This document shows, one piece after another, positions 1 to 64,000 of a stretch of 64,000 bases of DNA; positions within the stretch are counted from its first letter, which is position 1, and each line of letters begins with the position of its first letter. Made by a program: the position numbers and the translations under genes. The stretch spans positions 4,216,001-4,280,000 of the forward strand of contig NZ_CP015600.1 in assembly GCF_001647715.1 (NCBI RefSeq), in the 5' to 3' direction. Below the pieces are notes generated by a model. That model made no database searches. It was given only the letters and a program-made list of their open reading frames with translations, and was not told the origin of the DNA. Source of the DNA: Pseudomonas antarctica. Its GTDB lineage: Bacteria; Pseudomonadota; Gammaproteobacteria; Pseudomonadales; Pseudomonadaceae.

Positions 1-62
1 TCGGCCACCCCGAGGATTTCATTTTTGAATAGAGCGGGTTTTATATTGCGCGCACGGGCCAT
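1..62 (-). CDS. Phage replication protein, N-terminal fragment
   Basis: The gene starts at an ATG (60-62) that overlaps the TAA of the gene before it (TAATG) and runs off the left edge. The visible residues begin MARARNIKPALFKNEILGVA. This N-terminus is typical of phage helix-turn-helix replication-initiation or helicase-loader proteins. It is the last visible gene of the minus-strand operon that begins with the Cro-like gene, so it sits where lambda has gene O. Only about 20 residues are visible, so the assignment rests on the N-terminus and position. Confidence 0.6.
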   Translation of the reverse strand, partial: MARARNIKPALFKNEILGVA

Positions 63-733
63 TACACAGCCTCCTGTGTCTTTGCAAAAGAACTGATAAG
101 GCCGTCTACATCCTCAAACCACTCACCATGACGACGGAGCGCGGCAAAGCGCTTGTGAAGTTCTTGCTCAATATCCGCCGGGATTATTGCCAGGGTCGCG
201 AGAATAGCTCCGGCCCCAGTTTGCAAAGACTTGATTCGTCCTTGAACGTCGCTAGTGCGGCCGATCTTGATCATTCCCGTAATTGGATGGCGAACGATAT
301 AGGTCTTGGTAGACGAGGCTTTGTGGTCGAGGAAAGACTTGTTGCACTGGATGTAGAACGGGATGAGGGTTGCCTCGGCGTAAAACAGCGCGCTGCAATG
401 AAACCGCATGGTCTCCGCGATATATGGGTATTTTTCAAAGAGTGGAGCGATGCCTCTCAAGTGCTCTCGGCCAGTTTCTATTTCGTCGAGCGCAGCCCTA
501 GCCTGCTCTCTATCCATATGATCCAAGTCGCCCAAATTAATTGATCCGACCTTCTGGCTCGCGAGGGACATGAACTTAAAAGCCCACTCATAGGCTACAG
601 CCATGGTGGCTGTCCCGGCCTGTATCGCGAGAATCTCTTCCGAGATCACTTCTTTCCGCGCCACGTTTTCAGCAATCGAAAAACGTGGCGCGGAATTGAT
701 TGGGGTATTGATCGTTTCTGTTGGATGGTGCAT
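62..733 (-). CDS. Phage protein with C-terminal T5orf172/GIY-YIG-like domain
   Basis: This 223-residue protein has an N-terminal half of unknown function. Its C-terminal region (about residues 140-215) contains TYIVRHPITGMIKIGRT, then ELHKRFAALRRHGEWFE. This matches the T5orf172/MUG113 branch of the GIY-YIG nuclease-like fold found in many phage early proteins. I chose the ATG at 733 because a GGAG lies seven bases upstream; a GTG at 745 is in frame. It follows the Cro-like operon on the minus strand and is coupled to the replication gene by a TAATG overlap. The nuclease activity is inferred from the family, not shown. Confidence 0.7.
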   Translation of the reverse strand: MHHPTETINTPINSAPRFSIAENVARKEVISEEILAIQAGTATMAVAYEWAFKFMSLASQKVGSINLGDLDHMDREQARAALDEIETGREHLRGIAPLFEKYPYIAETMRFHCSALFYAEATLIPFYIQCNKSFLDHKASSTKTYIVRHPITGMIKIGRTSDVQGRIKSLQTGAGAILATLAIIPADIEQELHKRFAALRRHGEWFEDVDGLISSFAKTQEAV

Positions 734-760
734 GATTTGCTCCACAACGCGTTGAAGAGA

Positions 761-787
761 GCCGGGTCACTACCCCGGCTTTTTTTT
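761..787 (+). terminator. Hairpin with T-run on the plus strand
   Basis: GCCGGG and CCCGGC pair across a seven-base loop and are followed by eight T on the plus strand. No plus-strand gene ends here, so it may block antisense transcription. In the minus direction the hairpin lacks a T-run and lies in the leader of the 62-733 gene. Confidence 0.45.
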
Positions 788-821
788 GCCTTGAATTTGG
801 CAGAGGCCCTCTGGATTACCC

Positions 822-1028
822 TTAAGAGTCCCTGCCAGAGGCCCTCATTGGGGTAACCAACTGAAGGACTGGTGCCTTCTTCCGGCCGACCTCTGAAAGC
901 GCCCCGCTTGCGATTGATGTTTCCATCATTGCGTTGATGGCCTGGGCAAAACTCCACCCGTTCTGACGCATCAACCCCTCCACTGCTTGCCGCGTTTTAG
1001 GCGGCAACTTTTCAAGCTCAATGCTCAT
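822..1028 (-). CDS. Small phage protein, unknown
   Basis: This is a 68-residue protein starting MSIELEKLPPKTRQAVEGL. The ATG at 1028 is preceded by a clear GGAGG. The sequence is short and predicted helical, with a MRQNGWSFAQAINAMME segment that could be a DNA-binding or dimerisation helix pair. It lies between an Arc-like protein and the GIY-YIG-like protein in the Cro operon. I do not recognise a family with certainty. Confidence 0.6.
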   Translation of the reverse strand: MSIELEKLPPKTRQAVEGLMRQNGWSFAQAINAMMETSIASGALSEVGRKKAPVLQLVTPMRASGRDS

Positions 1029-1047
1029 TCGGGCCTCCAAAAGGCCT

Positions 1048-1248
1048 CTAGCCCGCGATATCTTCTTGTTTGTCCTGCATGAGCTCTTCGATGACACCGT
1101 TGGAAACTGCCCACTCGATGATTTCGTAGAGATACGTGGCGTGCTGCATACGGGTTTTGCTGGCGGCTTTACGCAGAATCCGATCAAGCACTGGTTCGAA
1201 ACGAACCTTCACCGGGATGGCGCGCTTTTGATTGGGGTCCATGTACAT
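1048..1248 (-). CDS. Small Arc/ribbon-helix-helix-like phage protein
   Basis: This 66-residue protein contains RAIPVKVRFEPVLDRILRK followed by a second helical segment, TYLYEIIEWAVSNGVIEEL. A short beta strand followed by two helices suits the ribbon-helix-helix fold of Arc-like regulators, an inference from pattern only. The ATG at 1248 has AGGAG nine bases upstream. It is the second gene of the minus-strand early operon, so it could regulate early transcription. Confidence 0.6.
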   Translation of the reverse strand: MYMDPNQKRAIPVKVRFEPVLDRILRKAASKTRMQHATYLYEIIEWAVSNGVIEELMQDKQEDIAG

Positions 1249-1278
1249 ACTTCGATGCTCCTGGCTGATGAATTGGGT

Positions 1279-1479
1279 TTAAGCAGCAATTGGGTAGAGA
1301 TCGGGGCGCAACTCGTGCCGAGGCACACCGGTTGCGCTCTCGATGCGAAGTGCCTGACGTGCGGGCACACCCCTGGCCTTCCAGTAGGAGACCGCCATAG
1401 GAGTGACTCCCAGGAGCAAGGCAAGGGCTTTGCCGGAACCGGCAGCCAAAATTGCGCGTTCTAGAGGTGTTGGTTTCAT
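1279..1479 (-). CDS. Cro-like regulator (YdaS family)
   Basis: This 66-residue helix-turn-helix protein carries GSGKALALLLGVTPMAVSYW followed by the hallmark SATGVPRHELRPDLYP end of the YdaS/Cro-like family. Either ATG at 1479 or 1485 is possible; a GGCGGA motif lies just upstream. It is transcribed away from the repressor gene at 1563 and heads the replication operon, so by analogy with lambda it is the lytic-side regulator. It presumably binds the operators at 1498-1564. Confidence 0.8.
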   Translation of the reverse strand: MKPTPLERAILAAGSGKALALLLGVTPMAVSYWKARGVPARQALRIESATGVPRHELRPDLYPIAA

Positions 1480-1562
1480 AAACATTCCGCCGTCGGCGAG
1501 TAAACATAACTCAACGATACGTTTATTTAATAAACATAGCAACACGAGTAAACTTTCTGTTT
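1480..1562. promoter_or_regulatory. Repressor/Cro divergent promoter region with operators
   Basis: Three related sites lie between the divergent regulators. They are GAGTAAACATAACTC at 1498-1512, the near-perfect palindrome GTTTATTTAATAAAC at 1521-1535, and GTAAAC-N5-GTTTAT at 1548-1564. The last overlaps the repressor start codon. The half-site GTTTAT/ATAAAC recurs at the PL-like promoter at 2396-2449, as expected for one repressor acting at both control regions. That the repressor binds here is inferred from layout. Confidence 0.7.
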
Positions 1563-2294
1563 ATGAAAATCGAACATTCAGGCGACCGCCTCAGGCAATT
1601 CACTGCCCCTAGAAGCATCACGCCGACCTGGCTCGCGGATAAATTCGGGGTTTCCACTCAATCGGTGAACAACTGGTTCAGTCGCGGCGTGCCCAAGAAA
1701 GACCTCTATCGGGTCAGTCAGGAATTGGGGATTCGCTTTGAGTGGCTCGACAGTGGCGACGGCCTTCCTTTGATGGAGGGTATTGGCGATGCGAGGGATC
1801 GAGACGCATCGGGCGCGCTGTCAGAGATTGAAGCGTGGGATGACGACACCCCGCTTAGGCCTGATGAGGTTTGGCTCCCCTTCTTGGAAGAGGTTGAGCT
1901 TGATGCCGGCCCTGGTATGTTTGCAGTAGAAGAAAGCCCTAGCGCAAAACTGCGCTTCTTTAAGCAGGACCTGCGCCGCAACAGTGTGCAGTTCGATAAA
2001 GCCAAGTGCGTGTCGGTAAGCGGGAACAGCATGGTGCCCGTTCTGCGAGATGGCGCGACAGTCGGTGTAAACGTTGGGAAGAACTCCCTCAAGGATGTGG
2101 TCGATGGAGAGATGTACGCCATCAATCACAACGGACAGCTCCGCGTTAAGCAGGTCTATCGCCTCCCCACGGGCCTAAGATTCAGAAGCTACAATCGCGA
2201 CGAGTACCCTGACGAGGATTACACGTTCGCCGAAATCCAAGAGCAGCAAATCTCCATCATTGGTCACGTCTTCTGGTGGGCAATGTTCTCCTAA
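1563..2294 (+). CDS. Prophage repressor, CI/LexA-type (HTH + S24 peptidase)
   Basis: This 243-residue protein has an N-terminal helix-turn-helix (about residues 20-55, LADKFGVSTQSVNNWFSRG) and a C-terminal S24 peptidase domain. The catalytic serine is in SGNSM (Ser156) and the lysine in RVKQV (Lys196). An Ala-Gly pair in ELDAGPG near residue 115 fits the self-cleavage site. Such repressors hold the lysogenic state and are inactivated by RecA-stimulated autocleavage after DNA damage. The start codon overlaps an operator, which suggests autoregulation. A terminator follows, then the PL-like promoter. Confidence 0.93.
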   Translation: MKIEHSGDRLRQFTAPRSITPTWLADKFGVSTQSVNNWFSRGVPKKDLYRVSQELGIRFEWLDSGDGLPLMEGIGDARDRDASGALSEIEAWDDDTPLRPDEVWLPFLEEVELDAGPGMFAVEESPSAKLRFFKQDLRRNSVQFDKAKCVSVSGNSMVPVLRDGATVGVNVGKNSLKDVVDGEMYAINHNGQLRVKQVYRLPTGLRFRSYNRDEYPDEDYTFAEIQEQQISIIGHVFWWAMFS

Positions 2295-2316
2295 CACCAG
2301 TCCACGCTATCCAATC

Positions 2317-2342
2317 AAGCCCGGCCAAGCGCCGGGCTTTTT
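2317..2342 (+). terminator. Terminator after the repressor gene
   Basis: AAGCCCGGC and GCCGGGCTT form a nine-base stem around a five-base loop, continuing into a run of T. It lies just after the repressor stop and before the PL-like promoter, so it separates the two transcripts. Confidence 0.85.
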
Positions 2343-2395
2343 GTGCCCGCGATTTGACCTTCACGCCGTCCCCGCCCATGCCGTCCTGGCAGTCC

Positions 2396-2449
2396 AAATA
2401 AACAAAATAAACATTTTGTGTTGACGCGTTTATAAACGTGTTGTTTACT
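2396..2449 (+). promoter_or_regulatory. PL-like early promoter with operators
   Basis: A -35 box TTGACG (2421-2426) and a -10 box TTTACT (2444-2449) are 17 bases apart. The spacer holds a perfect 12-base palindrome, CGTTTATAAACG (2427-2438). Two direct ATAAAC half-sites precede the -35 box. The same half-site occurs in the repressor/Cro intergenic region. The promoter points into the early recombination operon, so it is the likely lambda PL equivalent under repressor control. Confidence 0.75.
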
Positions 2450-2500
2450 AGCTCCATCGCAGCGACTTACGAGGGACTGCGAAGGGCCTCAGGGCCTGAC

Positions 2501-2512
2501 CGCTCTTTAACA
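2501..2512 (+). promoter_or_regulatory. boxA-like antitermination element
   Basis: CGCTCTTTAACA matches the core of lambda and rRNA boxA (CGCTCTTTA / TGCTCTTTAACA), the RNA site for NusB-NusE loading. It lies about 50 bases downstream of the PL-like promoter in an untranslated leader (2450-2772) that holds no convincing gene. I see no obvious boxB hairpin beside it. It probably allows the long early transcript to pass internal terminators. Confidence 0.7.
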
Positions 2513-2772
2513 GCTCAAGACCTTCGCAGATCGATCCCCGGCAACGGGCACAGTGCGAACAATAAATTCGATCTCCACGCCAGCTCTGGAACTGGCCGCA
2601 CCTTCCATATGAGGGTGCGCGAAACCACGCACACAAACCGGCAAAGCATCGAACACGAAATGTGCTAACGCCGGTGAGAGACGACTCGGTAGTTGTGAGT
2701 GGTGGAGACAACAGATTTCACTGGCAGGCCTTCGCAAGAGGGCCTGACGGGAAATCAACCAGGTGCAGAACG

Positions 2773-3261
2773 ATGTGCCACGAGACTAAGCGATCCAGCA
2801 CCTGCAGGGTGGATAAAAGCCTTGCTGAGTTTCACCGAAACAAGGCTCGAAAAGACGGCGTCGCCTCCGAGTGCAAATCATGCTGGAGGCAGGGAAGGAC
2901 AGATCTAGGCAGGGAGCAGAAGGTAAAGCGGAAAGAAATGCTTGAGTCATTCAAAGAGCTTGAATATCGGCTCTGCCAGGTTTGCAGTGCGCAGAAATAC
3001 AAGACCGAATTTCTTACCTCGGCTGGAAATGAGCGCGACCATAGAAGCACCTGCAATACCTGCATGAATTCCAAGCGCAGGCCTAGATCGACCAAGACAA
3101 AATCTCAACTTCGAGCGGGCCTATCCCCGTCGTATGTTCGCGGCCTTCTGTCTAGAGGGGCTGCTAGTGCAGCAGATATCCCGGAATCGTTGGTGGCAGT
3201 TAAAGCCCTTCAAATCCAGATAATTCGATTGGCAAAGGACATAGAAAATGAAAAACGCTGA
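2773..3261 (+). CDS. Phage zinc-ribbon protein, endonuclease VII-like arrangement
   Basis: This 162-residue basic protein has paired-cysteine modules. The second is complete: CQVC, a KYKTEF segment, then CNTC. The first has ECKSC downstream but only one cysteine upstream (TCRVDKSLAEFH), so it looks degenerate. This CxxC / DG..CxxC layout occurs in HNH and recombination-endonuclease-VII-type zinc fingers, but I see no catalytic HNH residues. The ATG at 2773 has an AGGTG seven bases upstream; an earlier in-frame ATG at 2662 is possible. It is the first gene after the boxA leader and overlaps the next gene. Confidence 0.65.
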   Translation: MCHETKRSSTCRVDKSLAEFHRNKARKDGVASECKSCWRQGRTDLGREQKVKRKEMLESFKELEYRLCQVCSAQKYKTEFLTSAGNERDHRSTCNTCMNSKRRPRSTKTKSQLRAGLSPSYVRGLLSRGAASAADIPESLVAVKALQIQIIRLAKDIENEKR

Positions 3262-3448
3262 AGCACTACGGAAAAATCTGGCCGATGTCTTTCGCCAGCT
3301 GCAAGCCGGTGAAATCAACGCCAAGGACGCCTCTGAGCTGGCAAATCTGGGCGGCAAGATGATCAACAGCGCCAAGGTGCAAGTCGAGTATTTCGCGCTT
3401 CGCAAAGAGGCGCCGCGGATTGCATGGCTCGAGCAGGATGCCGAATAG
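3248..3448 (+). CDS. Small helical phage protein, unknown
   Basis: This 66-residue protein is mostly helical, containing ALRKNLADVFRQLQAGEINA and LANLGGKMINSAKVQVEYFA. Its start overlaps the end of the zinc-ribbon gene, so the two are probably translationally coupled. I infer a small DNA-associated or regulatory early protein of unknown role. Confidence 0.65.
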   Translation: MKNAEALRKNLADVFRQLQAGEINAKDASELANLGGKMINSAKVQVEYFALRKEAPRIAWLEQDAE

Positions 3449-3503
3449 GACAGCCAGCGCCACGACAGCCTGTCGTTAACTGCCCGATCCTCTCTATGAG
3501 AGC

Positions 3504-3624
3504 GCATCGGATATAGCTCGGCCTTCTGCGTGATAGCAGGGTGGCCACCTTGTCCTGAGCCTGAGCGGATTTTGTCGCGGCGAAGACGGACAACACTCGG
3601 AGGGATTCGAGCTATATCCGATGC
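3504..3624. repeat. 17-base perfect inverted repeat in a gene-poor leader
   Basis: GCATCGGATATAGCTCG (3504-3520) and its exact reverse complement (3608-3624) enclose 87 bases. The surrounding stretch 3449-4129 has no convincing gene on either strand. The repeat would form a long stem in the early transcript, closing a domain of its own. It could be a small RNA, a processing site or a remnant of a mobile element; the sequence does not decide. Confidence 0.6.
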
Positions 3625-3811
3625 GGATGCACGCCCAGGCTGATGGGCAGCGACGCAGGCTCGCAAGTGGGGCGCCGACGGACTTCGGTTGATCGGCTCG
3701 GTTGAACCTGACACTTCACACCCAACCCGGAGATCAGCACCGGGCATCTGCATCACCCATTCAATAGGTGGCCACCGCCTTCCCAGTGAGCGAACAACAG
3801 GAGATACGGCC

Positions 3812-3820
3812 ATGAAGTAG
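3812..3820 (+). other. Possible two-codon minigene (Met-Lys-stop)
   Basis: ATG AAG TAG is preceded by AGGAG at the normal eight-base spacing. Lambda carries comparable two-codon bar minigenes, whose translation sequesters tRNA. It could equally be the intact start of a decayed gene. It lies in the gene-poor stretch 3449-4129. Confidence 0.25.
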
Positions 3821-4129
3821 ATCAACGATTCATCCGCGTGGCGTAGCAAGCCTGAAGGCTTCGCCCAACACCCTAACAGGCAGCGGACAGCAGGGCCGAC
3901 GATGTCACCGCGCATCAGCCAGGGAGCTGGCAGGCCCAACCAAAACGAAGACGAACACCGCAGGCGAGTCCGAGGGCATAGCTGGCCAGACTCGACACAT
4001 CCCGGGCAGTGCCGGGCGCCTGCACCCTTCCCCACCTCTACCCGTCAGCACTCCTCCCCCGCGCCCATCGGCAAACAGCGGGAGGAATGAGTGTTGACGA
4101 ATACAGGTGAACCAAAAGAGGAATTAGCG

Positions 4130-4381
4130 ATGAAAGCTTTAAATCGCATCCGAGTATCGACGTACATCATGGGCTACGAGTCCGGATTCGAAGACTTCAC
4201 GGTCGAGGAATTCCGCTACTGCCTGGGCATCTTCAAATCCGATCAACACCGCACCGCAGGCGACTTCACGCCGCTGTGTGAACTGTACGAGCGCGGCCCC
4301 GAATCCGAAAACGACTACATCCCGAACTACGGGAGCTACGTCACTAACCTTGTTCAAGGCTGGTCCGATCTGCCCGCCTAA
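4130..4381 (+). CDS. Small phage protein, unknown
   Basis: This 83-residue acidic protein begins MKALNRIRVSTYIMGYESGF and contains EEFRYCLGIFKSDQH. The ATG at 4130 has an AGAGGAATT ribosome site. It opens a run of small early genes, each with its own strong ribosome site. I recognise no domain. Confidence 0.65.
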   Translation: MKALNRIRVSTYIMGYESGFEDFTVEEFRYCLGIFKSDQHRTAGDFTPLCELYERGPESENDYIPNYGSYVTNLVQGWSDLPA

Positions 4382-4409
4382 CCGGGTGAACCAACGAATG
4401 GAGAGAGTC

Positions 4410-4769
4410 ATGAGTGAGCAGTACATCGTGATCAGCCTTAAGCGCACCCATCGGCGGCACAAAGCAATCACCCTTTGGCGGCCAGATGACAAGGGCTACT
4501 GCTGGACGCTCGACAGGGCTGGCCGATACGAAGAGCCGCAAGTGCTTGAGCATCTTGGCTACTACAACAGTGGCTGCTCGAACATAGCCGTGCCGTTAGC
4601 ACTCGTCCAGCGCTTGGCGAGAGAGGTTGAGTACGACACCAAAGAATTTGGCGACTGCCTTGCGAACAATGCAGCAACTTGGAAGCAGCTTCTCGCAGCT
4701 GTGATCCGACAGACCGAATACCAATCGAAGCCCGAATATCGCGGCGCTCGATACCCGAAAGCCGCCTAA
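4410..4769 (+). CDS. Small phage protein, unknown
   Basis: This 119-residue protein starts MSEQYIVISLKRTHRRHK. The ATG at 4410 has GGAGAG upstream; an ATG at 4398 is in frame but has a poorer ribosome site. The sequence LWRPDDKGYCWTLDRAGRYE resembles short phage-encoded early proteins of pseudomonads, but I cannot assign a function. Confidence 0.65.
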   Translation: MSEQYIVISLKRTHRRHKAITLWRPDDKGYCWTLDRAGRYEEPQVLEHLGYYNSGCSNIAVPLALVQRLAREVEYDTKEFGDCLANNAATWKQLLAAVIRQTEYQSKPEYRGARYPKAA

Positions 4770-4790
4770 CCCCAAACACTGGAGGTCGCC

Positions 4791-5033
4791 ATGAGCGATT
4801 GGATCAGGGTTGAGGACATGCTCCCGGAGAACAACACCCACGTACTGGTTTCGTGTGTTGGTGGGAATGTCGATATTTCCTTCTTCTGCCTGAACCGTGA
4901 GTTTCTGCGTGGCGCCGGCAATAGCTATTCGAGAAGTAGCCTGGGCAAGCCATCAGGATTCTTCCAGATCAGCCACCAGTACGGCTACCAAATCACCCAC
5001 TGGCAGCCACGGCCAGCACCAGCAACCGAATAA
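4791..5033 (+). CDS. DUF551-domain phage protein
   Basis: This 80-residue protein matches the DUF551 pattern at both ends: SDWIRVEDMLPENNTHVLV at the start and ITHWQPRPAPA at the end. DUF551 proteins are common small phage and prophage proteins of unknown function. The ATG follows CTGGAGG. It belongs to the early small-gene run. Confidence 0.8.
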   Translation: MSDWIRVEDMLPENNTHVLVSCVGGNVDISFFCLNREFLRGAGNSYSRSSLGKPSGFFQISHQYGYQITHWQPRPAPATE

Positions 5034-5052
5034 CGCCACCCTGGAGGCGACC

Positions 5053-5319
5053 ATGCACCCTGACATCCAAATGCGCCGCGACATCGTCGACGGCCTGCAT
5101 CAGCGTTCCCGTCTCGCCACCATTGAGCTGTATCGGCTAATTGGTCGGCCTGAGCCAGTGGTCACCTTCCGGATGATGGTGAAGCCGGCGGGCCGCGACT
5201 TCTTCCATGTGGTGGATAGCCAGACCAATAAGGTCATGGGGTTCCGTCGCAACCACAACGAAGCCTGCGCCCTCGCCCGGAGCCTGGAGACTCGCCATGC
5301 CAACCAGCTACGCGGATAG
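5053..5319 (+). CDS. Small phage protein, unknown
   Basis: This 88-residue protein begins MHPDIQMRRDIVDGLHQRS. The ATG at 5053 is preceded by CTGGAGG. A segment FFHVVDSQTNKVMGFRRNH looks like a short beta meander. No family recognised. Its 3' end overlaps the next gene by 23 bases. Confidence 0.65.
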   Translation: MHPDIQMRRDIVDGLHQRSRLATIELYRLIGRPEPVVTFRMMVKPAGRDFFHVVDSQTNKVMGFRRNHNEACALARSLETRHANQLRG

Positions 5320-5527
5320 CGCCCAGGCCAGGGAGTCCGACAGGCGCTGGGATTTGCCGAACTTCGGGAAGAAACAGCACGTCGACCTGTTCCATGAATA
5401 CACGGCGGACAACCTGGCTGAGCGTGAGGCGCGCCGACTCAAAGAGCGGGCAAGCCTAAAGCTGCGCATCGGCGCAGCCATTGCGCAGATGGAGTTGGTT
5501 TGCCCGCCAGCAGGCGGTATCGAATGA
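5297..5527 (+). CDS. Small phage protein, unknown
   Basis: This 76-residue protein starts MPTSYADSAQARESDRRWD and has a helical, highly charged C-terminal part (EREARRLKERASLKLR). GGAGA lies upstream of the ATG at 5297. It overlaps the genes on both sides, by 23 bases upstream and by ATGA downstream, which suggests coupled translation. Confidence 0.65.
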   Translation: MPTSYADSAQARESDRRWDLPNFGKKQHVDLFHEYTADNLAEREARRLKERASLKLRIGAAIAQMELVCPPAGGIE

Positions 5528-5751
5528 ACATCGCGCAGCGAGACCACCAGAACGCCGTGAGCTGGATCGAGGGCGAGATCGACAACATGATTCGCGACCT
5601 GGGCAAGGCCAATGCCAGCGCGGCGGCAACATCATGCGTCACCTTGGCCTTCATGCTGCGGGTCATTGACGAAGCCGAGCATCGTTATTTCCGGGCGCGC
5701 ATCGACAAAATCTACGCCAACTACAACGCCTCCACCTCTACCGCCGCTTGA
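5524..5751 (+). CDS. Small phage protein, unknown
   Basis: This 75-residue, mostly helical protein starts MNIAQRDHQNAVSWIEGEID. The start overlaps the previous stop as ATGA. A moderately hydrophobic helix (SCVTLAFMLRVIDEAEHRYF) lies in the middle. No family recognised. Confidence 0.65.
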   Translation: MNIAQRDHQNAVSWIEGEIDNMIRDLGKANASAAATSCVTLAFMLRVIDEAEHRYFRARIDKIYANYNASTSTAA

Positions 5752-5809
5752 CGGCGTAACCAAACCACAAACACTTTCAATGCTGCGCCAGGCGCGGCGA
5801 GGTATCGTC

Positions 5810-6943
5810 ATGTCCACAAATCCTAAAAATGCACCCGCACAGGAATCGCTCGAAATGAGTGAAGCCGAAGATGCGCAAAAGGCTGTATCCCCTGCGGTGG
5901 CGGTTACCGACATCGCTGAATATCGGCCCCACGAAGAACAAATCGTTCGCCTGGAAACAACCTACGCGAAGCTGGTCGTGGATTGCTCAACGAGTGAGGG
6001 CCTGGCAAATGCGAAAGAGGTTCGCGTAGATATACGCGACGTGCGCTATGCCCTGGCAAACACCACCAAGACGGCGTTGGTTCCATATCAGCAAAAGGTC
6101 AAAGAGGCTCAGGCCCGCGTCAACCAGGTCAAGGAATTCGGTGAAACCCTCAGGGCTCGCGTCCTCGTACTTGAAGAACCAATTGACGAAGCGATCAAGG
6201 CCGAGGAGAAGCGCGTCGCCGACGCTAAGGCTGAGAAAGAGCGCCTGGAGCAGGAGCGAATCGAAGCCATCCGGGCAAAAATTACCCGTTTCAGTTCTGT
6301 CGCTGCCGCGTACGCAAGCCGCAGCGCTGCCGACGTCGCCGGAATTCTGCAAGGCGTTAAGGAGTCGGTGATCCTGCCCGAAGAATATGGCGAATTTGAA
6401 GCTGAAGGCACCATCGCTCGAGACAACGCAATTGAGCAGCTGGAAGCGCTACACAAGGCTGCCATTGATCGAGAGGAAGCTGCTGCCAAGTTGCTGGCTC
6501 AGCAGAAAGAACTGGACGAGCTGCACGAGAAGCAACGCATCGCCGACGCTGAGGCTGAAGAACTGCGTAAGCAGCGCGCCGAGGAAGACCGTCTGCGGTT
6601 AAAGAAGCAGCAGGACGAACTGGACCAGCAGCGTCGCGACATGGAAGCCCAGCAACGCCAACAGCGCGAGCGCGACGCCCAATATCAGCGTGACCAGGAA
6701 GAGCTGGCCCGTCTGCGCGCCCAAGCTGCCGCGCCGGTCCCGGTCCCGGTCATTGCTACGGCTCCTGCCTCGATCGAAGCGAAGGCCGAGGTCGCACCAG
6801 TCAGCTCACAGGCGACCGGCGCTGAACAGGACGATTTGACTACGACCGCGCCGGCAGTTGACGACATTGTCGAGGTTGTAGCGCTGGGCTTCGACGTACC
6901 TCTCGACACCGCCCGCGCTTGGCTACGCGCCATCCGCTTCTAA
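5810..6943 (+). CDS. Coiled-coil phage recombination-cluster protein
   Basis: This 377-residue protein is dominated by a coiled coil (about residues 40-310) rich in E, K, Q and R, followed by a proline/alanine linker and a short C-terminal helical tail (DVPLDTARAWLRAIRF). It lies directly before recT and the exonuclease gene. Proteins of this kind, some annotated DUF1351, often sit at this position in phage recombination modules, so a structural or accessory role there is plausible but inferred. The ATG at 5810 is supported by GCGAGG upstream and the start of the charged region. Confidence 0.7.
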   Translation: MSTNPKNAPAQESLEMSEAEDAQKAVSPAVAVTDIAEYRPHEEQIVRLETTYAKLVVDCSTSEGLANAKEVRVDIRDVRYALANTTKTALVPYQQKVKEAQARVNQVKEFGETLRARVLVLEEPIDEAIKAEEKRVADAKAEKERLEQERIEAIRAKITRFSSVAAAYASRSAADVAGILQGVKESVILPEEYGEFEAEGTIARDNAIEQLEALHKAAIDREEAAAKLLAQQKELDELHEKQRIADAEAEELRKQRAEEDRLRLKKQQDELDQQRRDMEAQQRQQRERDAQYQRDQEELARLRAQAAAPVPVPVIATAPASIEAKAEVAPVSSQATGAEQDDLTTTAPAVDDIVEVVALGFDVPLDTARAWLRAIRF

Positions 6944-6996
6944 CCACCCTTTCCACCCGAAAGCCGACACATTCCTTGTCGGCCAGGGAGAGCGCA

Positions 6997-7986
6997 ATGA
7001 CCGAATCAGACACCCAAGCACAAACCGGCCTGGCGACATACCAAGATCCATCTCACAACGCCGCAGCGCTCATACTCGACCCGGGCACCATGAGGTCGAT
7101 GAGCGACCTGGCGATGATGATGTCGAAGGGTGTTACCACAGTGCCAAAACACCTGAAGGGCAATCAAGCCGACTGCATGGCTGTAGTACTGCAGGCCATG
7201 CAGTGGCAGATGAATCCATTCGCTGTCGCGCAGAAGACGTTCATCGTCAACGGTGGGGCATTGAGCTATGAGGCGCAGCTCGTTAATGCAGTGATCACCG
7301 CCAAGGCACCAGTCAAAGGTCGATTAAATTTTGAATGGTTCGGCGCTTGGGAAAACGTCATCGGGAAGATGCGCGAAGTCACCAGCAAAACGAAGAAGGA
7401 CGAGGACACCGGCGAGTTTAAAAAATACCGCGTTCCAGCCTGGAGTTTTGATGATGAGAAAGGACTCGGCATTAAAGTCTGGGCGACCTTCAAGGGCGAA
7501 GACGAGCCGCGGGTTTTGGAGCTTCTGCTTACGCAGGTTCGCACACGCAACTCCACACTTTGGGCGGAAGACCCGAAGCAACAGATCGCCTACTTGGTGA
7601 CAAAAAAATGGGCACGCCTTTTCTGCCCTGACGTGATCCTTGGTGTTTACACCCCCGACGAATTCGAGGATTCGTACGGTGGCGAGATCGACATCACCCC
7701 CGCCAAGCAGACTGCGAACACCGCTGCCGCGGCAGGTGTGTCGTTCGGGCCTAAATCTCCATCGCCTGACATCGACGGAGTATTTGCGGACCTTCTGTTC
7801 GTCGCGAAGCGCCAGGACATTGAAGCCTACGCTGCAGCTTGGGCGGGCCTCAAGCCGAAGCAGCGTGCGGCAATCGGTCTTGAATGCCACGAAGCACTCA
7901 AGAGCATGGCGGCGACCGTTGATGCTGACTTCACCGACATGAGCGGCTCCAACGCAGACCAACCCCATACAGAGGAGGCCGCGTAG
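6997..7986 (+). CDS. recT: RecT-family single-strand annealing protein
   Basis: This 329-residue protein fits RecT annealases. It has a conserved early region (residues 45-90) with VPKHLKGNQADCMAVVLQAM and NPFAVAQKTFIVNGGALSYE, and a later YLVTKKWARLFCPDVILGVY. RecT anneals complementary single strands during phage replication and recombination and works with a 5'-3' exonuclease, here the next gene. AGGGAG precedes the ATG at 6997. Its stop overlaps the exonuclease start as TAGTG, so the pair is translationally coupled. Confidence 0.92.
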   Translation: MTESDTQAQTGLATYQDPSHNAAALILDPGTMRSMSDLAMMMSKGVTTVPKHLKGNQADCMAVVLQAMQWQMNPFAVAQKTFIVNGGALSYEAQLVNAVITAKAPVKGRLNFEWFGAWENVIGKMREVTSKTKKDEDTGEFKKYRVPAWSFDDEKGLGIKVWATFKGEDEPRVLELLLTQVRTRNSTLWAEDPKQQIAYLVTKKWARLFCPDVILGVYTPDEFEDSYGGEIDITPAKQTANTAAAAGVSFGPKSPSPDIDGVFADLLFVAKRQDIEAYAAAWAGLKPKQRAAIGLECHEALKSMAATVDADFTDMSGSNADQPHTEEAA

Positions 7987-8648
7987 TGAGAACTGAGCTT
8001 CAGGGCACGGACAAGTGGCATGCGGACCGATCTGGCCGCGTGACAGCCAGCCGCTTTAAAGACGTGATGGCCTGGGGAAAGCCTGACAAAAATGGTAAGC
8101 GCGAGCCTATGGGGGCGCGCACCTCATACATGCGCGAGCTGTGCTTCGAACGGCTGGCAAAGAAGTCCAAGCACAACGTCAGCAGCGCCTCTATGAAGTG
8201 GGGCCACACCGAAGAACAAAAGGCGCAGGACGCCTACGAGATGTTGACCGGCAACATCGTCCTGCCGTCGGAGTTTATCGTTCACCCGAAGTACGACTGG
8301 CTCGGCTGCTCGCCAGACGGCCTGATCAACGATGACGGCGGCACTGAATCAAAGTGCCCTTTCAATGAAGCGATTCACGTCAGGACCTGGATCGAAGGTA
8401 TGCCCGAGGAACACATGCCGCAAGTCCAGGGCTGCATGTTCGTGACAGGGCGAAAATGGTGGGACTTCCTGTCGTTCGATTCGCGCCAGGATGAAGAGTG
8501 CCAGCTCTACATCGAGACGATTTACCGCGACGAAGACTACATCGCCAACCTGCACAAAGAGCTGGTTCAGTTCAACCTGGAACTCAATCGCATGGTTGAT
8601 GAGGTAGCAGACAAAGCCAGGGCGCAAGCCCATCGCCTAGGAGCCTGA
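7986..8648 (+). CDS. YqaJ/lambda-exonuclease-family nuclease
   Basis: This 220-residue protein has the YqaJ viral-recombinase pattern: RVTASRFKDVM at the N-terminus, MKWGHTEEQKAQDAYE, the metal-binding segment LGCSPDGLI, then TESKCPF, and a conserved MPQVQGCMFVTGRKWWDFLS. These are the D, E and K residues of the PD-(D/E)XK fold. It should resect double-strand ends to provide single strands for the adjacent RecT protein. It starts at GTG (7986-7988), overlapping the recT stop. Confidence 0.92.
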   Translation: MRTELQGTDKWHADRSGRVTASRFKDVMAWGKPDKNGKREPMGARTSYMRELCFERLAKKSKHNVSSASMKWGHTEEQKAQDAYEMLTGNIVLPSEFIVHPKYDWLGCSPDGLINDDGGTESKCPFNEAIHVRTWIEGMPEEHMPQVQGCMFVTGRKWWDFLSFDSRQDEECQLYIETIYRDEDYIANLHKELVQFNLELNRMVDEVADKARAQAHRLGA

Positions 8649-8650
8649 TC

Positions 8651-8893
8651 ATGATCAGCAACCTGAAATCAGACATCGAGTTTCGGCGCGAGAAAGCGCT
8701 GGAGCTTTCCAGTCAGGTCCGTCGGCACCTGGCCGCCGGCGGCAAGCTCACAATCGGCGAGAGCCCGGCGATCAATCCAGATCCGGCAAAGCGTTCGGAA
8801 TTCATCGACCCGACAACCATCCTCAAGCGCCGTAAGCCGCCCATCACCCGAGCCGAGCGTGAAGCGCTGCGCAAACTCGCGGAGGCTTTATGA
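8651..8893 (+). CDS. Small phage protein, unknown
   Basis: This 80-residue protein begins MISNLKSDIEFRREKALELS and ends with a basic helix (TRAEREALRKLAEAL). It follows the exonuclease gene by two bases and overlaps the next gene by ATGA. Its position suggests a recombination-cluster accessory; function unknown. Confidence 0.65.
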   Translation: MISNLKSDIEFRREKALELSSQVRRHLAAGGKLTIGESPAINPDPAKRSEFIDPTTILKRRKPPITRAEREALRKLAEAL

Positions 8894-9351
8894 GTAAGCG
8901 TAAACCCCACAACCTGCAGGCGCGCATTGCCCGGTCGTGCCGCTCGCTGCTGGCATCCAACCACGTAGCGGTGGTTAACATTGACCCCAGCGGCCGCCAG
9001 GGCATGATCAATTACAAATCGCTCAAAAATATTGCGCCGGGGAAGATCGGCCAGGCCGTCTGCGGCATTCCCCACCGCTGGACGATCTACCTGAGCGCGC
9101 TTTGCATCGACGCCCGCGGCGACCGCTACAGCAAGTCGGTGGAGGTGGCGCCCGAAGGCGTTTACCTCTCCGACCACTTGGAAGACGTGATCGAGCATTG
9201 CTACAAGAAGCTGCGCGACGAGGCCAATCAAAGCCAGATGGTGGCTTCAGGTTGGATTGCCATACCTGAAGCGATGTCGCTCGATGAGGCGCACGCCGCA
9301 CGGATCTTCGAAGCGGTCGGCGCCTGGAATCAGCAGAAGGTCGCGGCGTGA
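8890..9351 (+). CDS. Phage protein, unknown
   Basis: This 153-residue protein begins MSKRKPHNLQARIARSCRSL and has a central beta-rich part (WTIYLSALCIDARGDRYSKS) followed by a helical C-terminus. The start overlaps the previous stop. I do not recognise a domain. Its genomic place is between the exonuclease and the DGR. Confidence 0.65.
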   Translation: MSKRKPHNLQARIARSCRSLLASNHVAVVNIDPSGRQGMINYKSLKNIAPGKIGQAVCGIPHRWTIYLSALCIDARGDRYSKSVEVAPEGVYLSDHLEDVIEHCYKKLRDEANQSQMVASGWIAIPEAMSLDEAHAARIFEAVGAWNQQKVAA

Positions 9352-9432
9352 AGCGAATCAATAAACAGGTCAGCGCGAGACGCCGGCTAACCTGGCTCGC
9401 ACTGCCGGCCAGCGGAATAGAAGAGGTAGGCC

Positions 9433-9912
9433 ATGGCTGCCGAACAGAAGGATCGCACGGCCAAACTTGCCGAGAAACGGCAGGAACTGGGCGAGCAGGA
9501 ATTGCGGCACACGGTCCCGTACGGCACCCAGCTGATGCTTGCAGAGCTGATGCTCTGGCATGAGATTCGAGAAATTGGCGAGGCAGTACAACTTCTGGTG
9601 ATCAATGGCAAGGCCGAGGATCTACCGCCAGCGCCGCCGAAGGTCAAAGGGCCGTCCGACATCATCCGTCACTACTTCCGGCAGGGAATGCGTGACCGGC
9701 TTACAGCGCTCACCGCCGAGCTTGGCGAGACGAAAGACCGCGCCACCATCTGGCGACTGATCGCTCATGTCCACTCGCTTGGCGCCGAGAAGTCCGCGCC
9801 ACTCTTCGAAATTAAGCGCCACGGTTATGAGATAACCGAAAACGTGGCGCGCAAATTAAGACAAGCAGGGTTTGCCGAATCGCTCCAGATGAACGCCGAA
9901 GACGACGAATAA
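9433..9912 (+). CDS. Phage protein, unknown, helical
   Basis: This 159-residue protein is strongly charged and helical, starting MAAEQKDRTAKLAEKRQELG and containing HYFRQGMRDRLTALTAELGE and a possible winged-helix-like end (YEITENVARKLRQAGF). An AGAGGTAG lies upstream of the ATG. It immediately precedes the first DGR target gene. Function unknown. Confidence 0.65.
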   Translation: MAAEQKDRTAKLAEKRQELGEQELRHTVPYGTQLMLAELMLWHEIREIGEAVQLLVINGKAEDLPPAPPKVKGPSDIIRHYFRQGMRDRLTALTAELGETKDRATIWRLIAHVHSLGAEKSAPLFEIKRHGYEITENVARKLRQAGFAESLQMNAEDDE

Positions 9913-9969
9913 CCCACCCTACTCGCTGCATCCGGCCACCGGATGGCGGCGCCTGACTGAGGTAACCGC

Positions 9970-10581
9970 ATGAAAACCGAAATGATCACCCTGAAACACG
10001 GCGACGTGTCTATCAAGATGCCATCAAGTGCTCTGGCAAAACTGGCGATTGCCAGCTTTTTCGCCCAGGTGCTTCCGCCGGCGGCGAACGTTCAACCGGT
10101 AGCGCCTTCCACTATCCCGGAGATCGGCCAACCGTGGCCGGGCCAGGGCGGACTCAACGGCGGTTTCGTTCACGCCCGCGGTGAAGTGCCGGCGCACTAC
10201 CTGATCATCGCGGCCAAGGACGTTGGCGATCACAAGTGGGGCGGTCGTGGCGTTGAGGTCAAAGGACTGAGCAAGACTGACGGCTACACCAACACCCAGG
10301 TGCTGATCGGCAACGATGACGAGCGAAAGTACCCGGCGGCGGATGCCTGCGCCGAACACCAGGCCGATGGTCACCGCGACTTCTACCTGCCCGCCGCTGC
10401 CGAACTGTACCAGGGCTGGCTGAACTGTCCCAAGGTGTTCGCCCAGGACTGCTATTACTGGTCATCGTCGCAGCGCTCAGCCAACACCGCATTCGTCATG
10501 AACTTCGGTGGTGGCGGTCAGGACTTCGGCGGCAAGAGCGGCGAGCTCCGTGTCCGCCCCGTCCGCAGATTCTTTATTTAA
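9970..10581 (+). CDS. DGR target protein 1 (DUF1566/C-type-lectin-like)
   Basis: This 203-residue protein has no signal peptide. Its C-terminal domain follows the DUF1566 pattern: GHRDFYLPAAAELYQG, then YYWSSSQRSANTAF and a final ELRVRPVRRF. The last 35 residues are encoded by VR1 and match the template in every non-adenine position. In known DGRs such folds display variable residues on a stable C-type-lectin scaffold. The variable codons here correspond to AAC/AAT/GAT/GAC codons in the template. It is paralogous to the next gene (both have an IGQ...GGFV segment). The binding partner is unknown. Confidence 0.9.
   Translation: MKTEMITLKHGDVSIKMPSSALAKLAIASFFAQVLPPAANVQPVAPSTIPEIGQPWPGQGGLNGGFVHARGEVPAHYLIIAAKDVGDHKWGGRGVEVKGLSKTDGYTNTQVLIGNDDERKYPAADACAEHQADGHRDFYLPAAAELYQGWLNCPKVFAQDCYYWSSSQRSANTAFVMNFGGGGQDFGGKSGELRVRPVRRFFI
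10467..10572 (+). repeat. DGR variable repeat VR1
   Basis: This 106-base repeat aligns without gaps to the TR at 11869-11974. I count 16 mismatches, and all fall at adenines of the TR (to G, C or T). The 3' 30-odd bases, which lack template variation and would act as the IMH region, are identical to the TR. It forms the 3' end of target gene 1, in frame. Confidence 0.96.
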
Positions 10582-10614
10582 TCCTTCATCCATTCGTTCT
10601 TGATCCGGCACACC

Positions 10615-10635
10615 AGGGCGCACAGCGCCTTTTTT
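10615..10635 (+). terminator. Hairpin with T-run after VR1
   Basis: GGCGC-ACA-GCGCC, extended by G-T and A-T pairs, is followed by six T. It lies 43 bases past VR1 and before target gene 2. It could terminate transcription, or serve as the hairpin many DGRs need just downstream of VR. Antitermination from boxA would let transcripts pass. Confidence 0.6.
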
Positions 10636-10660
10636 GTTGCCTTCGAAAAGAGGAAGCACC

Positions 10661-11281
10661 ATGTCCGCAGTTGAGAAAGCAGCACCAGCAGTAACCACTC
10701 CGGCAATCGGCCAGTCCTACGGCGGCGGTTTCGTCACCGGCATCACCCACGACCCGGTAACTGGCAAGCGCTCCTTGCACATCACCGCCGGCGCAGCGCA
10801 TGAGTTGCTCGGCAAGTGGGGCGAGTACGGCGAGAAGATCGAAGGCGCCGATAGCTTCACCGACAGCCTGGCCAACACCCAAGCCATGGCAGCAGCAGGC
10901 AGTGATCTGGCAGCGAAGGTGCTAGCCCTGAACATCGAAGGCTTCACCGACTGGGCGATCCCGGCTCGCGATGTGCAGGAGCTGCAGTACCGCCACTTCA
11001 AGCCGACCACCGAAGAGAACTGGGAAAACTCGCGCAACGGTGACAACCCACATAGCGAGCCGGTGGGTCAGCTGTACAGTGCGGAAGGCCCGCTGCAAAC
11101 CGTGCACACCGCCTTCCAAGAAAGTGGCGCCGAAGCCTTCCGCGACACCTGGTACTGGTCGAGTTCGCAGCGCTCAGCCGACACCGCGTTCTTCATGGTC
11201 TTCGTTGATGGCGATCAGGGCTACGGCGGCAAGGTCAACGAGCGCCGTGTCCGCCCCGTCCGCAGTGAATTTATCGATTAA
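10661..11281 (+). CDS. DGR target protein 2 (DUF1566/C-type-lectin-like)
   Basis: This 206-residue paralogue of target 1 also lacks a signal peptide. It shows the DUF1566 signature GFTDWAIPARDVQELQ, then YWSSSQRSADTAFFMVF and RRVRPVR. VR2 encodes its C-terminal variable part. The residues at template-N or -D codons differ between the two targets, for example F, V, Y and G here, while the scaffold residues QRS, A, F and RVRPVR are kept. AGAGGAAG precedes the ATG at 10661. Two targets fed by one template imply parallel diversification. Confidence 0.9.
   Translation: MSAVEKAAPAVTTPAIGQSYGGGFVTGITHDPVTGKRSLHITAGAAHELLGKWGEYGEKIEGADSFTDSLANTQAMAAAGSDLAAKVLALNIEGFTDWAIPARDVQELQYRHFKPTTEENWENSRNGDNPHSEPVGQLYSAEGPLQTVHTAFQESGAEAFRDTWYWSSSQRSADTAFFMVFVDGDQGYGGKVNERRVRPVRSEFID
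11165..11265 (+). repeat. DGR variable repeat VR2
   Basis: This 101-base repeat aligns without gaps to the TR. I count 18 mismatches, 17 at TR adenines. The exception is a T-to-G change in the 3' invariant part (CTC in TR and VR1, CGC here). VR2 forms the end of target gene 2. Confidence 0.95.
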
Positions 11282-11295
11282 TTCGCTTATTTAAT

Positions 11296-11313
11296 CCGGC
11301 CGCGTGCGGCCGG
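11296..11313 (+). repeat. GC-rich perfect hairpin after VR2
   Basis: CCGGCCG-CGTG-CGGCCGG is a perfect seven-base stem with a four-base loop, 30 bases downstream of VR2. DGR target sites often have a hairpin or cruciform just after VR that helps retrohoming. There is no T-run, so a simple terminator is less likely. Confidence 0.65.
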
Positions 11314-11340
11314 TTGCTTTGCTTATGGAGCTGTACCGCA

Positions 11341-11697
11341 ATGGGAATGCACACCGATCTGTCGATCTACCGGGCGGCCATGGGTCTTTTGCACATGGCG
11401 ACCATCCTGACTAGAAATATCCCGCGAGACCTCAAACAATCGCTGGGTAAGCGAGTGATCGACGAATGCATCGAGGTTGTGATGCTGATCGCCCGTGCAA
11501 ACGCAACCCAGGACAAACGACCACACCTGACCTTGTTGGTCGAGAGGGTTCAAGTGGTCGAGTTCCTGATGCGCCTATTCAAGGACAGCCGATTCATCAG
11601 TGTCGAACAGCATGCTAAGGCGATAGAGGTAACAGCCTCCGTCGGCAAGCAGGCCAATGCCTGGAAACGCTCTACCCCAACCGCGCCCGCTACCTGA
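11341..11697 (+). CDS. avd: Avd-like DGR accessory protein (helical bundle)
   Basis: This 118-residue basic protein is almost entirely helical, with segments such as LSIYRAAMGLLHMATILTRN, RVIDECIEVVMLIARANA and VERVQVVEFLMRLFKDSRF. Size, helix pattern and place directly before the TR and RT match the pentameric four-helix-bundle Avd proteins, which bind the reverse transcriptase and template RNA and are needed for mutagenic cDNA synthesis. The ATG at 11341 has GGAG ten bases upstream. A role in template-primed synthesis is inferred from the family. Confidence 0.85.
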   Translation: MGMHTDLSIYRAAMGLLHMATILTRNIPRDLKQSLGKRVIDECIEVVMLIARANATQDKRPHLTLLVERVQVVEFLMRLFKDSRFISVEQHAKAIEVTASVGKQANAWKRSTPTAPAT

Positions 11698-11868
11698 AGG
11701 TTACGGCTTTCTGGTCTGTGCGAATTGAATCTGGTCGTGCCGCTGACCTGATAGGTCACCGCCATGCGCACAAGGGATACCGCCGGTCTAAAGCGTCCGC
11801 GTAGGTCCTGCGCAGTTTCCTTGCTGATCGGCTATGCCTTCGGCTCGGCGACGTAGATAGCACGATAG

Positions 11869-11974
11869 GTCGCAGCGCTCAGCCAACAACGCATTCAACA
11901 TGAACTTCGATGATGGCAATCAGAACAACAACGACAAGAACAACGAGCTCCGTGTCCGCCCCGTCCGCAGATTC
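11869..11974 (+). repeat. DGR template repeat TR
   Basis: This is a 106-base A-rich copy of the VRs in which the variable codons read AAC, AAT, GAT or GAC, for example in the run CAGAACAACAACGACAAG. It lies between avd and the RT core, after a 171-base untranslated spacer (11698-11868) that probably forms the 5' part of the template RNA. Differences from both VRs are confined to its adenines, apart from one base in VR2. It overlaps the first codons of the longest RT reading frame. Confidence 0.96.
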
Positions 11975-13070
11975 GACTTTGGGCCCCTACCCGTTTCAGG
12001 ATCTGGTCCAGGCCTATTACGACTGCCGACGCACCAAGCGCAACAGCGACAGTGCGCTGGCTTTCGAGATCGACCTGGAGCGGAACCTGATCCAACTACA
12101 CGACGACCTGGTAGCCGGCACATACCGGCCAGGCCGGTCTATTTGTTTCGTGGTCACCCGACCGAAAGCCCGGGAAGTATGGGCGGCAGCCTTTCGGGAC
12201 CGCGTCGTCCACCACCTCATGTACAACCATGTGGCACCGCGCTTCTACGCCTGCTTCATAGCGGACAGTTGCGCATGCATTCCAGGGCGCGGCACGCTGT
12301 ACGCGGCCAAGCGTCTTGAATCGAAGATCCGGAGCGCCAGCGAGAACTGGTCGAAGCCCTGCTGGTATCTAAAGTTGGATTTGGCCAATTTCTTTGTCGC
12401 CATCGACAAGGCGGTGCTTCGCAAGCAACTAGAAGCGAGGATCACCGAACGATGGTGGCTGGCCCTGGCCACGCAGATCCTGATGCATGACCCGCGTGAG
12501 GATTACGAGACGCGCAGCCCGGCGCACCTGTTCAACCGGGTACCACAGCACAAGCGTCTGGTAGCGCAGCCCGCGCGCCTCGGCCTGCCGATCGGCAACC
12601 TGTCATCGCAGTTCTTCGCCAACGTCTACCTCGACGCCCTGGACCAGTTCGCCAAGCACACGCTGGGCGCCAAGCACTACATCCGCTACGTCGATGACTT
12701 CGTGTTCCTGCATGAATCGCCGCAGCAGCTAAACCAGTGGCTGGCAGAGGTCGAAGCGTTCCTGCCAAGGCTCGGCGCCAAGCTGAACCCCACAAAGACG
12801 ATCCTGCAACCCGTGGATCGTGGCGTGGACTTCGTTGGCCACGTCATCAAGCCATGGCGACGCACCACCCGCAAGCGATCCCTGGCCCAGGCACTGAAGC
12901 GCACCGCCGCGGCGCCAGCCGAGGATCTGCGCCAGACAGCCAACAGCTATTTCGGGCTACTCAGCCAGGCCAGCCACAGTCATAGCGACCGAGCAGCACT
13001 TGCTCGCGTCGTGCTGAAGCGCGGCAACATCGTCAACGCGGCGATGACCAAAACCTTCCAGAAGAAGTAA
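11910..13070 (+). CDS. DGR-type reverse transcriptase
   Basis: This is a compact RT (386 residues from the first ATG). It carries KLDLANFF near 155-162, PIGNLSSQFFANVYLDALD near 227-245, which is the DGR-type motif in place of the retron QG..SP, and the catalytic YVDDF at 260-264. It copies TR RNA into cDNA with errors at adenines and, with Avd, replaces VR sequence. The ATG at 11910 lies inside the TR, so translation may really begin at GTG 11952 or TTG 11979, just before the conserved PYPFQDLVQAYYDC region. No maturase, RNaseH or intron features are seen. Confidence 0.93.
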   Translation: MMAIRTTTTRTTSSVSAPSADSTLGPYPFQDLVQAYYDCRRTKRNSDSALAFEIDLERNLIQLHDDLVAGTYRPGRSICFVVTRPKAREVWAAAFRDRVVHHLMYNHVAPRFYACFIADSCACIPGRGTLYAAKRLESKIRSASENWSKPCWYLKLDLANFFVAIDKAVLRKQLEARITERWWLALATQILMHDPREDYETRSPAHLFNRVPQHKRLVAQPARLGLPIGNLSSQFFANVYLDALDQFAKHTLGAKHYIRYVDDFVFLHESPQQLNQWLAEVEAFLPRLGAKLNPTKTILQPVDRGVDFVGHVIKPWRRTTRKRSLAQALKRTAAAPAEDLRQTANSYFGLLSQASHSHSDRAALARVVLKRGNIVNAAMTKTFQKK

Positions 13071-13114
13071 CTCCCCCACTGCACCGCCCGGGCGTGGCCC
13101 GGCAAGGACTCCCC

Positions 13115-13786
13115 ATGCCTACAGAAAACCAAATCACCGCGCCGCTGCAGGTTGAGCGCTCCACAGTCACGAAGCTGGTGATCACCGGTGCGCCACGCCT
13201 AGACCCGATCACCGTGTTCCTCGAGGACTTCGGCCGGCGCGACTGCCCGATTGAGGCGAACCCGAACTACCAGACCGCTCAGGGCAAGATCACCATCAAC
13301 TGCTGGGACAACAGCTGGAACGCTTACTGGGGCGGTATGGGCCCGCGCACCGTCGCGGAGTTTGTCGCCGACTGCGGCTGGGACTACGTCCTGAATTGCT
13401 TGGATCGCGGCATCAGTTCCACGGTGTTCAGTGGTGACGCGCTTCACGCCCTCGCCAAGAAGTGCATCGTCCAGCGCCGGCGGCAACAGACCGGCCGCCA
13501 CGATTGGGAGTTGGGCGAGCTGAGCAAAGAGGAAGCCCGCGAGCTCTGGCAGGACATCGACGTTCTGCGCAGCATCGAGAGTCCGAGTGAATGCTGGCAT
13601 CAAAGCGCGCTGCTGACCGAGTTGTTCGGCGATGAGTGGCACTACCCGCTAGACGGAAAGGCCGTCGAAGAGAACCACAAATTCACGTACCTGCGGCGGG
13701 TTGTCGAGGCCGTCCAAGCAGCGCTTCGTCAAGAACAGCAGCCGGTTGTGAATGCCCATGATCTGGTATCGATGGAGGCTGTATGA
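13115..13786 (+). CDS. Phage protein, unknown
   Basis: This 223-residue protein begins MPTENQITAPLQVERSTVTK. It has a beta-rich front half with GKITINCWDNSWNAYWGGMG and a helical back half. AAGGA lies upstream of the ATG at 13115. Similar proteins occur in pseudomonad prophage early regions, but I know no function. It overlaps the next gene by ATGA and follows the RT by 44 bases, so it could be co-transcribed with the DGR. Confidence 0.65.
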   Translation: MPTENQITAPLQVERSTVTKLVITGAPRLDPITVFLEDFGRRDCPIEANPNYQTAQGKITINCWDNSWNAYWGGMGPRTVAEFVADCGWDYVLNCLDRGISSTVFSGDALHALAKKCIVQRRRQQTGRHDWELGELSKEEARELWQDIDVLRSIESPSECWHQSALLTELFGDEWHYPLDGKAVEENHKFTYLRRVVEAVQAALRQEQQPVVNAHDLVSMEAV

Positions 13787-14421
13787 CCGAAGTTATGCGC
13801 TACGACCTGGACAGGGACACTGACGAAATATGCGCGGACATGGTGCCGGCCGACGGTGGGCGGTACGTGGAGTCGACCGACTTCGACCGGGTCACAGCCG
13901 AGCGTGACGGCCTGCAACTGCTGCTCAACCAGCGCGACGAACAGGTCGAAAGCCTGGAGCAGCAGCGCGAGGCGGAATTGCGCAACGGGCAGGATATGCA
14001 ACAGCGCCTGACCGCAGCGGATGAGCGCTGGGACGAGTTGGTCAGTGCGGTACGGTCAATCAACCGCAGCCCGCACTATATGGTCAAAGCGATTGACGAC
14101 GACCAACCGCAGTACAGGCAGCGCAAGGAATGGATTGATTGGGTGCTTGAGCTTTGCGATGCAGCGCCTACATCCACTGAGCGATCCAACAAGGACTACG
14201 CCATCGAGCACGCCGAGTACATGGCCAAGTCAGCCGATGACGTGCTGGCGAAGTTCCAGGCATACGGCCTGGCTCTTCTGGCCGTCGATGAAGGCGGCGA
14301 CGACGGTGAAGGTGAGCTGTTCGAGAATATCGACTCCGCCCGCGGCGACCTACAGGAAGCTCTCGTAGATCTGCGCGGCATGGTTTACGAGTTCCGCAAG
14401 CGCAGTGCAAAAACCCGGTAG
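13783..14421 (+). CDS. Coiled-coil phage early protein, unknown
   Basis: This 212-residue acidic protein has a front coiled coil (DFDRVTAERDGLQLLLNQRD and following, about residues 25-85), resembling the Ea22/Ead-like early proteins that share an ESTDFDRVTAERD-type start. The rest is helical. Its start overlaps the preceding stop. Function unknown. Confidence 0.65.
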   Translation: MTEVMRYDLDRDTDEICADMVPADGGRYVESTDFDRVTAERDGLQLLLNQRDEQVESLEQQREAELRNGQDMQQRLTAADERWDELVSAVRSINRSPHYMVKAIDDDQPQYRQRKEWIDWVLELCDAAPTSTERSNKDYAIEHAEYMAKSADDVLAKFQAYGLALLAVDEGGDDGEGELFENIDSARGDLQEALVDLRGMVYEFRKRSAKTR

Positions 14422-14500
14422 GAGAACATCCGTACTCCACCCGCAAAACATGTAGCCCCTCCCCCTTCAAAGTCAGCCGCTATAGCGGCAAGGAACCCCC

Positions 14501-14995
14501 ATGCTCGATGCAAACATCCACATCTCGCTGAATAGCCTCACTGCAAGCCAGATGGCCAAGCTGCTGGTGATGCATCACGGAATCGATGCTTTCGGCTACA
14601 AGTACGACAGCCTGCGCGATGCACCCAAGGGCCTCGTCACGCTTGAAGATTTGGCGTCCATGTCCGGCGAGGATCTGGATCAGCTTTACGATGAGAGCTC
14701 GCACGATGATGCAGTGAACGAGGTGCGTTACAGCGCGGTGAGCGCCCCCGGAATTTCGTCTTGGTGCCACTACAGCTGGGGCCGCAACTACGAGGTCGAC
14801 GTTAAGGCCTTCATCCTGCCTGATGGCCGCGCTCTCGCCTTCTGTGAGATGAGCGGCGGCGGTAAGCACGGCGAGCCAAACGCGTACCCCTGGGTTGAAG
14901 AAGCCAAATTCATCAAGGTCTCCGGCGTCGAAGAGCGCGTCATCAAGACTTACAAGTTCGAGGATATTCCAGAAGCTTCAGAGGTGACGCCATGA
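14501..14995 (+). CDS. Phage protein, unknown
   Basis: This 164-residue acidic protein begins MLDANIHISLNSLTASQMAK. Its C-terminal half is beta-rich (SSWCHYSWGRNYEVDVKAFI and PDGRALAFCEMSGGGKHGEP). No family recognised. It is followed with an ATGA overlap by a broken micro-ORF and then another small gene. Confidence 0.6.
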   Translation: MLDANIHISLNSLTASQMAKLLVMHHGIDAFGYKYDSLRDAPKGLVTLEDLASMSGEDLDQLYDESSHDDAVNEVRYSAVSAPGISSWCHYSWGRNYEVDVKAFILPDGRALAFCEMSGGGKHGEPNAYPWVEEAKFIKVSGVEERVIKTYKFEDIPEASEVTP

Positions 14996-15048
14996 TCGCC
15001 AACCTCTGGTTCGCCTAGGTCTTTATCTACAAGGGGCCCAAGCCATGA
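14992..15048 (+). pseudogene. Micro-ORF interrupted by amber codon
   Basis: Starting at an ATG overlapping the previous stop (ATGA), the frame reads MIANLWFA, TAG, VFIYKGPKP, TGA. The final TGA overlaps the next start (ATGA). Coupling at both ends suggests an 18-residue membrane-type peptide whose ninth codon became TAG. Chance cannot be excluded at this size. Confidence 0.3.
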
Positions 15049-15353
15049 CGCAGACAATGCAGGAACAGTTCGAGCAGGCGTTCAGCGATGACAACGGCAA
15101 GCTGCCGGTATCGTTCATCAAGCTGCAGCGCTTGGGCGACAGCTACAGCGTGCCGCGTGTTGCCCGGGCCTGGTACTGGTTCAAGCGCTCCCGTGAAACC
15201 CTGGTGGTGGACCTGCCAACGGTTGGCCCTTCGCCGGAACCGCCAGAAGATGCAATCGACGACAGCTGGCTGGATGCCCACCACGCCAAGATTCAAATGC
15301 GCGACGCGTGCTTCAAAGCCGTCGACGCTGCCGGCATCAAGATCGCCTCCTAA
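15045..15353 (+). CDS. Small phage protein, unknown
   Basis: This 102-residue protein begins MTQTMQEQFEQAFSDDNGKL and contains SVPRVARAWYWFKRSRETLV. AAGGGG lies before the ATG. No family recognised. It is in the run between the DGR and the methyltransferase gene. Confidence 0.6.
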   Translation: MTQTMQEQFEQAFSDDNGKLPVSFIKLQRLGDSYSVPRVARAWYWFKRSRETLVVDLPTVGPSPEPPEDAIDDSWLDAHHAKIQMRDACFKAVDAAGIKIAS

Positions 15354-15410
15354 CCCCAATCCCCCTATATGCCTGTCGGTGAGCGGCGGGCGCGCATCTG
15401 GAGATAAAGC

Positions 15411-17057
15411 ATGAGCTCAATTGCAAAGCAGGCATTTGGGGAAATCGTAGAAGATGTGTCCGAATTCTTTGCGCCGATGTCGAGCGACCTTGTAGATGGC
15501 CTGCTCGGCCAATACGGCGCCGCCCGCCGGAACATCGAATCCATGGCCGCAGCGGTCAGCGACCCCCAGCACGCCAGTGTCCTGCACTACTTCATTAGCG
15601 GAAACGTGGAAGAGCAGCGCTACAGCATCCCGTCGACCGTTGAAACCCTGTTCAATCTGGAGGGCGCCGTGGGCCAGCTGAATGGAGATTTCTGGAATAG
15701 GGCGCTGCGCCTTACCGACGTGTTCGACTACATGCCCCAAAAGCGTCGGGAAGAATGGCACGAGCAAATCAAGAACCCGCTGGGCCGCAAGAAAAACAAG
15801 CACAGCCAGGAAGCCGAGCTGCCAGCGCTGCCCGACTTCGAAGAGAGCACCGTGCGCGGCACGCTGTCAGGCCTACTGTCAAGTCGGCACAAGTTCCTGG
15901 CCGAGCGCGTTGACGGCATCTTTCGCGCCCTAAGCCGAACGCACGTGACCAACCGGCCAGAAGGTTTCAGCAAGCGCATGATCATCGCGGGCATTAACAG
16001 CTGGGGTACTTCTGGCCAAATCAACGATCTGCGCTGTGTCATCGCTAAATTCATGGGTCGCGAGGAGCCGAAGCACGGCGCAACCGATCCGGTGATCAAA
16101 GCTGCTGGCCGGCACAACGGCGAATGGATGGCAATAGACGGCAATTCGCTGCGCATTCGCGTCTACGGCGGCGTCGGTACCGCGCACCTCGAAGTGCACC
16201 CCGAGATGTCCTGGCGACTGAATGCGATCCTTGCCAGCCTATACCCGGCGGCAATCCCATCGCAATTCCGCGAGAAGCCAAAGACCCGCAAGAAGATCAA
16301 GGATTTCGAGCTCTTCGATAAACCGCTGCCGCATGCAGTGATTGCGATGCTGGCGGAAATGCGAGATGTGCGAGAGCGTGTTTTGCCTGAGTGGCCGGAG
16401 CGCCACATCGACGTGCCGATGGCAAAAAGCTTCGGCTACGGCGAGAAGGACAAGGCCACTCAGGCCGAAGCCGAGAAAGCGCTGATAGCAATCGGCGCAG
16501 TGAAGGTCAAGCACTACTGGCAGTTCGACTATAACCCTGGCGAAGTGCTTGACCAGATTGTTTGCTCTGGGTGCATTCCGGACCAGAAGTCGCATCAGTT
16601 CTATCCAACCCCTGAAAACGTCGCGCTGGCAGCTATCGAGCTGGCCGACATCCATCCGGGCCACCAATGCTTGGAGCCGAGCGCCGGTCTTGGCGGCTTG
16701 GCCGACATGATGCCGAACGACACAACCGTATGCGTTGAGATAAGCGCACTACATTGCGAAGTGCTCAAGGCCAAAGGTCACCATGTCGAGTGTGCCGACT
16801 TTTTGAAGTGGAATATCACTGGCAAATACGACCGTATCGTAATGAATCCTCCGTTCAGCGAGGGCCGATGGCAGGCTCACCTTGAGCATGCTTCATCGAT
16901 GCTAAAGCTCGGCGGGCGATTGGTTGCGGTGCTACCAGCCAGCGCAAAAGGAAAGGAATTGCTCCCAGGGCTCACTCATGAGTGGACGCAGATCTACAGC
17001 AATGAGTTTTCTGGAACCAGCGTTTCGGTAGTGATTCTCACCGCCTACTCCGCATAA
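15411..17057 (+). CDS. DUF4942 protein with C-terminal SAM methyltransferase
   Basis: This 548-residue protein has an N-terminal DUF4942-type region (roughly residues 1-240) and a C-terminal class I methyltransferase domain. The SAM-binding motif is CLEPSAGLGGLADMM, the acidic residue follows in TTVCVEIS, and the catalytic NPPF motif lies in YDRIVMNPPFSEG. NPPF indicates N6-adenine or related amino-methylation. In phages such enzymes can protect phage DNA from restriction. No recognition domain or partner nuclease gene is visible, so the target site is unknown. GGAGA precedes the ATG. Confidence 0.85.
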   Translation: MSSIAKQAFGEIVEDVSEFFAPMSSDLVDGLLGQYGAARRNIESMAAAVSDPQHASVLHYFISGNVEEQRYSIPSTVETLFNLEGAVGQLNGDFWNRALRLTDVFDYMPQKRREEWHEQIKNPLGRKKNKHSQEAELPALPDFEESTVRGTLSGLLSSRHKFLAERVDGIFRALSRTHVTNRPEGFSKRMIIAGINSWGTSGQINDLRCVIAKFMGREEPKHGATDPVIKAAGRHNGEWMAIDGNSLRIRVYGGVGTAHLEVHPEMSWRLNAILASLYPAAIPSQFREKPKTRKKIKDFELFDKPLPHAVIAMLAEMRDVRERVLPEWPERHIDVPMAKSFGYGEKDKATQAEAEKALIAIGAVKVKHYWQFDYNPGEVLDQIVCSGCIPDQKSHQFYPTPENVALAAIELADIHPGHQCLEPSAGLGGLADMMPNDTTVCVEISALHCEVLKAKGHHVECADFLKWNITGKYDRIVMNPPFSEGRWQAHLEHASSMLKLGGRLVAVLPASAKGKELLPGLTHEWTQIYSNEFSGTSVSVVILTAYSA

Positions 17058-17141
17058 CTCTCCCCCACCTTCTGCCGCCCAGCGCGGCGCGGAAACCCAC
17101 CCCAATAATTCCACCCGGCAACGGCGTGGCGAGGCATTCCT

Positions 17142-17543
17142 ATGGCCAACACAAAGTTAGCGCCGGTCCTAGAGACCGCGCCCCGCTTCATCCGGGCGAT
17201 GCACGCCCCCGCTTACCTTGGCATGTGCCGGGAAGAATTCAAGAATACCGTCCGTCCACACGTCCGCGAATTCCCCATTGGAAAACAGGGCGTTGGCTTT
17301 GATCGACACGAACTGGACGCGTGGGCAGACGCCTACATCGAAGCCAAGGCGATTGAAAAGAAGGCTGATCAGGACAACAATCCGCCCCGCAGTGGGCGCC
17401 AAGGAGCAAAACAATGGCGCGAAAAACAATGTCGGGCCTCTATCAGAGGAACGGGATTTGGCACATCGACAAAGTCGTCCGAGGTAGCCGACTTCAGGAA
17501 AGCACTGGAGCAAGCGAAAGGGAAGAAGCCGAGCAGTACCTGA
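17142..17543 (+). CDS. Putative excisionase/AlpA-like DNA-binding protein
   Basis: This 133-residue protein has an early winged-helix-like stretch, APAYLGMCREEFKNTVRPHV followed by FDRHELDAWADAYIE, typical of AlpA/excisionase-like proteins encoded just before integrases. Its 3' end overlaps the integrase gene by 130 bases, an unusually long overlap. The basic C-terminal tail may therefore be longer than in relatives. It likely steers integrase toward excision; this is inferred from position and fold. Confidence 0.65.
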   Translation: MANTKLAPVLETAPRFIRAMHAPAYLGMCREEFKNTVRPHVREFPIGKQGVGFDRHELDAWADAYIEAKAIEKKADQDNNPPRSGRQGAKQWREKQCRASIRGTGFGTSTKSSEVADFRKALEQAKGKKPSST

Positions 17544-18610
17544 TTCATCGGTTGGAAAAGCTGCGGCAAGAAAAGATTTATGGCGTGCGCCAGGTGCGAA
17601 CCTGGCGTGAGGCTGCCACCCGGTTCCTCGTGGAGTTCAAAGACCAGGCATCCATCGGCCTTTCCGCTTCTCACATTGAGCAGCTCGACCCGTACATCGG
17701 CGATCTGCCCATAACGCACATCGATGATGGGAGCCTGGCCACGTTCATTCGTGAGCGGCAGCGGCCGAGCAAGACGGGCAATGGTAGGGTCAAACCAGGC
17801 GTATCGAACAGGACGGTCAACATAGCCCTGCAGCGAGTCGTCAGGATCTTGAACCTGTGTAACCGCAAGTGGCGTGATGCTGAAAAGCGGCCGTGGCTGG
17901 AGAGCGTGCCGATGATCTCGATGCTTGAGGAGAAGAAGTCGAGCCGTAAACCCTACCCGATGTCCTGGGAAGAGCAGGCCCTATTGTTCCCTGAGCTGCC
18001 CGACCACCTTTTGAGGATGGCCCTCTATAAGGTAAACACGGGTTGCAGGGAGCAGGAGGTGTGCAAGTTGCGGTGGGATTGGGAAATACGGGTGCCGGAC
18101 CTGAACACCAGCGTATTTCTGATACCTGCCGGATTCGGCGGGCGGAGTGAAAAGGCAGGGGTAAAGAACGGCGATGAGCGCCTAGTGATCCTTAACAACG
18201 TGGCGATGTCCATCATCGATGGCCAGCGCGGTCTGCATCGAGACCTGGTGTTCCCGTACGGGCAGCCAGATCAGTTCGGGCCAACGGCAATGCATCGCAT
18301 GAATGACTCGGCCTGGAAGAAAGCCAGGGTGCGCGCAGCGGATAAATGGGAGAAGGCCCACCAATCGCCAGCGCACCCCGGATTTAGGTCGATCAGGATT
18401 CACGACTTGAAGCACACCTTTGGCAGAAGGCTACGTGCAGCAAACGTGACAGAGGAAGATCGGAAAGCGTTGTTGGGGCATAAGAACGGCAGCATAACGA
18501 GCCACTATTCTACCCCGGAGCTGCAGCACTTGATTGAGGCTGCGAACAAAGTGTCGGCAACTGACTCTCGCGGGCCAGCACTGACAATCTTGAGGAGGAA
18601 GTTGGGATGA
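17414..18610 (+). CDS. int: Phage integrase (tyrosine recombinase)
   Basis: This 398-residue tyrosine recombinase has an N-terminal arm-binding part, a core-binding SAM-like domain (about residues 60-160) and a catalytic domain. Visible catalytic motifs are the first Arg in TGCREQEVCKLRW, HDLKHTFGRRL, LLGHKN and the nucleophile Tyr in SHYSTPEL. The gene ends next to the tRNA-Pro 3' end, so that tRNA is its likely attachment site. The start lies inside the preceding gene; ATG 17414 follows an AAGGAGCA motif. Confidence 0.95.
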   Translation: MARKTMSGLYQRNGIWHIDKVVRGSRLQESTGASEREEAEQYLIHRLEKLRQEKIYGVRQVRTWREAATRFLVEFKDQASIGLSASHIEQLDPYIGDLPITHIDDGSLATFIRERQRPSKTGNGRVKPGVSNRTVNIALQRVVRILNLCNRKWRDAEKRPWLESVPMISMLEEKKSSRKPYPMSWEEQALLFPELPDHLLRMALYKVNTGCREQEVCKLRWDWEIRVPDLNTSVFLIPAGFGGRSEKAGVKNGDERLVILNNVAMSIIDGQRGLHRDLVFPYGQPDQFGPTAMHRMNDSAWKKARVRAADKWEKAHQSPAHPGFRSIRIHDLKHTFGRRLRAANVTEEDRKALLGHKNGSITSHYSTPELQHLIEAANKVSATDSRGPALTILRRKLG

Positions 18611-18634
18611 TCCCCCGCAAAAGTCCCTACGCGT

Positions 18635-18661
18635 AAAAAATCCGAACTGGCTAGAGTTCGG
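18635..18661 (-). terminator. Terminator for tRNA-Pro
   Basis: CCGAACT and AGTTCGG pair around a six-base loop, followed on the minus strand by six T. It lies 19 bases past the tRNA 3' end and on the prophage side of the junction, so the prophage probably supplies the terminator. Confidence 0.8.
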
Positions 18662-18679
18662 CTAAGTCACTGTAAAATA

Positions 18680-18756
18680 TGGTCGGGACGGAGTGATTCG
18701 AACACTCGACCCCTAGCACCCCATGCTAGTGCGCTACCGGACTGCGCTACGCCCCG
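18680..18756 (-). tRNA. tRNA-Pro (anticodon GGG)
   Basis: This 77-base cloverleaf has acceptor stem CGGGGCG/CGTCCCG, anticodon stem CTAGC/GCTAG with loop ATGGGGT (anticodon GGG), T-loop TTCGAAT and an encoded CCA. It is the likely attachment site of the prophage; its 3' end faces the integrase gene. Confidence 0.96.
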
Positions 18757-18846
18757 ACTAGGCGTGTTACTGGGTTCGCTTCGCAACGAAGCGATCAGGA
18801 ATATACCGCAAGCTTTTGAAATGTGGAAGTATTTTAAAAGCCTGAG

Positions 18847-19203
18847 TTATTTCTTCAAAACCACCAGCACATCTTCGAGTTCGGAGATCATTTGGCGGAT
18901 CAATTGCTTGTATTGGGTGGTGTCGTCTTTGGCTTCATCACCGGACATACGCTGGCGCGCGCCGCTGATGGTGAACCCCTGATCGTACAGCAACGCACGG
19001 ATCTGCCGGATCATCAGCACATCCTGGCGCTGATAATACCGACGGTTCCCGGTGCGTTTGACGGGGTTGAGTTGAGGAAACTCCTGCTCCCAATAGCGCA
19101 ACACGTGCGGTTTGACCGCACAGAGCTCGCTGACTTCACCAATGGTGAAGTAGCGTTTGCCTGGGATGACGGGTAGCTCGTCGTTATGACTTGGTTCCAG
19201 CAT
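18847..19203 (-). CDS. MerR-family transcriptional regulator
   Basis: This 118-residue protein starts [11 protein letters not shown] and has a MerR helix-turn-helix, [20 protein letters not shown] then [10 protein letters not shown] and [20 protein letters not shown]. The C-terminus is short and has no metal-binding cysteine cluster, so it is not a classical mercury or copper sensor. Its gene always follows ihfA in pseudomonads and here overlaps it by 20 bases. Its target is unknown to me. Confidence 0.92.
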
Positions 19204-19486
19204 AAGCCTCAACTCGGGCCTTCAACTTCTGCCCTGGACGAAAGGTGACCACACGGCGAGCCGTGATCGGGATTTCTTCTCCCGTTTTTGGATTGCGGCC
19301 AGGCCGCTGGCGTTTGTCCCGCAGGTCAAAATTGCCGAAACCGGACAATTTGACCTGTTCGTTGTCTTCCAGAGCGTGCCTGATTTCTTCAAAAAACAGC
19401 TCGACCAATTCCTTGGCCTCGCGCTTGTTCAGACCCAACTCTTCGTACAGACGTTCCGCCATCTCAGCTTTCGTCAAAGCCCCCAT
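19184..19486 (-). CDS. ihfA: Integration host factor alpha subunit
   Basis: This 100-residue HU/IHF-family protein has the DNA-bending beta-arm signature [20 protein letters not shown] and the start [19 protein letters not shown] typical of IhfA. With IhfB it bends DNA in sigma54 activation, replication and site-specific recombination. It lies three bases after pheT in the translation operon, as in other gamma-proteobacteria. IHF is also used by many phage integrases, including lambda's. Confidence 0.97.
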
Positions 19487-19489
19487 ACG

Positions 19490-21868
19490 TCACTTCCTTA
19501 ACGTGGCGTTCAACCTTTGTTCGAGCGAGGTGAGGATATTTTGTGTCGTGGTATTCACCTCATCGTCATTAAGAGTGCGCGATGGATGCTGCCAGGTCAA
19601 GCCAACTGCAAGGCTTTTTCTATGCGGATCAATGCCTTTACCCTGATAGACGTCAAATAGCCTGAGGTCTGTCAGCCATTCCCCTGCATTTTCACGGATT
19701 ACATCCAGAACAGCAGTGGCGGCCACGTCACGGTCGGCGATCAGGGCCAGGTCACGACGTACTTCAGGGAAGCGCGACAACTCGCTGAATTTAGGCATTT
19801 TGCCCGACGCCACTTCGGCCAGCACCAGCTCAAAAACGAACACAGGACGGTCGAGACCGAGGGTTTTCGACAGCTCGGGGTGAATGGCACCGACGAAGCC
19901 CACCAAGCGCCCTTCGCGCTCGATACGCGCAGTCTGGCCCGGGTGCAACGCTGGATGGCTGCCTGGCACAAACGTGAAGTCATTCAGTGCGCCGGCAAAG
20001 CCCAATACCGCTTCCACGTCAGCTTTAACGTCGAAGAAGTCCACGGTGTCACGGCCCTGCGCCCAGCCTTCCGGCAGACGGCTACCGCAAACCACACCGG
20101 CCAACATCGGCTCTTGCTTCAGGCCGTCGAGTTGGCCGACGAAACGCAGGCCGCTTTCGAACATGCGTACGCGATCTTGCTGACGGTTCAGGTTGTGGGA
20201 AAGCGCCTTGACCAAACCTGGCCACAGCGACGAGCGCATGGCGGCCATGTCGTTGGAGATCGGGTTAGCCAACAGCAACGGCTCAACGCCTGGGTTGAAT
20301 AGCTCGAACTGCTTCGGATCAATGAAGCTGTACGTCACTGCTTCCTGATAGCCTCGGGCAACCAGCAGACGACGCAACTCTGGCAGGTGCGCACGCGCTT
20401 CGGCCTTGGGTTGCGGTGCCAGGCGCGCTTGCGGGTAGCGTACCGGCAGACGGTTATAGCCATACAGACGGGCCAGCTCTTCGATCAGATCAACTTCCAG
20501 GCTGATATCGAAGCGATGGCTTGGCACGTCAACGTGCCACTGCCCTTCCTCGCCAGCGGAAATGCCAAGGCCAAGCGCCGACAGCAATTGCTCGATCTGA
20601 GCAGGCTCGATCACCAGGCCAAGCATTTGCTCGACGCTTTTGGCGCGCAGCGTAATAGGTGCAACGGACGGCAGGTACTGTTCGTTGACGGTTTCGGTGA
20701 TCGGGCCAGCTTCGCCACCCGTGATTTCCAGCAGCAGGCCAGTGGCGCGCTCCATGGCTTCACGGGCCAGCTTCCAGTCCACGCCACGCTCGTAGCGATG
20801 CGAGGCATCGGTGTGCAGGCCGTAGGAGCGGGCCTTGCCGGCGATGGCGATCTGATCAAAGAACGCGCTTTCGAGGAAAATATCGCGAGTGGTCGCGGAC
20901 ACACCGCTGTGCTCGCCACCCATCACGCCGGCAATCGCCAGGGCGCGGGAATGGTCGGCGATGACCAGGGTATCAGCGCGCAGGCTGACTCCCTGGCCGT
21001 CGAGCAATACCAGCTTCTCGCCTTCTTCGGCCATGCGTACGCGGATGCCGCCATTGATTTCGGCGAGATCGAAAGCGTGCAACGGTTGACCCAGCTCCAG
21101 CATCACGTAGTTGGTGATGTCGACGGCAGCGTCGATGCTGCGCACATCGGCGCGACGCAGGCGCTCAACCATCCACAGCGGGGTTGGCCTGGAAAGGTCG
21201 ACGTTACGGATCACGCGGCCGAGGTAGCGTGGGCAAGCGTTTGGCGCCAGCACTTCGATCGGGCGTACTTCCTCGTGCACGGCAGCTACTGCGGCAACCA
21301 CGGGACGAGTGACTGGCGCGTTGTACAGCGCGCCTACTTCGCGGGCCAGGCCAGCGAGGGACAGGCAATCGCCGCGGTTCGGGGTCAGATCAACCTCGAT
21401 GCTGGCGTCTTCCAGCTCCAGGTAAACACGAATGTCCTGGCCTGTTGGCGCGTCGGCCGGCAGTTCCATCAGGCCGTCGTTGCCCTCGCCCACTTGCAGT
21501 TCAGCCTGGGAGCAGAGCATGCCGTTGGACTCAACGCCACGCAGCTTGGCTTTCTTGATCTTGAAGTCGCCTGGCAGTTCGGCGCCGATCATGGCAAACG
21601 GAATCTTCAGGCCCGGGCGCACGTTTGGCGCTCCGCATACGACCTGGAAGGTTTCGGAGCCATTGCTGACCTGACACACGCGCAATTTATCAGCATCAGG
21701 GTGCTGCTCGGTGCTCAGCACCTCGCCCACGACCACGCCGCTGAAAACACCGGCGGCCGGCGTTACGCTATCGACCTCAAGGCCGGCCATCGACAGACGA
21801 GCAACCAGCTCGTCGCGATCTACCTGCGGGCTTACCCAGCCACGCAGCCATTGTTCACTGAATTTCAT
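19490..21868 (-). CDS. pheT: Phenylalanyl-tRNA synthetase beta subunit
   Basis: This 792-residue protein has the usual PheT length. It begins MKFSEQWLRGWVSPQVDRDE, followed by the tRNA-binding (EMAP-like) domain, the B3/B4 editing region with the HRYERGVDW segment, the B5 domain and a C-terminal anticodon-binding domain ending near TLNDDEVN. With PheS it forms the tetramer that charges tRNA-Phe. It is 26 bases after pheS and three before ihfA, in one operon. Confidence 0.98.
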   Translation of the reverse strand: MKFSEQWLRGWVSPQVDRDELVARLSMAGLEVDSVTPAAGVFSGVVVGEVLSTEQHPDADKLRVCQVSNGSETFQVVCGAPNVRPGLKIPFAMIGAELPGDFKIKKAKLRGVESNGMLCSQAELQVGEGNDGLMELPADAPTGQDIRVYLELEDASIEVDLTPNRGDCLSLAGLAREVGALYNAPVTRPVVAAVAAVHEEVRPIEVLAPNACPRYLGRVIRNVDLSRPTPLWMVERLRRADVRSIDAAVDITNYVMLELGQPLHAFDLAEINGGIRVRMAEEGEKLVLLDGQGVSLRADTLVIADHSRALAIAGVMGGEHSGVSATTRDIFLESAFFDQIAIAGKARSYGLHTDASHRYERGVDWKLAREAMERATGLLLEITGGEAGPITETVNEQYLPSVAPITLRAKSVEQMLGLVIEPAQIEQLLSALGLGISAGEEGQWHVDVPSHRFDISLEVDLIEELARLYGYNRLPVRYPQARLAPQPKAEARAHLPELRRLLVARGYQEAVTYSFIDPKQFELFNPGVEPLLLANPISNDMAAMRSSLWPGLVKALSHNLNRQQDRVRMFESGLRFVGQLDGLKQEPMLAGVVCGSRLPEGWAQGRDTVDFFDVKADVEAVLGFAGALNDFTFVPGSHPALHPGQTARIEREGRLVGFVGAIHPELSKTLGLDRPVFVFELVLAEVASGKMPKFSELSRFPEVRRDLALIADRDVAATAVLDVIRENAGEWLTDLRLFDVYQGKGIDPHRKSLAVGLTWQHPSRTLNDDEVNTTTQNILTSLEQRLNATLRK

Positions 21869-21894
21869 CCTGCTCTCCTAAAGATTCGTTACGA

Positions 21895-22965
<1,071 letters not shown>

Positions 22966-23020
22966 ATGACGTTTACCACCTTGGGCTGCAGGAGCAACCC
23001 AGGGTGACTGTCGGGGGTAC

Positions 23021-23377
23021 TTAAGCCAAAGTGGCTTTAGCTTTCTCGACAATCGCAGCAAACACCGCTTTATCGTTCACGGCCAGTTCAGCCAGAACCT
23101 TACGGTCGATTTCGATGGACGCTTTTTTCAGGCCAGCGATGAAACGGCTGTAGGACAGACCGTTAACACGTGCACCAGCATTGATACGAGCGATCCACAG
23201 AGCGCGGAACTGACGTTTTTTCTGACGACGGTCACGGTAGGCGTATTGGCCTGCCTTGATTACCGCTTGCTTGGCAACACGGAATACGCGTGAACGCGCG
23301 CCGTAGTAGCCTTTAGCAAGTTTCAGAATTTTTTTGTGACGCTTACGGGCAATGACGCCACGCTTTACACGAGCCAT
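23021..23377 (-). CDS. rplT: 50S ribosomal protein L20
   Basis: This is a 118-residue, highly basic protein, [20 protein letters not shown] and so on, of standard L20 length. It binds 23S rRNA early in large-subunit assembly and in E. coli represses the rpmI-rplT message. It lies 27 bases after rpmI. Confidence 0.98.
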
Positions 23378-23404
23378 GAGTTACTTCCTCTATTCTTGAC
23401 TAAA

Positions 23405-23599
23405 TTAACGAAGGCGCAGCATGCGCTCGACTTTTGCCACGTCACACGGTGCCAGCAAGCTGCTACCGCGCAGTTGACGCTTACGCTTGGTCGACATTTT
23501 AGTCAGGATGTGGCTCTTGAAAGCGTGCTTGTGCTTGATACCGTTAGCAGTTTTCAGAAACCGCTTAGCAGCACCACTTTTAGTTTTCATTTTTGGCAT
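23405..23599 (-). CDS. rpmI: 50S ribosomal protein L35
   Basis: This 64-residue basic protein starts [20 protein letters not shown], the L35 signature. It is a large-subunit protein, here 60 bases after infC in the infC-rpmI-rplT order. Confidence 0.98.
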
Positions 23600-23659
23600 G
23601 TTCGGATACTCCGCATTCAGTTGATAAACATAATCAGAAGGCCTGCCGTGCCCTGTTGA

Positions 23660-24211
23660 TTACTTCTTCTTTTTCGGGGCGATGACCATAATCAGCTGGC
23701 GTCCTTCCATCTTAGGATGCTGCTCGACAGAACCGTACTCCAACAGGTCAGCTTCAACCCGCTTGAGGAGTTCCATCCCCAGCTCCTGGTGGGCCATCTC
23801 ACGGCCGCGGAATCGCAAGGATACCTTGGCCCTGTCCCCATCACTCAGGAAACGTACCAGGTTGCGCAGTTTTACCTGGTAATCCCCTTCCTCCGTCCCT
23901 GGACGAAACTTGATTTCTTTTACTTGAATCTGCTTCTGGTTCTTCTTCGCTGCGGCAACCTGCTTCTTCTTCTCGAAGATCGATTTGCCGTAGTCCATCA
24001 CCCGACAAACAGGTGGGATTGCGTCGGCGGAAATTTCCACCAGGTCCAATTTGGACTCTTCAGCAATACGAAGCGCTTCATCAATAGAGACGATGCCAAT
24101 CTGCTCGCCATCAGCGCCAATTAACCGAACCTCGCGTGCCGAGATATTCTCATTGATCGGCGCTTTCGGTGCAGCTCGTTTATCTTGTCTCGGTTCACGC
24201 TTAATAATAAT
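23660..24211 (-). CDS. infC: Translation initiation factor IF-3
   Basis: This 183-residue protein has an N-terminal domain ([16 protein letters not shown]), a lysine-rich linker ([20 protein letters not shown]) and a C-terminal domain ending VIAPKKKK. No ATG is available at the N-terminus; the frame opens with three consecutive ATT codons after GGAG. The first ATT shares its A with the thrS stop and gives the usual length of 183 residues. The second or third ATT sit at a better distance from GGAG. An AUU start is the known basis of IF-3 autoregulation. Confidence 0.95.
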
Positions 24212-26133
24212 TACTCCGAATCTGGGCGACCACGCCGGGAAACCGCTTGCGCGAGGAACTCAGCGAACTGGGCGACGGGCATCGAGCCCAGGTCAGCACC
24301 TTCACGAGTACGCACAGCGACAGTCTGCATCTCGACTTCCCGATCTCCGATAACCAAAAGATAGGGAACCTTGAGCAAAGTATGCTCGCGGATTTTAAAG
24401 CCGATCTTTTCATTTCTCAAGTCGGACTTGGCACGAAATCCGCTTTCGTTGAGAGTTTTTTCAACTTCAGCGGCAAAATCGGCCTGTTTATCAGTGATAT
24501 TCATGATCACTGCCTGAGTCGGAGCCAGCCACGCGGGGAACGCACCCTCGTAGTGCTCGATCAGGATCCCGACAAACCGTTCGAACGAGCCGAGGATCGC
24601 CCGGTGCAGCATAACCGGGTGTTTACGGCTGTTGTCTTCGGAGACGTATTCAGCCCCCAAACGGATCGGCAGGTTAAAATCGAGCTGCAAAGTACCACAT
24701 TGCCACACACGACCAAGACAATCTTTCAGCGAGAACTCGATTTTCGGACCGTAGAAGGCGCCCTCACCCGGCTGCAAATCGTACGCAAGGCCCGCATTGT
24801 CTAGCGCGGCGGCCAGTGCAGCTTCGGCGCGATCCCACAGCTCGTCAGACCCGACGCGTTTTTCCGGACGAGTGGACAGCTTCATTTCGACTTCGGTGAA
24901 GCCGAAATCGCGATAAACGTCCATGGTCAGCTTGATGAACGCCGCGGATTCAGACTGCATCTGCTCTTCGGTGCAGAAGATGTGGGCGTCATCCTGAGTG
25001 AAGCCACGCACACGCATGATGCCGTGCAGCGCACCCGACGGCTCATTACGGTGGCAGGCACCGAATTCGGCCAGACGCATCGGCAACTCGCGGTAGCTCT
25101 TCAGGCCTTGGTTGAACACCTGCACGTGGCACGGGCAGTTCATCGGCTTGATGGCGTAGTCGCGGTTTTCCGACTGGGTGGTGAACATGTTGTCAGCGTA
25201 GTTGGCCCAGTGCCCGGATTTCTCCCACAGGCCGCGATCAACGACCTGCGGAGTCTTGATTTCCAGGTAGCCGTTATCGCGCTGAACCTTGCGCATGTAC
25301 TGCTCGAGCACCTGATACAGGGTCCAGCCGTTCGGGTGCCAGAACACCATGCCCGGCGCTTCTTCCTGGAGGTGGAACAGGTTCAGGCGCTTGCCGATCT
25401 TGCGGTGGTCGCGTTTTTCGGCTTCTTCGATGCGCTGGATGTAGGCTGCCAGCTGCTTCTTGTCAGCCCAGGCAGTGCCATAGATCCGCTGCAACTGCTC
25501 GTTCTTCGCATCACCGCGCCAGTAGGCACCGGACAGCTTGGTCAGCTTAAACGACTTGAGGAAGCGCGTGTTCGGCACGTGCGGGCCACGGCACATGTCG
25601 ACGTATTCTTCGTGGTAATACAGGCCCATGGCCTGTTCGTCCGGCATGTCTTCCACCAGACGCAGCTTGTAGTCTTCACCACGAGCAGTAAATACGTCGA
25701 TCACTTCGGCGCGCGGCGTGACTTTCTTGATGACGTCGTAATCTTTTTCGATCAGAGCGTGCATGCGCGCCTCGATAGCAGCCAGGTCGTCCGGAGTGAA
25801 TGGACGCTCGTAGGCGATATCGTAATAGAAGCCTTCGTCAATGACCGGGCCGATTACCATCTTCGCGGTCGGGTACAGCTGCTTGACCGCGTGGCCAATC
25901 AGGTGCGCACAAGAGTGGCGAATGATCTCAAGCCCCTCTTGATCCTTAGGCGTGATGATTTGCAGGCTGGCATCGGCGGTGATCAGGTCGCTGGCGTCAA
26001 CCAGCTTGCCGTCGACCTTGCCGGCCACAGTGGCCTTGGCCAGGCCGGCACCAATGGATGCGGCGACCTCGGCTACGGAAACCGAATGATCGAATGAACG
26101 TTGACTGCCATCGGGAAGAGTAATAGTTGGCAT
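24211..26133 (-). CDS. thrS: Threonyl-tRNA synthetase
   Basis: This 640-residue protein is of the normal ThrS length. It has an N-terminal TGS domain ([20 protein letters not shown]), an editing domain with [16 protein letters not shown], a class II catalytic core with the zinc-site cysteine in MNCPCHV, and a C-terminal anticodon-binding domain. I chose the ATG at 26133, start of the TGS domain, over an upstream GTG/ATG at 26166. It is the first gene of the operon and its stop overlaps the infC start. Confidence 0.98.
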
Positions 26134-26502
26134 GGCGCCTCCTCTCCTAGTGGTGACCCCTACCAAAGGTCACGTGGGTTGGGATGAGCCAGTACAAGAT
26201 CCAACACCAGGCCGTTCAGTGATGAACGCCTGCCTTACAGCGGCAGGAGCCTTTCGGCCAACCGATAATCGAACCAGAGTGACTGGAGTGAACTAAAAAG
26301 AACATGGCAAGGCGGCAATTGGCACGCCTGTAAACAGCCAGGTTGCGGATGCTAGCACAGATGAACGGTCGTCGCGCCGACACGGCCTTAGGAAATACAA
26401 ATTCCAGCGTTTATAGCGGCAAAAGTGAACTTGAGCTGTACGACAGGCCTCAAACGCACCGAGAATCGCCGTTCGTCCTCAAGACTTCAGGAGCCTTTAA
26501 CT
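26134..26502. other. Intergenic region between thrS and a divergent gene
   Basis: This 369-base stretch holds the divergent promoters of thrS (minus) and the small secreted-protein gene (plus). A hairpin CCTGCC-N7-GGCAGG lies at 26229-26247 in the thrS leader and could be the base of leader control. I see no T-box elements and no convincing gene. Confidence 0.5.
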
Positions 26503-26817
26503 ATGCGTTTTTCCTCGACCTTCGCGCTTGCTGCATCGCTGGCCTTCCTCTCCTTCGGCGCACAGGCTGCAGCCCCATCGAACTGGCCTTCGGCCGGCGA
26601 CCGGGACAACTTTGTCAAAGACTGCACCTCAGCCGCTCAGCAGAGCGTTGACGCCAAAACCGCCAAAGACCATTGCGAATGCGGCGCCGACAAGATCAAC
26701 GCGGAATTGAGCACCGCTGAAATCAAGGAGCTCATGACTAACCAGAACGCCAAGCAGGAGCTTAAAAACAAAGCGGTCACGGCTATTTCGTCCTGCAAAG
26801 TCGTGAAGAAAAAGTAA
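26503..26817 (+). CDS. Small secreted protein, unknown
   Basis: This 104-residue protein has a clear signal peptide (MRFSSTFALAASLAFLSFGA, then QAAAP). The mature part is charged, with cysteines in KDCTSAAQ, HCECGAD and SSCKVV that may form disulphides in the periplasm. AGGAG lies upstream of the ATG. No domain recognised. Confidence 0.8.
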   Translation: MRFSSTFALAASLAFLSFGAQAAAPSNWPSAGDRDNFVKDCTSAAQQSVDAKTAKDHCECGADKINAELSTAEIKELMTNQNAKQELKNKAVTAISSCKVVKKK

Positions 26818-26928
26818 GACCGACCACTGATCAGGCAGCCATTTAGCGGAAAAAAAAGCCTGAAAACTGCCATTTCTCACAAATTACGCAGCTTTTACGG
26901 CTTTTTTTAACAGCTGATATTTCGCGCC

Positions 26929-26951
26929 AAAGCCCCGTAGATCGGGGCTTT
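26929..26951. terminator. Hairpin between small secreted gene and csp
   Basis: AAAGCCCCG-TAGAT-CGGGGCTTT forms a nine-base stem, ending in only three T plus CAG. It probably terminates the secreted-protein transcript. Confidence 0.6.
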
Positions 26952-27106
26952 CAGCCGAACAAGGCACTAAACGCAACGCCATTGAGTAGTAAACAATGCC
27001 TTGGGGGGGCTCCCAAGTCGAACATTTCGACTATGATAGCCAAGTGTGCCCAGTTGGCCTGAGCAGCACAGCACTACTGAAAATATATGTTTCTTGGAGA
27101 TACACC

Positions 27107-27319
27107 ATGTCTAATCGCCAAACCGGCACCGTTAAATGGTTCAACGATGAAAAAGGCTTCGGCTTCATCACTCCTCAAGGTGGCGGTGACGACCTGTTCG
27201 TACACTTCAAAGCTATCGAAAGCGACGGTTTCAAAAGCCTGAAAGAAGGCCAAACCGTTTCCTTCGTGGCTGAGAAAGGCCAAAAGGGTATGCAAGCTGC
27301 ACAGGTTCGCGGCGAGTAA
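27107..27319 (+). CDS. Cold-shock protein (CspA family)
   Basis: This 70-residue OB-fold protein has both RNA-binding motifs, KGFGFITP and DLFVHF, within [16 protein letters not shown]. It binds single-stranded RNA and DNA and acts as an RNA chaperone. TTGGAGA precedes the ATG. The leader (about 26988-27106) is rather long, as in cold-regulated csp genes, although cold induction is not shown by sequence. A bidirectional terminator follows. Confidence 0.96.
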
Positions 27320-27334
27320 TTCTCCGCTGAGCTA

Positions 27335-27366
27335 AAAAAAACCCCGTCCATGTGACGGGGTTTTTT
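27335..27366. terminator. Bidirectional terminator between csp and I78 gene
   Basis: A run of A, then CCCCGTC-CATGT-GACGGGG and a run of T: a GC-rich stem with T-runs on both strands. It can end both convergent transcripts. Confidence 0.92.
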
Positions 27367-27393
27367 ATGGGCGCTGCAAAAGCCGGGACGCTG

Positions 27394-27714
27394 TCAGCCG
27401 CAGTTGACCCGCGTAATCACCAGGTTGTCGTCGGTGTTCAGGTTCAAGCGGTCGGAGCGGTATTCCAGAGTGATCATGTCGTTAGGCTTGAGGATCCGCG
27501 CGTTCTGCGCGCCGGCACGGGTACGCGCCTGATCCAGCAGTTGAGGCGAAGCTTTCTGGCCGATGGCGAATTCGGCAGCCTTCGACTCACAACGGCTATG
27601 GCCTGCGTCAGCAACGGCGACGTCTTTGCCTGGCTCAGAGGCACCCGGGGTGCTGCAACCCGCCAACGCGAGTGCTGCCAACAAAGTGCCGAATGATGCG
27701 AGCTTCCAAGGCAT
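27394..27714 (-). CDS. I78-family peptidase-inhibitor lipoprotein
   Basis: This 106-residue protein has a lipobox (LALAGC) after a short signal peptide. Its C-terminal part has the I78 inhibitor pattern: CESKAAEFAIGQ, then ARILKPNDMITLEYRSDRLN and VITRVNCG, with conserved cysteines. I78 proteins resemble serine-peptidase inhibitors, so this may guard the periplasm from proteases. It is convergent with the cold-shock gene. Confidence 0.85.
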   Translation of the reverse strand: MPWKLASFGTLLAALALAGCSTPGASEPGKDVAVADAGHSRCESKAAEFAIGQKASPQLLDQARTRAGAQNARILKPNDMITLEYRSDRLNLNTDDNLVITRVNCG

Positions 27715-27858
27715 GAAGCCTCCTATGATAAAAAATGGACAGAGATCGTGCGACAGCGATCTGGCCGTTTGGTTTCAAGACGTAAATCGCCCGACGGCAA
27801 GTCTGCCTGACTCAGGGCGAGCATTCGCCAAGTCAATCGTCACCAGATATGAACGCAC

Positions 27859-28197
27859 TCAGTAGATGTCGATGTAGTCAAACGGTGGGTTTGGCCAATT
27901 CTGCGTGAGCGCATTGAAAATCTGCATGACCCAGACTTCATCACTGGCCGCGACTTTACCGACATAACCCGAACCTTTCGCCCAGGTTTCCAGGCGAAAC
28001 AGCAAGCCATCGATCTCGACACCGCCTACGGCCTTCCCGGAGGAGATATACGCGATACCGGCCCTGGTCACCCGTAACTGGGTATGCTCGTCATCACTGG
28101 CACTGGCGAGCAACTGACGGACAGCCTCCAGCGTGACGTTATCGGGGTTGTTCAAATCGATCTGCACCTGGTGTTCCCCGGCAATTGAATTGAGCAA
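27859..28197 (-). CDS. Small cytoplasmic protein, unknown
   Basis: This 112-residue protein starts MLNSIAGEHQVQIDLNNPDN, with a helical front and beta-rich rear (VGGVEIDGLLFRLETWAKGS). No signal peptide or domain is recognised. It has the look of a conserved Pseudomonas hypothetical. Confidence 0.7.
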   Translation of the reverse strand: MLNSIAGEHQVQIDLNNPDNVTLEAVRQLLASASDDEHTQLRVTRAGIAYISSGKAVGGVEIDGLLFRLETWAKGSGYVGKVAASDEVWVMQIFNALTQNWPNPPFDYIDIY

Positions 28198-28339
28198 CAG
28201 TGTCGCACAGCGCCTGCCTCAACCCGAAGCGCCTCATGCCTAAGTAGCAGTGCCAAATACCCTGCAAAAATGGTTAACTGCCGCGACTAAAACCGCGTGC
28301 CAGCGCACTGCCCAGCACTTCAAACCCCGCGAGCCCCCC

Positions 28340-28552
28340 ATGACCACTGTAACCCTCCAAGCCGACATCAAAGCCAAGTGGCCTCAAGGACAGAGCTCCT
28401 ACAGCCCCGGAAGCCCGGAGGAGTTGGCAATCATCGGAATCGACCTGCTGGTCAAGGAACTCGGTACTCAGGCCGCGCAAGCCTTCATCGGCCAGATATT
28501 CGAGAAATACCCGGCCGATCACATGGGCGCACACAAGCCCGAGCGCGAATAA
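28340..28552 (+). CDS. Small conserved protein, unknown
   Basis: This 70-residue protein starts MTTVTLQADIKAKWPQGQSS and contains SPEELAIIGIDLLVKELGTQ. No domain recognised. The ATG at 28340 follows GCGAGCC, a weak ribosome site. It converges with the nucleoside hydrolase gene; a GC-rich hairpin between them at 28557-28580 may end both. Confidence 0.65.
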   Translation: MTTVTLQADIKAKWPQGQSSYSPGSPEELAIIGIDLLVKELGTQAAQAFIGQIFEKYPADHMGAHKPERE

Positions 28553-28585
28553 GAACCGGCCGGCGAGCGCCGACCGGCAAACACA

Positions 28586-29614
28586 TTACTTCAGGCGCGC
28601 CAAGCGCTCGGTCAGCAGATCGAAGAAGCCTTGGGCGTCGCCGTTCTCAACCCAGAACGCGTTCTTCGGCTGCTTCAAGCCGTCATACCAATCGACGATG
28701 GTCTGGCCGAAGGTCGGGCCTTCGCGACTGTCTACCACCACGTTAACCTCACGCCCACTGAACAGTGCCGGCTTGAGCAGATAGGCAATGACGGTAGCGT
28801 CGTGTACCGGACCGCCCGGGATGCCGTAGTGCTCCATGTCGCCTTTGACGTATTCATTGAGAATGTCGCCAACCACTTTGCTCGCGTTGTTGTTAATCGC
28901 CGCGATTTTCTTCAGTCGCGCTTCGCTGGTCAGCACCTTGTGGGTCACGTCCAGTGGCAGGTAGGTCAGCTTGACGCCACTTTTGAGCACGATTTCAGCG
29001 GCGATAGGGTCGGCGAACAAATTGAATTCGGCCACCGGTGTGATATTGCCGCCATTGAAGTGCGCACCGCCCATCACCACCACTTCCTTGATGCCTTGGG
29101 TGATTTCCGGGGCCTGGGTCAACGCCAGCGCCAGGTTGGTTTGTGGGCCGAGCATGGCGATGGTGATGCTGTGCGGCTTGGCAGTGCTGAGCGTTTTGAT
29201 CAGGTAGTCGACAGCATTGCCTTCAGCCAGGCCGTTTTTTGGCTCGTGTACGGTGACACCGGAAATACCTTCTTTGCCGTGAATATTCTCAGCGTAAATC
29301 GGCGTGCGCAGCATCGGTTTTGGCGCGCCTGCGTACACAGGAATTTCCTCACGCCCTGCCCACTCACGAGCCAGGCGTGCGTTGCGGGAAGTCTTGTCCA
29401 GGCGCACGTTACCGGCAACGGTGGTCAGCGCACGAATGCTCAGTTCCTCCGGAGAGGCCATGGCAAACAACAAGGCCACTACGTCATCGGCACCTGGGTC
29501 GGTATCGATGATCAGGTCGATTTTTTCCGCCGCTTGGGCGCTGGCTGCTGTGAGCGCGGACAAAAGCAGGACACTCCGAAACAGGTTTTTCAGGGTTGGA
29601 AGACCACGTTGCAT
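28586..29614 (-). CDS. Secreted nucleoside hydrolase (IunH family)
   Basis: This 342-residue protein has a signal peptide (LLLSALTAASAQAA) before the nucleoside-hydrolase core. The DTDPGADD motif (near residue 37) binds calcium and the ribose, and VVMGGAHFNGGNITPVAEFN belongs to the family core. It splits nucleosides into base and ribose, here presumably in the periplasm. It is the last gene of the rbs operon, 27 bases after rbsD, so the freed ribose could be taken up by RbsABC. Substrate preference cannot be read from the sequence. Confidence 0.92.
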   Translation of the reverse strand: MQRGLPTLKNLFRSVLLLSALTAASAQAAEKIDLIIDTDPGADDVVALLFAMASPEELSIRALTTVAGNVRLDKTSRNARLAREWAGREEIPVYAGAPKPMLRTPIYAENIHGKEGISGVTVHEPKNGLAEGNAVDYLIKTLSTAKPHSITIAMLGPQTNLALALTQAPEITQGIKEVVVMGGAHFNGGNITPVAEFNLFADPIAAEIVLKSGVKLTYLPLDVTHKVLTSEARLKKIAAINNNASKVVGDILNEYVKGDMEHYGIPGGPVHDATVIAYLLKPALFSGREVNVVVDSREGPTFGQTIVDWYDGLKQPKNAFWVENGDAQGFFDLLTERLARLK

Positions 29615-29640
29615 GAAACACTCCTTGTCGTAGGAAAACT

Positions 29641-30045
29641 CTAGAAGGTTACGCCGGACACCAGCGCGATATTGCAATAAGGCTGGCACTCGCCAGTGCG
29701 CACTACGGCGCGGGCCTTGCGGCTGAGCTGCTTGAATTCTTCGTGGCTGAGCAGGCGGCGCTCGCCGAGGGCAGCCTGGTCAGTCAGGGTGTTGAGTGCC
29801 GTGAGCGCAGGTGGCTGCTTGAGCAGGATTTCTTCCGCCAACACGTGGCTTTCCACCTGCATTTCGCTCAGCACAATGCGTAGGGTACTGATGAAATCAG
29901 GAATGCCCTGGGTCAGCGCCAGGTCGATCAACTCGACGCCCGGCGGCACCGGCAGGCCGGCATCGCCAATCACCAGGATGTCACCATGACCGAGGGACGC
30001 GATCACGCGCGACAGGGCGATATTGAGCAGAGGTGTCTTTTTCAT
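29641..30045 (-). CDS. rbsD: D-ribose pyranase
   Basis: This 134-residue RbsD protein starts [20 protein letters not shown], with the catalytic histidine in LGHGD. It interconverts ribose pyranose forms so that the furanose form reaches the kinase. The start overlaps the rbsK stop (ATGA). Confidence 0.97.
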
Positions 30046-30959
30046 GAGGGTATAAAACCTTGAACGTCCTGCAATACAGGGATAGAGGGTTGCGCGCCGG
30101 CGCGAGTGACCGACAGCGCTGCGGCGACCTGACCAAAGCGAATAGCCTCGGCTTCGCTTTTACCGTTGGCGAGCGCGGCGGCAAAACCACCCACGAAGGT
30201 GTCACCGGCAGCCGTGGTGTCCACTGCCTTGACCTTTGGCGCCACCAGGTGCTCAAAGCCGTTGCCATCGGCAAACAGCGCGCCCTGCGCCCCCAGAGTG
30301 ATGATCACTTTGCCGGCGCCCGCCTTGATCAACTGCGTCGCAGCGACCTTGGCGCTGTCGAGGGAATCGACCGTCACGCCACTTAATGCACCGGCTTCGC
30401 TTTCGTTGGGAATCAGATAGTCGATCGAGGCGTACCACTGCGCGGGCAACGGGCCACTGGCCGGTGCTGGATTCAGGATCACCGTCTTGCCCAGTTCACG
30501 ACCGCGCTTGAGAGCATGGCCCACGGTGTCCATGGGTACTTCCAATTGGCAGACGATCACATCGGCCGCCTGCAACACCGAATCGGCCAGCTGCAACGAA
30601 GCGGGCGTCAGCTCACCGTTGCTTCCCGCAACGATTACAATCGCGTTCTGGCTGCTGTCATCCACCACAATCAATGCCACGCCGCTTGAGCCGTCGACCG
30701 AGCTGACGGCCTGGCAATCAATGCCCTCCACCAGCAACGCGTCGCGCAATTGAGTGCCGTAGGCGTCCGTGCCGACGCATCCAATCATCGCCACATCAGC
30801 ACCCAGGCGCGCCGAAGCGACCGCCTGATTGGCGCCCTTGCCGCCCGGGACGGTGGAAAACGTTTGGCCAATCAGGGTTTCACCGGCGCGCGGCAAGCGA
30901 CTGGCGCGGGTGACCAAATCCATGTTCAAGCTGCCTATTACCACTACTTTTGCTGGCAT
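30042..30959 (-). CDS. rbsK: Ribokinase
   Basis: This 305-residue PfkB-family kinase has GSLNMDLV at the start, the sugar-binding [10 protein letters not shown], and the C-terminal anion-hole/base motif [14 protein letters not shown]. It makes ribose 5-phosphate from ribose and ATP. It is between rbsR and rbsD in the operon. Confidence 0.97.
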
Positions 30960-30982
30960 ACATCAGTACTCATCAATTCGGT

Positions 30983-32005
30983 TCAGCGGTATTGGGCGAA
31001 CACACCCGCAAACGGCGCCGTCGACTCACGTAAAACAATGCTTGGCGTCACGATGCGCTGATCGATCGGCAGTTGGGGTGTCGCAATTCGTCGCAATAAG
31101 AGTTCGGCGGCCGTCTCGCCCAATTGCACGATTGACTGCCCGACCGTGGTCAGCGCGGGGTAAACGTAGCGGCCCATTTGAATGTCGTCAAAACCGATCA
31201 CCGACAGCTCACCCGGCACACGAATATTGCGCTCGGCTGCCGCACGTAATACACCGAAACCGATCATGTCGTTACTGGCGAAAATCGCACTTGGCGGGTT
31301 TTCCGACAGCAACTGTACCGCAGCGGCATAACCACCGGTGCTGGTGAAGTCACTTTCCAGGGTGCGACTGGCCGCTACATCCACGCCCGCCTCACGCAGC
31401 GCGCGGTGATAGCCCGCAAGCCGCATTTGCGCCACACGGGTGTGACCGGGGCCACCAATGCAGGCGATGTCCCGGTGACCCAGTTCAAGCAAGTGCCGGG
31501 TCGCCAGGTAAGCGCCCTCCTCGTGGTCGATACGCACCAGGTCGACATCAATGCCATCCAGCGCACGGTCGACAATGACCATGGGCGTGCGCACCGCGCT
31601 CAAACCCGCAGCAAGGCCACTGTCGTCACCACCCACCGAGGTCACGATCAAGCCGTCGATGCGCTTCTCGAGCAATACGCGCAAGTAGCTGCGCTGCTTC
31701 TCAGCGTTATCGTCGGAGTTGCAGAGGATCACGCAATAACCATTACGCTCACAGTAATCCTCGATGCCCCGGGCCAGTTCGGCAAAATACGGGTTAAGGC
31801 TATTGGGCACCAGCAGGCCAATGGTGGCAGTGGTCTTGGCTTTGAGCGAGCGCGCAACCGCACTTGGCACATAGTCCAACTGCTTGATCGCCGCTTCAAC
31901 CTTGATCCGCACAGGCTCGCTGACCGGCCGCGTCTTGTTCACCACATGGGACACGGTGGTGTAGGAAATACCTGCGAGCGCCGCCACATCCTTGATCGTT
32001 GCCAT
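30983..32005 (-). CDS. rbsR: LacI-family ribose repressor
   Basis: This 340-residue regulator has an N-terminal LacI helix-turn-helix, MATIKDVAALAGISYTTVSH, a hinge helix near residues 50-58 (PSAVARSLK), and a periplasmic-binding-like sugar domain. The gene is inside the operon it controls. The palindrome at 35680-35693 upstream of rbsB is its likely operator. Ribose is the presumed inducer. Confidence 0.95.
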   Translation of the reverse strand: MATIKDVAALAGISYTTVSHVVNKTRPVSEPVRIKVEAAIKQLDYVPSAVARSLKAKTTATIGLLVPNSLNPYFAELARGIEDYCERNGYCVILCNSDDNAEKQRSYLRVLLEKRIDGLIVTSVGGDDSGLAAGLSAVRTPMVIVDRALDGIDVDLVRIDHEEGAYLATRHLLELGHRDIACIGGPGHTRVAQMRLAGYHRALREAGVDVAASRTLESDFTSTGGYAAAVQLLSENPPSAIFASNDMIGFGVLRAAAERNIRVPGELSVIGFDDIQMGRYVYPALTTVGQSIVQLGETAAELLLRRIATPQLPIDQRIVTPSIVLRESTAPFAGVFAQYR

Positions 32006-32008
32006 GGT

Positions 32009-32982
32009 TCAGCCCCGCCGACTGGCGCGCTGGCTGCGATAGGTGTCGAGGACCACGGCAATCACGATCACGGCACCGGTGATGATGCGTTTGGTGGGCT
32101 CTGTAGCACCGATCTGCGCAAGGCCGGCCGCCAGCACCGAAATAATCAACACACCGAAGAACGTACTGATGACCGAGCCGCGCCCACCCATCAGGCTGGT
32201 ACCGCCGATCACCACCGCCGCGATCACCTGCAACTCAAGGCCGGAGCCGGCATTCGGGTCCGCCGCTTCCAGGCGCGAAATCTGGAACAGTGCCGCCACG
32301 CCGGCCAACAGCCCCATCAGGCTGAACACCAGGATCTTGTAGGGCTTGGGATTGATCCCGGCCAGGCGCACCGCCTCTTCGTTAGTGCCGATACCGATCA
32401 GGTAACGGCCGAATACAGTACGGGTCAACACCAACTGAGCGGCAACGATTACCAGCAAAGCAATGATAAACGATGGCGAAATACCGAAGGCAACCGGGTT
32501 GGACAACCAGGCAAACGAATCACCGATATAGGCGGTGCGCGAACCGGTCATCTGGTAAGCCACGCCACGGGCCATTTCCAGCACGCCGAGGGATACGATA
32601 AATGACGGAATGCGCCAGGCCACGGTAATCGAACCGGTGATGGTACCCGCCAATGCTGCGCAGCCCATGCCCAGCACCGCCGCTGGCAATACGCTCCAAC
32701 CCCAGCTGAGAATCGCCACGCTGACTGCCGATGCGGCCAATGCCAGCACCGAGCCCACCGACAGGTCGATACCGCCGATGATCAGGATGAACGTCATGCC
32801 GACCGCCAGCACCATCAGGTCCGGAATCTGGTTGGCCAGGGTGCTGAAGGTGTCATAGGACAGGAAGTGATCGCTGAGTACCGAGAACAGCGCAATCATT
32901 GCGAGCAAGGCACCGGCCAGTCCCAGATAAGTACCCAGGCCGTAGAAGTTGCCGCCGGTTTTACCCGGGGAGTTTATTGTTT

Positions 32983-32986
<4 letters not shown>
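32009..32986 (-). CDS. rbsC: Ribose ABC transporter permease
   Basis: This 325-residue membrane protein has about eight to ten hydrophobic segments and the GGIDLSVGSVLAL motif of the RbsC/AraH permease family near residue 70. It forms the inner-membrane channel for ribose. Its start overlaps the rbsA stop. Confidence 0.96.
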
Positions 32987-34536
<1,550 letters not shown>

Positions 34537-34551
34537 AAGAAAAATCTCCAG

Positions 34552-34576
34552 GCGCCCGCTCAGGACGAGCGGGCGC
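34552..34576 (-). repeat. Intercistronic stem-loop between rbsB and rbsA
   Basis: GCGCCCGCTC-AGGAC-GAGCGGGCGC forms a perfect ten-base stem with no T-run following it closely. Such structures after binding-protein genes stabilise the upstream message, giving more RbsB than RbsA. Confidence 0.75.
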
Positions 34577-34594
34577 TGTTGGGTGCTACCAGGA

Positions 34595-35554
34595 TTACTT
34601 CTTGAGGACGAGTTCGACCGGGGTTTCGATCACGCCGTCTTTGGCATCGACTTGCTCACCCTTGACCAGCTTGAGCGCGTTCTGGATACCGAACACAGCT
34701 TGCTGAGCAGCGGCTTGGTCGGCAGTCGCCAGGACACGGCCGTCCTGCAGCATAGGTTTAATGGCTTCGATGTTGTCGTAGCCCACCACCAGCACTTTGC
34801 CGGCCTTGTCTGCCGCACGTACCGCGGAGACTGCGCCCAGTGCCATGTTGTCGTTACCGGCCAGCAGCGCCTTGAGGTCCGGGTATTCGCTCAACATGGC
34901 GGAGGCCACTTTCTGGCCCTGGTCGATTTCCCAGTTACCCGATTGGGTGGAAACGATCTTCATGCCGGCGGCGTCCATCGCATCCTTGTAGCCTGCGGTG
35001 CGCTGCTGGGCGTTGGTGGTGGTCGGCACGCCTTCGATGATGCCGACCTTGTCACCCGAGGTCAGTTGCTTGGCCAGGTAGTCACCCACCAGCTTGGAGC
35101 CTTTGCGGTTGTCCGGGCCCACAAACGGGATAGTGAGGTTTTTGCTTTTCAGTACGTCCGGATCAAGGCGGTTGTCGATGTTGACGACCTTGATGCCAGC
35201 ATCAGAGGCTTTCTTCAGCACAGTGACCAATGCCTTGGAGTCGGCGGGGGCGATCACGATGGCGTTTACTTTGGCGAGGATCATCTGGTTGACGATATCG
35301 ATCTGCGCACTGGTATCGGTTTCGTTCTTGATCCCGTTGGTGATCATGTCGAAATCAGCGGAATGCGCCTTCTGGTATTCCTTGGCGCCGTCCTGCATGG
35401 TCACGAAAAATTCGTTGGCAAGGGATTTCATCACCAGGCCGACCTTGGGTTTGGCGGCGGCGTCATCAGCGAATGCAGAGGAGAGAGGTAGAGCAGCGGA
35501 TGCGGCAGCAAGCACAGCGACAGCAAGAAGACGTCCAGCAAATGGCAGCTTCAT
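34595..35554 (-). CDS. rbsB: Ribose-binding periplasmic protein
   Basis: This 319-residue protein has a signal peptide (about 29 residues, ending SSAFADDA) and a type I periplasmic binding fold beginning PKVGLVMKSLANEFFVTMQD. It captures ribose and delivers it to RbsC. It is the first gene of the operon, downstream of the RbsR operator. Confidence 0.96.
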   Translation of the reverse strand: MKLPFAGRLLAVAVLAAASAALPLSSAFADDAAAKPKVGLVMKSLANEFFVTMQDGAKEYQKAHSADFDMITNGIKNETDTSAQIDIVNQMILAKVNAIVIAPADSKALVTVLKKASDAGIKVVNIDNRLDPDVLKSKNLTIPFVGPDNRKGSKLVGDYLAKQLTSGDKVGIIEGVPTTTNAQQRTAGYKDAMDAAGMKIVSTQSGNWEIDQGQKVASAMLSEYPDLKALLAGNDNMALGAVSAVRAADKAGKVLVVGYDNIEAIKPMLQDGRVLATADQAAAQQAVFGIQNALKLVKGEQVDAKDGVIETPVELVLKK

Positions 35555-35584
35555 GGGTTCACTCCGATCTTATGATTATTGTAA

Positions 35585-35693
35585 GCAACGCTTGCACCGA
35601 AGAACGCTTCGGCAGCCCTCCCACCCGGGTGGCTGATACGAGCTTTCACGATACTCAGGGAGCGCTGCGTGAAACATCTCGCAAACGTTTGCG
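35585..35693 (-). promoter_or_regulatory. rbs promoter region with RbsR operator
   Basis: The perfect 14-base palindrome CGCAAACGTTTGCG (35680-35693) is a typical LacI-family operator with the central CG. A weaker related site, GCAACGCTTGC (35585-35595), lies close to the rbsB start. Two sites would allow looping. Binding by RbsR is inferred from the operon context. Confidence 0.85.
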
Positions 35694-35874
35694 TTAGTCA
35701 AACTATGAGAACCTTGCCGAGATTTGTCAACGACGGAAATCTGCCTTTCATCTGGCCCGGGCCTTTCATCGTACCGCTGATGTGATTAAACATTGCCTTT
35801 GCCCGACCGCTCTCCAAAACGATAGGCAGTGACGCCACCGTCATACACGCCTCCATGAATATTCCATCATGGTT

Positions 35875-35920
35875 TTCGGACAACCGAACGCAATAGCCCC
35901 TCACTGTTCGGAAAGCCGGA
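35875..35920 (+). promoter_or_regulatory. AauR-type enhancer boxes upstream of ansB
   Basis: TTCGG-ACAA-CCGAA (35875-35888) is an exact match to the TTCGG-N4-CCGAA pattern I recall for AauR, the acidic amino acid response regulator of pseudomonads. TTCGG-AAAG-CCGGA (35907-35920) matches with one difference. They lie about 90-130 bases upstream of a sigma54-like promoter. Confidence 0.75.
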
Positions 35921-36005
35921 CAACCGCTCCTCATCCCCCTCTAAAAAATCAATTTAAGTTGTTTTAAATCAACACGTTAATTTATATGTTCGGCCACCAT
36001 CAGCC

Positions 36006-36021
36006 TGGTACAAATCCTGCT
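36006..36021 (+). promoter_or_regulatory. Sigma54-like promoter of ansB
   Basis: TGGTACAAATCCTGCT has the invariant GG (-24) and GC (-12) at the correct ten-base spacing. It lies 89 bases before the ansB start and downstream of the AauR-like boxes, the normal enhancer layout. Confidence 0.7.
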
Positions 36022-36070
36022 CTTTCTCAGCACCTCGCGGCATTCAGAATCGCCCGGGTGTTCTAGATGA

Positions 36071-37198
<1,128 letters not shown>

Positions 37199-37213
37199 TT
37201 GCTAGCGACACCT

Positions 37214-37239
37214 GTAGAGGCGGGCTCGCCTGCCTCTAC
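37214..37239. repeat. REP-like palindrome after ansB
   Basis: GTAGAGGC and GCCTCTAC form an eight-base stem around GGGCTCGCCT. It resembles a decayed single REP unit and may act as the ansB transcript end. Confidence 0.5.
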
Positions 37240-37352
37240 CTCCCCGCTCGCCCCTCCGGTACACATTCTCCTCGCTACAGCCCTCTGCCTGAATGACCGT
37301 CAAACGAACTTCCTGAATATTAAGCAGTTGCGAAATTCGTAACAGTTAAATA

Positions 37353-37368
37353 CTGTATGCACGTACAG
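37353..37368 (+). promoter_or_regulatory. LexA (SOS) box
   Basis: CTGTATGCACGTACAG fits CTGT-N8-ACAG, the LexA consensus of gamma-proteobacteria, and its outer and inner bases are palindromic. It lies 19 bases before the GTG start of the DUF1654 gene. It rules out the ATG at 37357, which is inside it. Confidence 0.85.
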
Positions 37369-37386
37369 CACACTAAGGAATACTCC

Positions 37387-37638
37387 GTGGCAACGTCTAC
37401 TTCTGCAGCGCCAACCCCGCCTGACGCCTATGCACGCCTCGCCGTTCGTGTGCAAAAAATCATCAATTCGACCAACGCCCAAAAAGCCAAGGCCGCCCTG
37501 ATCTTCCGTTTGCCGGACGAGCCGGAGGAGGAATGGGAGCGCTTGCTGGAAGAAATCGCGGAGAACGACAACGTCACCCTCGCCTATCGGGATGATGGCG
37601 GCGTGCAGATTTTCTGGGTTGTGCCGAAGGAAGATTGA
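37387..37638 (+). CDS. DUF1654 protein, probable SOS gene
   Basis: This 83-residue protein has the DUF1654 core AYARLAVRVQKIINSTNAQK, then LPDEPEEEWERLLEEIAEND and a final VQIFWVVPKED. It begins with GTG after AAGGA. DUF1654 proteins are almost confined to pseudomonads and have no known activity. A LexA box directly upstream suggests a DNA-damage role. It is four bases before endA, which is probably co-transcribed. Confidence 0.85.
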   Translation: MATSTSAAPTPPDAYARLAVRVQKIINSTNAQKAKAALIFRLPDEPEEEWERLLEEIAENDNVTLAYRDDGGVQIFWVVPKED

Positions 37639-37642
37639 TTCA

Positions 37643-38332
37643 ATGAGTGCCCGTTTTATTGCTGTTTTTTGCTTGTTTTTTGCCGCTACTGCTCATGCTC
37701 AGGCGCCCCGAACATTCAGCGAGGCCAAAAAAGTCGCCTGGAAGCTCTACGCACCACAATCCACGGAGTTCTACTGCGGCTGCAAATACAACGGCAACCG
37801 CGTGGATTTGAAAGCCTGCGGTTACATCCCACGCAAAAATGCCAATCGCGCTGCACGCATCGAATGGGAACACATCGTTCCAGCCTGGCAGATCGGGCAT
37901 CAGCGCCAGTGTTGGCAAACCGGTGGGCGCAAAAACTGTACGCGCTACGACGACGTGTTCAAGCGCGCCGAGGCGGACCTGCACAACCTGGTGCCGAGCA
38001 TCGGCGAGGTCAATGGCGACCGTAACAACTTCAGTTTTGGATGGCTGCCGGCGCAACGCGGGCAATACGGTTCATGCCTGACCCAAGTGGATTTCAAGGC
38101 CAAGAAGGTCATGCCCCGCCCGTCCATTCGCGGGATGATCGCCCGAACGTATTTCTATATGAGCAAACAATACGGCTTGCGCCTGTCAAAACAGGACCGC
38201 CAGCTGTATGAAGCCTGGAACAAGACCTACCCCGTGCAACCTTGGGAGCGTCAGCGCAACCAGACCGTGGCGTGTGTAATGGGGCGCGGTAACGAATTTG
38301 TCGGCCCGGTGAACCTGAAAGCCTGCGGCTGA
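37643..38332 (+). CDS. endA: Endonuclease I, periplasmic/secreted
   Basis: This 229-residue protein has a signal peptide (MSARFIAVFCLFFAATAHAQ). The nuclease core shows EWEHIVPAWQIGHQ and LHNLVPSIGEVNGDRNNFSF, the His and Asn metal site of the EndA/Vvn family. Several cysteines probably form disulphides. It cuts double-stranded DNA outside the cytoplasm. Its location after a LexA box makes SOS control likely, which is unusual for endA. Confidence 0.94.
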   Translation: MSARFIAVFCLFFAATAHAQAPRTFSEAKKVAWKLYAPQSTEFYCGCKYNGNRVDLKACGYIPRKNANRAARIEWEHIVPAWQIGHQRQCWQTGGRKNCTRYDDVFKRAEADLHNLVPSIGEVNGDRNNFSFGWLPAQRGQYGSCLTQVDFKAKKVMPRPSIRGMIARTYFYMSKQYGLRLSKQDRQLYEAWNKTYPVQPWERQRNQTVACVMGRGNEFVGPVNLKACG

Positions 38333-38363
38333 AAATGGGCGGGACTGCCGCCCAACCTGCCGG

Positions 38364-38744
38364 TTACTGCGCAGTCTTGTGCTCGATGACCTGCGACTCG
38401 GTATCATTTTTCTTGGCGCGTGCCAGTTTTTCGGTCAACAGGGCCTGCTTGGCTTCAGCTTCGGCCTTGCTGGCGAACGGGCCCAGCAGTACCTCGTCCT
38501 TACCGTCTGTCTTCACGATATAAAAATTGAAACCATGTTCCAGCAGCCAGGCGGTCAAGTCGGTGAGCGCCTGCAGTTTGTGGTCTGGCGGGCCTACCCA
38601 TACGTCCCACTCCTGAGCGGCAATCACTCCGGTTTGAGGCTGGCTCTCGGTCACGGCAGGCTTGGCCTTGGGGGCGTCGACCGGTTTACCTTCACCGCAA
38701 CCGGCCAATGCCAACACCGCAATTGCCATCGCTACTTTACGCAC
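38364..38744 (-). CDS. SPOR-domain lipoprotein
   Basis: This 126-residue protein has a lipobox (ALAGCG) and a SPOR-like C-terminal domain (WDVWVGPPDHKLQALTDLTA then VLLGPFASKAEAEAKQALL). SPOR domains bind denuded septal peptidoglycan. It is a small exported lipoprotein of unknown exact role, convergent with endA. Confidence 0.75.
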   Translation of the reverse strand: MRKVAMAIAVLALAGCGEGKPVDAPKAKPAVTESQPQTGVIAAQEWDVWVGPPDHKLQALTDLTAWLLEHGFNFYIVKTDGKDEVLLGPFASKAEAEAKQALLTEKLARAKKNDTESQVIEHKTAQ

Positions 38745-38991
38745 TGCCCTGCTCCTTTAAGGATAAAGAGGCAACTTTATCATTCACTGTCTATTCTGGC
38801 CGTCATAAACGTTGGCTTAAACAATGCGAATGATGTACCGCAGACCTGTATGATGCCGCCATGGGAATTAATGTCGCCTCTATGCGTCCTAAAAGAGGCA
38901 GTCACAGGGAAGCGCTTAGCAGTAAGCTACACACATCCGACACGTGCCCTGTCTGAAACATGTGCCCTTAAAAGTAATCAAGGAGAAGTCC

Positions 38992-39186
38992 ATGCTGATA
39001 CTCACCCGAAAAGTTGGTGAAAGCATAAACATCGGTGATGACATTACGATCACCATCCTGGGCGTCAGCGGCCAGCAAGTACGAATCGGCATCAACGCCC
39101 CCAAGGACGTTGCCGTGCATCGCGAGGAGATTTACCAGCGCATCCAGGCCGGCCTCACGGCTCCGGACAAAAACCAGACTCCTTGA
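38992..39186 (+). CDS. csrA: CsrA/RsmA post-transcriptional regulator
   Basis: This 64-residue protein starts [20 protein letters not shown] with the core [20 protein letters not shown] and HREEIYQRI, the CsrA/RsmA signature. It binds GGA motifs in leaders to control translation of secondary metabolism and motility genes. AAGGAGA precedes the ATG. The 250-base region upstream holds no other gene. Confidence 0.97.
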
Positions 39187-39396
39187 CGCCCCACTCAGTA
39201 GCCAGCCTTTTCGTTCACTGTAACGGCTGGCGAAATCCCTTCAGACTGTTCGCGCTTTCTTGCGCGATCCGCGCGCTTGACACGTTCAGCGTCGCTGCAA
39301 GATGAAACTGTCTTGGCGCCTGGAACTTGTTGCTTAATTCGCAGCCGAATCTCCTGACTATTATCCTGCCATCCGAGTGCGTTCAGGAGCACGTCG

Positions 39397-39660
39397 ATGA
39401 GGCCAACCGCAAAGCAGCCACTTGTTTCCAAGTCCTGGGGGATCGCCCTGCTGATAGGGCTGGTCTTCGTGGCGTTGGGATATGGCGTGAGGTTCGAAAT
39501 TGAAGGCATCAGCGACCCCGGCAAACGTTCGTGGCTGGACCTGGCGCTCTTCTTGTCTGGCTACCTGTTCGCGTTCTGCCTTCAGCCCCTCCAAAAGGCC
39601 ATTTTGCGCAAATTGTGCCAACGCGCCGCGCAACGTCCCCCGCAGAAAGCCGCACGATGA
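39397..39660 (+). CDS. Small membrane protein, unknown
   Basis: This 87-residue protein has two hydrophobic segments (GIALLIGLVFVALGYGV and LALFLSGYLFAFCL) joined by a short hydrophilic loop, and a basic C-terminus. AGGAG lies seven bases before the ATG. Two-helix inner-membrane protein; no family recognised. Confidence 0.7.
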   Translation: MRPTAKQPLVSKSWGIALLIGLVFVALGYGVRFEIEGISDPGKRSWLDLALFLSGYLFAFCLQPLQKAILRKLCQRAAQRPPQKAAR

Positions 39661-39714
39661 GGGCCGGTAATCCGCTATCGGATCGCCGGTATTTACAGCC
39701 TTGCAGCAGGATCT

Positions 39715-40035
39715 ATGCTTGGCTTGCACGGTCAGTCAAAGGCGTTAAAGCAGATGGACAGCCTCAGCAAATGCCAAATCGAATCGGCACTGGCAGCGCG
39801 CCTGCCCAGCTACAAGATCACGTGTACGTTGCACGCTGACGGCACCCTTTCTGCCATCCTCAGTGGCCCGGAAACCGACCATTTCGCGATTACCGGAATC
39901 GTGCGGGCGAATTATCGCGGTGCCGAAGCGATTGCCCGGCTTGCCAATGAAATCCTCAGAGAAATGGTGATGTCCCGCCAGGGAATAAGAAGCAGCCGGC
40001 TACAGGCGCCGCCTGATCACATCCCTCGCGAATAA
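39715..40035 (+). CDS. Small protein, unknown
   Basis: This protein of 106 residues (or 93 if it starts at ATG 39754) contains CQIESALAARLPSYKITCTL and VRANYRGAEAIARLANEILR. An AGGA lies near the first ATG. A terminator follows at 40037-40064. Family unknown. Confidence 0.6.
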   Translation: MLGLHGQSKALKQMDSLSKCQIESALAARLPSYKITCTLHADGTLSAILSGPETDHFAITGIVRANYRGAEAIARLANEILREMVMSRQGIRSSRLQAPPDHIPRE

Positions 40036-40036
40036 G

Positions 40037-40064
40037 GCCGAGACCGGTAACGGCTCGGCTTTTT
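40037..40064 (+). terminator. Terminator after small gene
   Basis: GCCGAG and CTCGGC pair, with extra GC pairs in the loop (ACC/GGT), followed by five T on the plus strand. Confidence 0.8.
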
Positions 40065-40068
40065 CATT

Positions 40069-40746
40069 TCAGCCCGCCAGACCCTGCAAACTCAGCAGGC
40101 CCTCACCGTCGCGCCGGACCTGCAACTGCTCATAGTCGTGGATGGTGGCATGCGCGGTGGCCATGGGCGTCAGGTGAGTAGAGGTCACCACCATTACATC
40201 CGCACCGGCCGCCTCCCCGGCTCGAATACCCACGCTCGCATCCTCGAACACCAGGCACTCCCGCACCGGCACCCCCAAACGCTGCGCCCCCAGCACATAA
40301 CAGGCGGGGTCAGGCTTACCGCTGACAACATCTTCAGCCGTCACCAACACTGCCGGCGGTGCAATGCCCGCAGCAGTCAGGCGGCGCAACGCCAGTTCCC
40401 TGGGTGCAGAGGTGACCAGCGCCCATTGATCGCCAGGGAGGCCGTTCAGAAACTCGACAGCGCCGCAAATCGCCACGACCCCCTCGACATCATTGATTTC
40501 CGCTTCGGTGATCCACTGCGCTTCAACTTCAGGGTCCACGCCTGGCAAAGCTTGACGGGTGATGGTGTCAATGGCGCGTGCGCCATGGATGGTGGTCAGG
40601 AAGGCCGCCACATCCAGCCCGTGGCGCTCAGCCCAAGTGCTCCATACACGCTCGGCGGCCGCGATAGAGTTGAGCAGGGTCCCATCCATATCGAACAGAA
40701 AGGCGCGGTAACGTTGGGCAAATACGGCTGAACCTCGGACGGACAC
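40069..40746 (-). CDS. HAD-superfamily phosphatase
   Basis: This 225-residue protein has the HAD motifs FLFDMDGTLLNS (nucleophile Asp), VTSAPRE (motif II), the lysine and acidic residues in VSGKPDPACY, and VFEDASVGIRAGEAAG. The cap is of the beta-phosphoglucomutase/sugar-phosphatase type. A sugar phosphate is the probable substrate, by family. Confidence 0.9.
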   Translation of the reverse strand: MSVRGSAVFAQRYRAFLFDMDGTLLNSIAAAERVWSTWAERHGLDVAAFLTTIHGARAIDTITRQALPGVDPEVEAQWITEAEINDVEGVVAICGAVEFLNGLPGDQWALVTSAPRELALRRLTAAGIAPPAVLVTAEDVVSGKPDPACYVLGAQRLGVPVRECLVFEDASVGIRAGEAAGADVMVVTSTHLTPMATAHATIHDYEQLQVRRDGEGLLSLQGLAG

Positions 40747-40850
40747 GGCGTGGATTCCTCTTGGGCATTAACAAATAATCGACCCGATGCAATCTACGGG
40801 TCACCTCCTCGCTTGTAAACGCCAGCGCCGCGCCGCTAACCAAGCGATTG

Positions 40851-40867
40851 CATTACAGGTTTGTCAT
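40851..40867 (+). promoter_or_regulatory. Response-regulator-type box, copy 1
   Basis: CATTAC-N4-TTGTCAT is shared with the site at 41745-41761 (13 of 17 bases identical). Here it also overlaps a larger palindrome, TTACAGGTT-N7-AACCTGTAA (40853-40877). The reversed form TGACA...GTAATG resembles CusR/CopR-type metal-response boxes. Confidence 0.65.
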
Positions 40868-40967
40868 CAACCTGTAAGTCTTGTCAGCACCCTCACTTCC
40901 TACAGTGGCGTCGTCAGTCACCCACATCGGGTGGCACAACTTCCCACTGAAGATGAAGGGCCGCACG

Positions 40968-41738
40968 ATGAAACCTGCAAGCAAGCTCTGCCTGATTGCC
41001 GCCAGCCTGTTGATGCTGGGTACCGGCACCGCCATGGCCGGCACCGTCACACCGGTCAAAGCCGACAACGTGGTGCTGGTGCACGGTTCCTGGGCTGACG
41101 GCTCAAGCTGGTCAGAAGTCATCACCCGCCTCCAGGCCGCCGGCCTGCACGTGACCGCCGTACAGAACCCGCTGACATCGGTTGCCGATGACGTCGCCGC
41201 GACCAATCGCGTACTGAACCAACAGGACGGCCCTACCGTGCTGGTCGGCCATTCCTACGCCGGTACCGTGGTCAGCGACGCCGGGGCGAACCCGAAAGTT
41301 AGCGCCCTGGTGTATGTGGCAGCCCGTGCACCGGACGCCAACGAAGACTTCGTCGCCCTTGCTGCCAAGTACCCGAGCATGCCCGTGCGAGCCGGTGTTG
41401 TTGAGCACGACGGCTACCTCACCCTGAACCAGGACGCCTTCCTGAAGTACTTCGCCGCCGATGTACCGCACGCCAAGGCGCTGCAGCTGTACGCCGTACA
41501 ACAACCGATTGCCAAGACCCTTTTCAGCGGCCGCACCGTCAATGCGGCCTGGCACACCAAGCCGTCCTGGTACGCCGTGTCGAGCAATGACCAGACCATC
41601 AACCCGGACCTGGAGCGATTTCTCGCCAAGCGCATGAACGCCACCACCATCGAGCTGCCGTCGAGCCACTTGTCGCTGGTGTCCCACGCCAAGGAAATCA
41701 CTGACCTGATCCTCGAAGCGTCCGGCCGTCAGCCTTAA
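40968..41738 (+). CDS. Secreted alpha/beta hydrolase
   Basis: This 256-residue protein has a signal peptide (LIAASLLMLGTGTAMAG). The core has VLVHGSWADGSSW (oxyanion loop), the nucleophile elbow VGHSYAGTV and a catalytic histidine in SSHLSLVSH. It belongs to the esterase-like alpha/beta-hydrolase group. The substrate is unknown. The box upstream suggests control by the metal-type two-component system encoded downstream. Confidence 0.9.
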   Translation: MKPASKLCLIAASLLMLGTGTAMAGTVTPVKADNVVLVHGSWADGSSWSEVITRLQAAGLHVTAVQNPLTSVADDVAATNRVLNQQDGPTVLVGHSYAGTVVSDAGANPKVSALVYVAARAPDANEDFVALAAKYPSMPVRAGVVEHDGYLTLNQDAFLKYFAADVPHAKALQLYAVQQPIAKTLFSGRTVNAAWHTKPSWYAVSSNDQTINPDLERFLAKRMNATTIELPSSHLSLVSHAKEITDLILEASGRQP

Positions 41739-41744
41739 ACCGTT

Positions 41745-41761
41745 CATTACGAACTTGTCAT
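41745..41761 (+). promoter_or_regulatory. Response-regulator-type box, copy 2
   Basis: CATTAC-N4-TTGTCAT, second copy of the site upstream of the hydrolase gene. It precedes the DUF2790 gene, which leads into the response-regulator gene, so it may also serve for autoregulation. An inverted repeat, GGTTGGCTG / CAGCCAACC, follows in the leader. Confidence 0.65.
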
Positions 41762-41850
41762 GATCCTGTTGGTTGGCTGTTTGAGGTGCCTGGTTACTGT
41801 GAACTCACTGCCAGGAGCTGGCAGCCAACCCTTTAAAGAGAGAGACCACC

Positions 41851-42111
41851 ATGAAACTGTTTATCCTCGGCTTCAGCGCCTTACTTGCCACCGGCTCAGT
41901 GTTCGCAGCCGACACAACCCCCGCCACCAACGTGATCCACGACAAGACCGGCTTCTTCGTGCACCTGGATGTCGACAAAGTCCTGTCGAGCACCGACACC
42001 TACGGCCAGTGCGGTATCGTCCCCGCCCGCCTCGATTACCTGGACCATCAGGGTCGCGAGCATGTGCTGGACTATCAGGTTCAGGGCATTGGCTGCGCCA
42101 GTGACAATTGA
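41851..42111 (+). CDS. DUF2790 periplasmic protein
   Basis: This 86-residue protein has a signal peptide (LFILGFSALLATGSVFAA) and the DUF2790 pattern: a VHLDVDKVLSSTD strand, CGIVPARLDYLDHQGREHVL and final GIGCAS. The two cysteines may pair. DUF2790 proteins are common in Pseudomonas, often beside metal-responsive two-component systems, as here. AGAGAGA precedes the ATG. Confidence 0.85.
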   Translation: MKLFILGFSALLATGSVFAADTTPATNVIHDKTGFFVHLDVDKVLSSTDTYGQCGIVPARLDYLDHQGREHVLDYQVQGIGCASDN

Positions 42112-42153
42112 TCGGGCTACACTTGCGCAACGCTTAGAACCAGGGCACTTCCC

Positions 42154-42825
42154 ATGAACATCCTCGTAGTCGAAGACGAACCCAAGGCCGGCAATTACCT
42201 GCTCAATGGCCTGCAGGAACTGGGTTACTCGGTGAGCCTCGCCCGTGACGGCGTGGACGGGTTGCACCTGGCGCTGGAAACGCCATTCGACGTGATCGTG
42301 CTGGACGTGATGATGCCAAAAATGGACGGCTGGGAAGTGCTGCGGCGCCTGCGCAAGGAGGCTGACACGCCGGTACTGTTCCTGACTGCCCGCGATGACA
42401 TTGCCGACCGTATCAAGGGCCTGGAACTGGGTGCTGATGACTACCTGATCAAACCCTTCTCCTTCGCCGAGTTGGTCGCGCGCTTACGCACCCTGACCCG
42501 CCGCGGCCCGAGTCGCGAAGAAGAGCAACTGCACATTGCCGACCTGCAAATCGATGTACTGAAACGCCGGGTCACCCGTGCGGGTACACGCATTACCCTG
42601 ACCAACAAGGAATTCGCCCTGCTGCACCTGTTCGCCACCCACCAGGATCAGGTGTTGTCACGCTCGATGATTGCCTCGCGGGTCTGGGACATGAATTTCG
42701 ACAGCGACACCAATGTGGTCGACGTCGCGGTACGACGCCTGCGTCTGAAAATCGATGACCCATTCCAGCTCAAGTTAATTCACAGCGTGCGGGGCATCGG
42801 CTACCGCTTCGATATACAGCCATGA
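42154..42825 (+). CDS. Heavy-metal-type response regulator (CopR/CusR-like)
   Basis: This 223-residue OmpR-family regulator has the receiver phosphoacceptor in [12 protein letters not shown], the conserved Lys in [13 protein letters not shown], and a winged-helix output domain ending SVRGIGYRF. It belongs to the CusR/CopR/IrlR subgroup. The start overlap (ATGA) of the kinase gene shows that the two form one operon. Its box is probably CATTAC-N4-TTGTCAT. Confidence 0.93.
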
Positions 42826-44222
42826 ACCGCCGCCGGCACTACTCGCTGACTCTGCGCCTGGCGCTGATCTTCGCTCTGCTCGCCTTCGCCCTGCTGGCCA
42901 CCCTGGGCGTTGCGCTGTATCGCGAACTTGAGCGTGAACTGATCAAACGTGACGATGCTGCCCTGATCTATCGCGCCGACCAGTTACGCAACCTGCTCAA
43001 CGACAGCAATACCCTGGACCTGATCAAGACCAAGCCAGAGCTGTTCAAGAACATGCTGGGCAACAGCGAGTCGGTGCTGAGCATCGCGGCGCCGGGGCAA
43101 AAGCCGTTGCTGTTGGTCAACCCGGGCAACATTGAAATGCCGTCCGTGCCCCCCGTACCAAAAGACCACGAGCTGGGCTTTTCCGACGTGCACCATTTGC
43201 CCGGTGTGAATGGCGTGCCTTTCGCCACCGTGGCCGCATCCATCGACTCCGGTGACCTGGGCAGCCTGCAAGTCACCACCGGGCGCCTGATGACTGAACG
43301 CACCGCCATGCTCGCCAGCTATCGCCTGAGTGTGTTTATCCTGGCAACCGTTGCGGCAATCATCCTCGCATTGGTGGGGTACCTGCTGGTGCACCGCGGG
43401 CTTTTGCCGTTGCGGCGCCTGGCCAAACACGCCCAAGGCATCGGCGTGGGCAACCTGACTGAACGACTCGACAGCCACGGTGCGCCGAAAGAACTGCTGC
43501 CGATGATCGACGCCTTCAACACCATGCTCGAGCGACTGGCCAAAGGCTTCGTGCAGCTGGGCCAGGTGTCCACCGACATGGCCCACGAACTGCGTACGCC
43601 GATCAACAATCTGCTGGGCGAAACGCAAGTCGCCCTGCAACAGAGCCGCAGCATCGAAAGCTACCAGCAACTGCTGGCCTCCAATGTCGAAGAGCTCGAA
43701 CGCCTGGCGCGGATGCTCGACAACATGCTGTTCCTCGCCCGCACCGACCCGGCCAGCGCCCTGCGCCAGCGCCAGGAGCTGAGTGCGGCGGAGGAAGTGG
43801 AGCGTATGGCTGACTACTTCGAAGGGTTGGCGAGCGACGTGGATATCAGCATTCTCGCCGAGGGTGACGGTGTGATCTGGGCTGAACCGATGTTATTGCG
43901 TCGTGCACTGGCCAATCTGTGTGCAAACGCTATCAAGTACGGCGCCCCCCGTTCAGAACTTTTGATTCAGGCGGTTCCAGATGCCGATGGCATCAACCTG
44001 CGGGTCAGCAATCGGGGTGAAACCATACCCGCCGAGCATTTGCCGCGCCTGTTCGAACGGTTTTACCGAGTGGATGAGTCGCGGGAACGCTCGGCCCAGT
44101 CCAACGGGTTGGGGCTATCGATTGTCGCAACGATCATGCTGCTGCATAACGGTCGCTACAGCGTTACCAGTGAGGCAGGGGTGACGTGTTTTGAGTTGTT
44201 CTTTCCACGGCGGGAAGCCTGA
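42822..44222 (+). CDS. Heavy-metal-type sensor histidine kinase (CopS/CusS-like)
   Basis: This 466-residue kinase has a transmembrane helix near residues 14-34, a periplasmic sensor region of about 130 residues, a second helix near 170-190, and a HAMP linker. The H-box is [16 protein letters not shown], the N-box is [10 protein letters not shown] and the G-box is [11 protein letters not shown]. The architecture fits CusS/CopS sensors. The periplasmic part has no histidine- or methionine-rich stretch, so the ligand is uncertain. Confidence 0.93.
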
Positions 44223-44435
44223 CCTCCCAGGCGAGAACCTTGGTGGTATTTTGCAAAGGTTTGTCGCTCACGGTCGGCCCGAACTGGTACTAATCTTCGT
44301 TCCCAAGCGCTCTCTCACTTCAACCAAAAAAGGTGTCACGCTTTGGAGAAAAAACAATATCGGCTAGGTTGGGCGAACACACTGAACATCCCGGCTCAAG
44401 GTAGAGCCGGTGGAGGCAATGACGGAGGTTCGGGC

Positions 44436-44660
44436 ATGGAAAAACGCTTGGGTTTACTGGAAAAAGGGCTGGCTGAAATGAAAGAGAAGCTATTCGCCGT
44501 TTCGAGCAGGGCAGACTCCATGGAAAAGCACTTCGCCACCAAGGCGGACCTGGCGACCACAGAGCTGAATCTCATCAAATGGTACGTCGCTACCGCGTTC
44601 GCAATGACCGGGCTCGCGTGCGCCATTACCGTCGGCCTGACCCGACTGTTGAACGGCTAA
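44436..44660 (+). CDS. Small coiled-coil membrane protein, unknown
   Basis: This 74-residue protein starts MEKRLGLLEKGLAEMKEKLF, a coiled coil, followed by one membrane helix near the C-terminus (WYVATAFAMTGLACAITVGL). GGAGG precedes the ATG. An upstream TTG start at 44343 would add a glycine-rich N-terminus. Similar single-helix proteins occur near phage remnants, but no function is known. Confidence 0.65.
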   Translation: MEKRLGLLEKGLAEMKEKLFAVSSRADSMEKHFATKADLATTELNLIKWYVATAFAMTGLACAITVGLTRLLNG

Positions 44661-44666
44661 GGCAGA

Positions 44667-45308
44667 TCAACTGATCTGCCCACCGGTTTGCACCCAATCA
44701 ACCTGAGTGTTCCATGCCGCACGTACGGCTACGCGCAGCCCCTCGACTGTCGTCACTAACGGCATCGAAGCCTGCCCACTGCCTGCGACTTGCTCCGGCA
44801 GGTTCGGTACATGAATAAACCCGCTGCGAACGTCCGTACCGACCAGCGCGTGCTGCAGCAGGTAAAACACCTGATTACACACAAATGTGCCCGCCGTCTG
44901 CGAAACCGACGCCGCAATCCCAGCCTCGCGCATCGCCTTGACCATAGCCTTGATCGGCAGCGTGCTGAAGTAGGCGGCCGGCCCGTCGACCACGACCTCC
45001 GTATCGATAGGTTGCTCACCCAGGTTGTCGGGGATGCGCGCGTCGTTAACGTTGATCGCGACTCGCTCCACGGAGATATCACTACGCCCAGGTCCGAGAC
45101 CCGTGGCAATCACCATCGCCGGGCGCAATTCGGCGATTAGCCCAGCCAGGCACTGCCCCACCGTGGCAAACGCACAAGGCAGCAGACGCGCAACAATCTG
45201 CACACCCTCGCCCAGTTGCACGCCATCCAACTGGCGCACCGCCTCCCAGGCCGGGTTGACCGGGTCTTGATCAAAGGGCTCGAAGCCCGTCAGCAGTAAA
45301 GTTTGCAT
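44667..45308 (-). CDS. pcp: Pyrrolidone-carboxylate peptidase
   Basis: This 213-residue C15 cysteine peptidase has the catalytic Glu in SVERVAIN, the Cys in FVCNQVFYLLQH and the His in GFIHVPNLPEQ. It removes N-terminal pyroglutamate from peptides. It ends the DUF969-DUF979-pcp cluster, whose two membrane proteins may import 5-oxoproline, giving a pyroglutamate theme. Confidence 0.96.
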   Translation of the reverse strand: MQTLLLTGFEPFDQDPVNPAWEAVRQLDGVQLGEGVQIVARLLPCAFATVGQCLAGLIAELRPAMVIATGLGPGRSDISVERVAINVNDARIPDNLGEQPIDTEVVVDGPAAYFSTLPIKAMVKAMREAGIAASVSQTAGTFVCNQVFYLLQHALVGTDVRSGFIHVPNLPEQVAGSGQASMPLVTTVEGLRVAVRAAWNTQVDWVQTGGQIS

Positions 45309-45315
45309 CTTGGCC

Positions 45316-46265
45316 TCACATCAACAGGTAGAGCAGGACAATATTGACGACCAGCATCATTAAGGCGGTCGGCAGTTGCGCCTTGATCACTGCGTTCTTG
45401 TCCGGCAACTCCAGCAACGCCGCCGGCACGATATTGAAGTTGGCCGCCATAGGCGTCATCAGCGTACCGCAATAGCCGGAGAACATACCGATCGCCGCCA
45501 TCACCGCCGGGTTACCGCCATAGATACCACCAGTACCGGCACGCCAACACCGCCTGTCATGACCGGGAAAGCCGCAAAGCCATTGCCCATGATCACGGTG
45601 AACAGGGCCATGCCCAGTACATACACCATCACCGCAACCAGTTTGAAATCCAGGTTGATGTAGGTGGTAGTCACATGCGCAACCGCCGTGCCGACCCCGG
45701 CCTCATTGAATAAAAGCCCGAGCATCGCCAGCATCTGCGGGAGCACCATGGCCCAGCCCAAGGCTTCGGTCAGGCGCCGGGATTCGCGCAAGGCTTGCAC
45801 AGGCGTATCGCGGGTCAACCAGCAGGCCAGGCCGAGGGCGATCAGGCAACCGACACCGAGCGATACAAAGGTGGTGTTTTTCGGGTCCAGCAGTGGCACG
45901 CCACCGATTTCGGTGTGCTTGAGCAACACCGAACCAATCACGGTAGTCAGGGGAATGGCCAACGCCGGGATAAACAGCTTGTGGCCCAGTCGACCAGCAC
46001 TGGCACGGGCAGACTTGTCATGCAACTGGGCATGTGCGCCTCGACCGACGCCGCCAAAACCTGCGATCAACGCCATCACTACGACGCCAATGCCAATGAG
46101 TATCGGCGGCAAGCGCTCCCCGACCAGGAATGGTATAGCGAACAGCAGCCAAAATGCGGCGCTGGACCAGCGCTTGGGGTGGGTTCGATCCATCAGGATC
46201 ATGCCCGCGGTAATCAGCAACAAAATGCCGGCAAGCCAGTACAGGTATTCAATCGAGATGATCAT
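45316..46265 (-). pseudogene. DUF979 membrane protein, frameshifted
   Basis: The reading frame (46265 down to 45501, 254 residues) carries the DUF979 membrane protein as far as MTGGVGVPVLV, then runs into VSMAVTRR and a stop. The missing end (MAAIGMFSGYCGTLMTPMAA to LYLLM) continues in the other frame to 45316. Inserting one G in the GTGGT tract near 45527 restores a continuous frame reading VLVGIYGGNPAVMAAIG. So one base is missing, either a real mutation or a sequencing error. DUF979 pairs with DUF969, probably as a 5-oxoproline transporter. Confidence 0.85.
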
Positions 46266-46978
46266 TGCGCGGCCTCCACGGGCGTGACGGCGGGCGTCAT
46301 CTCGCGGGTGAGTCTTCGGTCAAACCGATGCAGGCGAATCGCGTGGATGATAAAGGCACAAATCGCTGTCGGGATGCCCCACACCGCAATGTGCAACGGC
46401 TCCACATCTATGCCCGAACCCAGCAGGAAGGTATGCATCAGCGCAATTGCACCGAAGGCGACAAAGATGTCTTCACCGAAAAACAGCCCGACGTTATCGG
46501 TTGCCGCACACATGGCCAGTACCTTGTGACGCAGCGTGTCCGGCAGCTTGCCATAGCGCTTTTCGGCGGCGCCCTCGGCCATCGGCGCCAACAGCGGCCG
46601 CACCATTTGGGGATGCCCACCCAGGCTGGTGAGCCCCATCGCCGCCGTGGACTCGCGCACAAACAGATAGATGATCAACAAACGCCCGACGGTGGCACGT
46701 TCAAAGCGAGCGATCCAGTTCTGCGCGTGCAGGCGCAAACCATGGCGCTCCAACAGGCCAATGACTGCCAGGGGCAATAACAAGATCAGTTGCAGGGCGC
46801 GCGTTTGAAGAAAACCTTCGCCCATGCTGGCGAGGATTCTGTCCAACGGAAAGTGGGCGGCAAGCCCTGTGGCGATGGAGGCGGCGGTGACTACCAACAG
46901 TGGATTGAAGCGCAAGACGAAGCCAACCACGATGACAAGTACGCCGATCAACGGCCATAGGTTCACAACAGTTTGCAT
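46262..46978 (-). CDS. DUF969 membrane protein, putative pyroglutamate transporter subunit
   Basis: This 238-residue polytopic membrane protein starts MQTVVNLWPLIGVLVIVVGF and has MGLTSLGGHPQMVRPLLAPM and CAATDNVGLFFGEDIFVAFG, conserved in DUF969. DUF969 and DUF979 genes occur together and often with 5-oxoprolinase or pcp genes, as here. I infer they jointly carry 5-oxoproline. It overlaps the DUF979 gene by ATGA. Confidence 0.88.
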   Translation of the reverse strand: MQTVVNLWPLIGVLVIVVGFVLRFNPLLVVTAASIATGLAAHFPLDRILASMGEGFLQTRALQLILLLPLAVIGLLERHGLRLHAQNWIARFERATVGRLLIIYLFVRESTAAMGLTSLGGHPQMVRPLLAPMAEGAAEKRYGKLPDTLRHKVLAMCAATDNVGLFFGEDIFVAFGAIALMHTFLLGSGIDVEPLHIAVWGIPTAICAFIIHAIRLHRFDRRLTREMTPAVTPVEAAQ

Positions 46979-47219
46979 GACGATGAGGTCCTTGAATGCG
47001 CGCTGCGGCGCCATTACAGCAGGATGTGAACAAAGGGTTCACAGCATGAAAGTAGCGTGCAGCCCGGCGCGGTTTTTATTGTTGACCTGGAAGGTCGAGC
47101 GTCAGTGGCGGCAACTGTGCTGCTTGGGGGCGGGGGGTGTCCAACAAGAAAAATTGTTGCTGCAAACCAATAAATTTTGTGGGTGATTGGCGCCAGATGA
47201 TCCGGCGCCGTGCAGGGAT

Positions 47220-47645
47220 TTAGCGCAGGCGTTTTTGAAAAAAGTGCCGTTGATGACCCGGCGGATAATCAGCGATATGACCAAACTCACTGAAGCCCAG
47301 CTTGCGATAAAAGTCCGGCGCCTGGAAGCTGAAGGTGTCCAGCCAGATCCCGGCACATCCGCGTTCACGCGCCAGATCTTCAGCGGCGCCCATCAAACGC
47401 GTGCCGGTTCCTTGAGTACGCATCTGGTCCGGAATGCTCAAGAGTTCAACGAACAATCATCCGTAGGAAATCTTCCCATATAGACCGCCCACCACCTCTT
47501 GAGAAGTGGGATCACGTAGCAAAATGCCGACGGTTTCAAATGCCATTGCACCGGTATGGCTGAGGTTATACGCCCTCAGCGGTTTGAGGATGGCCTCACG
47601 CTCCTGCGCCGTCACGTCGAACGACACTTCCATTGCCAATTCCAT
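47220..47645 (-). pseudogene. GNAT acetyltransferase with in-frame TGA
   Basis: The frame starts at 47645 (MELAMEVSFDVTAQEREAIL) after GGGAG, runs to GGLYGKISYG, hits TGA at 47457-47459 and continues without shift as LFVELLSIPDQMRTQGTGTR (acetyl-CoA-binding loop) to 47220. The stop sits where relatives have a tryptophan before LFVELL, so TGG to TGA is the simple explanation. The rest of the GNAT domain is intact, which suggests a recent event. Confidence 0.85.
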
Positions 47646-47920
47646 CGTTTGCTCCCTGGGCTGAATTCAATCATCCGTCAGTATGCAGGGTCACTGCGGC
47701 TTGCGCAGCACCTCACAATCGGTGCAGATTGACTACAGGCCTCTTAATGCTGCGGCCCCACAGGCAATGCCTCCAGCGCTGCGGCACCCATTTGAAAGCG
47801 CGGTATTGATCCACGCAGATCGGTTCGACAGCGAAATCCTGTTCCAGACCTATACTCAATAACGCGGTCACGCGTTGCGCGCACCGCTCACGGTACTTTG
47901 CCAACGAAGAGGGAGCCACT

Positions 47921-48025
47921 ATGTACGCCGGACAAATAGGTATGGCGACAACGAATGGTGAAATACGGTGCCAGTTGGTTGTTCAAATCATCTGCCTGTT
48001 ATCGGTCGCTACCCTGTTCTGCTGA
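47921..48025 (+). CDS. Possible 34-residue small membrane peptide
   Basis: A short frame starts MYAGQIGMATTNGEIRCQLV and ends in a hydrophobic run, VVQIICLLSVATLFC. GAGGGAG lies upstream of the ATG. The surrounding 450 bases (47646-48095) have no other convincing gene. The size alone makes this uncertain. Confidence 0.3.
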   Translation: MYAGQIGMATTNGEIRCQLVVQIICLLSVATLFC

Positions 48026-48095
48026 TCAGTCAGTAACAGCCGCCTTCCACATCTGCCGCTGGAGCCCATGCGGCGGACATCTTCGCGCCCGACAC

Positions 48096-49121
48096 TTAAA
48101 TAATATGCCTGAAGGGCTTGAACTGGCGCGCAATAAATATAGGTGCCAGCGTCATGATGAAGATAGCGAAAACCAGCGCAGGAATAACCCAGAGCATCGA
48201 ATGGCCTTCAATGAAGGGGCCATAGACGATACTCAGCCTGTTCATCACAAAGATATGTAAGCAGTACACACCCAGGGTAGAGCCTGCCAGCACATTTAAT
48301 GTTTTAGCGTATCTGGACAGTCGCGTCCCTAGCCCCATCAATAGCCGAAACCCGAAAACAGCCCCCGCCACGACAAAAGGCGAAAGGTAAGAAAAAAACA
48401 GTTGATTGGGCGTGCCGTCTCGCAGAGATAACCAATAGGTCGCCAACGCGGTGCACACGGCGCTCGTGATGAAACCTGCGGCATCCGCCAGAAGCGATTG
48501 CTTCACCTGCGTTTTGATCCGATCAAACACATAAGCGCCAAGAAACACAAACCCACTTAACCCGACAAACGATGAAAGACCGTACACAGAGGCTACGTCA
48601 CCCATCCCCGGATAAAAGTAAGCGACTAAGGGAATCACGCAGGCAACGACGAACCAAATAGAGAGGTAGGTGATCTTCTCCGCGTCTGTGGAATGTCGAT
48701 AAATCTTCGACATGAATGGAATAAACAGATAAATCCCCACCAAGGCATACAGGTACCACAGGTGAAAATAAGCAGGCCCCTTGAGCACGGAAAACAATGA
48801 GGCACTTAACCCACTGTAATCACCACTCAACCTGGCCTTCCACAGCACGTAGAACACCGACCAAAATATAAGTGGCGGGAAGATGCGTAAAAATCGCTTG
48901 GTGTAAAACTGCGTCACCCCTTCTTCCCTGCCCAGCAACAGTGCACCCGACAACATCAAGAAGAGTGGAACACACGCCCGAACAAGTGAGTCATACGCAT
49001 TAAAATAAACCCAGTCATGACTAAATTCGGCAACGCCCGTTGCGGACACATGAAGAACAACGACCATTAAGCAAGCGATGATTCGTGTGAAATCCAATCC
49101 AACACTAAGGTCTTTTCTCAT
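48096..49121 (-). CDS. Acyltransferase family 3 (surface polysaccharide type)
   Basis: This 341-residue membrane protein has about ten hydrophobic segments and the acyltransferase-3 start, LDFTRIIACLMVVVLHVSAT, whose histidine is the family's catalytic residue. Relatives O-acetylate surface polysaccharides or lipids, resembling WecH. AAGGGA precedes the ATG at 49121; an upstream ATG at 49151 lacks a ribosome site. The gene is visibly AT-richer than its neighbours and lies between intergenic DNA and a tRNA, which suggests horizontal acquisition. Confidence 0.88.
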   Translation of the reverse strand: MRKDLSVGLDFTRIIACLMVVVLHVSATGVAEFSHDWVYFNAYDSLVRACVPLFLMLSGALLLGREEGVTQFYTKRFLRIFPPLIFWSVFYVLWKARLSGDYSGLSASLFSVLKGPAYFHLWYLYALVGIYLFIPFMSKIYRHSTDAEKITYLSIWFVVACVIPLVAYFYPGMGDVASVYGLSSFVGLSGFVFLGAYVFDRIKTQVKQSLLADAAGFITSAVCTALATYWLSLRDGTPNQLFFSYLSPFVVAGAVFGFRLLMGLGTRLSRYAKTLNVLAGSTLGVYCLHIFVMNRLSIVYGPFIEGHSMLWVIPALVFAIFIMTLAPIFIARQFKPFRHII

Positions 49122-49366
49122 TGTTCCCTTCGAGCCCCTATCACGCGACATTCGAGTTTTATTTTATCTCGCAGCCTTTTCCTTAGGCTGACTTCACCAA
49201 AACATTCGTTATAACAGTAGCGTGAAAAGCGCCCGTACGGGTATAGGCTATTTTGTCGATCCCTCACAACACCTGCGCTGATTGCCCTCATGCCGGCTTG
49301 AATTCAACGCTATTCAGCACTGCACGAAGGCGCTCAAATTGGATGCCTAGTCAAATCGCGGACAAC

Positions 49367-49394
49367 AAAAAAGGGCCCACCTTTCGGTGAGCCC
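49367..49394 (-). terminator. Terminator of tRNA-Val
   Basis: GGGCTCACC and GGTGGGCCC pair around a short loop, followed on the minus strand by six T. It lies just past the tRNA 3' end. Confidence 0.88.
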
Positions 49395-49425
49395 TTCTAG
49401 ACCGCCCAGCAGAGCGGATTTTGTT

Positions 49426-49502
49426 TGGTAGGCGCGATTGGACTCGAACCAACGACCCCCACCATGTCAAGGTGGTGCTCTAACCAACTGAGCTACGTGC
49501 CT
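49426..49502 (-). tRNA. tRNA-Val (anticodon GAC)
   Basis: This 77-base tRNA has anticodon stem CCACC/GGTGG around TTGACAT, T-loop TTCGAGT and an encoded CCA. Confidence 0.95.
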
Positions 49503-49686
49503 GCTGTGAGGCGGCATTCTACGGAATTCCGGAGGGGTGTCAACATCTTTTTTGCAGCTAACCCTATGAATATGCGAATTATTTATTCGCGCCGGGCAGA
49601 CCCGAGGTTTTCGGGTGGCTGGCAGGCAATTTTCAACTCAGGTAGGATCGGCGCACTCGTAAAAAATATAAAACAGAGGTTCCAGG

Positions 49687-50970
49687 ATGGCGAACACCCC
49701 CTACCCCCAGTCATATTACGCCGCATCCGCGAATGCGGTTCCGCCGCGCCCGGTACTGCAAGGTGAAGTCGAAACCGATGTGTGCGTGATTGGCGCTGGC
49801 TACACCGGCCTTTCAAGCGCGCTGTTTCTGCTGGAGAGCGGTTTTCGCGTCACCGTGCTGGAAGCCGCCAAAGTGGGGTTTGGCGCCTCGGGCCGTAATG
49901 GCGGGCAGATCGTCAACAGCTATAGCCGCGACATCGACGTGATCGAACGCAGCGTCGGCCCCAAGCAGGCGCAACTGCTCGGGCAGATGGCGTTTGAAGG
50001 CGGCAGGATCATCCGTGAACGCGTGGCAAAGTACCAAATCCAGTGCGACTTGAAGGACGGCGGCGTGTTCGCTGCACTCAACAGCAAGCACATGGGTCAT
50101 CTGGAGTCGCAGCAACGACTGTGGGAGCGCTACGGCCATACGCAGCTGGAGTTGCTGGACGAGCGCCGTATCCGCGAAGTGGTGGCCTGTGACAACTATG
50201 TCGGCGGCCTGCTGGACATGAGTGGCGGACACATTCATCCGCTCAACCTCGCGCTGGGCGAGGCGGCGGCTGTGGAGTCGCTGGGCGGCACAATCTACGA
50301 GCAATCGGCGGCAGTGCGCATCGAGCGCGGCGCCAACCCAGTGGTGCACACCGCCGAGGGCAAGGTCAGGGCCAAGTTCATCATCGTCGCGGGCAACGCC
50401 TACCTCGGGAACCTGGTGCCGGAGCTGGCGGCCAAATCGATGCCATGCGGCACACAGGTCATCACCACCGCACCGCTGGGCGATGAGCTGGCCAGGACGT
50501 TGCTGCCGCAGGATTACTGCGTCGAGGACTGCAACTACCTGCTCGACTACTACCGACTTACCAGCGACAAGCGCCTGATCTTCGGCGGCGGCGTGGTGTA
50601 TGGCGCGCGTGACCCGGCAAACATCGAAGCAATCATCCGCCCGAAGATGCTCAAAGCCTTCCCGCAGCTCAAGGATGTGAAAATCGACTACGCCTGGACC
50701 GGTAATTTCCTGCTGACCCTGTCGCGCCTGCCGCAGGTTGGTCGCCTGGGCGACAACATCTATTACTCCCAAGGCTGCAGTGGCCACGGCGTGACGTACA
50801 CGCACCTGGCTGGCAAGGTGCTGGCAGAAGCGTTGAGAGGCCAGGCAGAGCGTTTTGATGCGTTTGCCGACCTGCCGCACTACCCGTTCCCGGGTGGGCA
50901 ACTGTTGCGCACGCCGTTTGCTGCGCTGGGCGCGTGGTACTACGGGCTGCGGGATAAGTTGGGGTTCTGA
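49687..50970 (+). CDS. puuB: FAD-dependent oxidoreductase, PuuB-like
   Basis: This 427-residue protein has an N-terminal FAD-binding motif (DVCVIGAGYTGLSSALFLLE) and GFGASGRNGGQIVNSYSRDI, and a C-terminal DAO-family end with SQGCSGHGVTYTHLAGKVLA. The closest known type is gamma-glutamylputrescine oxidase of the putrescine pathway. No other puu genes are nearby, so the substrate assignment is by family only. It starts at an ATG after AGAGGTTCCAGG. Confidence 0.85.
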   Translation: MANTPYPQSYYAASANAVPPRPVLQGEVETDVCVIGAGYTGLSSALFLLESGFRVTVLEAAKVGFGASGRNGGQIVNSYSRDIDVIERSVGPKQAQLLGQMAFEGGRIIRERVAKYQIQCDLKDGGVFAALNSKHMGHLESQQRLWERYGHTQLELLDERRIREVVACDNYVGGLLDMSGGHIHPLNLALGEAAAVESLGGTIYEQSAAVRIERGANPVVHTAEGKVRAKFIIVAGNAYLGNLVPELAAKSMPCGTQVITTAPLGDELARTLLPQDYCVEDCNYLLDYYRLTSDKRLIFGGGVVYGARDPANIEAIIRPKMLKAFPQLKDVKIDYAWTGNFLLTLSRLPQVGRLGDNIYYSQGCSGHGVTYTHLAGKVLAEALRGQAERFDAFADLPHYPFPGGQLLRTPFAALGAWYYGLRDKLGF

Positions 50971-50982
50971 GCCTACCTGATT

Positions 50983-51069
50983 GTGGGAGCGGGCTTGCTC
51001 GCGAAGGCGGTGTGTCAGCCACTGAATATGTAGCTGACAAACCGTATTCGCGAGCAAGCCCGCTCCCAC
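50983..51069. repeat. REPIN-type element 1
   Basis: Two inverted copies of GTGGGAGCGGGCTTGCTCGC enclose a short spacer (tail-to-tail REP pair), as in fluorescens-group REPINs. It lies after puuB. Confidence 0.92.
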
Positions 51070-51209
51070 ATTTCTGACCGAGGAACAGCCGGAGCCAAAT
51101 TGCAGACACAAAAAACCCCGGTCTTTCGACCAGGGTCTTTGCTATCGGATCAAAGAAGCTTAACGCTTGCTTTGTGCTTCAAGGCGTTCAGTGGGCCTTG
51201 AGGCAGATA

Positions 51210-51286
51210 TGGCGCAGCGGACGGGACTCGAACCCGCGACCCCCGGCGTGACAGGCCGGTATTCTAACCGACTGAACTACCGCTGC
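51210..51286 (-). tRNA. tRNA-Asp (anticodon GTC), copy 1
   Basis: This 77-base tRNA has anticodon loop CTGTCAC on stem CCGGC/GCCGG, T-loop TTCGAGT and an encoded CCA. It is identical to the copy at 51391-51467. Confidence 0.95.
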
Positions 51287-51390
51287 GTATCGCTTGACCG
51301 GCTGCGCGTGAACGCTCAACCGTCTTTAAACATCTGATCGTTCAGCCTTGGCTGTTCGATCTCAAGCCCGACAAGTCGAACCTGGAAATA

Positions 51391-51467
51391 TGGCGCAGCG
51401 GACGGGACTCGAACCCGCGACCCCCGGCGTGACAGGCCGGTATTCTAACCGACTGAACTACCGCTGC
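51391..51467 (-). tRNA. tRNA-Asp (anticodon GTC), copy 2
   Basis: This tRNA is identical over its whole length to copy 1, 104 bases apart. The tandem genes form a direct repeat that recombination could resolve. Confidence 0.95.
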
Positions 51468-51522
51468 GCGTCGGTGCAACCTTTAACGTTGCGTCTTGCC
51501 CTGAAGCAAAACTCTCAAGAAG

Positions 51523-51598
51523 TGGTGGGTGATGACGGGATCGAACCGCCGACCCTCTGCTTGTAAGGCAGATGCTCTCCCAGCTGAGCTAATCACCC
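51523..51598 (-). tRNA. tRNA-Val (anticodon TAC)
   Basis: This 76-base tRNA has anticodon loop CTTACAA on stem TCTGC/GCAGA, T-loop TTCGATC and an encoded CCA. It is the first gene of the Val-Asp-Asp cluster on the minus strand. Confidence 0.95.
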
Positions 51599-51705
51599 TT
51601 TGCTTCGTTGAGGCCGCGAAATTTACGCAGGTAGCGGACCTAAGTCAATAGCCCGCTTGAAGTTTTTCTGAAAAAGACAAAATTGCTTCAAGACGGCTAC
51701 CGGTC

Positions 51706-52485
51706 CTACTCGCTGTAAATCATCTTCTTGCTCATGCCACCGTCCACCACAAACTCCTGCCCGGTGACAAACCCCGCCTGACGCGACAGCAACCACGCCA
51801 CCATCGCCGCCACGTCTTCAACCGTACCCACCCTGCCCGCCGGATGCTGGGCGTGATCGGCATCGGTCAATGGCTCGGCACGCCGAGCGGCAGGATCACG
51901 CGCATCGATCCAACCAGGGCTCACGGCGTTAACCCGCACCTCTGGCCCCAGACTCATGGCCAAGGCGTGAGTCAGGGCCAGCAGGCCGCCCTTGCTCGCC
52001 GCGTAGGCTTCGGTGTCGGGCTCTGACTGGCGGGCGCGGGTCGACGCCAGGTTGACGATGGCACCGCCGTGGGCGCGCAGATACGGCGCACAGTGCTTGG
52101 CCAACAGCATCGGCCCACTGAGGTTCACCGCCAGCACCCGGTTCCAGTAAGCCAGGTCAAGGCTCTCCAGGGTGATATTGCGCGGGTCGGCCACTGCCGC
52201 GTTGCACACCAACGCATCCAGGCGCCCGAACTGGCCCAGCACTTCGGCGACGCCCTGGGCGACTTGTTTCTCATCCGCCACGTCCATGGTAATAAACCAG
52301 GCATTGTCACCCAGCACCTTGGACACCTTGGAACCGCGCTCGCGGTCAAGGTCGGTCAACACCACTTGCCAGCCTTCACTGATCAGCCACGCGGCGATAC
52401 CGAGGCCAATGCCGCGCGCCGCGCCCGTCACCAGTGCAACGCGGCCGTTACCGGTCGCTGCAGCGTCCATGGACCACTCGATCAC
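51706..52485 (-). CDS. SDR-family oxidoreductase
   Basis: This protein of 259 residues, or 254 from ATG 52470, has the short-chain dehydrogenase motifs: cofactor-binding [17 protein letters not shown], the active-site Ser in NLASTRAR, and YAASKGG with catalytic Tyr and Lys. The GTG at 52485 overlaps the metZ stop. Asp follows the second strand (LTDLDRER), favouring NAD over NADP. The substrate is unknown. Confidence 0.92.
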
Positions 52486-53693
52486 AAGGCGGCCAGCCCG
52501 CGGGCCAGGTCAGCCTGCAAGTCAGCCACATCTTCCAGGCCCACGGCGATGCGAATCAGGCTGTCACGGATGCCCGCCGCTTCACGCTCTTGCGGGGTCA
52601 GACGACCGTGGGAAGTGGTGCCTGGGTGAGTAATAGTGGTTTTGCTGTCACCCAGGTTGGCGGTGATGGAGATCAAGCGCGTCGCATCGATAAAGCGCCA
52701 GGCGCCTTCTTTGCCACCCTTCACTTCAAAGCTCACCACACCGCCGAAACCACGCTGCTGACGCTGAGCCAACGCGTGCTGCGGGTGGCTCTTGAGGCCA
52801 GCGTAATGGACCTTCTCGATACCGTCCTGCTGCTCCAGCCACTCGGCCAAAGCCTGCGCATTGGCGCAATGGGCTTTCATGCGCAGGCTGAGGGTCTCCA
52901 GACTCTTGAGGAAGATCCAGGCGTTGAACGGGCTCAGGCTCGGGCCAGCGGTACGCAAGAAGCCCACCACTTCCTTCATCTGTTCGCTGCGGCCAGCAAC
53001 CACGCCGCCCATGCAACGGCCCTGGCCATCGATGAACTTGGTGGCCGAGTGCACAACGATGTCTGCGCCAAGCTTCAACGGCTGCTGCAAGGCAGGCGTG
53101 CAGAAGCAGTTATCGACCACCAGCATCGCGCCTTTGGCATGAGCTATTTCGGACAAGGCGGCGATATCCACCAACTCGGCCAGTGGGTTGGAGGGCGACT
53201 CGACGAACAACAGCTTGGTGTTGACCTTGATTCCCGCCTCCCAGCCGGAAAGTTCGGCCAGAGGCACGTAGTCCACTTCAACACCGAAGCGCTTGAAGTA
53301 CTTCTCGAACAGGCTGATGGTCGAACCGAATACGCTGCGCGACACCAGCACGTGGTCACCCGCGCTGCACAGGCTCATCACCACGGCCAGAATGGACGCC
53401 ATGCCGGTCGCCGTGGCCACTGCCTGCTCAGCACCTTCCAGCGCCGCGATACGCTCTTCGAACGCTCGCACGGTCGGGTTGGTGTAGCGCGAATAAACGT
53501 TGCCCGGCACTTCACCGGCGAAACGCGCAGCGGCGTCGGCAGCAGTGCGGAACACATAGCTTGAGGTGAAGAACATCGGGTCACCGTGCTCACCTTCCGG
53601 GGTGCGGTGCTGGCCGGCGCGCACAGCCAGGGTATCGAAAGCTACGCCATCGAGGTCGCTGTCCAACCGACCGGCATCCCATTCCTGACTCAT
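52482..53693 (-). CDS. metZ: O-succinylhomoserine sulfhydrylase
   Basis: This 403-residue PLP enzyme of the Cys/Met metabolism family has the PLP-binding lysine in [11 protein letters not shown] and YSRYTNPTV near residue 67. MetZ makes homocysteine from O-succinylhomoserine and sulphide. The length and the position after purF are the standard Pseudomonas arrangement. It starts at the ATG of [10 protein letters not shown]. Confidence 0.96.
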
Positions 53694-53732
53694 GCTGCGA
53701 CTCCTCACTCAATTCTTTATTTAAGATACAAA

Positions 53733-53752
53733 ACCGGCCCCTCAGGGCCGGT
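53733..53752 (-). terminator. Terminator after purF
   Basis: ACCGGCCC-TGA-GGGGCCGGT on the minus strand, followed by TTTTGT. It lies between purF and metZ, so metZ may have its own promoter. Confidence 0.75.
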
Positions 53753-53758
53753 GTTTAC

Positions 53759-55264
53759 TCAGTTGTTGTACAGATCGATGATCGCGCTGACCGCCTGGGT
53801 CTTGATCTTCGACGAGTCGTTACGCGCCTGCTCGATTTTGTTCAGGTAAGCCTCATCGACATCTCCGGTCACATACTTGCCGTCGAACACGGCGCAGTCG
53901 AACTGTTCGATCTTGATCTTGCCACCGCCGACCGCTTCGATCAGGTCCGGCAGGTCCTGATAGATCAGCCAGTCGGCGCCGATCAGGTCGGCCACGTCCT
54001 GGGTCGAACGGTTGTGGGCGATCAGTTCGTGGGCGCTCGGCATGTCGATACCGTACACGTTCGGGTAACGCACGGCAGGCGCGGCGGAACAGAAGTACAC
54101 GTTCTTCGCACCGGCTTCGCGGGCCATCTGGATAATCTGCTTGCACGTGGTGCCACGCACGATGGAGTCGTCCACCAGCATCACGTTCTTGCCACGAAAT
54201 TCCAGCTCGATGGCGTTGAGCTTCTGGCGGACCGACTTCTTGCGCGCTGCCTGGCCCGGCATGATGAAGGTACGGCCGATGTAGCGGTTCTTGACGAAAC
54301 CTTCGCGGAACTTGACGCCTAGATGGTTGGCCAGCTCCAGCGCAGCGGTACGGCTGGTGTCCGGAATCGGGATCACCACGTCGATATCGTGCTCTGGACG
54401 CTCGCGCAGGATCTTCTCGGCCAGCTTCTCGCCCATGCGCAGACGCGCCTTGTAGACCGAAACGCCATCAATGATCGAATCCGGACGCGCCAGGTAGACG
54501 TGTTCGAAGATGCACGGGGTGAGTTTCGGCGCCACAGCACACTGACGGGTGTGCAGCTTGCCATCTTCGGTGATGTACACCGCTTCGCCCGGGGCCAGGT
54601 CACGGATCAGGGTGAAGCCCAGCACGTCCAGGGACACACTTTCGGAAGCAATCATGTACTCGACGCCTTCGTCAGTGTGACGCTGGCCGAACACGATCGG
54701 GCGGATGCCGTGGGGGTCGCGGAAACCGACGATGCCATAACCGGTGATCATGGCCACCACCGCGTAGCCGCCGACGCAACGGTTGTGCACATCAGTGACG
54801 GCAGCGAACACATCTTCTTCGGTCGGCTGCAACTTGCCACGCTGGGCCAGCTCGTGAGCGAACACGTTAAGCAACACTTCCGAGTCGGAGTTGGTGTTGA
54901 CGTGGCGCAGGTCAGATTCGTAAATCTCTTTGGCCAGCTGTTCAACGTTGGTCAGATTACCGTTGTGCGCCAGGGTGATGCCGTAAGGCGAGTTGACGTA
55001 AAACGGTTGAGCTTCGGCCGAAGTCGAGCTACCGGCAGTCGGGTAACGCACATGGCCAATGCCCATGTGCCCGACGAGGCGTTGCATGTGACGCTGATGG
55101 AACACGTCACGCACCAGGCCATTGTCCTTGCGCAGGAATAACCGGCCGTCGTGGCTGGTCACAATACCGGCAGCGTCCTGGCCGCGGTGCTGGAGGACGG
55201 TTAGCGCGTCATACAGCGCCTGATTGACGTTCGACTTACCGACGATACCGACGATGCCACACAT
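53759..55264 (-). CDS. purF: Amidophosphoribosyltransferase
   Basis: This 501-residue protein has the N-terminal nucleophile Cys directly after Met ([12 protein letters not shown]), which marks class II glutamine amidotransferases, and the PRPP loop [13 protein letters not shown]. It makes 5-phosphoribosylamine, the first purine step. It follows cvpA by 41 bases. Confidence 0.98.
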
Positions 55265-55305
55265 GCGACGCAACCCCTACTTAATGAATCTTGACTGAAC
55301 ACAGC

Positions 55306-55863
55306 TTACTGAGGCGTTTTGGCCGGTAAAAGGTGTTCCTTGAACGGAAGATCAGCGGGTACGCTGATTCCGCTGGCCAGCCACTGACTGCTCCACCCCA
55401 GAATGAGGTTCTTGGACCAGTCTGCAACCAATAGAAATTTTGGCACGAGTACCGACTCCTGCCACCACGAATCCTGCTGTACCGGCCCCAGGCTCAACAG
55501 CCCGACCGCCACAACCACCAGCAGGCCGCCACGCGCGGCGCCGAAGGCCATGCCGAGAAATCGATCGGTCCCGGAGAGGCCGGTGACACGTATCAACTCG
55601 CCAATAAGATAATTGACCATTGCCCCCACCAGCAGCGTGGCGATGAACATGATGGCGCAGCCCGCGATAACGCGAGCCGAAGGTGTTTCGATATACCCGG
55701 CCAGGTAAACCGACAGTGAACCACCGAACATCCAGGCTACGACTCCTGCGATGATCCAAGTCAGCAACGACAGTGCTTCTTTTACGAAGCCGCGGCTTAG
55801 ACTGATCAAAGCGGAGATGGCGACGATTGCAACGATCGCCCAATCAACCCAGGTAAATGGCAC
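55306..55863 (-). CDS. cvpA: CvpA-family membrane protein
   Basis: This 185-residue protein has four membrane segments and the CvpA start FTWVDWAIVAIVAISALISL. It is named for colicin V production; its exact role is unclear but linked to envelope stress. Conserved upstream of purF. Confidence 0.95.
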   Translation of the reverse strand: MPFTWVDWAIVAIVAISALISLSRGFVKEALSLLTWIIAGVVAWMFGGSLSVYLAGYIETPSARVIAGCAIMFIATLLVGAMVNYLIGELIRVTGLSGTDRFLGMAFGAARGGLLVVVAVGLLSLGPVQQDSWWQESVLVPKFLLVADWSKNLILGWSSQWLASGISVPADLPFKEHLLPAKTPQ

Positions 55864-55997
55864 AGTGCAGCCTACGTACGGATAAGGCGGCGCATTTTAG
55901 CAGAGCGCCGGGCTATCGGTAAGCTGTGATTGCGGGTGCTTTGCAAATCAATGGGTTGCCCAGAGTTAACGCTATCTCAAGACCACTGAAAACTAAT

Positions 55998-56085
55998 GTG
56001 GGAGCTGGCTTGCCTGCGATGACGCTGGCACTTTCAACATCACTGTTGACTGCCCCACCGCTATCGCAGGCAAGCCAGCTCCCAC
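55998..56085. repeat. REPIN-type element 2
   Basis: GTGGGAGCTGGCTTGCCTGC and its inverted partner enclose a short spacer, a different REP subtype from the other two elements. It lies between cvpA and dedD. Confidence 0.92.
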
Positions 56086-56121
56086 ACTTGGCCTGCGCCC
56101 CACCTAAAAGCGCGTAACTAT

Positions 56122-56778
56122 TCAGCCGCGCTCAGGCTGGAAACGCACCACAAAACCATTGAGATTCTGCTGCCGGCCCAACAAGTCCCGCAGGCGATCC
56201 GCCTCGGCACGCTCGATCAGCGGCCCGATAAACACCCGGTTCTTGCCGTCGGCGCTACGGATATAGGCGTTGTAGCCCTGGGTACGCAGCTTTTTCTGCA
56301 AGGCTTCGGCGCTCTCGCGGTTGGCCAGGCTGGCGAGCTGGATCGACCAACTGATCGGCAAGCCATTCGGATCGATACGGCTCTGCCCCACATCAGGCTT
56401 ACCCGGCGCAGCCGGTTGCGGCGCTACTGGCTTGGGCGCGGGCGCGGGCGCAACAGGCTTGGCGGCAACGACCGGGGCCGGAGCAGGCTTGACCACAGGA
56501 ACACTCGGCTGTATCGGCTGGGTCGGCGCCTGCTGCGCAGCGATTTCCTCGTCGGTCGGCACCGGCTCTTGCGGCAGCGCCTGCGGCTCGGGCACCACCA
56601 CCGGCTCAACCTGAACCTGAGGGACCGCAGGCGCCTGGGGCGCGGCCGGCGCCTCGACGACTACCTGGCGCTGTTCGTCCTGACGGGAAAACAGCATCGG
56701 CAGAAAAATCACCGCCAACGCCACCAACACCAGGGCCCCAACCATTCGCTGCTTGTATGCGCTATCCAGTAATGCCAT
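56122..56778 (-). CDS. dedD: SPOR-domain protein DedD
   Basis: This 218-residue protein has a short cytoplasmic start, one membrane helix (residues 12-32), a long Pro/Ala/Val-rich linker and a C-terminal SPOR domain (WSIQLASLANRESAEALQKK to NGFVVRF). It binds septal peptidoglycan during division. The start ATG overlaps the folC stop by 17 bases. Confidence 0.93.
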   Translation of the reverse strand: MALLDSAYKQRMVGALVLVALAVIFLPMLFSRQDEQRQVVVEAPAAPQAPAVPQVQVEPVVVPEPQALPQEPVPTDEEIAAQQAPTQPIQPSVPVVKPAPAPVVAAKPVAPAPAPKPVAPQPAAPGKPDVGQSRIDPNGLPISWSIQLASLANRESAEALQKKLRTQGYNAYIRSADGKNRVFIGPLIERAEADRLRDLLGRQQNLNGFVVRFQPERG

Positions 56779-58069
56779 GTGCAGCTTCCTCCGTGGAGCG
56801 CCGGGCCAACCACTCGAGCGCCTCGGCAACACAATAAAATGATCCGAACAACAGAATTTCGTCCTCGGCCGTGGCCACCGCGCATTGCGCTTCAAGTGCC
56901 GCGGTGACGCTTGCATACGACGCCACCGATGCGCCAAGGTTCTGCAAGGCGATTTCCAGCTCGGCGGCCGGACGAGTGCGCGGCGTATCCAGCGGCGCTA
57001 CCGCCCACGCCTGGACATTGCTCAGCAACGGCGCGACCACGCCGTCCAGGTCTTTATCGGCCAACAGCCCGAACACCGCCAAACGGCGACCAGCCGGTGG
57101 CGTGCGCGACAGGCGCTGTGCCAGGTATTCGGCAGCGTGCGGGTTGTGCCCCACATCCAGCAGCAGATTCAAACGCTTGCCCGCCCACTCGAACGTGCGG
57201 CGATCCAGACGCCCAACCACACGAGTCGCCTGCAATGTCGCAGCAATCTGCTCGGCATTCCACGGCAAATCCATCAGCAAGTAGGCTTGCAGCGCGAGCG
57301 CAGCGTTTTCCATCGGCAGGTTCAGCAGCGGCAAATCACGCAACTCTACAACTTGCCCACGCCCATCACGCCCGCGCCATTGCCAATGCTGGTTGCCAAT
57401 CTCGAGATTGAATTCGCGCCCCCGCAGGAAAAACGGGCAATCCAGTTCACGCACCTTATCGAGCAAGGTATGCGGCGGGTTCAGGTCGCCACACAGCGCA
57501 GGCTTGCCCTGACGGAAGATACCAGCCTTTTCATAGGCTACCGACTCGCGGGTATTACCCAGGTAGTCGGCATGGTCAACGCCAATGCTGGTGACCAGCG
57601 CGAGGTCGGCATCTACCACGTTGACCGTGTCCAGACGCCCACCCAGGCCAACTTCCAGGACAACCACATCCAACTGCGCACGCTCGAACAGCCAGAACGC
57701 CGCCAAGGTGCCCATCTCGAAGTAAGTCAGGGATATCTCACCACGCCCGACGTCCAGCGCGGCGAAGGCTTCGCAGAGCTGCTCGTCAGTGGCTTCGACG
57801 CCATTGAGCTGCACCCGCTCGTTGTAACGCAACAGGTGCGGGGAGTTGTACACGCCCACCTTCAGCCCTTGAGCCTGCAGCAGCGCCGCGACAAAGGCGC
57901 AGGTAGAGCCTTTGCCGTTGGTACCGGTCACCGTGACCACGCGCGGTGCCGGCCGGCCCAACCCAAGGCGGGCCGCTACCTGTTGCGAGCGCTCCAGGCC
58001 CATGTCGATGGCGGACGGATGCAATTGCTCAAGGTAGGCGAGCCATTCGCCCAGGGTACGCTGGGTCAT
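56762..58069 (-). CDS. folC: Folylpolyglutamate/dihydrofolate synthase
   Basis: This 435-residue Mur-ligase-like enzyme has the P-loop [13 protein letters not shown] and later [13 protein letters not shown]. It adds glutamates to folates and, in bacteria, makes dihydrofolate. It overlaps accD by four bases and dedD by 17. Confidence 0.97.
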
Positions 58070-58986
58070 AGGTTTGCAGGCACCGGCGGCACGACGATTG
58101 GCTCGACTTTAGGCGCGATGTACACCGGTGTCGGCAGGCCCATCATTTGCGCCAGCAGGTTACCCAGGCGTGGACGCAGCTCGCCACGGGCGATGATCAT
58201 GTCGATGGCGCCGTGCTCAAGCAGGAACTCGCTGCGCTGGAAACCTTCCGGCAGCTTTTCGCGAACGGTTTGTTCAATCACGCGCGGGCCGGCAAAGCCG
58301 ATCAGGGCCTTCGGCTCACCGACGATCACATCACCCAGCATCGCCAGGCTGGCGGAAACGCCGCCGTAGACCGGGTCGGTCAGCACGGAGATGAACGGAA
58401 TGCCTTCTTCGCGCAGACGCGCCAGCACCGCGGAGGTCTTGGCCATTTGCATCAGGGAGATCAGCGCTTCCTGCATACGCGCGCCACCTGAGGCGGCGAA
58501 GCAGATCATCGGGCAACGGTTTTCCAGGGCGTAGTTGGCGGCACGTACGAAACGCTCACCCACGATGGCGCCCATGGAACCGCCCATAAAGGAGAACTCA
58601 AACGCGGACACGACAACCGGCATGCCCAGCAGCTTGCCGCTGACCGAAATCAGCGCGTCCTTCTCACCGGTCTGCTTCTGCGCAGCGGTCAGGCGGTCCT
58701 TGTACTTCTTGCCGTCGCGGAACTTGAGCCGGTCAACCGGCTCCAGGTCGGCGCCCAGCTCGTTACGGCCATCGGCGTCGAGGAAAATGTCGATGCGGGC
58801 GCGGGCGCCGATACGCATGTGGTGGTTGCACTTGGGGCAAACGTCCAGGGTCTTTTCCAGCTCGGGGCGGTACAGCACCGCGTCGCAGGATGGGCACTTG
58901 TGCCACAGACCTTCAGGAACCGAGCTTTTCTTCACCTCGGAACGCATGATCGAAGGGATCAGTTTGTCTACTAACCAGTTGCTCAT
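58066..58986 (-). CDS. accD: Acetyl-CoA carboxylase carboxyltransferase beta subunit
   Basis: This 306-residue protein has the N-terminal zinc site CPSCDAVLY ... CPKCNHHM and the carboxyltransferase core with [20 protein letters not shown] and [20 protein letters not shown]. It transfers carboxyl from biotin to acetyl-CoA for fatty acid synthesis. I chose the ATG of MSNWLVDKL. Confidence 0.98.
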
Positions 58987-59231
58987 GCTTTCTTTCTCCA
59001 GTACCGGTGGCTTGAACACAGCCCCGCGTATGCCCTTGAGCTAAATTCATATGTGGCGATGACACATGCTGGACGGGGTCAGACGTTCGACCGGCCATTT
59101 CCCGCATGCCTCCTCAGCCTTCCAGACAACCTGCCAGCGCAGGGTTGCCACTTCATTTCCGGGCCTCCCGCAGGCGGCGCCGGTGCTGTTCTACACAGTG
59201 GTAGTTATGGACGGCGGCAGACTGTCAGCCG

Positions 59232-59864
59232 TCACATCGCGCCACTGCTGTTGCGCACGGCCTGCATGAATGCGCGAATCTTCTGGTGATCCTTGATGCC
59301 CTTGCCCTGCTCCACCCCACCACTCACGTCCACCGCGTACGGCCTGACCTGCTCGATGGCCGCCCCGACATTGGCCGGGTTGAGGCCACCCGCGAGGATG
59401 ATCGGCGTCTTCAAGCCTTCGGGAATCAGCGTCCAGTCGAAGGCCTCACCCGTTCCGCCGGGCACACCTTCGACATAGGTGTCCAACAGAATCCCGCGAG
59501 CACCAGTATAGGCCGCACAGGCAGCGGCAATGTCATCCCCCGCCTTGACCCGCAGCGCCTTGATATAGGGGCGCTGGTAGCTTTCACACTCGTCGGGGCT
59601 TTCATCGCCATGGAATTGCAGCATGTCCAGCTGCACGGCATCCAGGGTTTCGTTGAGTTCGCAGCGACTGGCGTTGACGAACAGCCCCACGGTGGTCACG
59701 AACGGCGGCAGCGCGGCAATGATTGCCCGAGCCTGCAACACATTCACCGCCCGCGGGCTTTTGGCATAAAACACGAAACCAATGGCATCCGCCCCCGCCT
59801 CGACTGCCGCCAGCGCGTCTTCTATGCGGGTAATCCCGCAAATCTTGCTGCGAACGGCTGACAT
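59232..59864 (-). CDS. trpF: Phosphoribosylanthranilate isomerase
   Basis: This 210-residue TIM-barrel enzyme begins [20 protein letters not shown] with the catalytic Cys in KICGI, and has DVSGGVE near the end (phosphate loop). It catalyses the third tryptophan step. The 245 bases between it and accD hold no gene I can support. Confidence 0.97.
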
Positions 59865-59927
59865 GTCGTAGAAACCTCAGGGTTGGACCGAGAAAGTCCC
59901 GGATGGTAACAAAAGCTTTTCCGGGCG

Positions 59928-60752
59928 TCAGCCGCCAAGTTCGCTGAAACCTGTGAGGAAGTGTGGCCCGATGAAGCGATCCGGCAACTCGAACTCATCG
60001 CGGTATTCCACATCCACCAGGTACAGGCCGAACGGATGCGCCGTCACCCCGCCAGTGCGGCGGATGCGGCTTTCCAGCACTTCCCTGGCCCACTCCACCG
60101 GACGCTCGCCGGTGCCGATGGTCATCAGCACGCCCGCAATGTTGCGCACCATATGGTGAAGGAAGGCGCCGGCACGGATGTCCAGCACGATCATTTTGCC
60201 GTGGCGGGTCACCCGCAGGTGATGGACTTCCTTGATCGGCGATTTGGCCTGGCACTGGCCGGCACGGAAGGCGCTGAAGTCATGCACACCCACCAAATGC
60301 TGTGCAGCCTCGGCCATGCGCTCGGCATCCAGGGGGCGGTGGTTCCAGGTAATTTCCTGATTAAGGTGCGCCGGGCGGATCTGATCGTTATAGATCACAT
60401 AGCGGTAGCGCCGGGCAATCGCCTTGAATCGCGCATGAAAATCCGCAGGCATGACCTTGGCCCAGGTGACGCTGACGTCGTGGGGCAAATTGATATTGGC
60501 GCCCATCACCCACGCCTTCATCGTGCGCTCGGCCTGGGTATCGAAGTGCACCACCTGGCCACAGGCGTGCACACCCGCGTCGGTACGCCCGGCGCACATC
60601 AGCGACACCGGCGAGTCAGCGACTTTCGATAAAGCGTTTTCCAGGGTTTCCTGCACCGTCAACACGCCGGAGGCCTGGCGCTGCCAGCCGCGATAGCGCG
60701 AACCTTTGTATTCCACGCCCAGGGCGATGCGGTAAAAGCCTGCGGCCGCCAT
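59928..60752 (-). CDS. truA: tRNA pseudouridine synthase A
   Basis: This 274-residue protein (from ATG 60752) has the catalytic Asp in CAGRTDAGVHA and the TruA motif GAFLHHMVRNIAGVLM. It makes pseudouridine at positions 38-40 of tRNAs. No clear ribosome site is seen at this ATG; TTG codons at 60782 and 60809 are alternatives that add up to 19 residues. Confidence 0.95.
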   Translation of the reverse strand: MAAAGFYRIALGVEYKGSRYRGWQRQASGVLTVQETLENALSKVADSPVSLMCAGRTDAGVHACGQVVHFDTQAERTMKAWVMGANINLPHDVSVTWAKVMPADFHARFKAIARRYRYVIYNDQIRPAHLNQEITWNHRPLDAERMAEAAQHLVGVHDFSAFRAGQCQAKSPIKEVHHLRVTRHGKMIVLDIRAGAFLHHMVRNIAGVLMTIGTGERPVEWAREVLESRIRRTGGVTAHPFGLYLVDVEYRDEFELPDRFIGPHFLTGFSELGG

Positions 60753-60878
60753 TTCGGCGGCCGCGTTATCTATATTTGCCAAGAACTGAGAGCCCGATGA
60801 GTTGCGCAAAGGCGCCCATTATAAAGGCGGCAGGCGTAGGAGGGGCGCTTTTGTTGCATGAGCGTACGCAGTCCTGAT

Positions 60879-60966
60879 GTGGGAGCGGGCTTGCTCGCGA
60901 AAGCAGTGGGCCAGCCAACTAATGCATCGACTGACACTCCGCTTTCGCGAGCAAGCCCGCTCCCAC
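60879..60966. repeat. REPIN-type element 3
   Basis: GTGGGAGCGGGCTTGCTCGC and its inverted copy, with the same REP subtype as element 1. It lies between truA and fimV. Confidence 0.92.
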
Positions 60967-60985
60967 ACTGGGTTTGCATCTTCCT

Positions 60986-63610
60986 TCAGATTTTGCCAAG
61001 CATTTCCTTGGCTTCACCGCGCTGGATTTCATTGCCCTCGGTCAACACCTCGGAAAGGATGTCCCGCGCGCCGTCGGCATCGCCCATGTCGATGTAGGCC
61101 TGGGCCAGGTCCAGCTTGGTGGCGACCTCATCGGTACCGGAAAGGAAGTCGAATTCCGGCTCATCACCGCCCAACGCCGCCTCTTCAGCAGTGAAGGAAG
61201 GCTCGATCGGCGGATGCTCCAGGCTCTGGGACAGGCGATCCAGCTCAGCGTTGACGTCATCGAGCTCCGAGGCGAATACCTCGGGCTTGCCGGCGGCAGG
61301 CGCTTGCGGCTCATCCGCCAGGGACAGGTCGAAATCTTCCGGCAGGTCAAAGTCGTCCAGCGCGGCAGGCGTCAGGGTCGGCGGCTCAACGGCCGGAACG
61401 TCCTTCATCTGGTCTTCAAGACCGGAAAGGAAGTCGTCATCCGACTGCGTGGACGCCGGAGCCTCCAGTTGCAGGTCCAGATCAAAGTCCGACAAATCGT
61501 CCGGGCTGGCCTTGGCTTCAGCCTGCTGTTGCAACACAGACTCGAAGCTCAGCTCGTCTTTCGGGTTGACCACGGCCGGTGAAGCGGCTTCCAGATCGTC
61601 CAGGCTCAGGTCGAAATCCGTGTCGAACGCCTCTGGCTCCGGGGCCGGAGCAGCGGGTTTGTCTTCCATCAGGTTCTTGACGTATTGGGCGTCCAGGGCT
61701 GCTGCAGCCACCGCAGCACTGACGCCCGCCGCCAACACAGCCATGGCCGGGAAGCGGCTTTTGAGCTGCTCGACCTGGGCATGGTTCTCACCATTGGCCA
61801 CCAGTTGACGCTCCTGGGTAACGAAGCCGTCCTTGTCGCTCTGCAGACCGTAAACTTCCATCAACTTCAAACGCAGATCGCTTCGCTTGGGCTCGCGCTT
61901 GATCGCCTGCTCCAGCACATCGGCCGCCTGGTTCAGGTGACCACGGTCGATATGAGATTGAGCTTGCGCCAACGCATCACTGGAATTTTCCGGAGCGACG
62001 GCAACCGCCAGCGGCGAGAGTACCGAGGCAACCGTCGGCGCAACCACGACCGGCTCAACCACCGCAGCGGGCGCAGGCGCAGCAGCCAACTTGACGTTCG
62101 GTGGCGTTACTTCAAGGCCTTCGAAGCTGTCTGGTGGCAGGTCGTGATCAATGCTAGGGGAAAATTGCGGTTCTTCGGCCAAAGCCCGCGCCATACGCAG
62201 GTGCTTTTCTTCTTCAAGGCGCGCATTGCGATGACGTGCCCACAACAACAGAAGCAACAACACCAGCAAGCCAGCCGCACCGCCGATCACACCCAGGACG
62301 ATCGGATTGGTCAGCAGATCGTTGAATTTACCTTCGGTGGTGTCAGGCGCGGCATCCGGCTTGATCGGCTCGGGTGCAGCCGGTGCCGGTGTCGGTGCAG
62401 CCGCAGCAGGCGCAACTTCGGGCGTTGCTGGAACAGCAGCCGGCGCAGCGGCTGGCTCGCCGGCCAATTGAGCGGGCATCGCCGCAGCCGCCGCAGCCGC
62501 CGCAGTCGCCGCAGTCGCCGGCGCCGCCGGGGCGCCGTTTGCTGCCTGCAACCTGGCAAGTTGATCGTTTTTCAGTTGAATCAGCTTTTGCAGCTTGTCC
62601 AACTGGCTTTGCAGGTCCGCCGCGCGGCTTTTCAGTTCGGCATTGTCGCGGCGAGTGGTATCCAGTTGTTCCTGGGTCATCGCAAGCTTGTCGTTCAGTG
62701 CCCGACCGTCACCCGCCTTGCCCTTCGCGCCTTTCTTGGCCGATTCGGCAGAGACCAGGCTCAAGTTATCCTTCGCGTCGGTGCTCGACGGCGCATTGCC
62801 CGCCTGGGCGCGCTTGGTCGCGTCCAGTTGCTGCTTGCCCGCCGCTTGATTGTTGGCCGTGCGACGCCCCTGGCGCCAGGCCGCATTTTGCGCGGTCACT
62901 TCGGCAATCGCCTTGGGCTGCGCCAAGGCGGAGGCTTGCTGGCGGTCCGGCAGGCGCAGGACATGGCCAGTTTTCAGGCGATTGATGTTGCCGTCGACAA
63001 AGGCGTCAGGGTTGAGCGCCTGAATAGCCAGCATGGTCTGCTGGACCGACGCACCATTACGGTTCTTTGCGGCAATTTCCCACAGGGTGTCGTGAGAAGT
63101 CGTGGTGTGCTGAGCGGGTTTGCTGACAGTCGGCGCAGTGCCGGTCGGCGCGCTCAAACGCGGCGCGGGTGCGCTGGCAGTCGGCGTCGGCGTCGGTGCC
63201 GACTGCTCAAACTTGGCCGGGTCGAGCAGCACACTGTAGTCGCGCATCAGGCGGCCATTGGGCCATTGCACCTGCAGCAGGAAACGCACATAGGAATCCG
63301 GCAGCGGCTTGCTGGACGTGACGCGCACCACGCTGCGGCCGCTAGGGTTGATCACCGGGGTAAACGTCAGGTCATTGAGGAACGCCTGGCGATCAACGCC
63401 TGCGTCTACAAACGCCTGGTCGGAGGCCAGGCCCGGGGTAATCTCGGAAGCGGTGAGGCCACCGACATCAAGCAATTCGATTTCCACCGACAACGGCTGG
63501 TTCAACTTCGACTTGAGGGTCATCTCCCCAAGCTGCAGCGCCTGCGCCATACCGGAGGACAGCGCCGAGGCGGCCGCTATTGCTAACACCAGTTTGCGAA
63601 CTTGAACCAT
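60986..63610 (-). CDS. fimV: FimV/HubP-family polar protein
   Basis: This 874-residue protein has a signal-like N-terminus (LVLAIAAASALSSGMAQA), the FimV N-terminal domain, a LysM-type stretch (LWEIAAKNRNGASVQQTMLA), a coiled coil, a Pro/Ala-rich region with a membrane helix (about residues 440-460), and a long acidic tail with the conserved C-terminal FimV motif ending in a TPR-like helix pair (LAQAYIDMGDADGARDILSE). It organises cell-pole functions, such as type IV pili. I chose the ATG of MVQVRKLVL. Confidence 0.95.
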   Translation of the reverse strand: MVQVRKLVLAIAAASALSSGMAQALQLGEMTLKSKLNQPLSVEIELLDVGGLTASEITPGLASDQAFVDAGVDRQAFLNDLTFTPVINPSGRSVVRVTSSKPLPDSYVRFLLQVQWPNGRLMRDYSVLLDPAKFEQSAPTPTPTASAPAPRLSAPTGTAPTVSKPAQHTTTSHDTLWEIAAKNRNGASVQQTMLAIQALNPDAFVDGNINRLKTGHVLRLPDRQQASALAQPKAIAEVTAQNAAWRQGRRTANNQAAGKQQLDATKRAQAGNAPSSTDAKDNLSLVSAESAKKGAKGKAGDGRALNDKLAMTQEQLDTTRRDNAELKSRAADLQSQLDKLQKLIQLKNDQLARLQAANGAPAAPATAATAAAAAAAAMPAQLAGEPAAAPAAVPATPEVAPAAAAPTPAPAAPEPIKPDAAPDTTEGKFNDLLTNPIVLGVIGGAAGLLVLLLLLLWARHRNARLEEEKHLRMARALAEEPQFSPSIDHDLPPDSFEGLEVTPPNVKLAAAPAPAAVVEPVVVAPTVASVLSPLAVAVAPENSSDALAQAQSHIDRGHLNQAADVLEQAIKREPKRSDLRLKLMEVYGLQSDKDGFVTQERQLVANGENHAQVEQLKSRFPAMAVLAAGVSAAVAAAALDAQYVKNLMEDKPAAPAPEPEAFDTDFDLSLDDLEAASPAVVNPKDELSFESVLQQQAEAKASPDDLSDFDLDLQLEAPASTQSDDDFLSGLEDQMKDVPAVEPPTLTPAALDDFDLPEDFDLSLADEPQAPAAGKPEVFASELDDVNAELDRLSQSLEHPPIEPSFTAEEAALGGDEPEFDFLSGTDEVATKLDLAQAYIDMGDADGARDILSEVLTEGNEIQRGEAKEMLGKI

Positions 63611-63771
63611 AGCCTCATCCTTTGTTTGAACACTCCCCGGCCTGCGAGAAGGTTGGTAACCGCTGCCATAAGGCATGGCGAGCCGATAGGTTACCGACGC
63701 GCTTCTGTTCCGCTAGGGACCAAGCATAGCGCTTGGCTAGAATCAATCTACAAATTGCCGCCAAGTATCTT

Positions 63772-64000
63772 TTACGCAAGGCCTTTTATCAACAACTGCG
63801 CCAGTTGCACGGCATTCAATGCGGCGCCTTTGCGTACGTTATCTGACGTCAGCCATAGATTTAGTTCCGCCGGGTCATCCACGCCCGCACGCACTCGACC
63901 CACGTAGACCACGTCCTGGCCGACCGCATCGCCCACGGCCGTGGGGTAATCTCCCTCTTCGACCAGCTCAATGCCCGGTGCCGCATCGAGTGCACGGTTG
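63772..64000 (-). CDS. asd: Aspartate-semialdehyde dehydrogenase, C-terminal fragment
   Basis: The right edge cuts this gene. The visible 75 residues include VGRVRAGVDDPAELNLWLTS and GAALNAVQLAQLLIKG, the C-terminus of aspartate-semialdehyde dehydrogenases. The enzyme reduces aspartyl phosphate for Lys, Met and Thr synthesis. Its place before fimV fits the Pseudomonas asd-fimV order. Confidence 0.93.
   Translation of the reverse strand, partial: NRALDAAPGIELVEEGDYPTAVGDAVGQDVVYVGRVRAGVDDPAELNLWLTSDNVRKGAALNAVQLAQLLIKGLA

Follow-up and report, generated by a model that had tools for sequence, protein, structure and literature searches.

Within a 64,000-nucleotide stretch of the Pseudomonas antarctica genome (the window) lies a diversity-generating retroelement (DGR) that, judged by comparison of related copies, has been active recently. 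In the most probable reading, a temperate Pseudomonas phage carries it as an active element, and the template repeat (TR) of the DGR is held by a clamp of RNA lying 5' of that repeat, formed by the structured RNA RT-15 (Rfam RF03018) and a long-range helix, here called P0, between RT-15 and the 3' junction of the TR. Comparative analysis revealed the adenine-directed change, the recent activity, the position of RT-15 adjoining the TR and the P0 pairing; from the sequence relationships we infer that P0 clamps the template for cDNA synthesis in place. Novelty lies in the RNA architecture; two targets and the cassette as such are already known.

Gene content and genomic context of the cassette

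The gene order (two targets bearing the variable repeats VR1 and VR2, then avd, TR and reverse transcriptase (RT)) agrees with the original prediction and comprises the following features.

9970..10581, + strand: target gene 1 (ORF), 203 aa, Lcl_C/DUF1566-like C-terminus, phrog_4245
10469..10568, + strand: VR1
10661..11281, + strand: target gene 2 (ORF), 206 aa, paralogue of target 1, with 936 homologous proteins in family searches
11166..11265, + strand: VR2
11341..11697, + strand: avd (accessory variability determinant)
11871..11970, + strand: TR, from repeat comparison with VR1 and VR2
11910..13070, + strand: DGR reverse transcriptase (ORF and family matches), conserved part from 11985, ATG codons at 11910/11913 inside the TR

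The setting of repressor, RecT, exonuclease, methyltransferase and integrase genes, then tRNA-Pro, together with the cassette parts, bears out the claim of a complete DGR inside a prophage, in which one TR serves two targets. That arrangement had been thought less usual than a single target; among the 255 loci of the family with enough upstream sequence, 198 have two VRs and 22 have three. Nor can the cassette count as an undescribed system, as had been proposed, since phage DGRs with DUF1566 targets, two-target ones included, have been published (PMC8143477). A genome-wide search at E 0.001 detected six sites, 2 TRs and 4 VRs, with no additional VR, for instance in tail genes. A fixed association with phage recombination genes was considered and dropped, as the queries had matches in only 8 of 43 flanks. 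The original prediction, made from the letters of the window alone, leaves the structured RNA between avd and TR unmentioned, and the second genomic copy lay out of its view.

The RT was correctly predicted to be of the DGR type. Its best match among solved structures was 8ub7 (E 2e-35), which we take to be the BPP-1 RT, ahead of a group II maturase (5e-9), and BPP-1 brt was among its tblastn matches. It matches PF00078 (68 bits) and phrog_1423, and carries the motif IGNLSSQ, which is typical of DGR RTs. The best NCBIfam model, for group II intron RTs, scored 95.5 bits, far under its cut-off of 300, and the retron model retron_St85 gave 44.2 bits with a cut-off of 235, too low for assignment as a retron RT. 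Avd was recognized by PF22296 (bAvd, 49.7 bits, above the cut-off of 40) and phrog_3206 ("Avd protein of DGR"), and scored 50.5 bits, under the cut-off of 80, with the NCBIfam Avd model. The two targets match PF07603 (Lcl_C) at 27.9 and 28.7 bits, under the curated cut-off of 34.9, with the VR in the C-terminal part; the search service lists PF07603 for many of their homologues, which are named hypothetical, DUF1566, Lcl or C-type lectin fold proteins.

Adenine-directed change and recent activity

With TR 11871-11970 as the reference (32 A in 100 nt), all 16 differences between VR1 and TR fall at TR adenines (hypergeometric P 4.5e-10), as do 17 of the 18 differences of VR2 (P 1.3e-9), the same counts as those first reported. 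The sole non-A difference in VR2 is T11949 of the TR, replaced by G, and moving the TR window to 11872-11972 changes the VR2 count to 18 of 20. Family-wide, VRs were changed at 6,082 of 13,688 A, 46 of 13,951 C, 64 of 9,907 G and 63 of 5,804 T of the TR.

The 4.3-kb block recurs, with an identical TR, in another prophage of this genome. Of the 40 differences between the two copies, 34 fall on the 64 VR sites opposite TR adenines and 6 on the remaining 4,272 positions. VR differences between public loci with identical RT and TR were likewise almost confined to A (19 A and 0 non-A for L091/L012, 31 and 1 for L148/L147, 14 and 0 for L205/L204, 36 and 1 for L307/L320), and over all 44 pairs compared, A sites were changed in 287 of 2,365 cases and non-A sites in 21 of 5,235. 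Identical VRs with ordinary drift had been named as one outcome that would speak against a DGR; instead, near-identical copies differ at TR-A sites. An RT of retron or intron affinity was the other such outcome, and the best solved-structure match of the RT (8ub7) points elsewhere. In most near-identical public pairs the VRs too are identical (some pairs possibly being one element counted twice), which would suit a degenerate, inactive DGR with drifted VRs. We regard such a reading as extremely improbable, given the 34 of 40 differences between the resident prophages and the codons affected: adenines in Gln, Lys and Glu codons change in at most 4% of cases and AAC codons vary, a pattern suggesting selection of variants for a functional fold.

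Two candidate hairpins follow the VRs.

10617..10629, + strand: after VR1, GGCGC-ACA-GCGCC with a run of T following; candidate DGR stem-loop or terminator, its GGCGC/GCGCC stem present in all 12 loci listed
11296..11313, + strand: CCGGCCG-CGTG-CGGCCGG, 30 nt after VR2; candidate, with 10 of the 12 loci listed showing a hairpin at the same offset

Two of these 10 post-VR2 hairpins have the compensated stem CCGCCCG/CGGGCGG. Post-VR stems of at least 8 bp were uncommon, at 4% and 2%, compared with 1% and 0% for shuffled sequences, so the hairpins after the VRs are no more than candidates for the role of the BPP-1 DNA hairpin.

A structured RNA 5' of the TR

Between avd and TR we identified an RT-15 RNA, whose parts, with the helix P0, are as follows.

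11681..11872, + strand: RT-15 structured RNA (178.7 bits, gathering threshold 82), overlapping the 3' end of avd and ending at the TR
11725..11733, + strand: P0 5' strand, UUGAAUCUG, from covariation
11734, + strand: unpaired G separating P0 from the RT-15 closing helix in the Rfam structure line; conjectural candidate for the priming nucleotide
11735-11740 with 11860-11865, + strand: RT-15 closing helix, from the Rfam structure line
11968..11976, + strand: P0 3' strand, CAGAUUCGA, at the TR 3' junction, from covariation

The match is full-length, and variable pairs of the RT-15 hairpins covary in ∼130 sequences. RT-15 occupies the 173 nt between avd and TR, and 14 nt separate TR from RT; the medians over 260 loci of the family, taking the nearest upstream ORF as avd, are 170 and 14 nt. 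The corresponding distances in BPP-1 are 0 and 144 nt, the latter being a structured spacer (Rfam Phage_DGR, RF03022). No Phage_DGR RNA was detected at positions 9000-14500 of the window to E 1, RT-15 being the sole match, and the BPP-1 positive control scored 104.7 bits; the 14-nt gap 3' of the TR thus does not hold a structured spacer of the BPP-1 type.

The element might still be an ordinary BPP-1-type DGR with its true spacer 3' of the TR within the RT coding sequence, RT-15 being a mere leader that controls RT translation. Just 14 nt separate the TR from the conserved part of the RT, and in 250 of 276 loci the RT reading frame extends into the TR in a single register, so that RNA signals could overlap coding sequence. 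In the first 50 RT codons, however, synonymous sites are not evidently more conserved than elsewhere (rank 72 of 312 windows, a comparison of limited power), which makes a spacer inside the RT gene less likely. The absence of a Phage_DGR match also speaks against it, as does the RT-16 pairing described below, which tracks the TR end although the RT start lies at a greater distance there. We therefore consider this explanation quite unlikely.

Helix P0 pairs RT-15 with the TR 3' junction

The 5' strand of P0 is a stretch of RT-15 left unpaired in the Rfam structure line. The prediction of P0 in RT-15 loci is well supported by covariation, both among held-out sequences and along a tree. In the held-out test (viral set, 112 unique combinations, 2,000 shuffles), position 7 was paired in 103 of 112 combinations versus 50.2 expected, position 8 in 94 versus 77 and position 9 in 73 versus 54.6, values reached by none of the shuffles. 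Pairing in register was 0.82, and at most 0.51 in slid registers. The flanking positions gave 68 of 112 versus 61.8 expected (position 6, with 33 A-C combinations) and 51 of 112 versus 43.3 (position 10), and past position 10 the same set gave no pairing signal. On the tree, pairing was kept in 16 of 16 double changes at position 7 and in 35 of 51 at positions 7-9, whereas slid registers kept 1/22, 5/27, 8/41, 6/39 and 5/44. The loci in these tests are mutually related and some share a contig or genome; the helix is short (6-9 bp), some anchored loci pair poorly (e.g. L245/L246), and the anchor is missing in 10 of 286 loci, some of them at contig ends. P0 and the RT-15 closing helix were both missing from the unaided RNAalifold prediction. 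The G at 11734 is present in all 276 anchored loci (CTGG in 275, CCGG in 1), but belongs to the anchor pattern.

P0 begins 2-3 nt inside the end of TR/VR homology, where identity drops from ∼1.0 to 0.65-0.69 directly 3' of GTCCGCAG. An in-frame RT ATG lies within the TR in 200 of 276 loci, so that P0 and translation could compete, and P0 might accordingly be a regulatory long-range helix, hiding the RT start or acting in attenuation, with no part in cDNA priming. We think this unlikely because the position of P0 just inside the homology end, 2-3 nt here and mostly 2 nt in RT-16 loci, ties P0 to the end of the template instead of the start codon.

RT-16 loci

DGR loci with RT-16 (Rfam RF03019) have the same layout and similar pairing, and are fewer. 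Of 55 loci considered, 25 were usable (22 distinct), 17 lacking the ACA[CT]G anchor and 13 being truncated; TR ends were set from VR matches. The native helix score was 9.78 versus 6.44 when strands were swapped (reached by 0 of 5,000 permutations), with 6 of 25 rows not exceeding the mean swap. Tests of single positions were weak with 18 loci, 4 of 12 positions being reached by fewer than 50 of 2,000 shuffles. The helix starts mostly 2 nt inside the TR/VR homology end, and the RT start is farther off than in RT-15 loci. An alignment on fixed GGAA anchors (21 rows) was discarded as it misplaced several loci. RT-14 was rejected as a third RNA of this kind, as no TR was found beside it in locus L060.

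Proposed mechanism and relation to known systems

We propose that RT and Avd would copy the 100-nt TR RNA with errors at adenines, and that the cDNA would replace the matching ends of the two paralogous target genes. P0 and the RT-15 closing helix are 1 nt apart and could stack, which would hold the TR in a loop of ∼102 nt. On this model copying would begin at P0, which may position the primer, perhaps the 2'-OH of G11734, and would stop at the closing helix, which may block the RT; a start and stop so placed fit both observed ends of TR/VR homology. The targets may act inside the cell, early in phage growth, although a hydrophobic stretch at about residues 20-40 of target 1 counts against this.

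The element resembles the DGR of the Bordetella phage BPP-1 in its RT, Avd, adenine-directed TR/VR relationship, target-avd-TR-RT order and phage host. In BPP-1, by contrast, the structured spacer follows the TR and there is none before it, the reverse of the layout here; its annotated cassette has a single target, a tail protein, where we found two small paralogues in the early region. DUF1566/C-type-lectin-like targets are shared with the Legionella DGR and with those of Bacteroides uniformis phages, which also have two targets; in PMC8143477 the authors presume an effect of the Bacuni VR2 on host tropism. The Bacuni_F1 RT is ∼35% identical to the RT here. Retrons (msr-msd-RT) have a structured RNA 5' of the copied template and a long-range helix that closes the template. 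By analogy, the 5' RNA and closing helix proposed here would be retron-like; the RT score below the retron cut-off and the presence of TR/VR and Avd set the element apart. Rfam names and descriptions of RT-15 and RT-16 make no tie to DGRs and their structure lines leave the P0 strand unpaired, whereas in the loci here each of the two adjoins a TR, with whose 3' junction it pairs. We found no description in the literature of a DGR RNA architecture with a 5' RT-15 clamp.

More tentatively, and at somewhat less than even confidence, we suggest that DGR RNAs have at least two designs: a 3' priming spacer, or a widespread 5' structured element (RT-15 in proteobacterial phages, RT-16 in archaea) priming across a long-range clamp as in retrons, the proteobacterial clamp serving early phage genes with intracellular, non-tail diversified products. 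The two resident prophages provide a ready natural record of recent DGR activity within one genome. The clamp offers a concrete, testable RNA model of how a DGR lacking a 3' spacer begins its cDNA, and singles out a junction and a nucleotide for first inspection. It would give RT-15 and RT-16, Rfam families that had no assigned role, a part in mutagenic reverse transcription in archaea as well as phages, and would point to a closer resemblance between retron-like and DGR-like priming than has been supposed.

The DGR cassette and its prophage setting

The original prediction of a diversity-generating retroelement (DGR) with two targets at 9970..13070 held on recount, both in its template repeat (TR) and variable repeats (VR1 and VR2) and in its adenine counts. 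Given the base composition of the TR, the bias of differences toward TR adenines has a P value of 4.5e-10 for VR1 and 1.3e-9 for VR2. The features of the region are as follows.

1563-2291, CI-type repressor
6919-7983, RecT-like phage annealing protein, on one flank of the cassette
7986-8645, exonuclease, on the same flank
10469-10568, + strand, VR1, 16 of 16 differences from the TR at TR adenines
11166-11265, + strand, VR2, 17 of 18 differences from the TR at TR adenines
11681-11872, + strand, RT-15 structured RNA (Rfam match), spanning the avd end to the TR start
11871-11970, + strand, TR, 32 A in 100 nt
17414-18607, integrase, on the other flank with a methyltransferase and the tRNA
18680-18756, tRNA-Pro

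Profile searches detected Avd, the reverse transcriptase (RT) and two Lcl_C-like targets, both of the latter scoring under the Pfam curated cut-off. We take the cassette and its surroundings to be early-region DNA of a lambda-like prophage. The RecT-like protein and exonuclease (6919-8645) are encoded shortly before the DGR, are inconstant among relatives and might aid cDNA integration.

An RT-15 RNA accompanies this DGR family

RT-15 (RF03018) exceeded the cut-off in 22 of 298 Pseudomonas genomes, with 26 matches. Searching these 22 genomes and three with sub-threshold RT-15 matches revealed 26 RTs at least 68% identical to that of the window, one adjoining each RT-15. All came from the 22 genomes above the cut-off, and the other three yielded none. 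Five weak RT matches (25-35%) in the genomes chosen by RT-15 are other RTs. The variable pairs of the RT-15 hairpins covary above shuffles (about 130 sequences), and the record of phage Cruim01 carries its own RT-15 annotation. Among the matches listed, our literature search returned no paper tying RT-15 or the related motif RT-16 (RF03019) to DGRs; the association may have been noticed earlier in the motifs' source paper, reportedly Weinberg 2017. RF03019 was named in only one of the papers listed, where it is tabulated among revised structures (PMC11701678, from an excerpt).

The RT protein query identified 66 loci in GTDB genomes and further ones in phages and IMG/VR contigs (among the matches listed, up to 80 loci per IMG/VR scan). 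With a threshold of at least 55% RT identity, the family set comprised 286 loci from the matches listed, some of them copies of one element, and 276 had both RNA anchors. Median distances over 260 loci were 170 nt from avd, taken as the nearest upstream ORF, to the TR and 14 nt from TR to RT. This layout mirrors that of the reference DGR of Bordetella phage BPP-1, where avd (annotated Bbp7) lies 0 nt from the TR and the TR lies 144 nt from brt, its RT; the BPP-1 spacer between TR and brt is Rfam Phage_DGR, whereas RT-15 lies on the avd-TR side (BPP-1 spacer and priming facts from an excerpt of PMC12875486).

In 250 of 276 loci, across nine listed spacer lengths, the RT frame continues into the TR in a single register; 25 loci use a different one, and 200 of the 276 have an in-frame ATG within the TR. 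The TR therefore probably also encodes the RT N-terminus, in another frame. A TTG at 11979-11981, a possible downstream RT start in the window, is lost in a second prophage of the same genome (G11981T).

Pairing of RT-15 with the TR 3' junction

The Rfam structure leaves unpaired the RT-15 stretch preceding ...GGUCG. Its complementarity to the TR 3' junction was first spotted by eye in named genomes and tested afterwards. The proposed helix, P0, joins 11725-11733 with 11968-11976, next to the RT-15 closing helix (11735-11740 with 11860-11865). The tests were anchored on CTGG... and GTCCGCAG, tested positions being kept outside the anchors, and used a discovery set of 31 unique combinations (44 loci) and 112 combinations unique to viral contigs (232 loci).

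Position 7 was paired in 31/31 discovery combinations (14.9 expected) and in 103/112 viral-only ones (50.2 expected; UA 47, GC 29, CG 18, UG 5, AU 4). In the viral-only set, pairing at positions 8 and 9 was above all 2,000 shuffles, and the excess was smaller at position 6 (68/112, 61.8 expected; 7/2,000 shuffles) and position 10 (51/112, 43.3 expected; 48/2,000 shuffles). Positions 11-13 showed no pairing excess in these 112 combinations, and positions 4 and 5 are nearly invariant.

Since the shuffles are blind to kinship, changes were also tallied along an RT tree (246 sequences). All 16 double changes at position 7 led from pair to pair, as did 35 of 51 at positions 7-9; the slid registers gave 1/22, 5/27, 8/41, 6/39 and 5/44. 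Pair-breaking single changes were seen too, 5 at position 7, 7 at position 8 and 21 at position 9. RNAalifold, unaided, recovered neither P0 nor the closing helix. TR/VR identity begins at most a few bases from the closing helix and falls right after GTCCGCAG, where P0 begins.

RT-16 and other RNAs beside distant DGRs

RT-16 was present in 8 of 13 distant DGR-type loci of one scan and 4 of 12 of another, and in the nine RT-16 loci where a TR was also found the TR started at most 4 nt from the RT-16 end. It exceeded the cut-off in 103 of 371 genomes from the phylum of locus L061, recorded as an archaeon, and in 18 of 22 distinct usable loci the TR started within 6 nt of its end. In these 22 loci the unpaired ...GGGCUA of RT-16 pairs with the TR 3' junction, mostly over 6-12 bp. 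The helix score was 9.78 for native partners against 6.44 for swapped ones (0/5,000 permutations; 25 rows, three repeats), and the register was distinct (0.68 against at most 0.50). We are less sure of RT-16 than of RT-15, because 6 of the 25 rows fail to exceed the mean swap and the single-position signal is weak. RT-18 (L074, 7943-8013) and RT-14 (L060, 2583-2734), Rfam families near DGR-like RTs, are possible further DGR RNAs; a TR was looked for beside RT-14 at L060 and not found.

Targets

Targets in the loci listed generally measure 120-206 aa, and inspection by eye revealed no signal peptide at their N-termini. In target 1 a hydrophobic stretch covers roughly residues 20-40. In the phages Cruim01, Haboob and Medea1 the corresponding region sits among early genes. 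The lack of a visible signal peptide and this early placement suggest that the targets act inside the cell; most viral targets of DGR clades 1, 4 and 6, by contrast, are reported to serve in the tail (an excerpt of PMC8144416), and those clades may not include the RT-15 family. Pseudomonas phage Medea1 (L080) has two DUF1566 target homologues among its early genes (7514-8822). A search of the 16.8-kb stretch found no family RT, and these may be targets that lost their DGR. Target homologues with 35-46% identity occur in the Pseudomonas phage records PMG1, phi_D3, PAN70 and vB_Pae_U7/U9.

Recent rewriting and selection of the variable repeats

Six TR-like sites occur genome-wide, namely two TRs and four VRs, one set belonging to the second prophage.

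G000:C1 ~1,482,566-1,487,136, minus strand, second prophage with a DGR (loci L007/L008)

Its alignment with window 9909-14479 is gapless, and a 4.3-kb block with the entire DGR is 99.9% identical outside the VRs. Of 40 differences in 9909-14244, 34 fall at the 64 VR sites opposite TR adenines. The remaining 6, two of them within VR2, are spread over the other 4,272 positions; the TR has none. All 11 residue differences in target 1 and 13 in target 2 lie within the VR. Beyond the block the prophages are mosaic, with 97-99% identity (window ~3761-5293, in pieces), 86-92% identity (~8804-9343 and left of the window) and unmatched stretches between. From this near-identical block in mosaic surroundings, differing mostly at VR sites facing TR adenines, we conclude that the two copies of the DGR block share a recent ancestor and that the VRs were rewritten afterwards. 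IMG/VR locus L081 is probably the same element as the second prophage, since its difference counts are equal.

Family VRs were defined as 100-nt segments with at least 80% identity to the TR at non-A positions, a criterion that bounds readable non-A change; the change found, 0.3-1.1%, is far under that bound, and TR-adenine sites were changed in 44% (TR positions 16-100). Of the 255 loci that had 2 kb of upstream sequence, 198 carried two VRs, 22 three, 32 one and 3 none. Some cassettes have a third target farther upstream; in L032, L035 and L038 the additional VRs precede the RT by 3-5.6 kb. Across 111 unique VRs, drawn from 60 loci whose TR resembles that of the window, adenines of Gln, Lys and Glu codons change in at most 4%, and ten AAC/AAT codons are variable; in most of these ten, Tyr, Gly and Leu are more frequent than mutation would predict. 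These stable adenines and the residue excess suggest that VR variants are filtered by selection for fold and binding.
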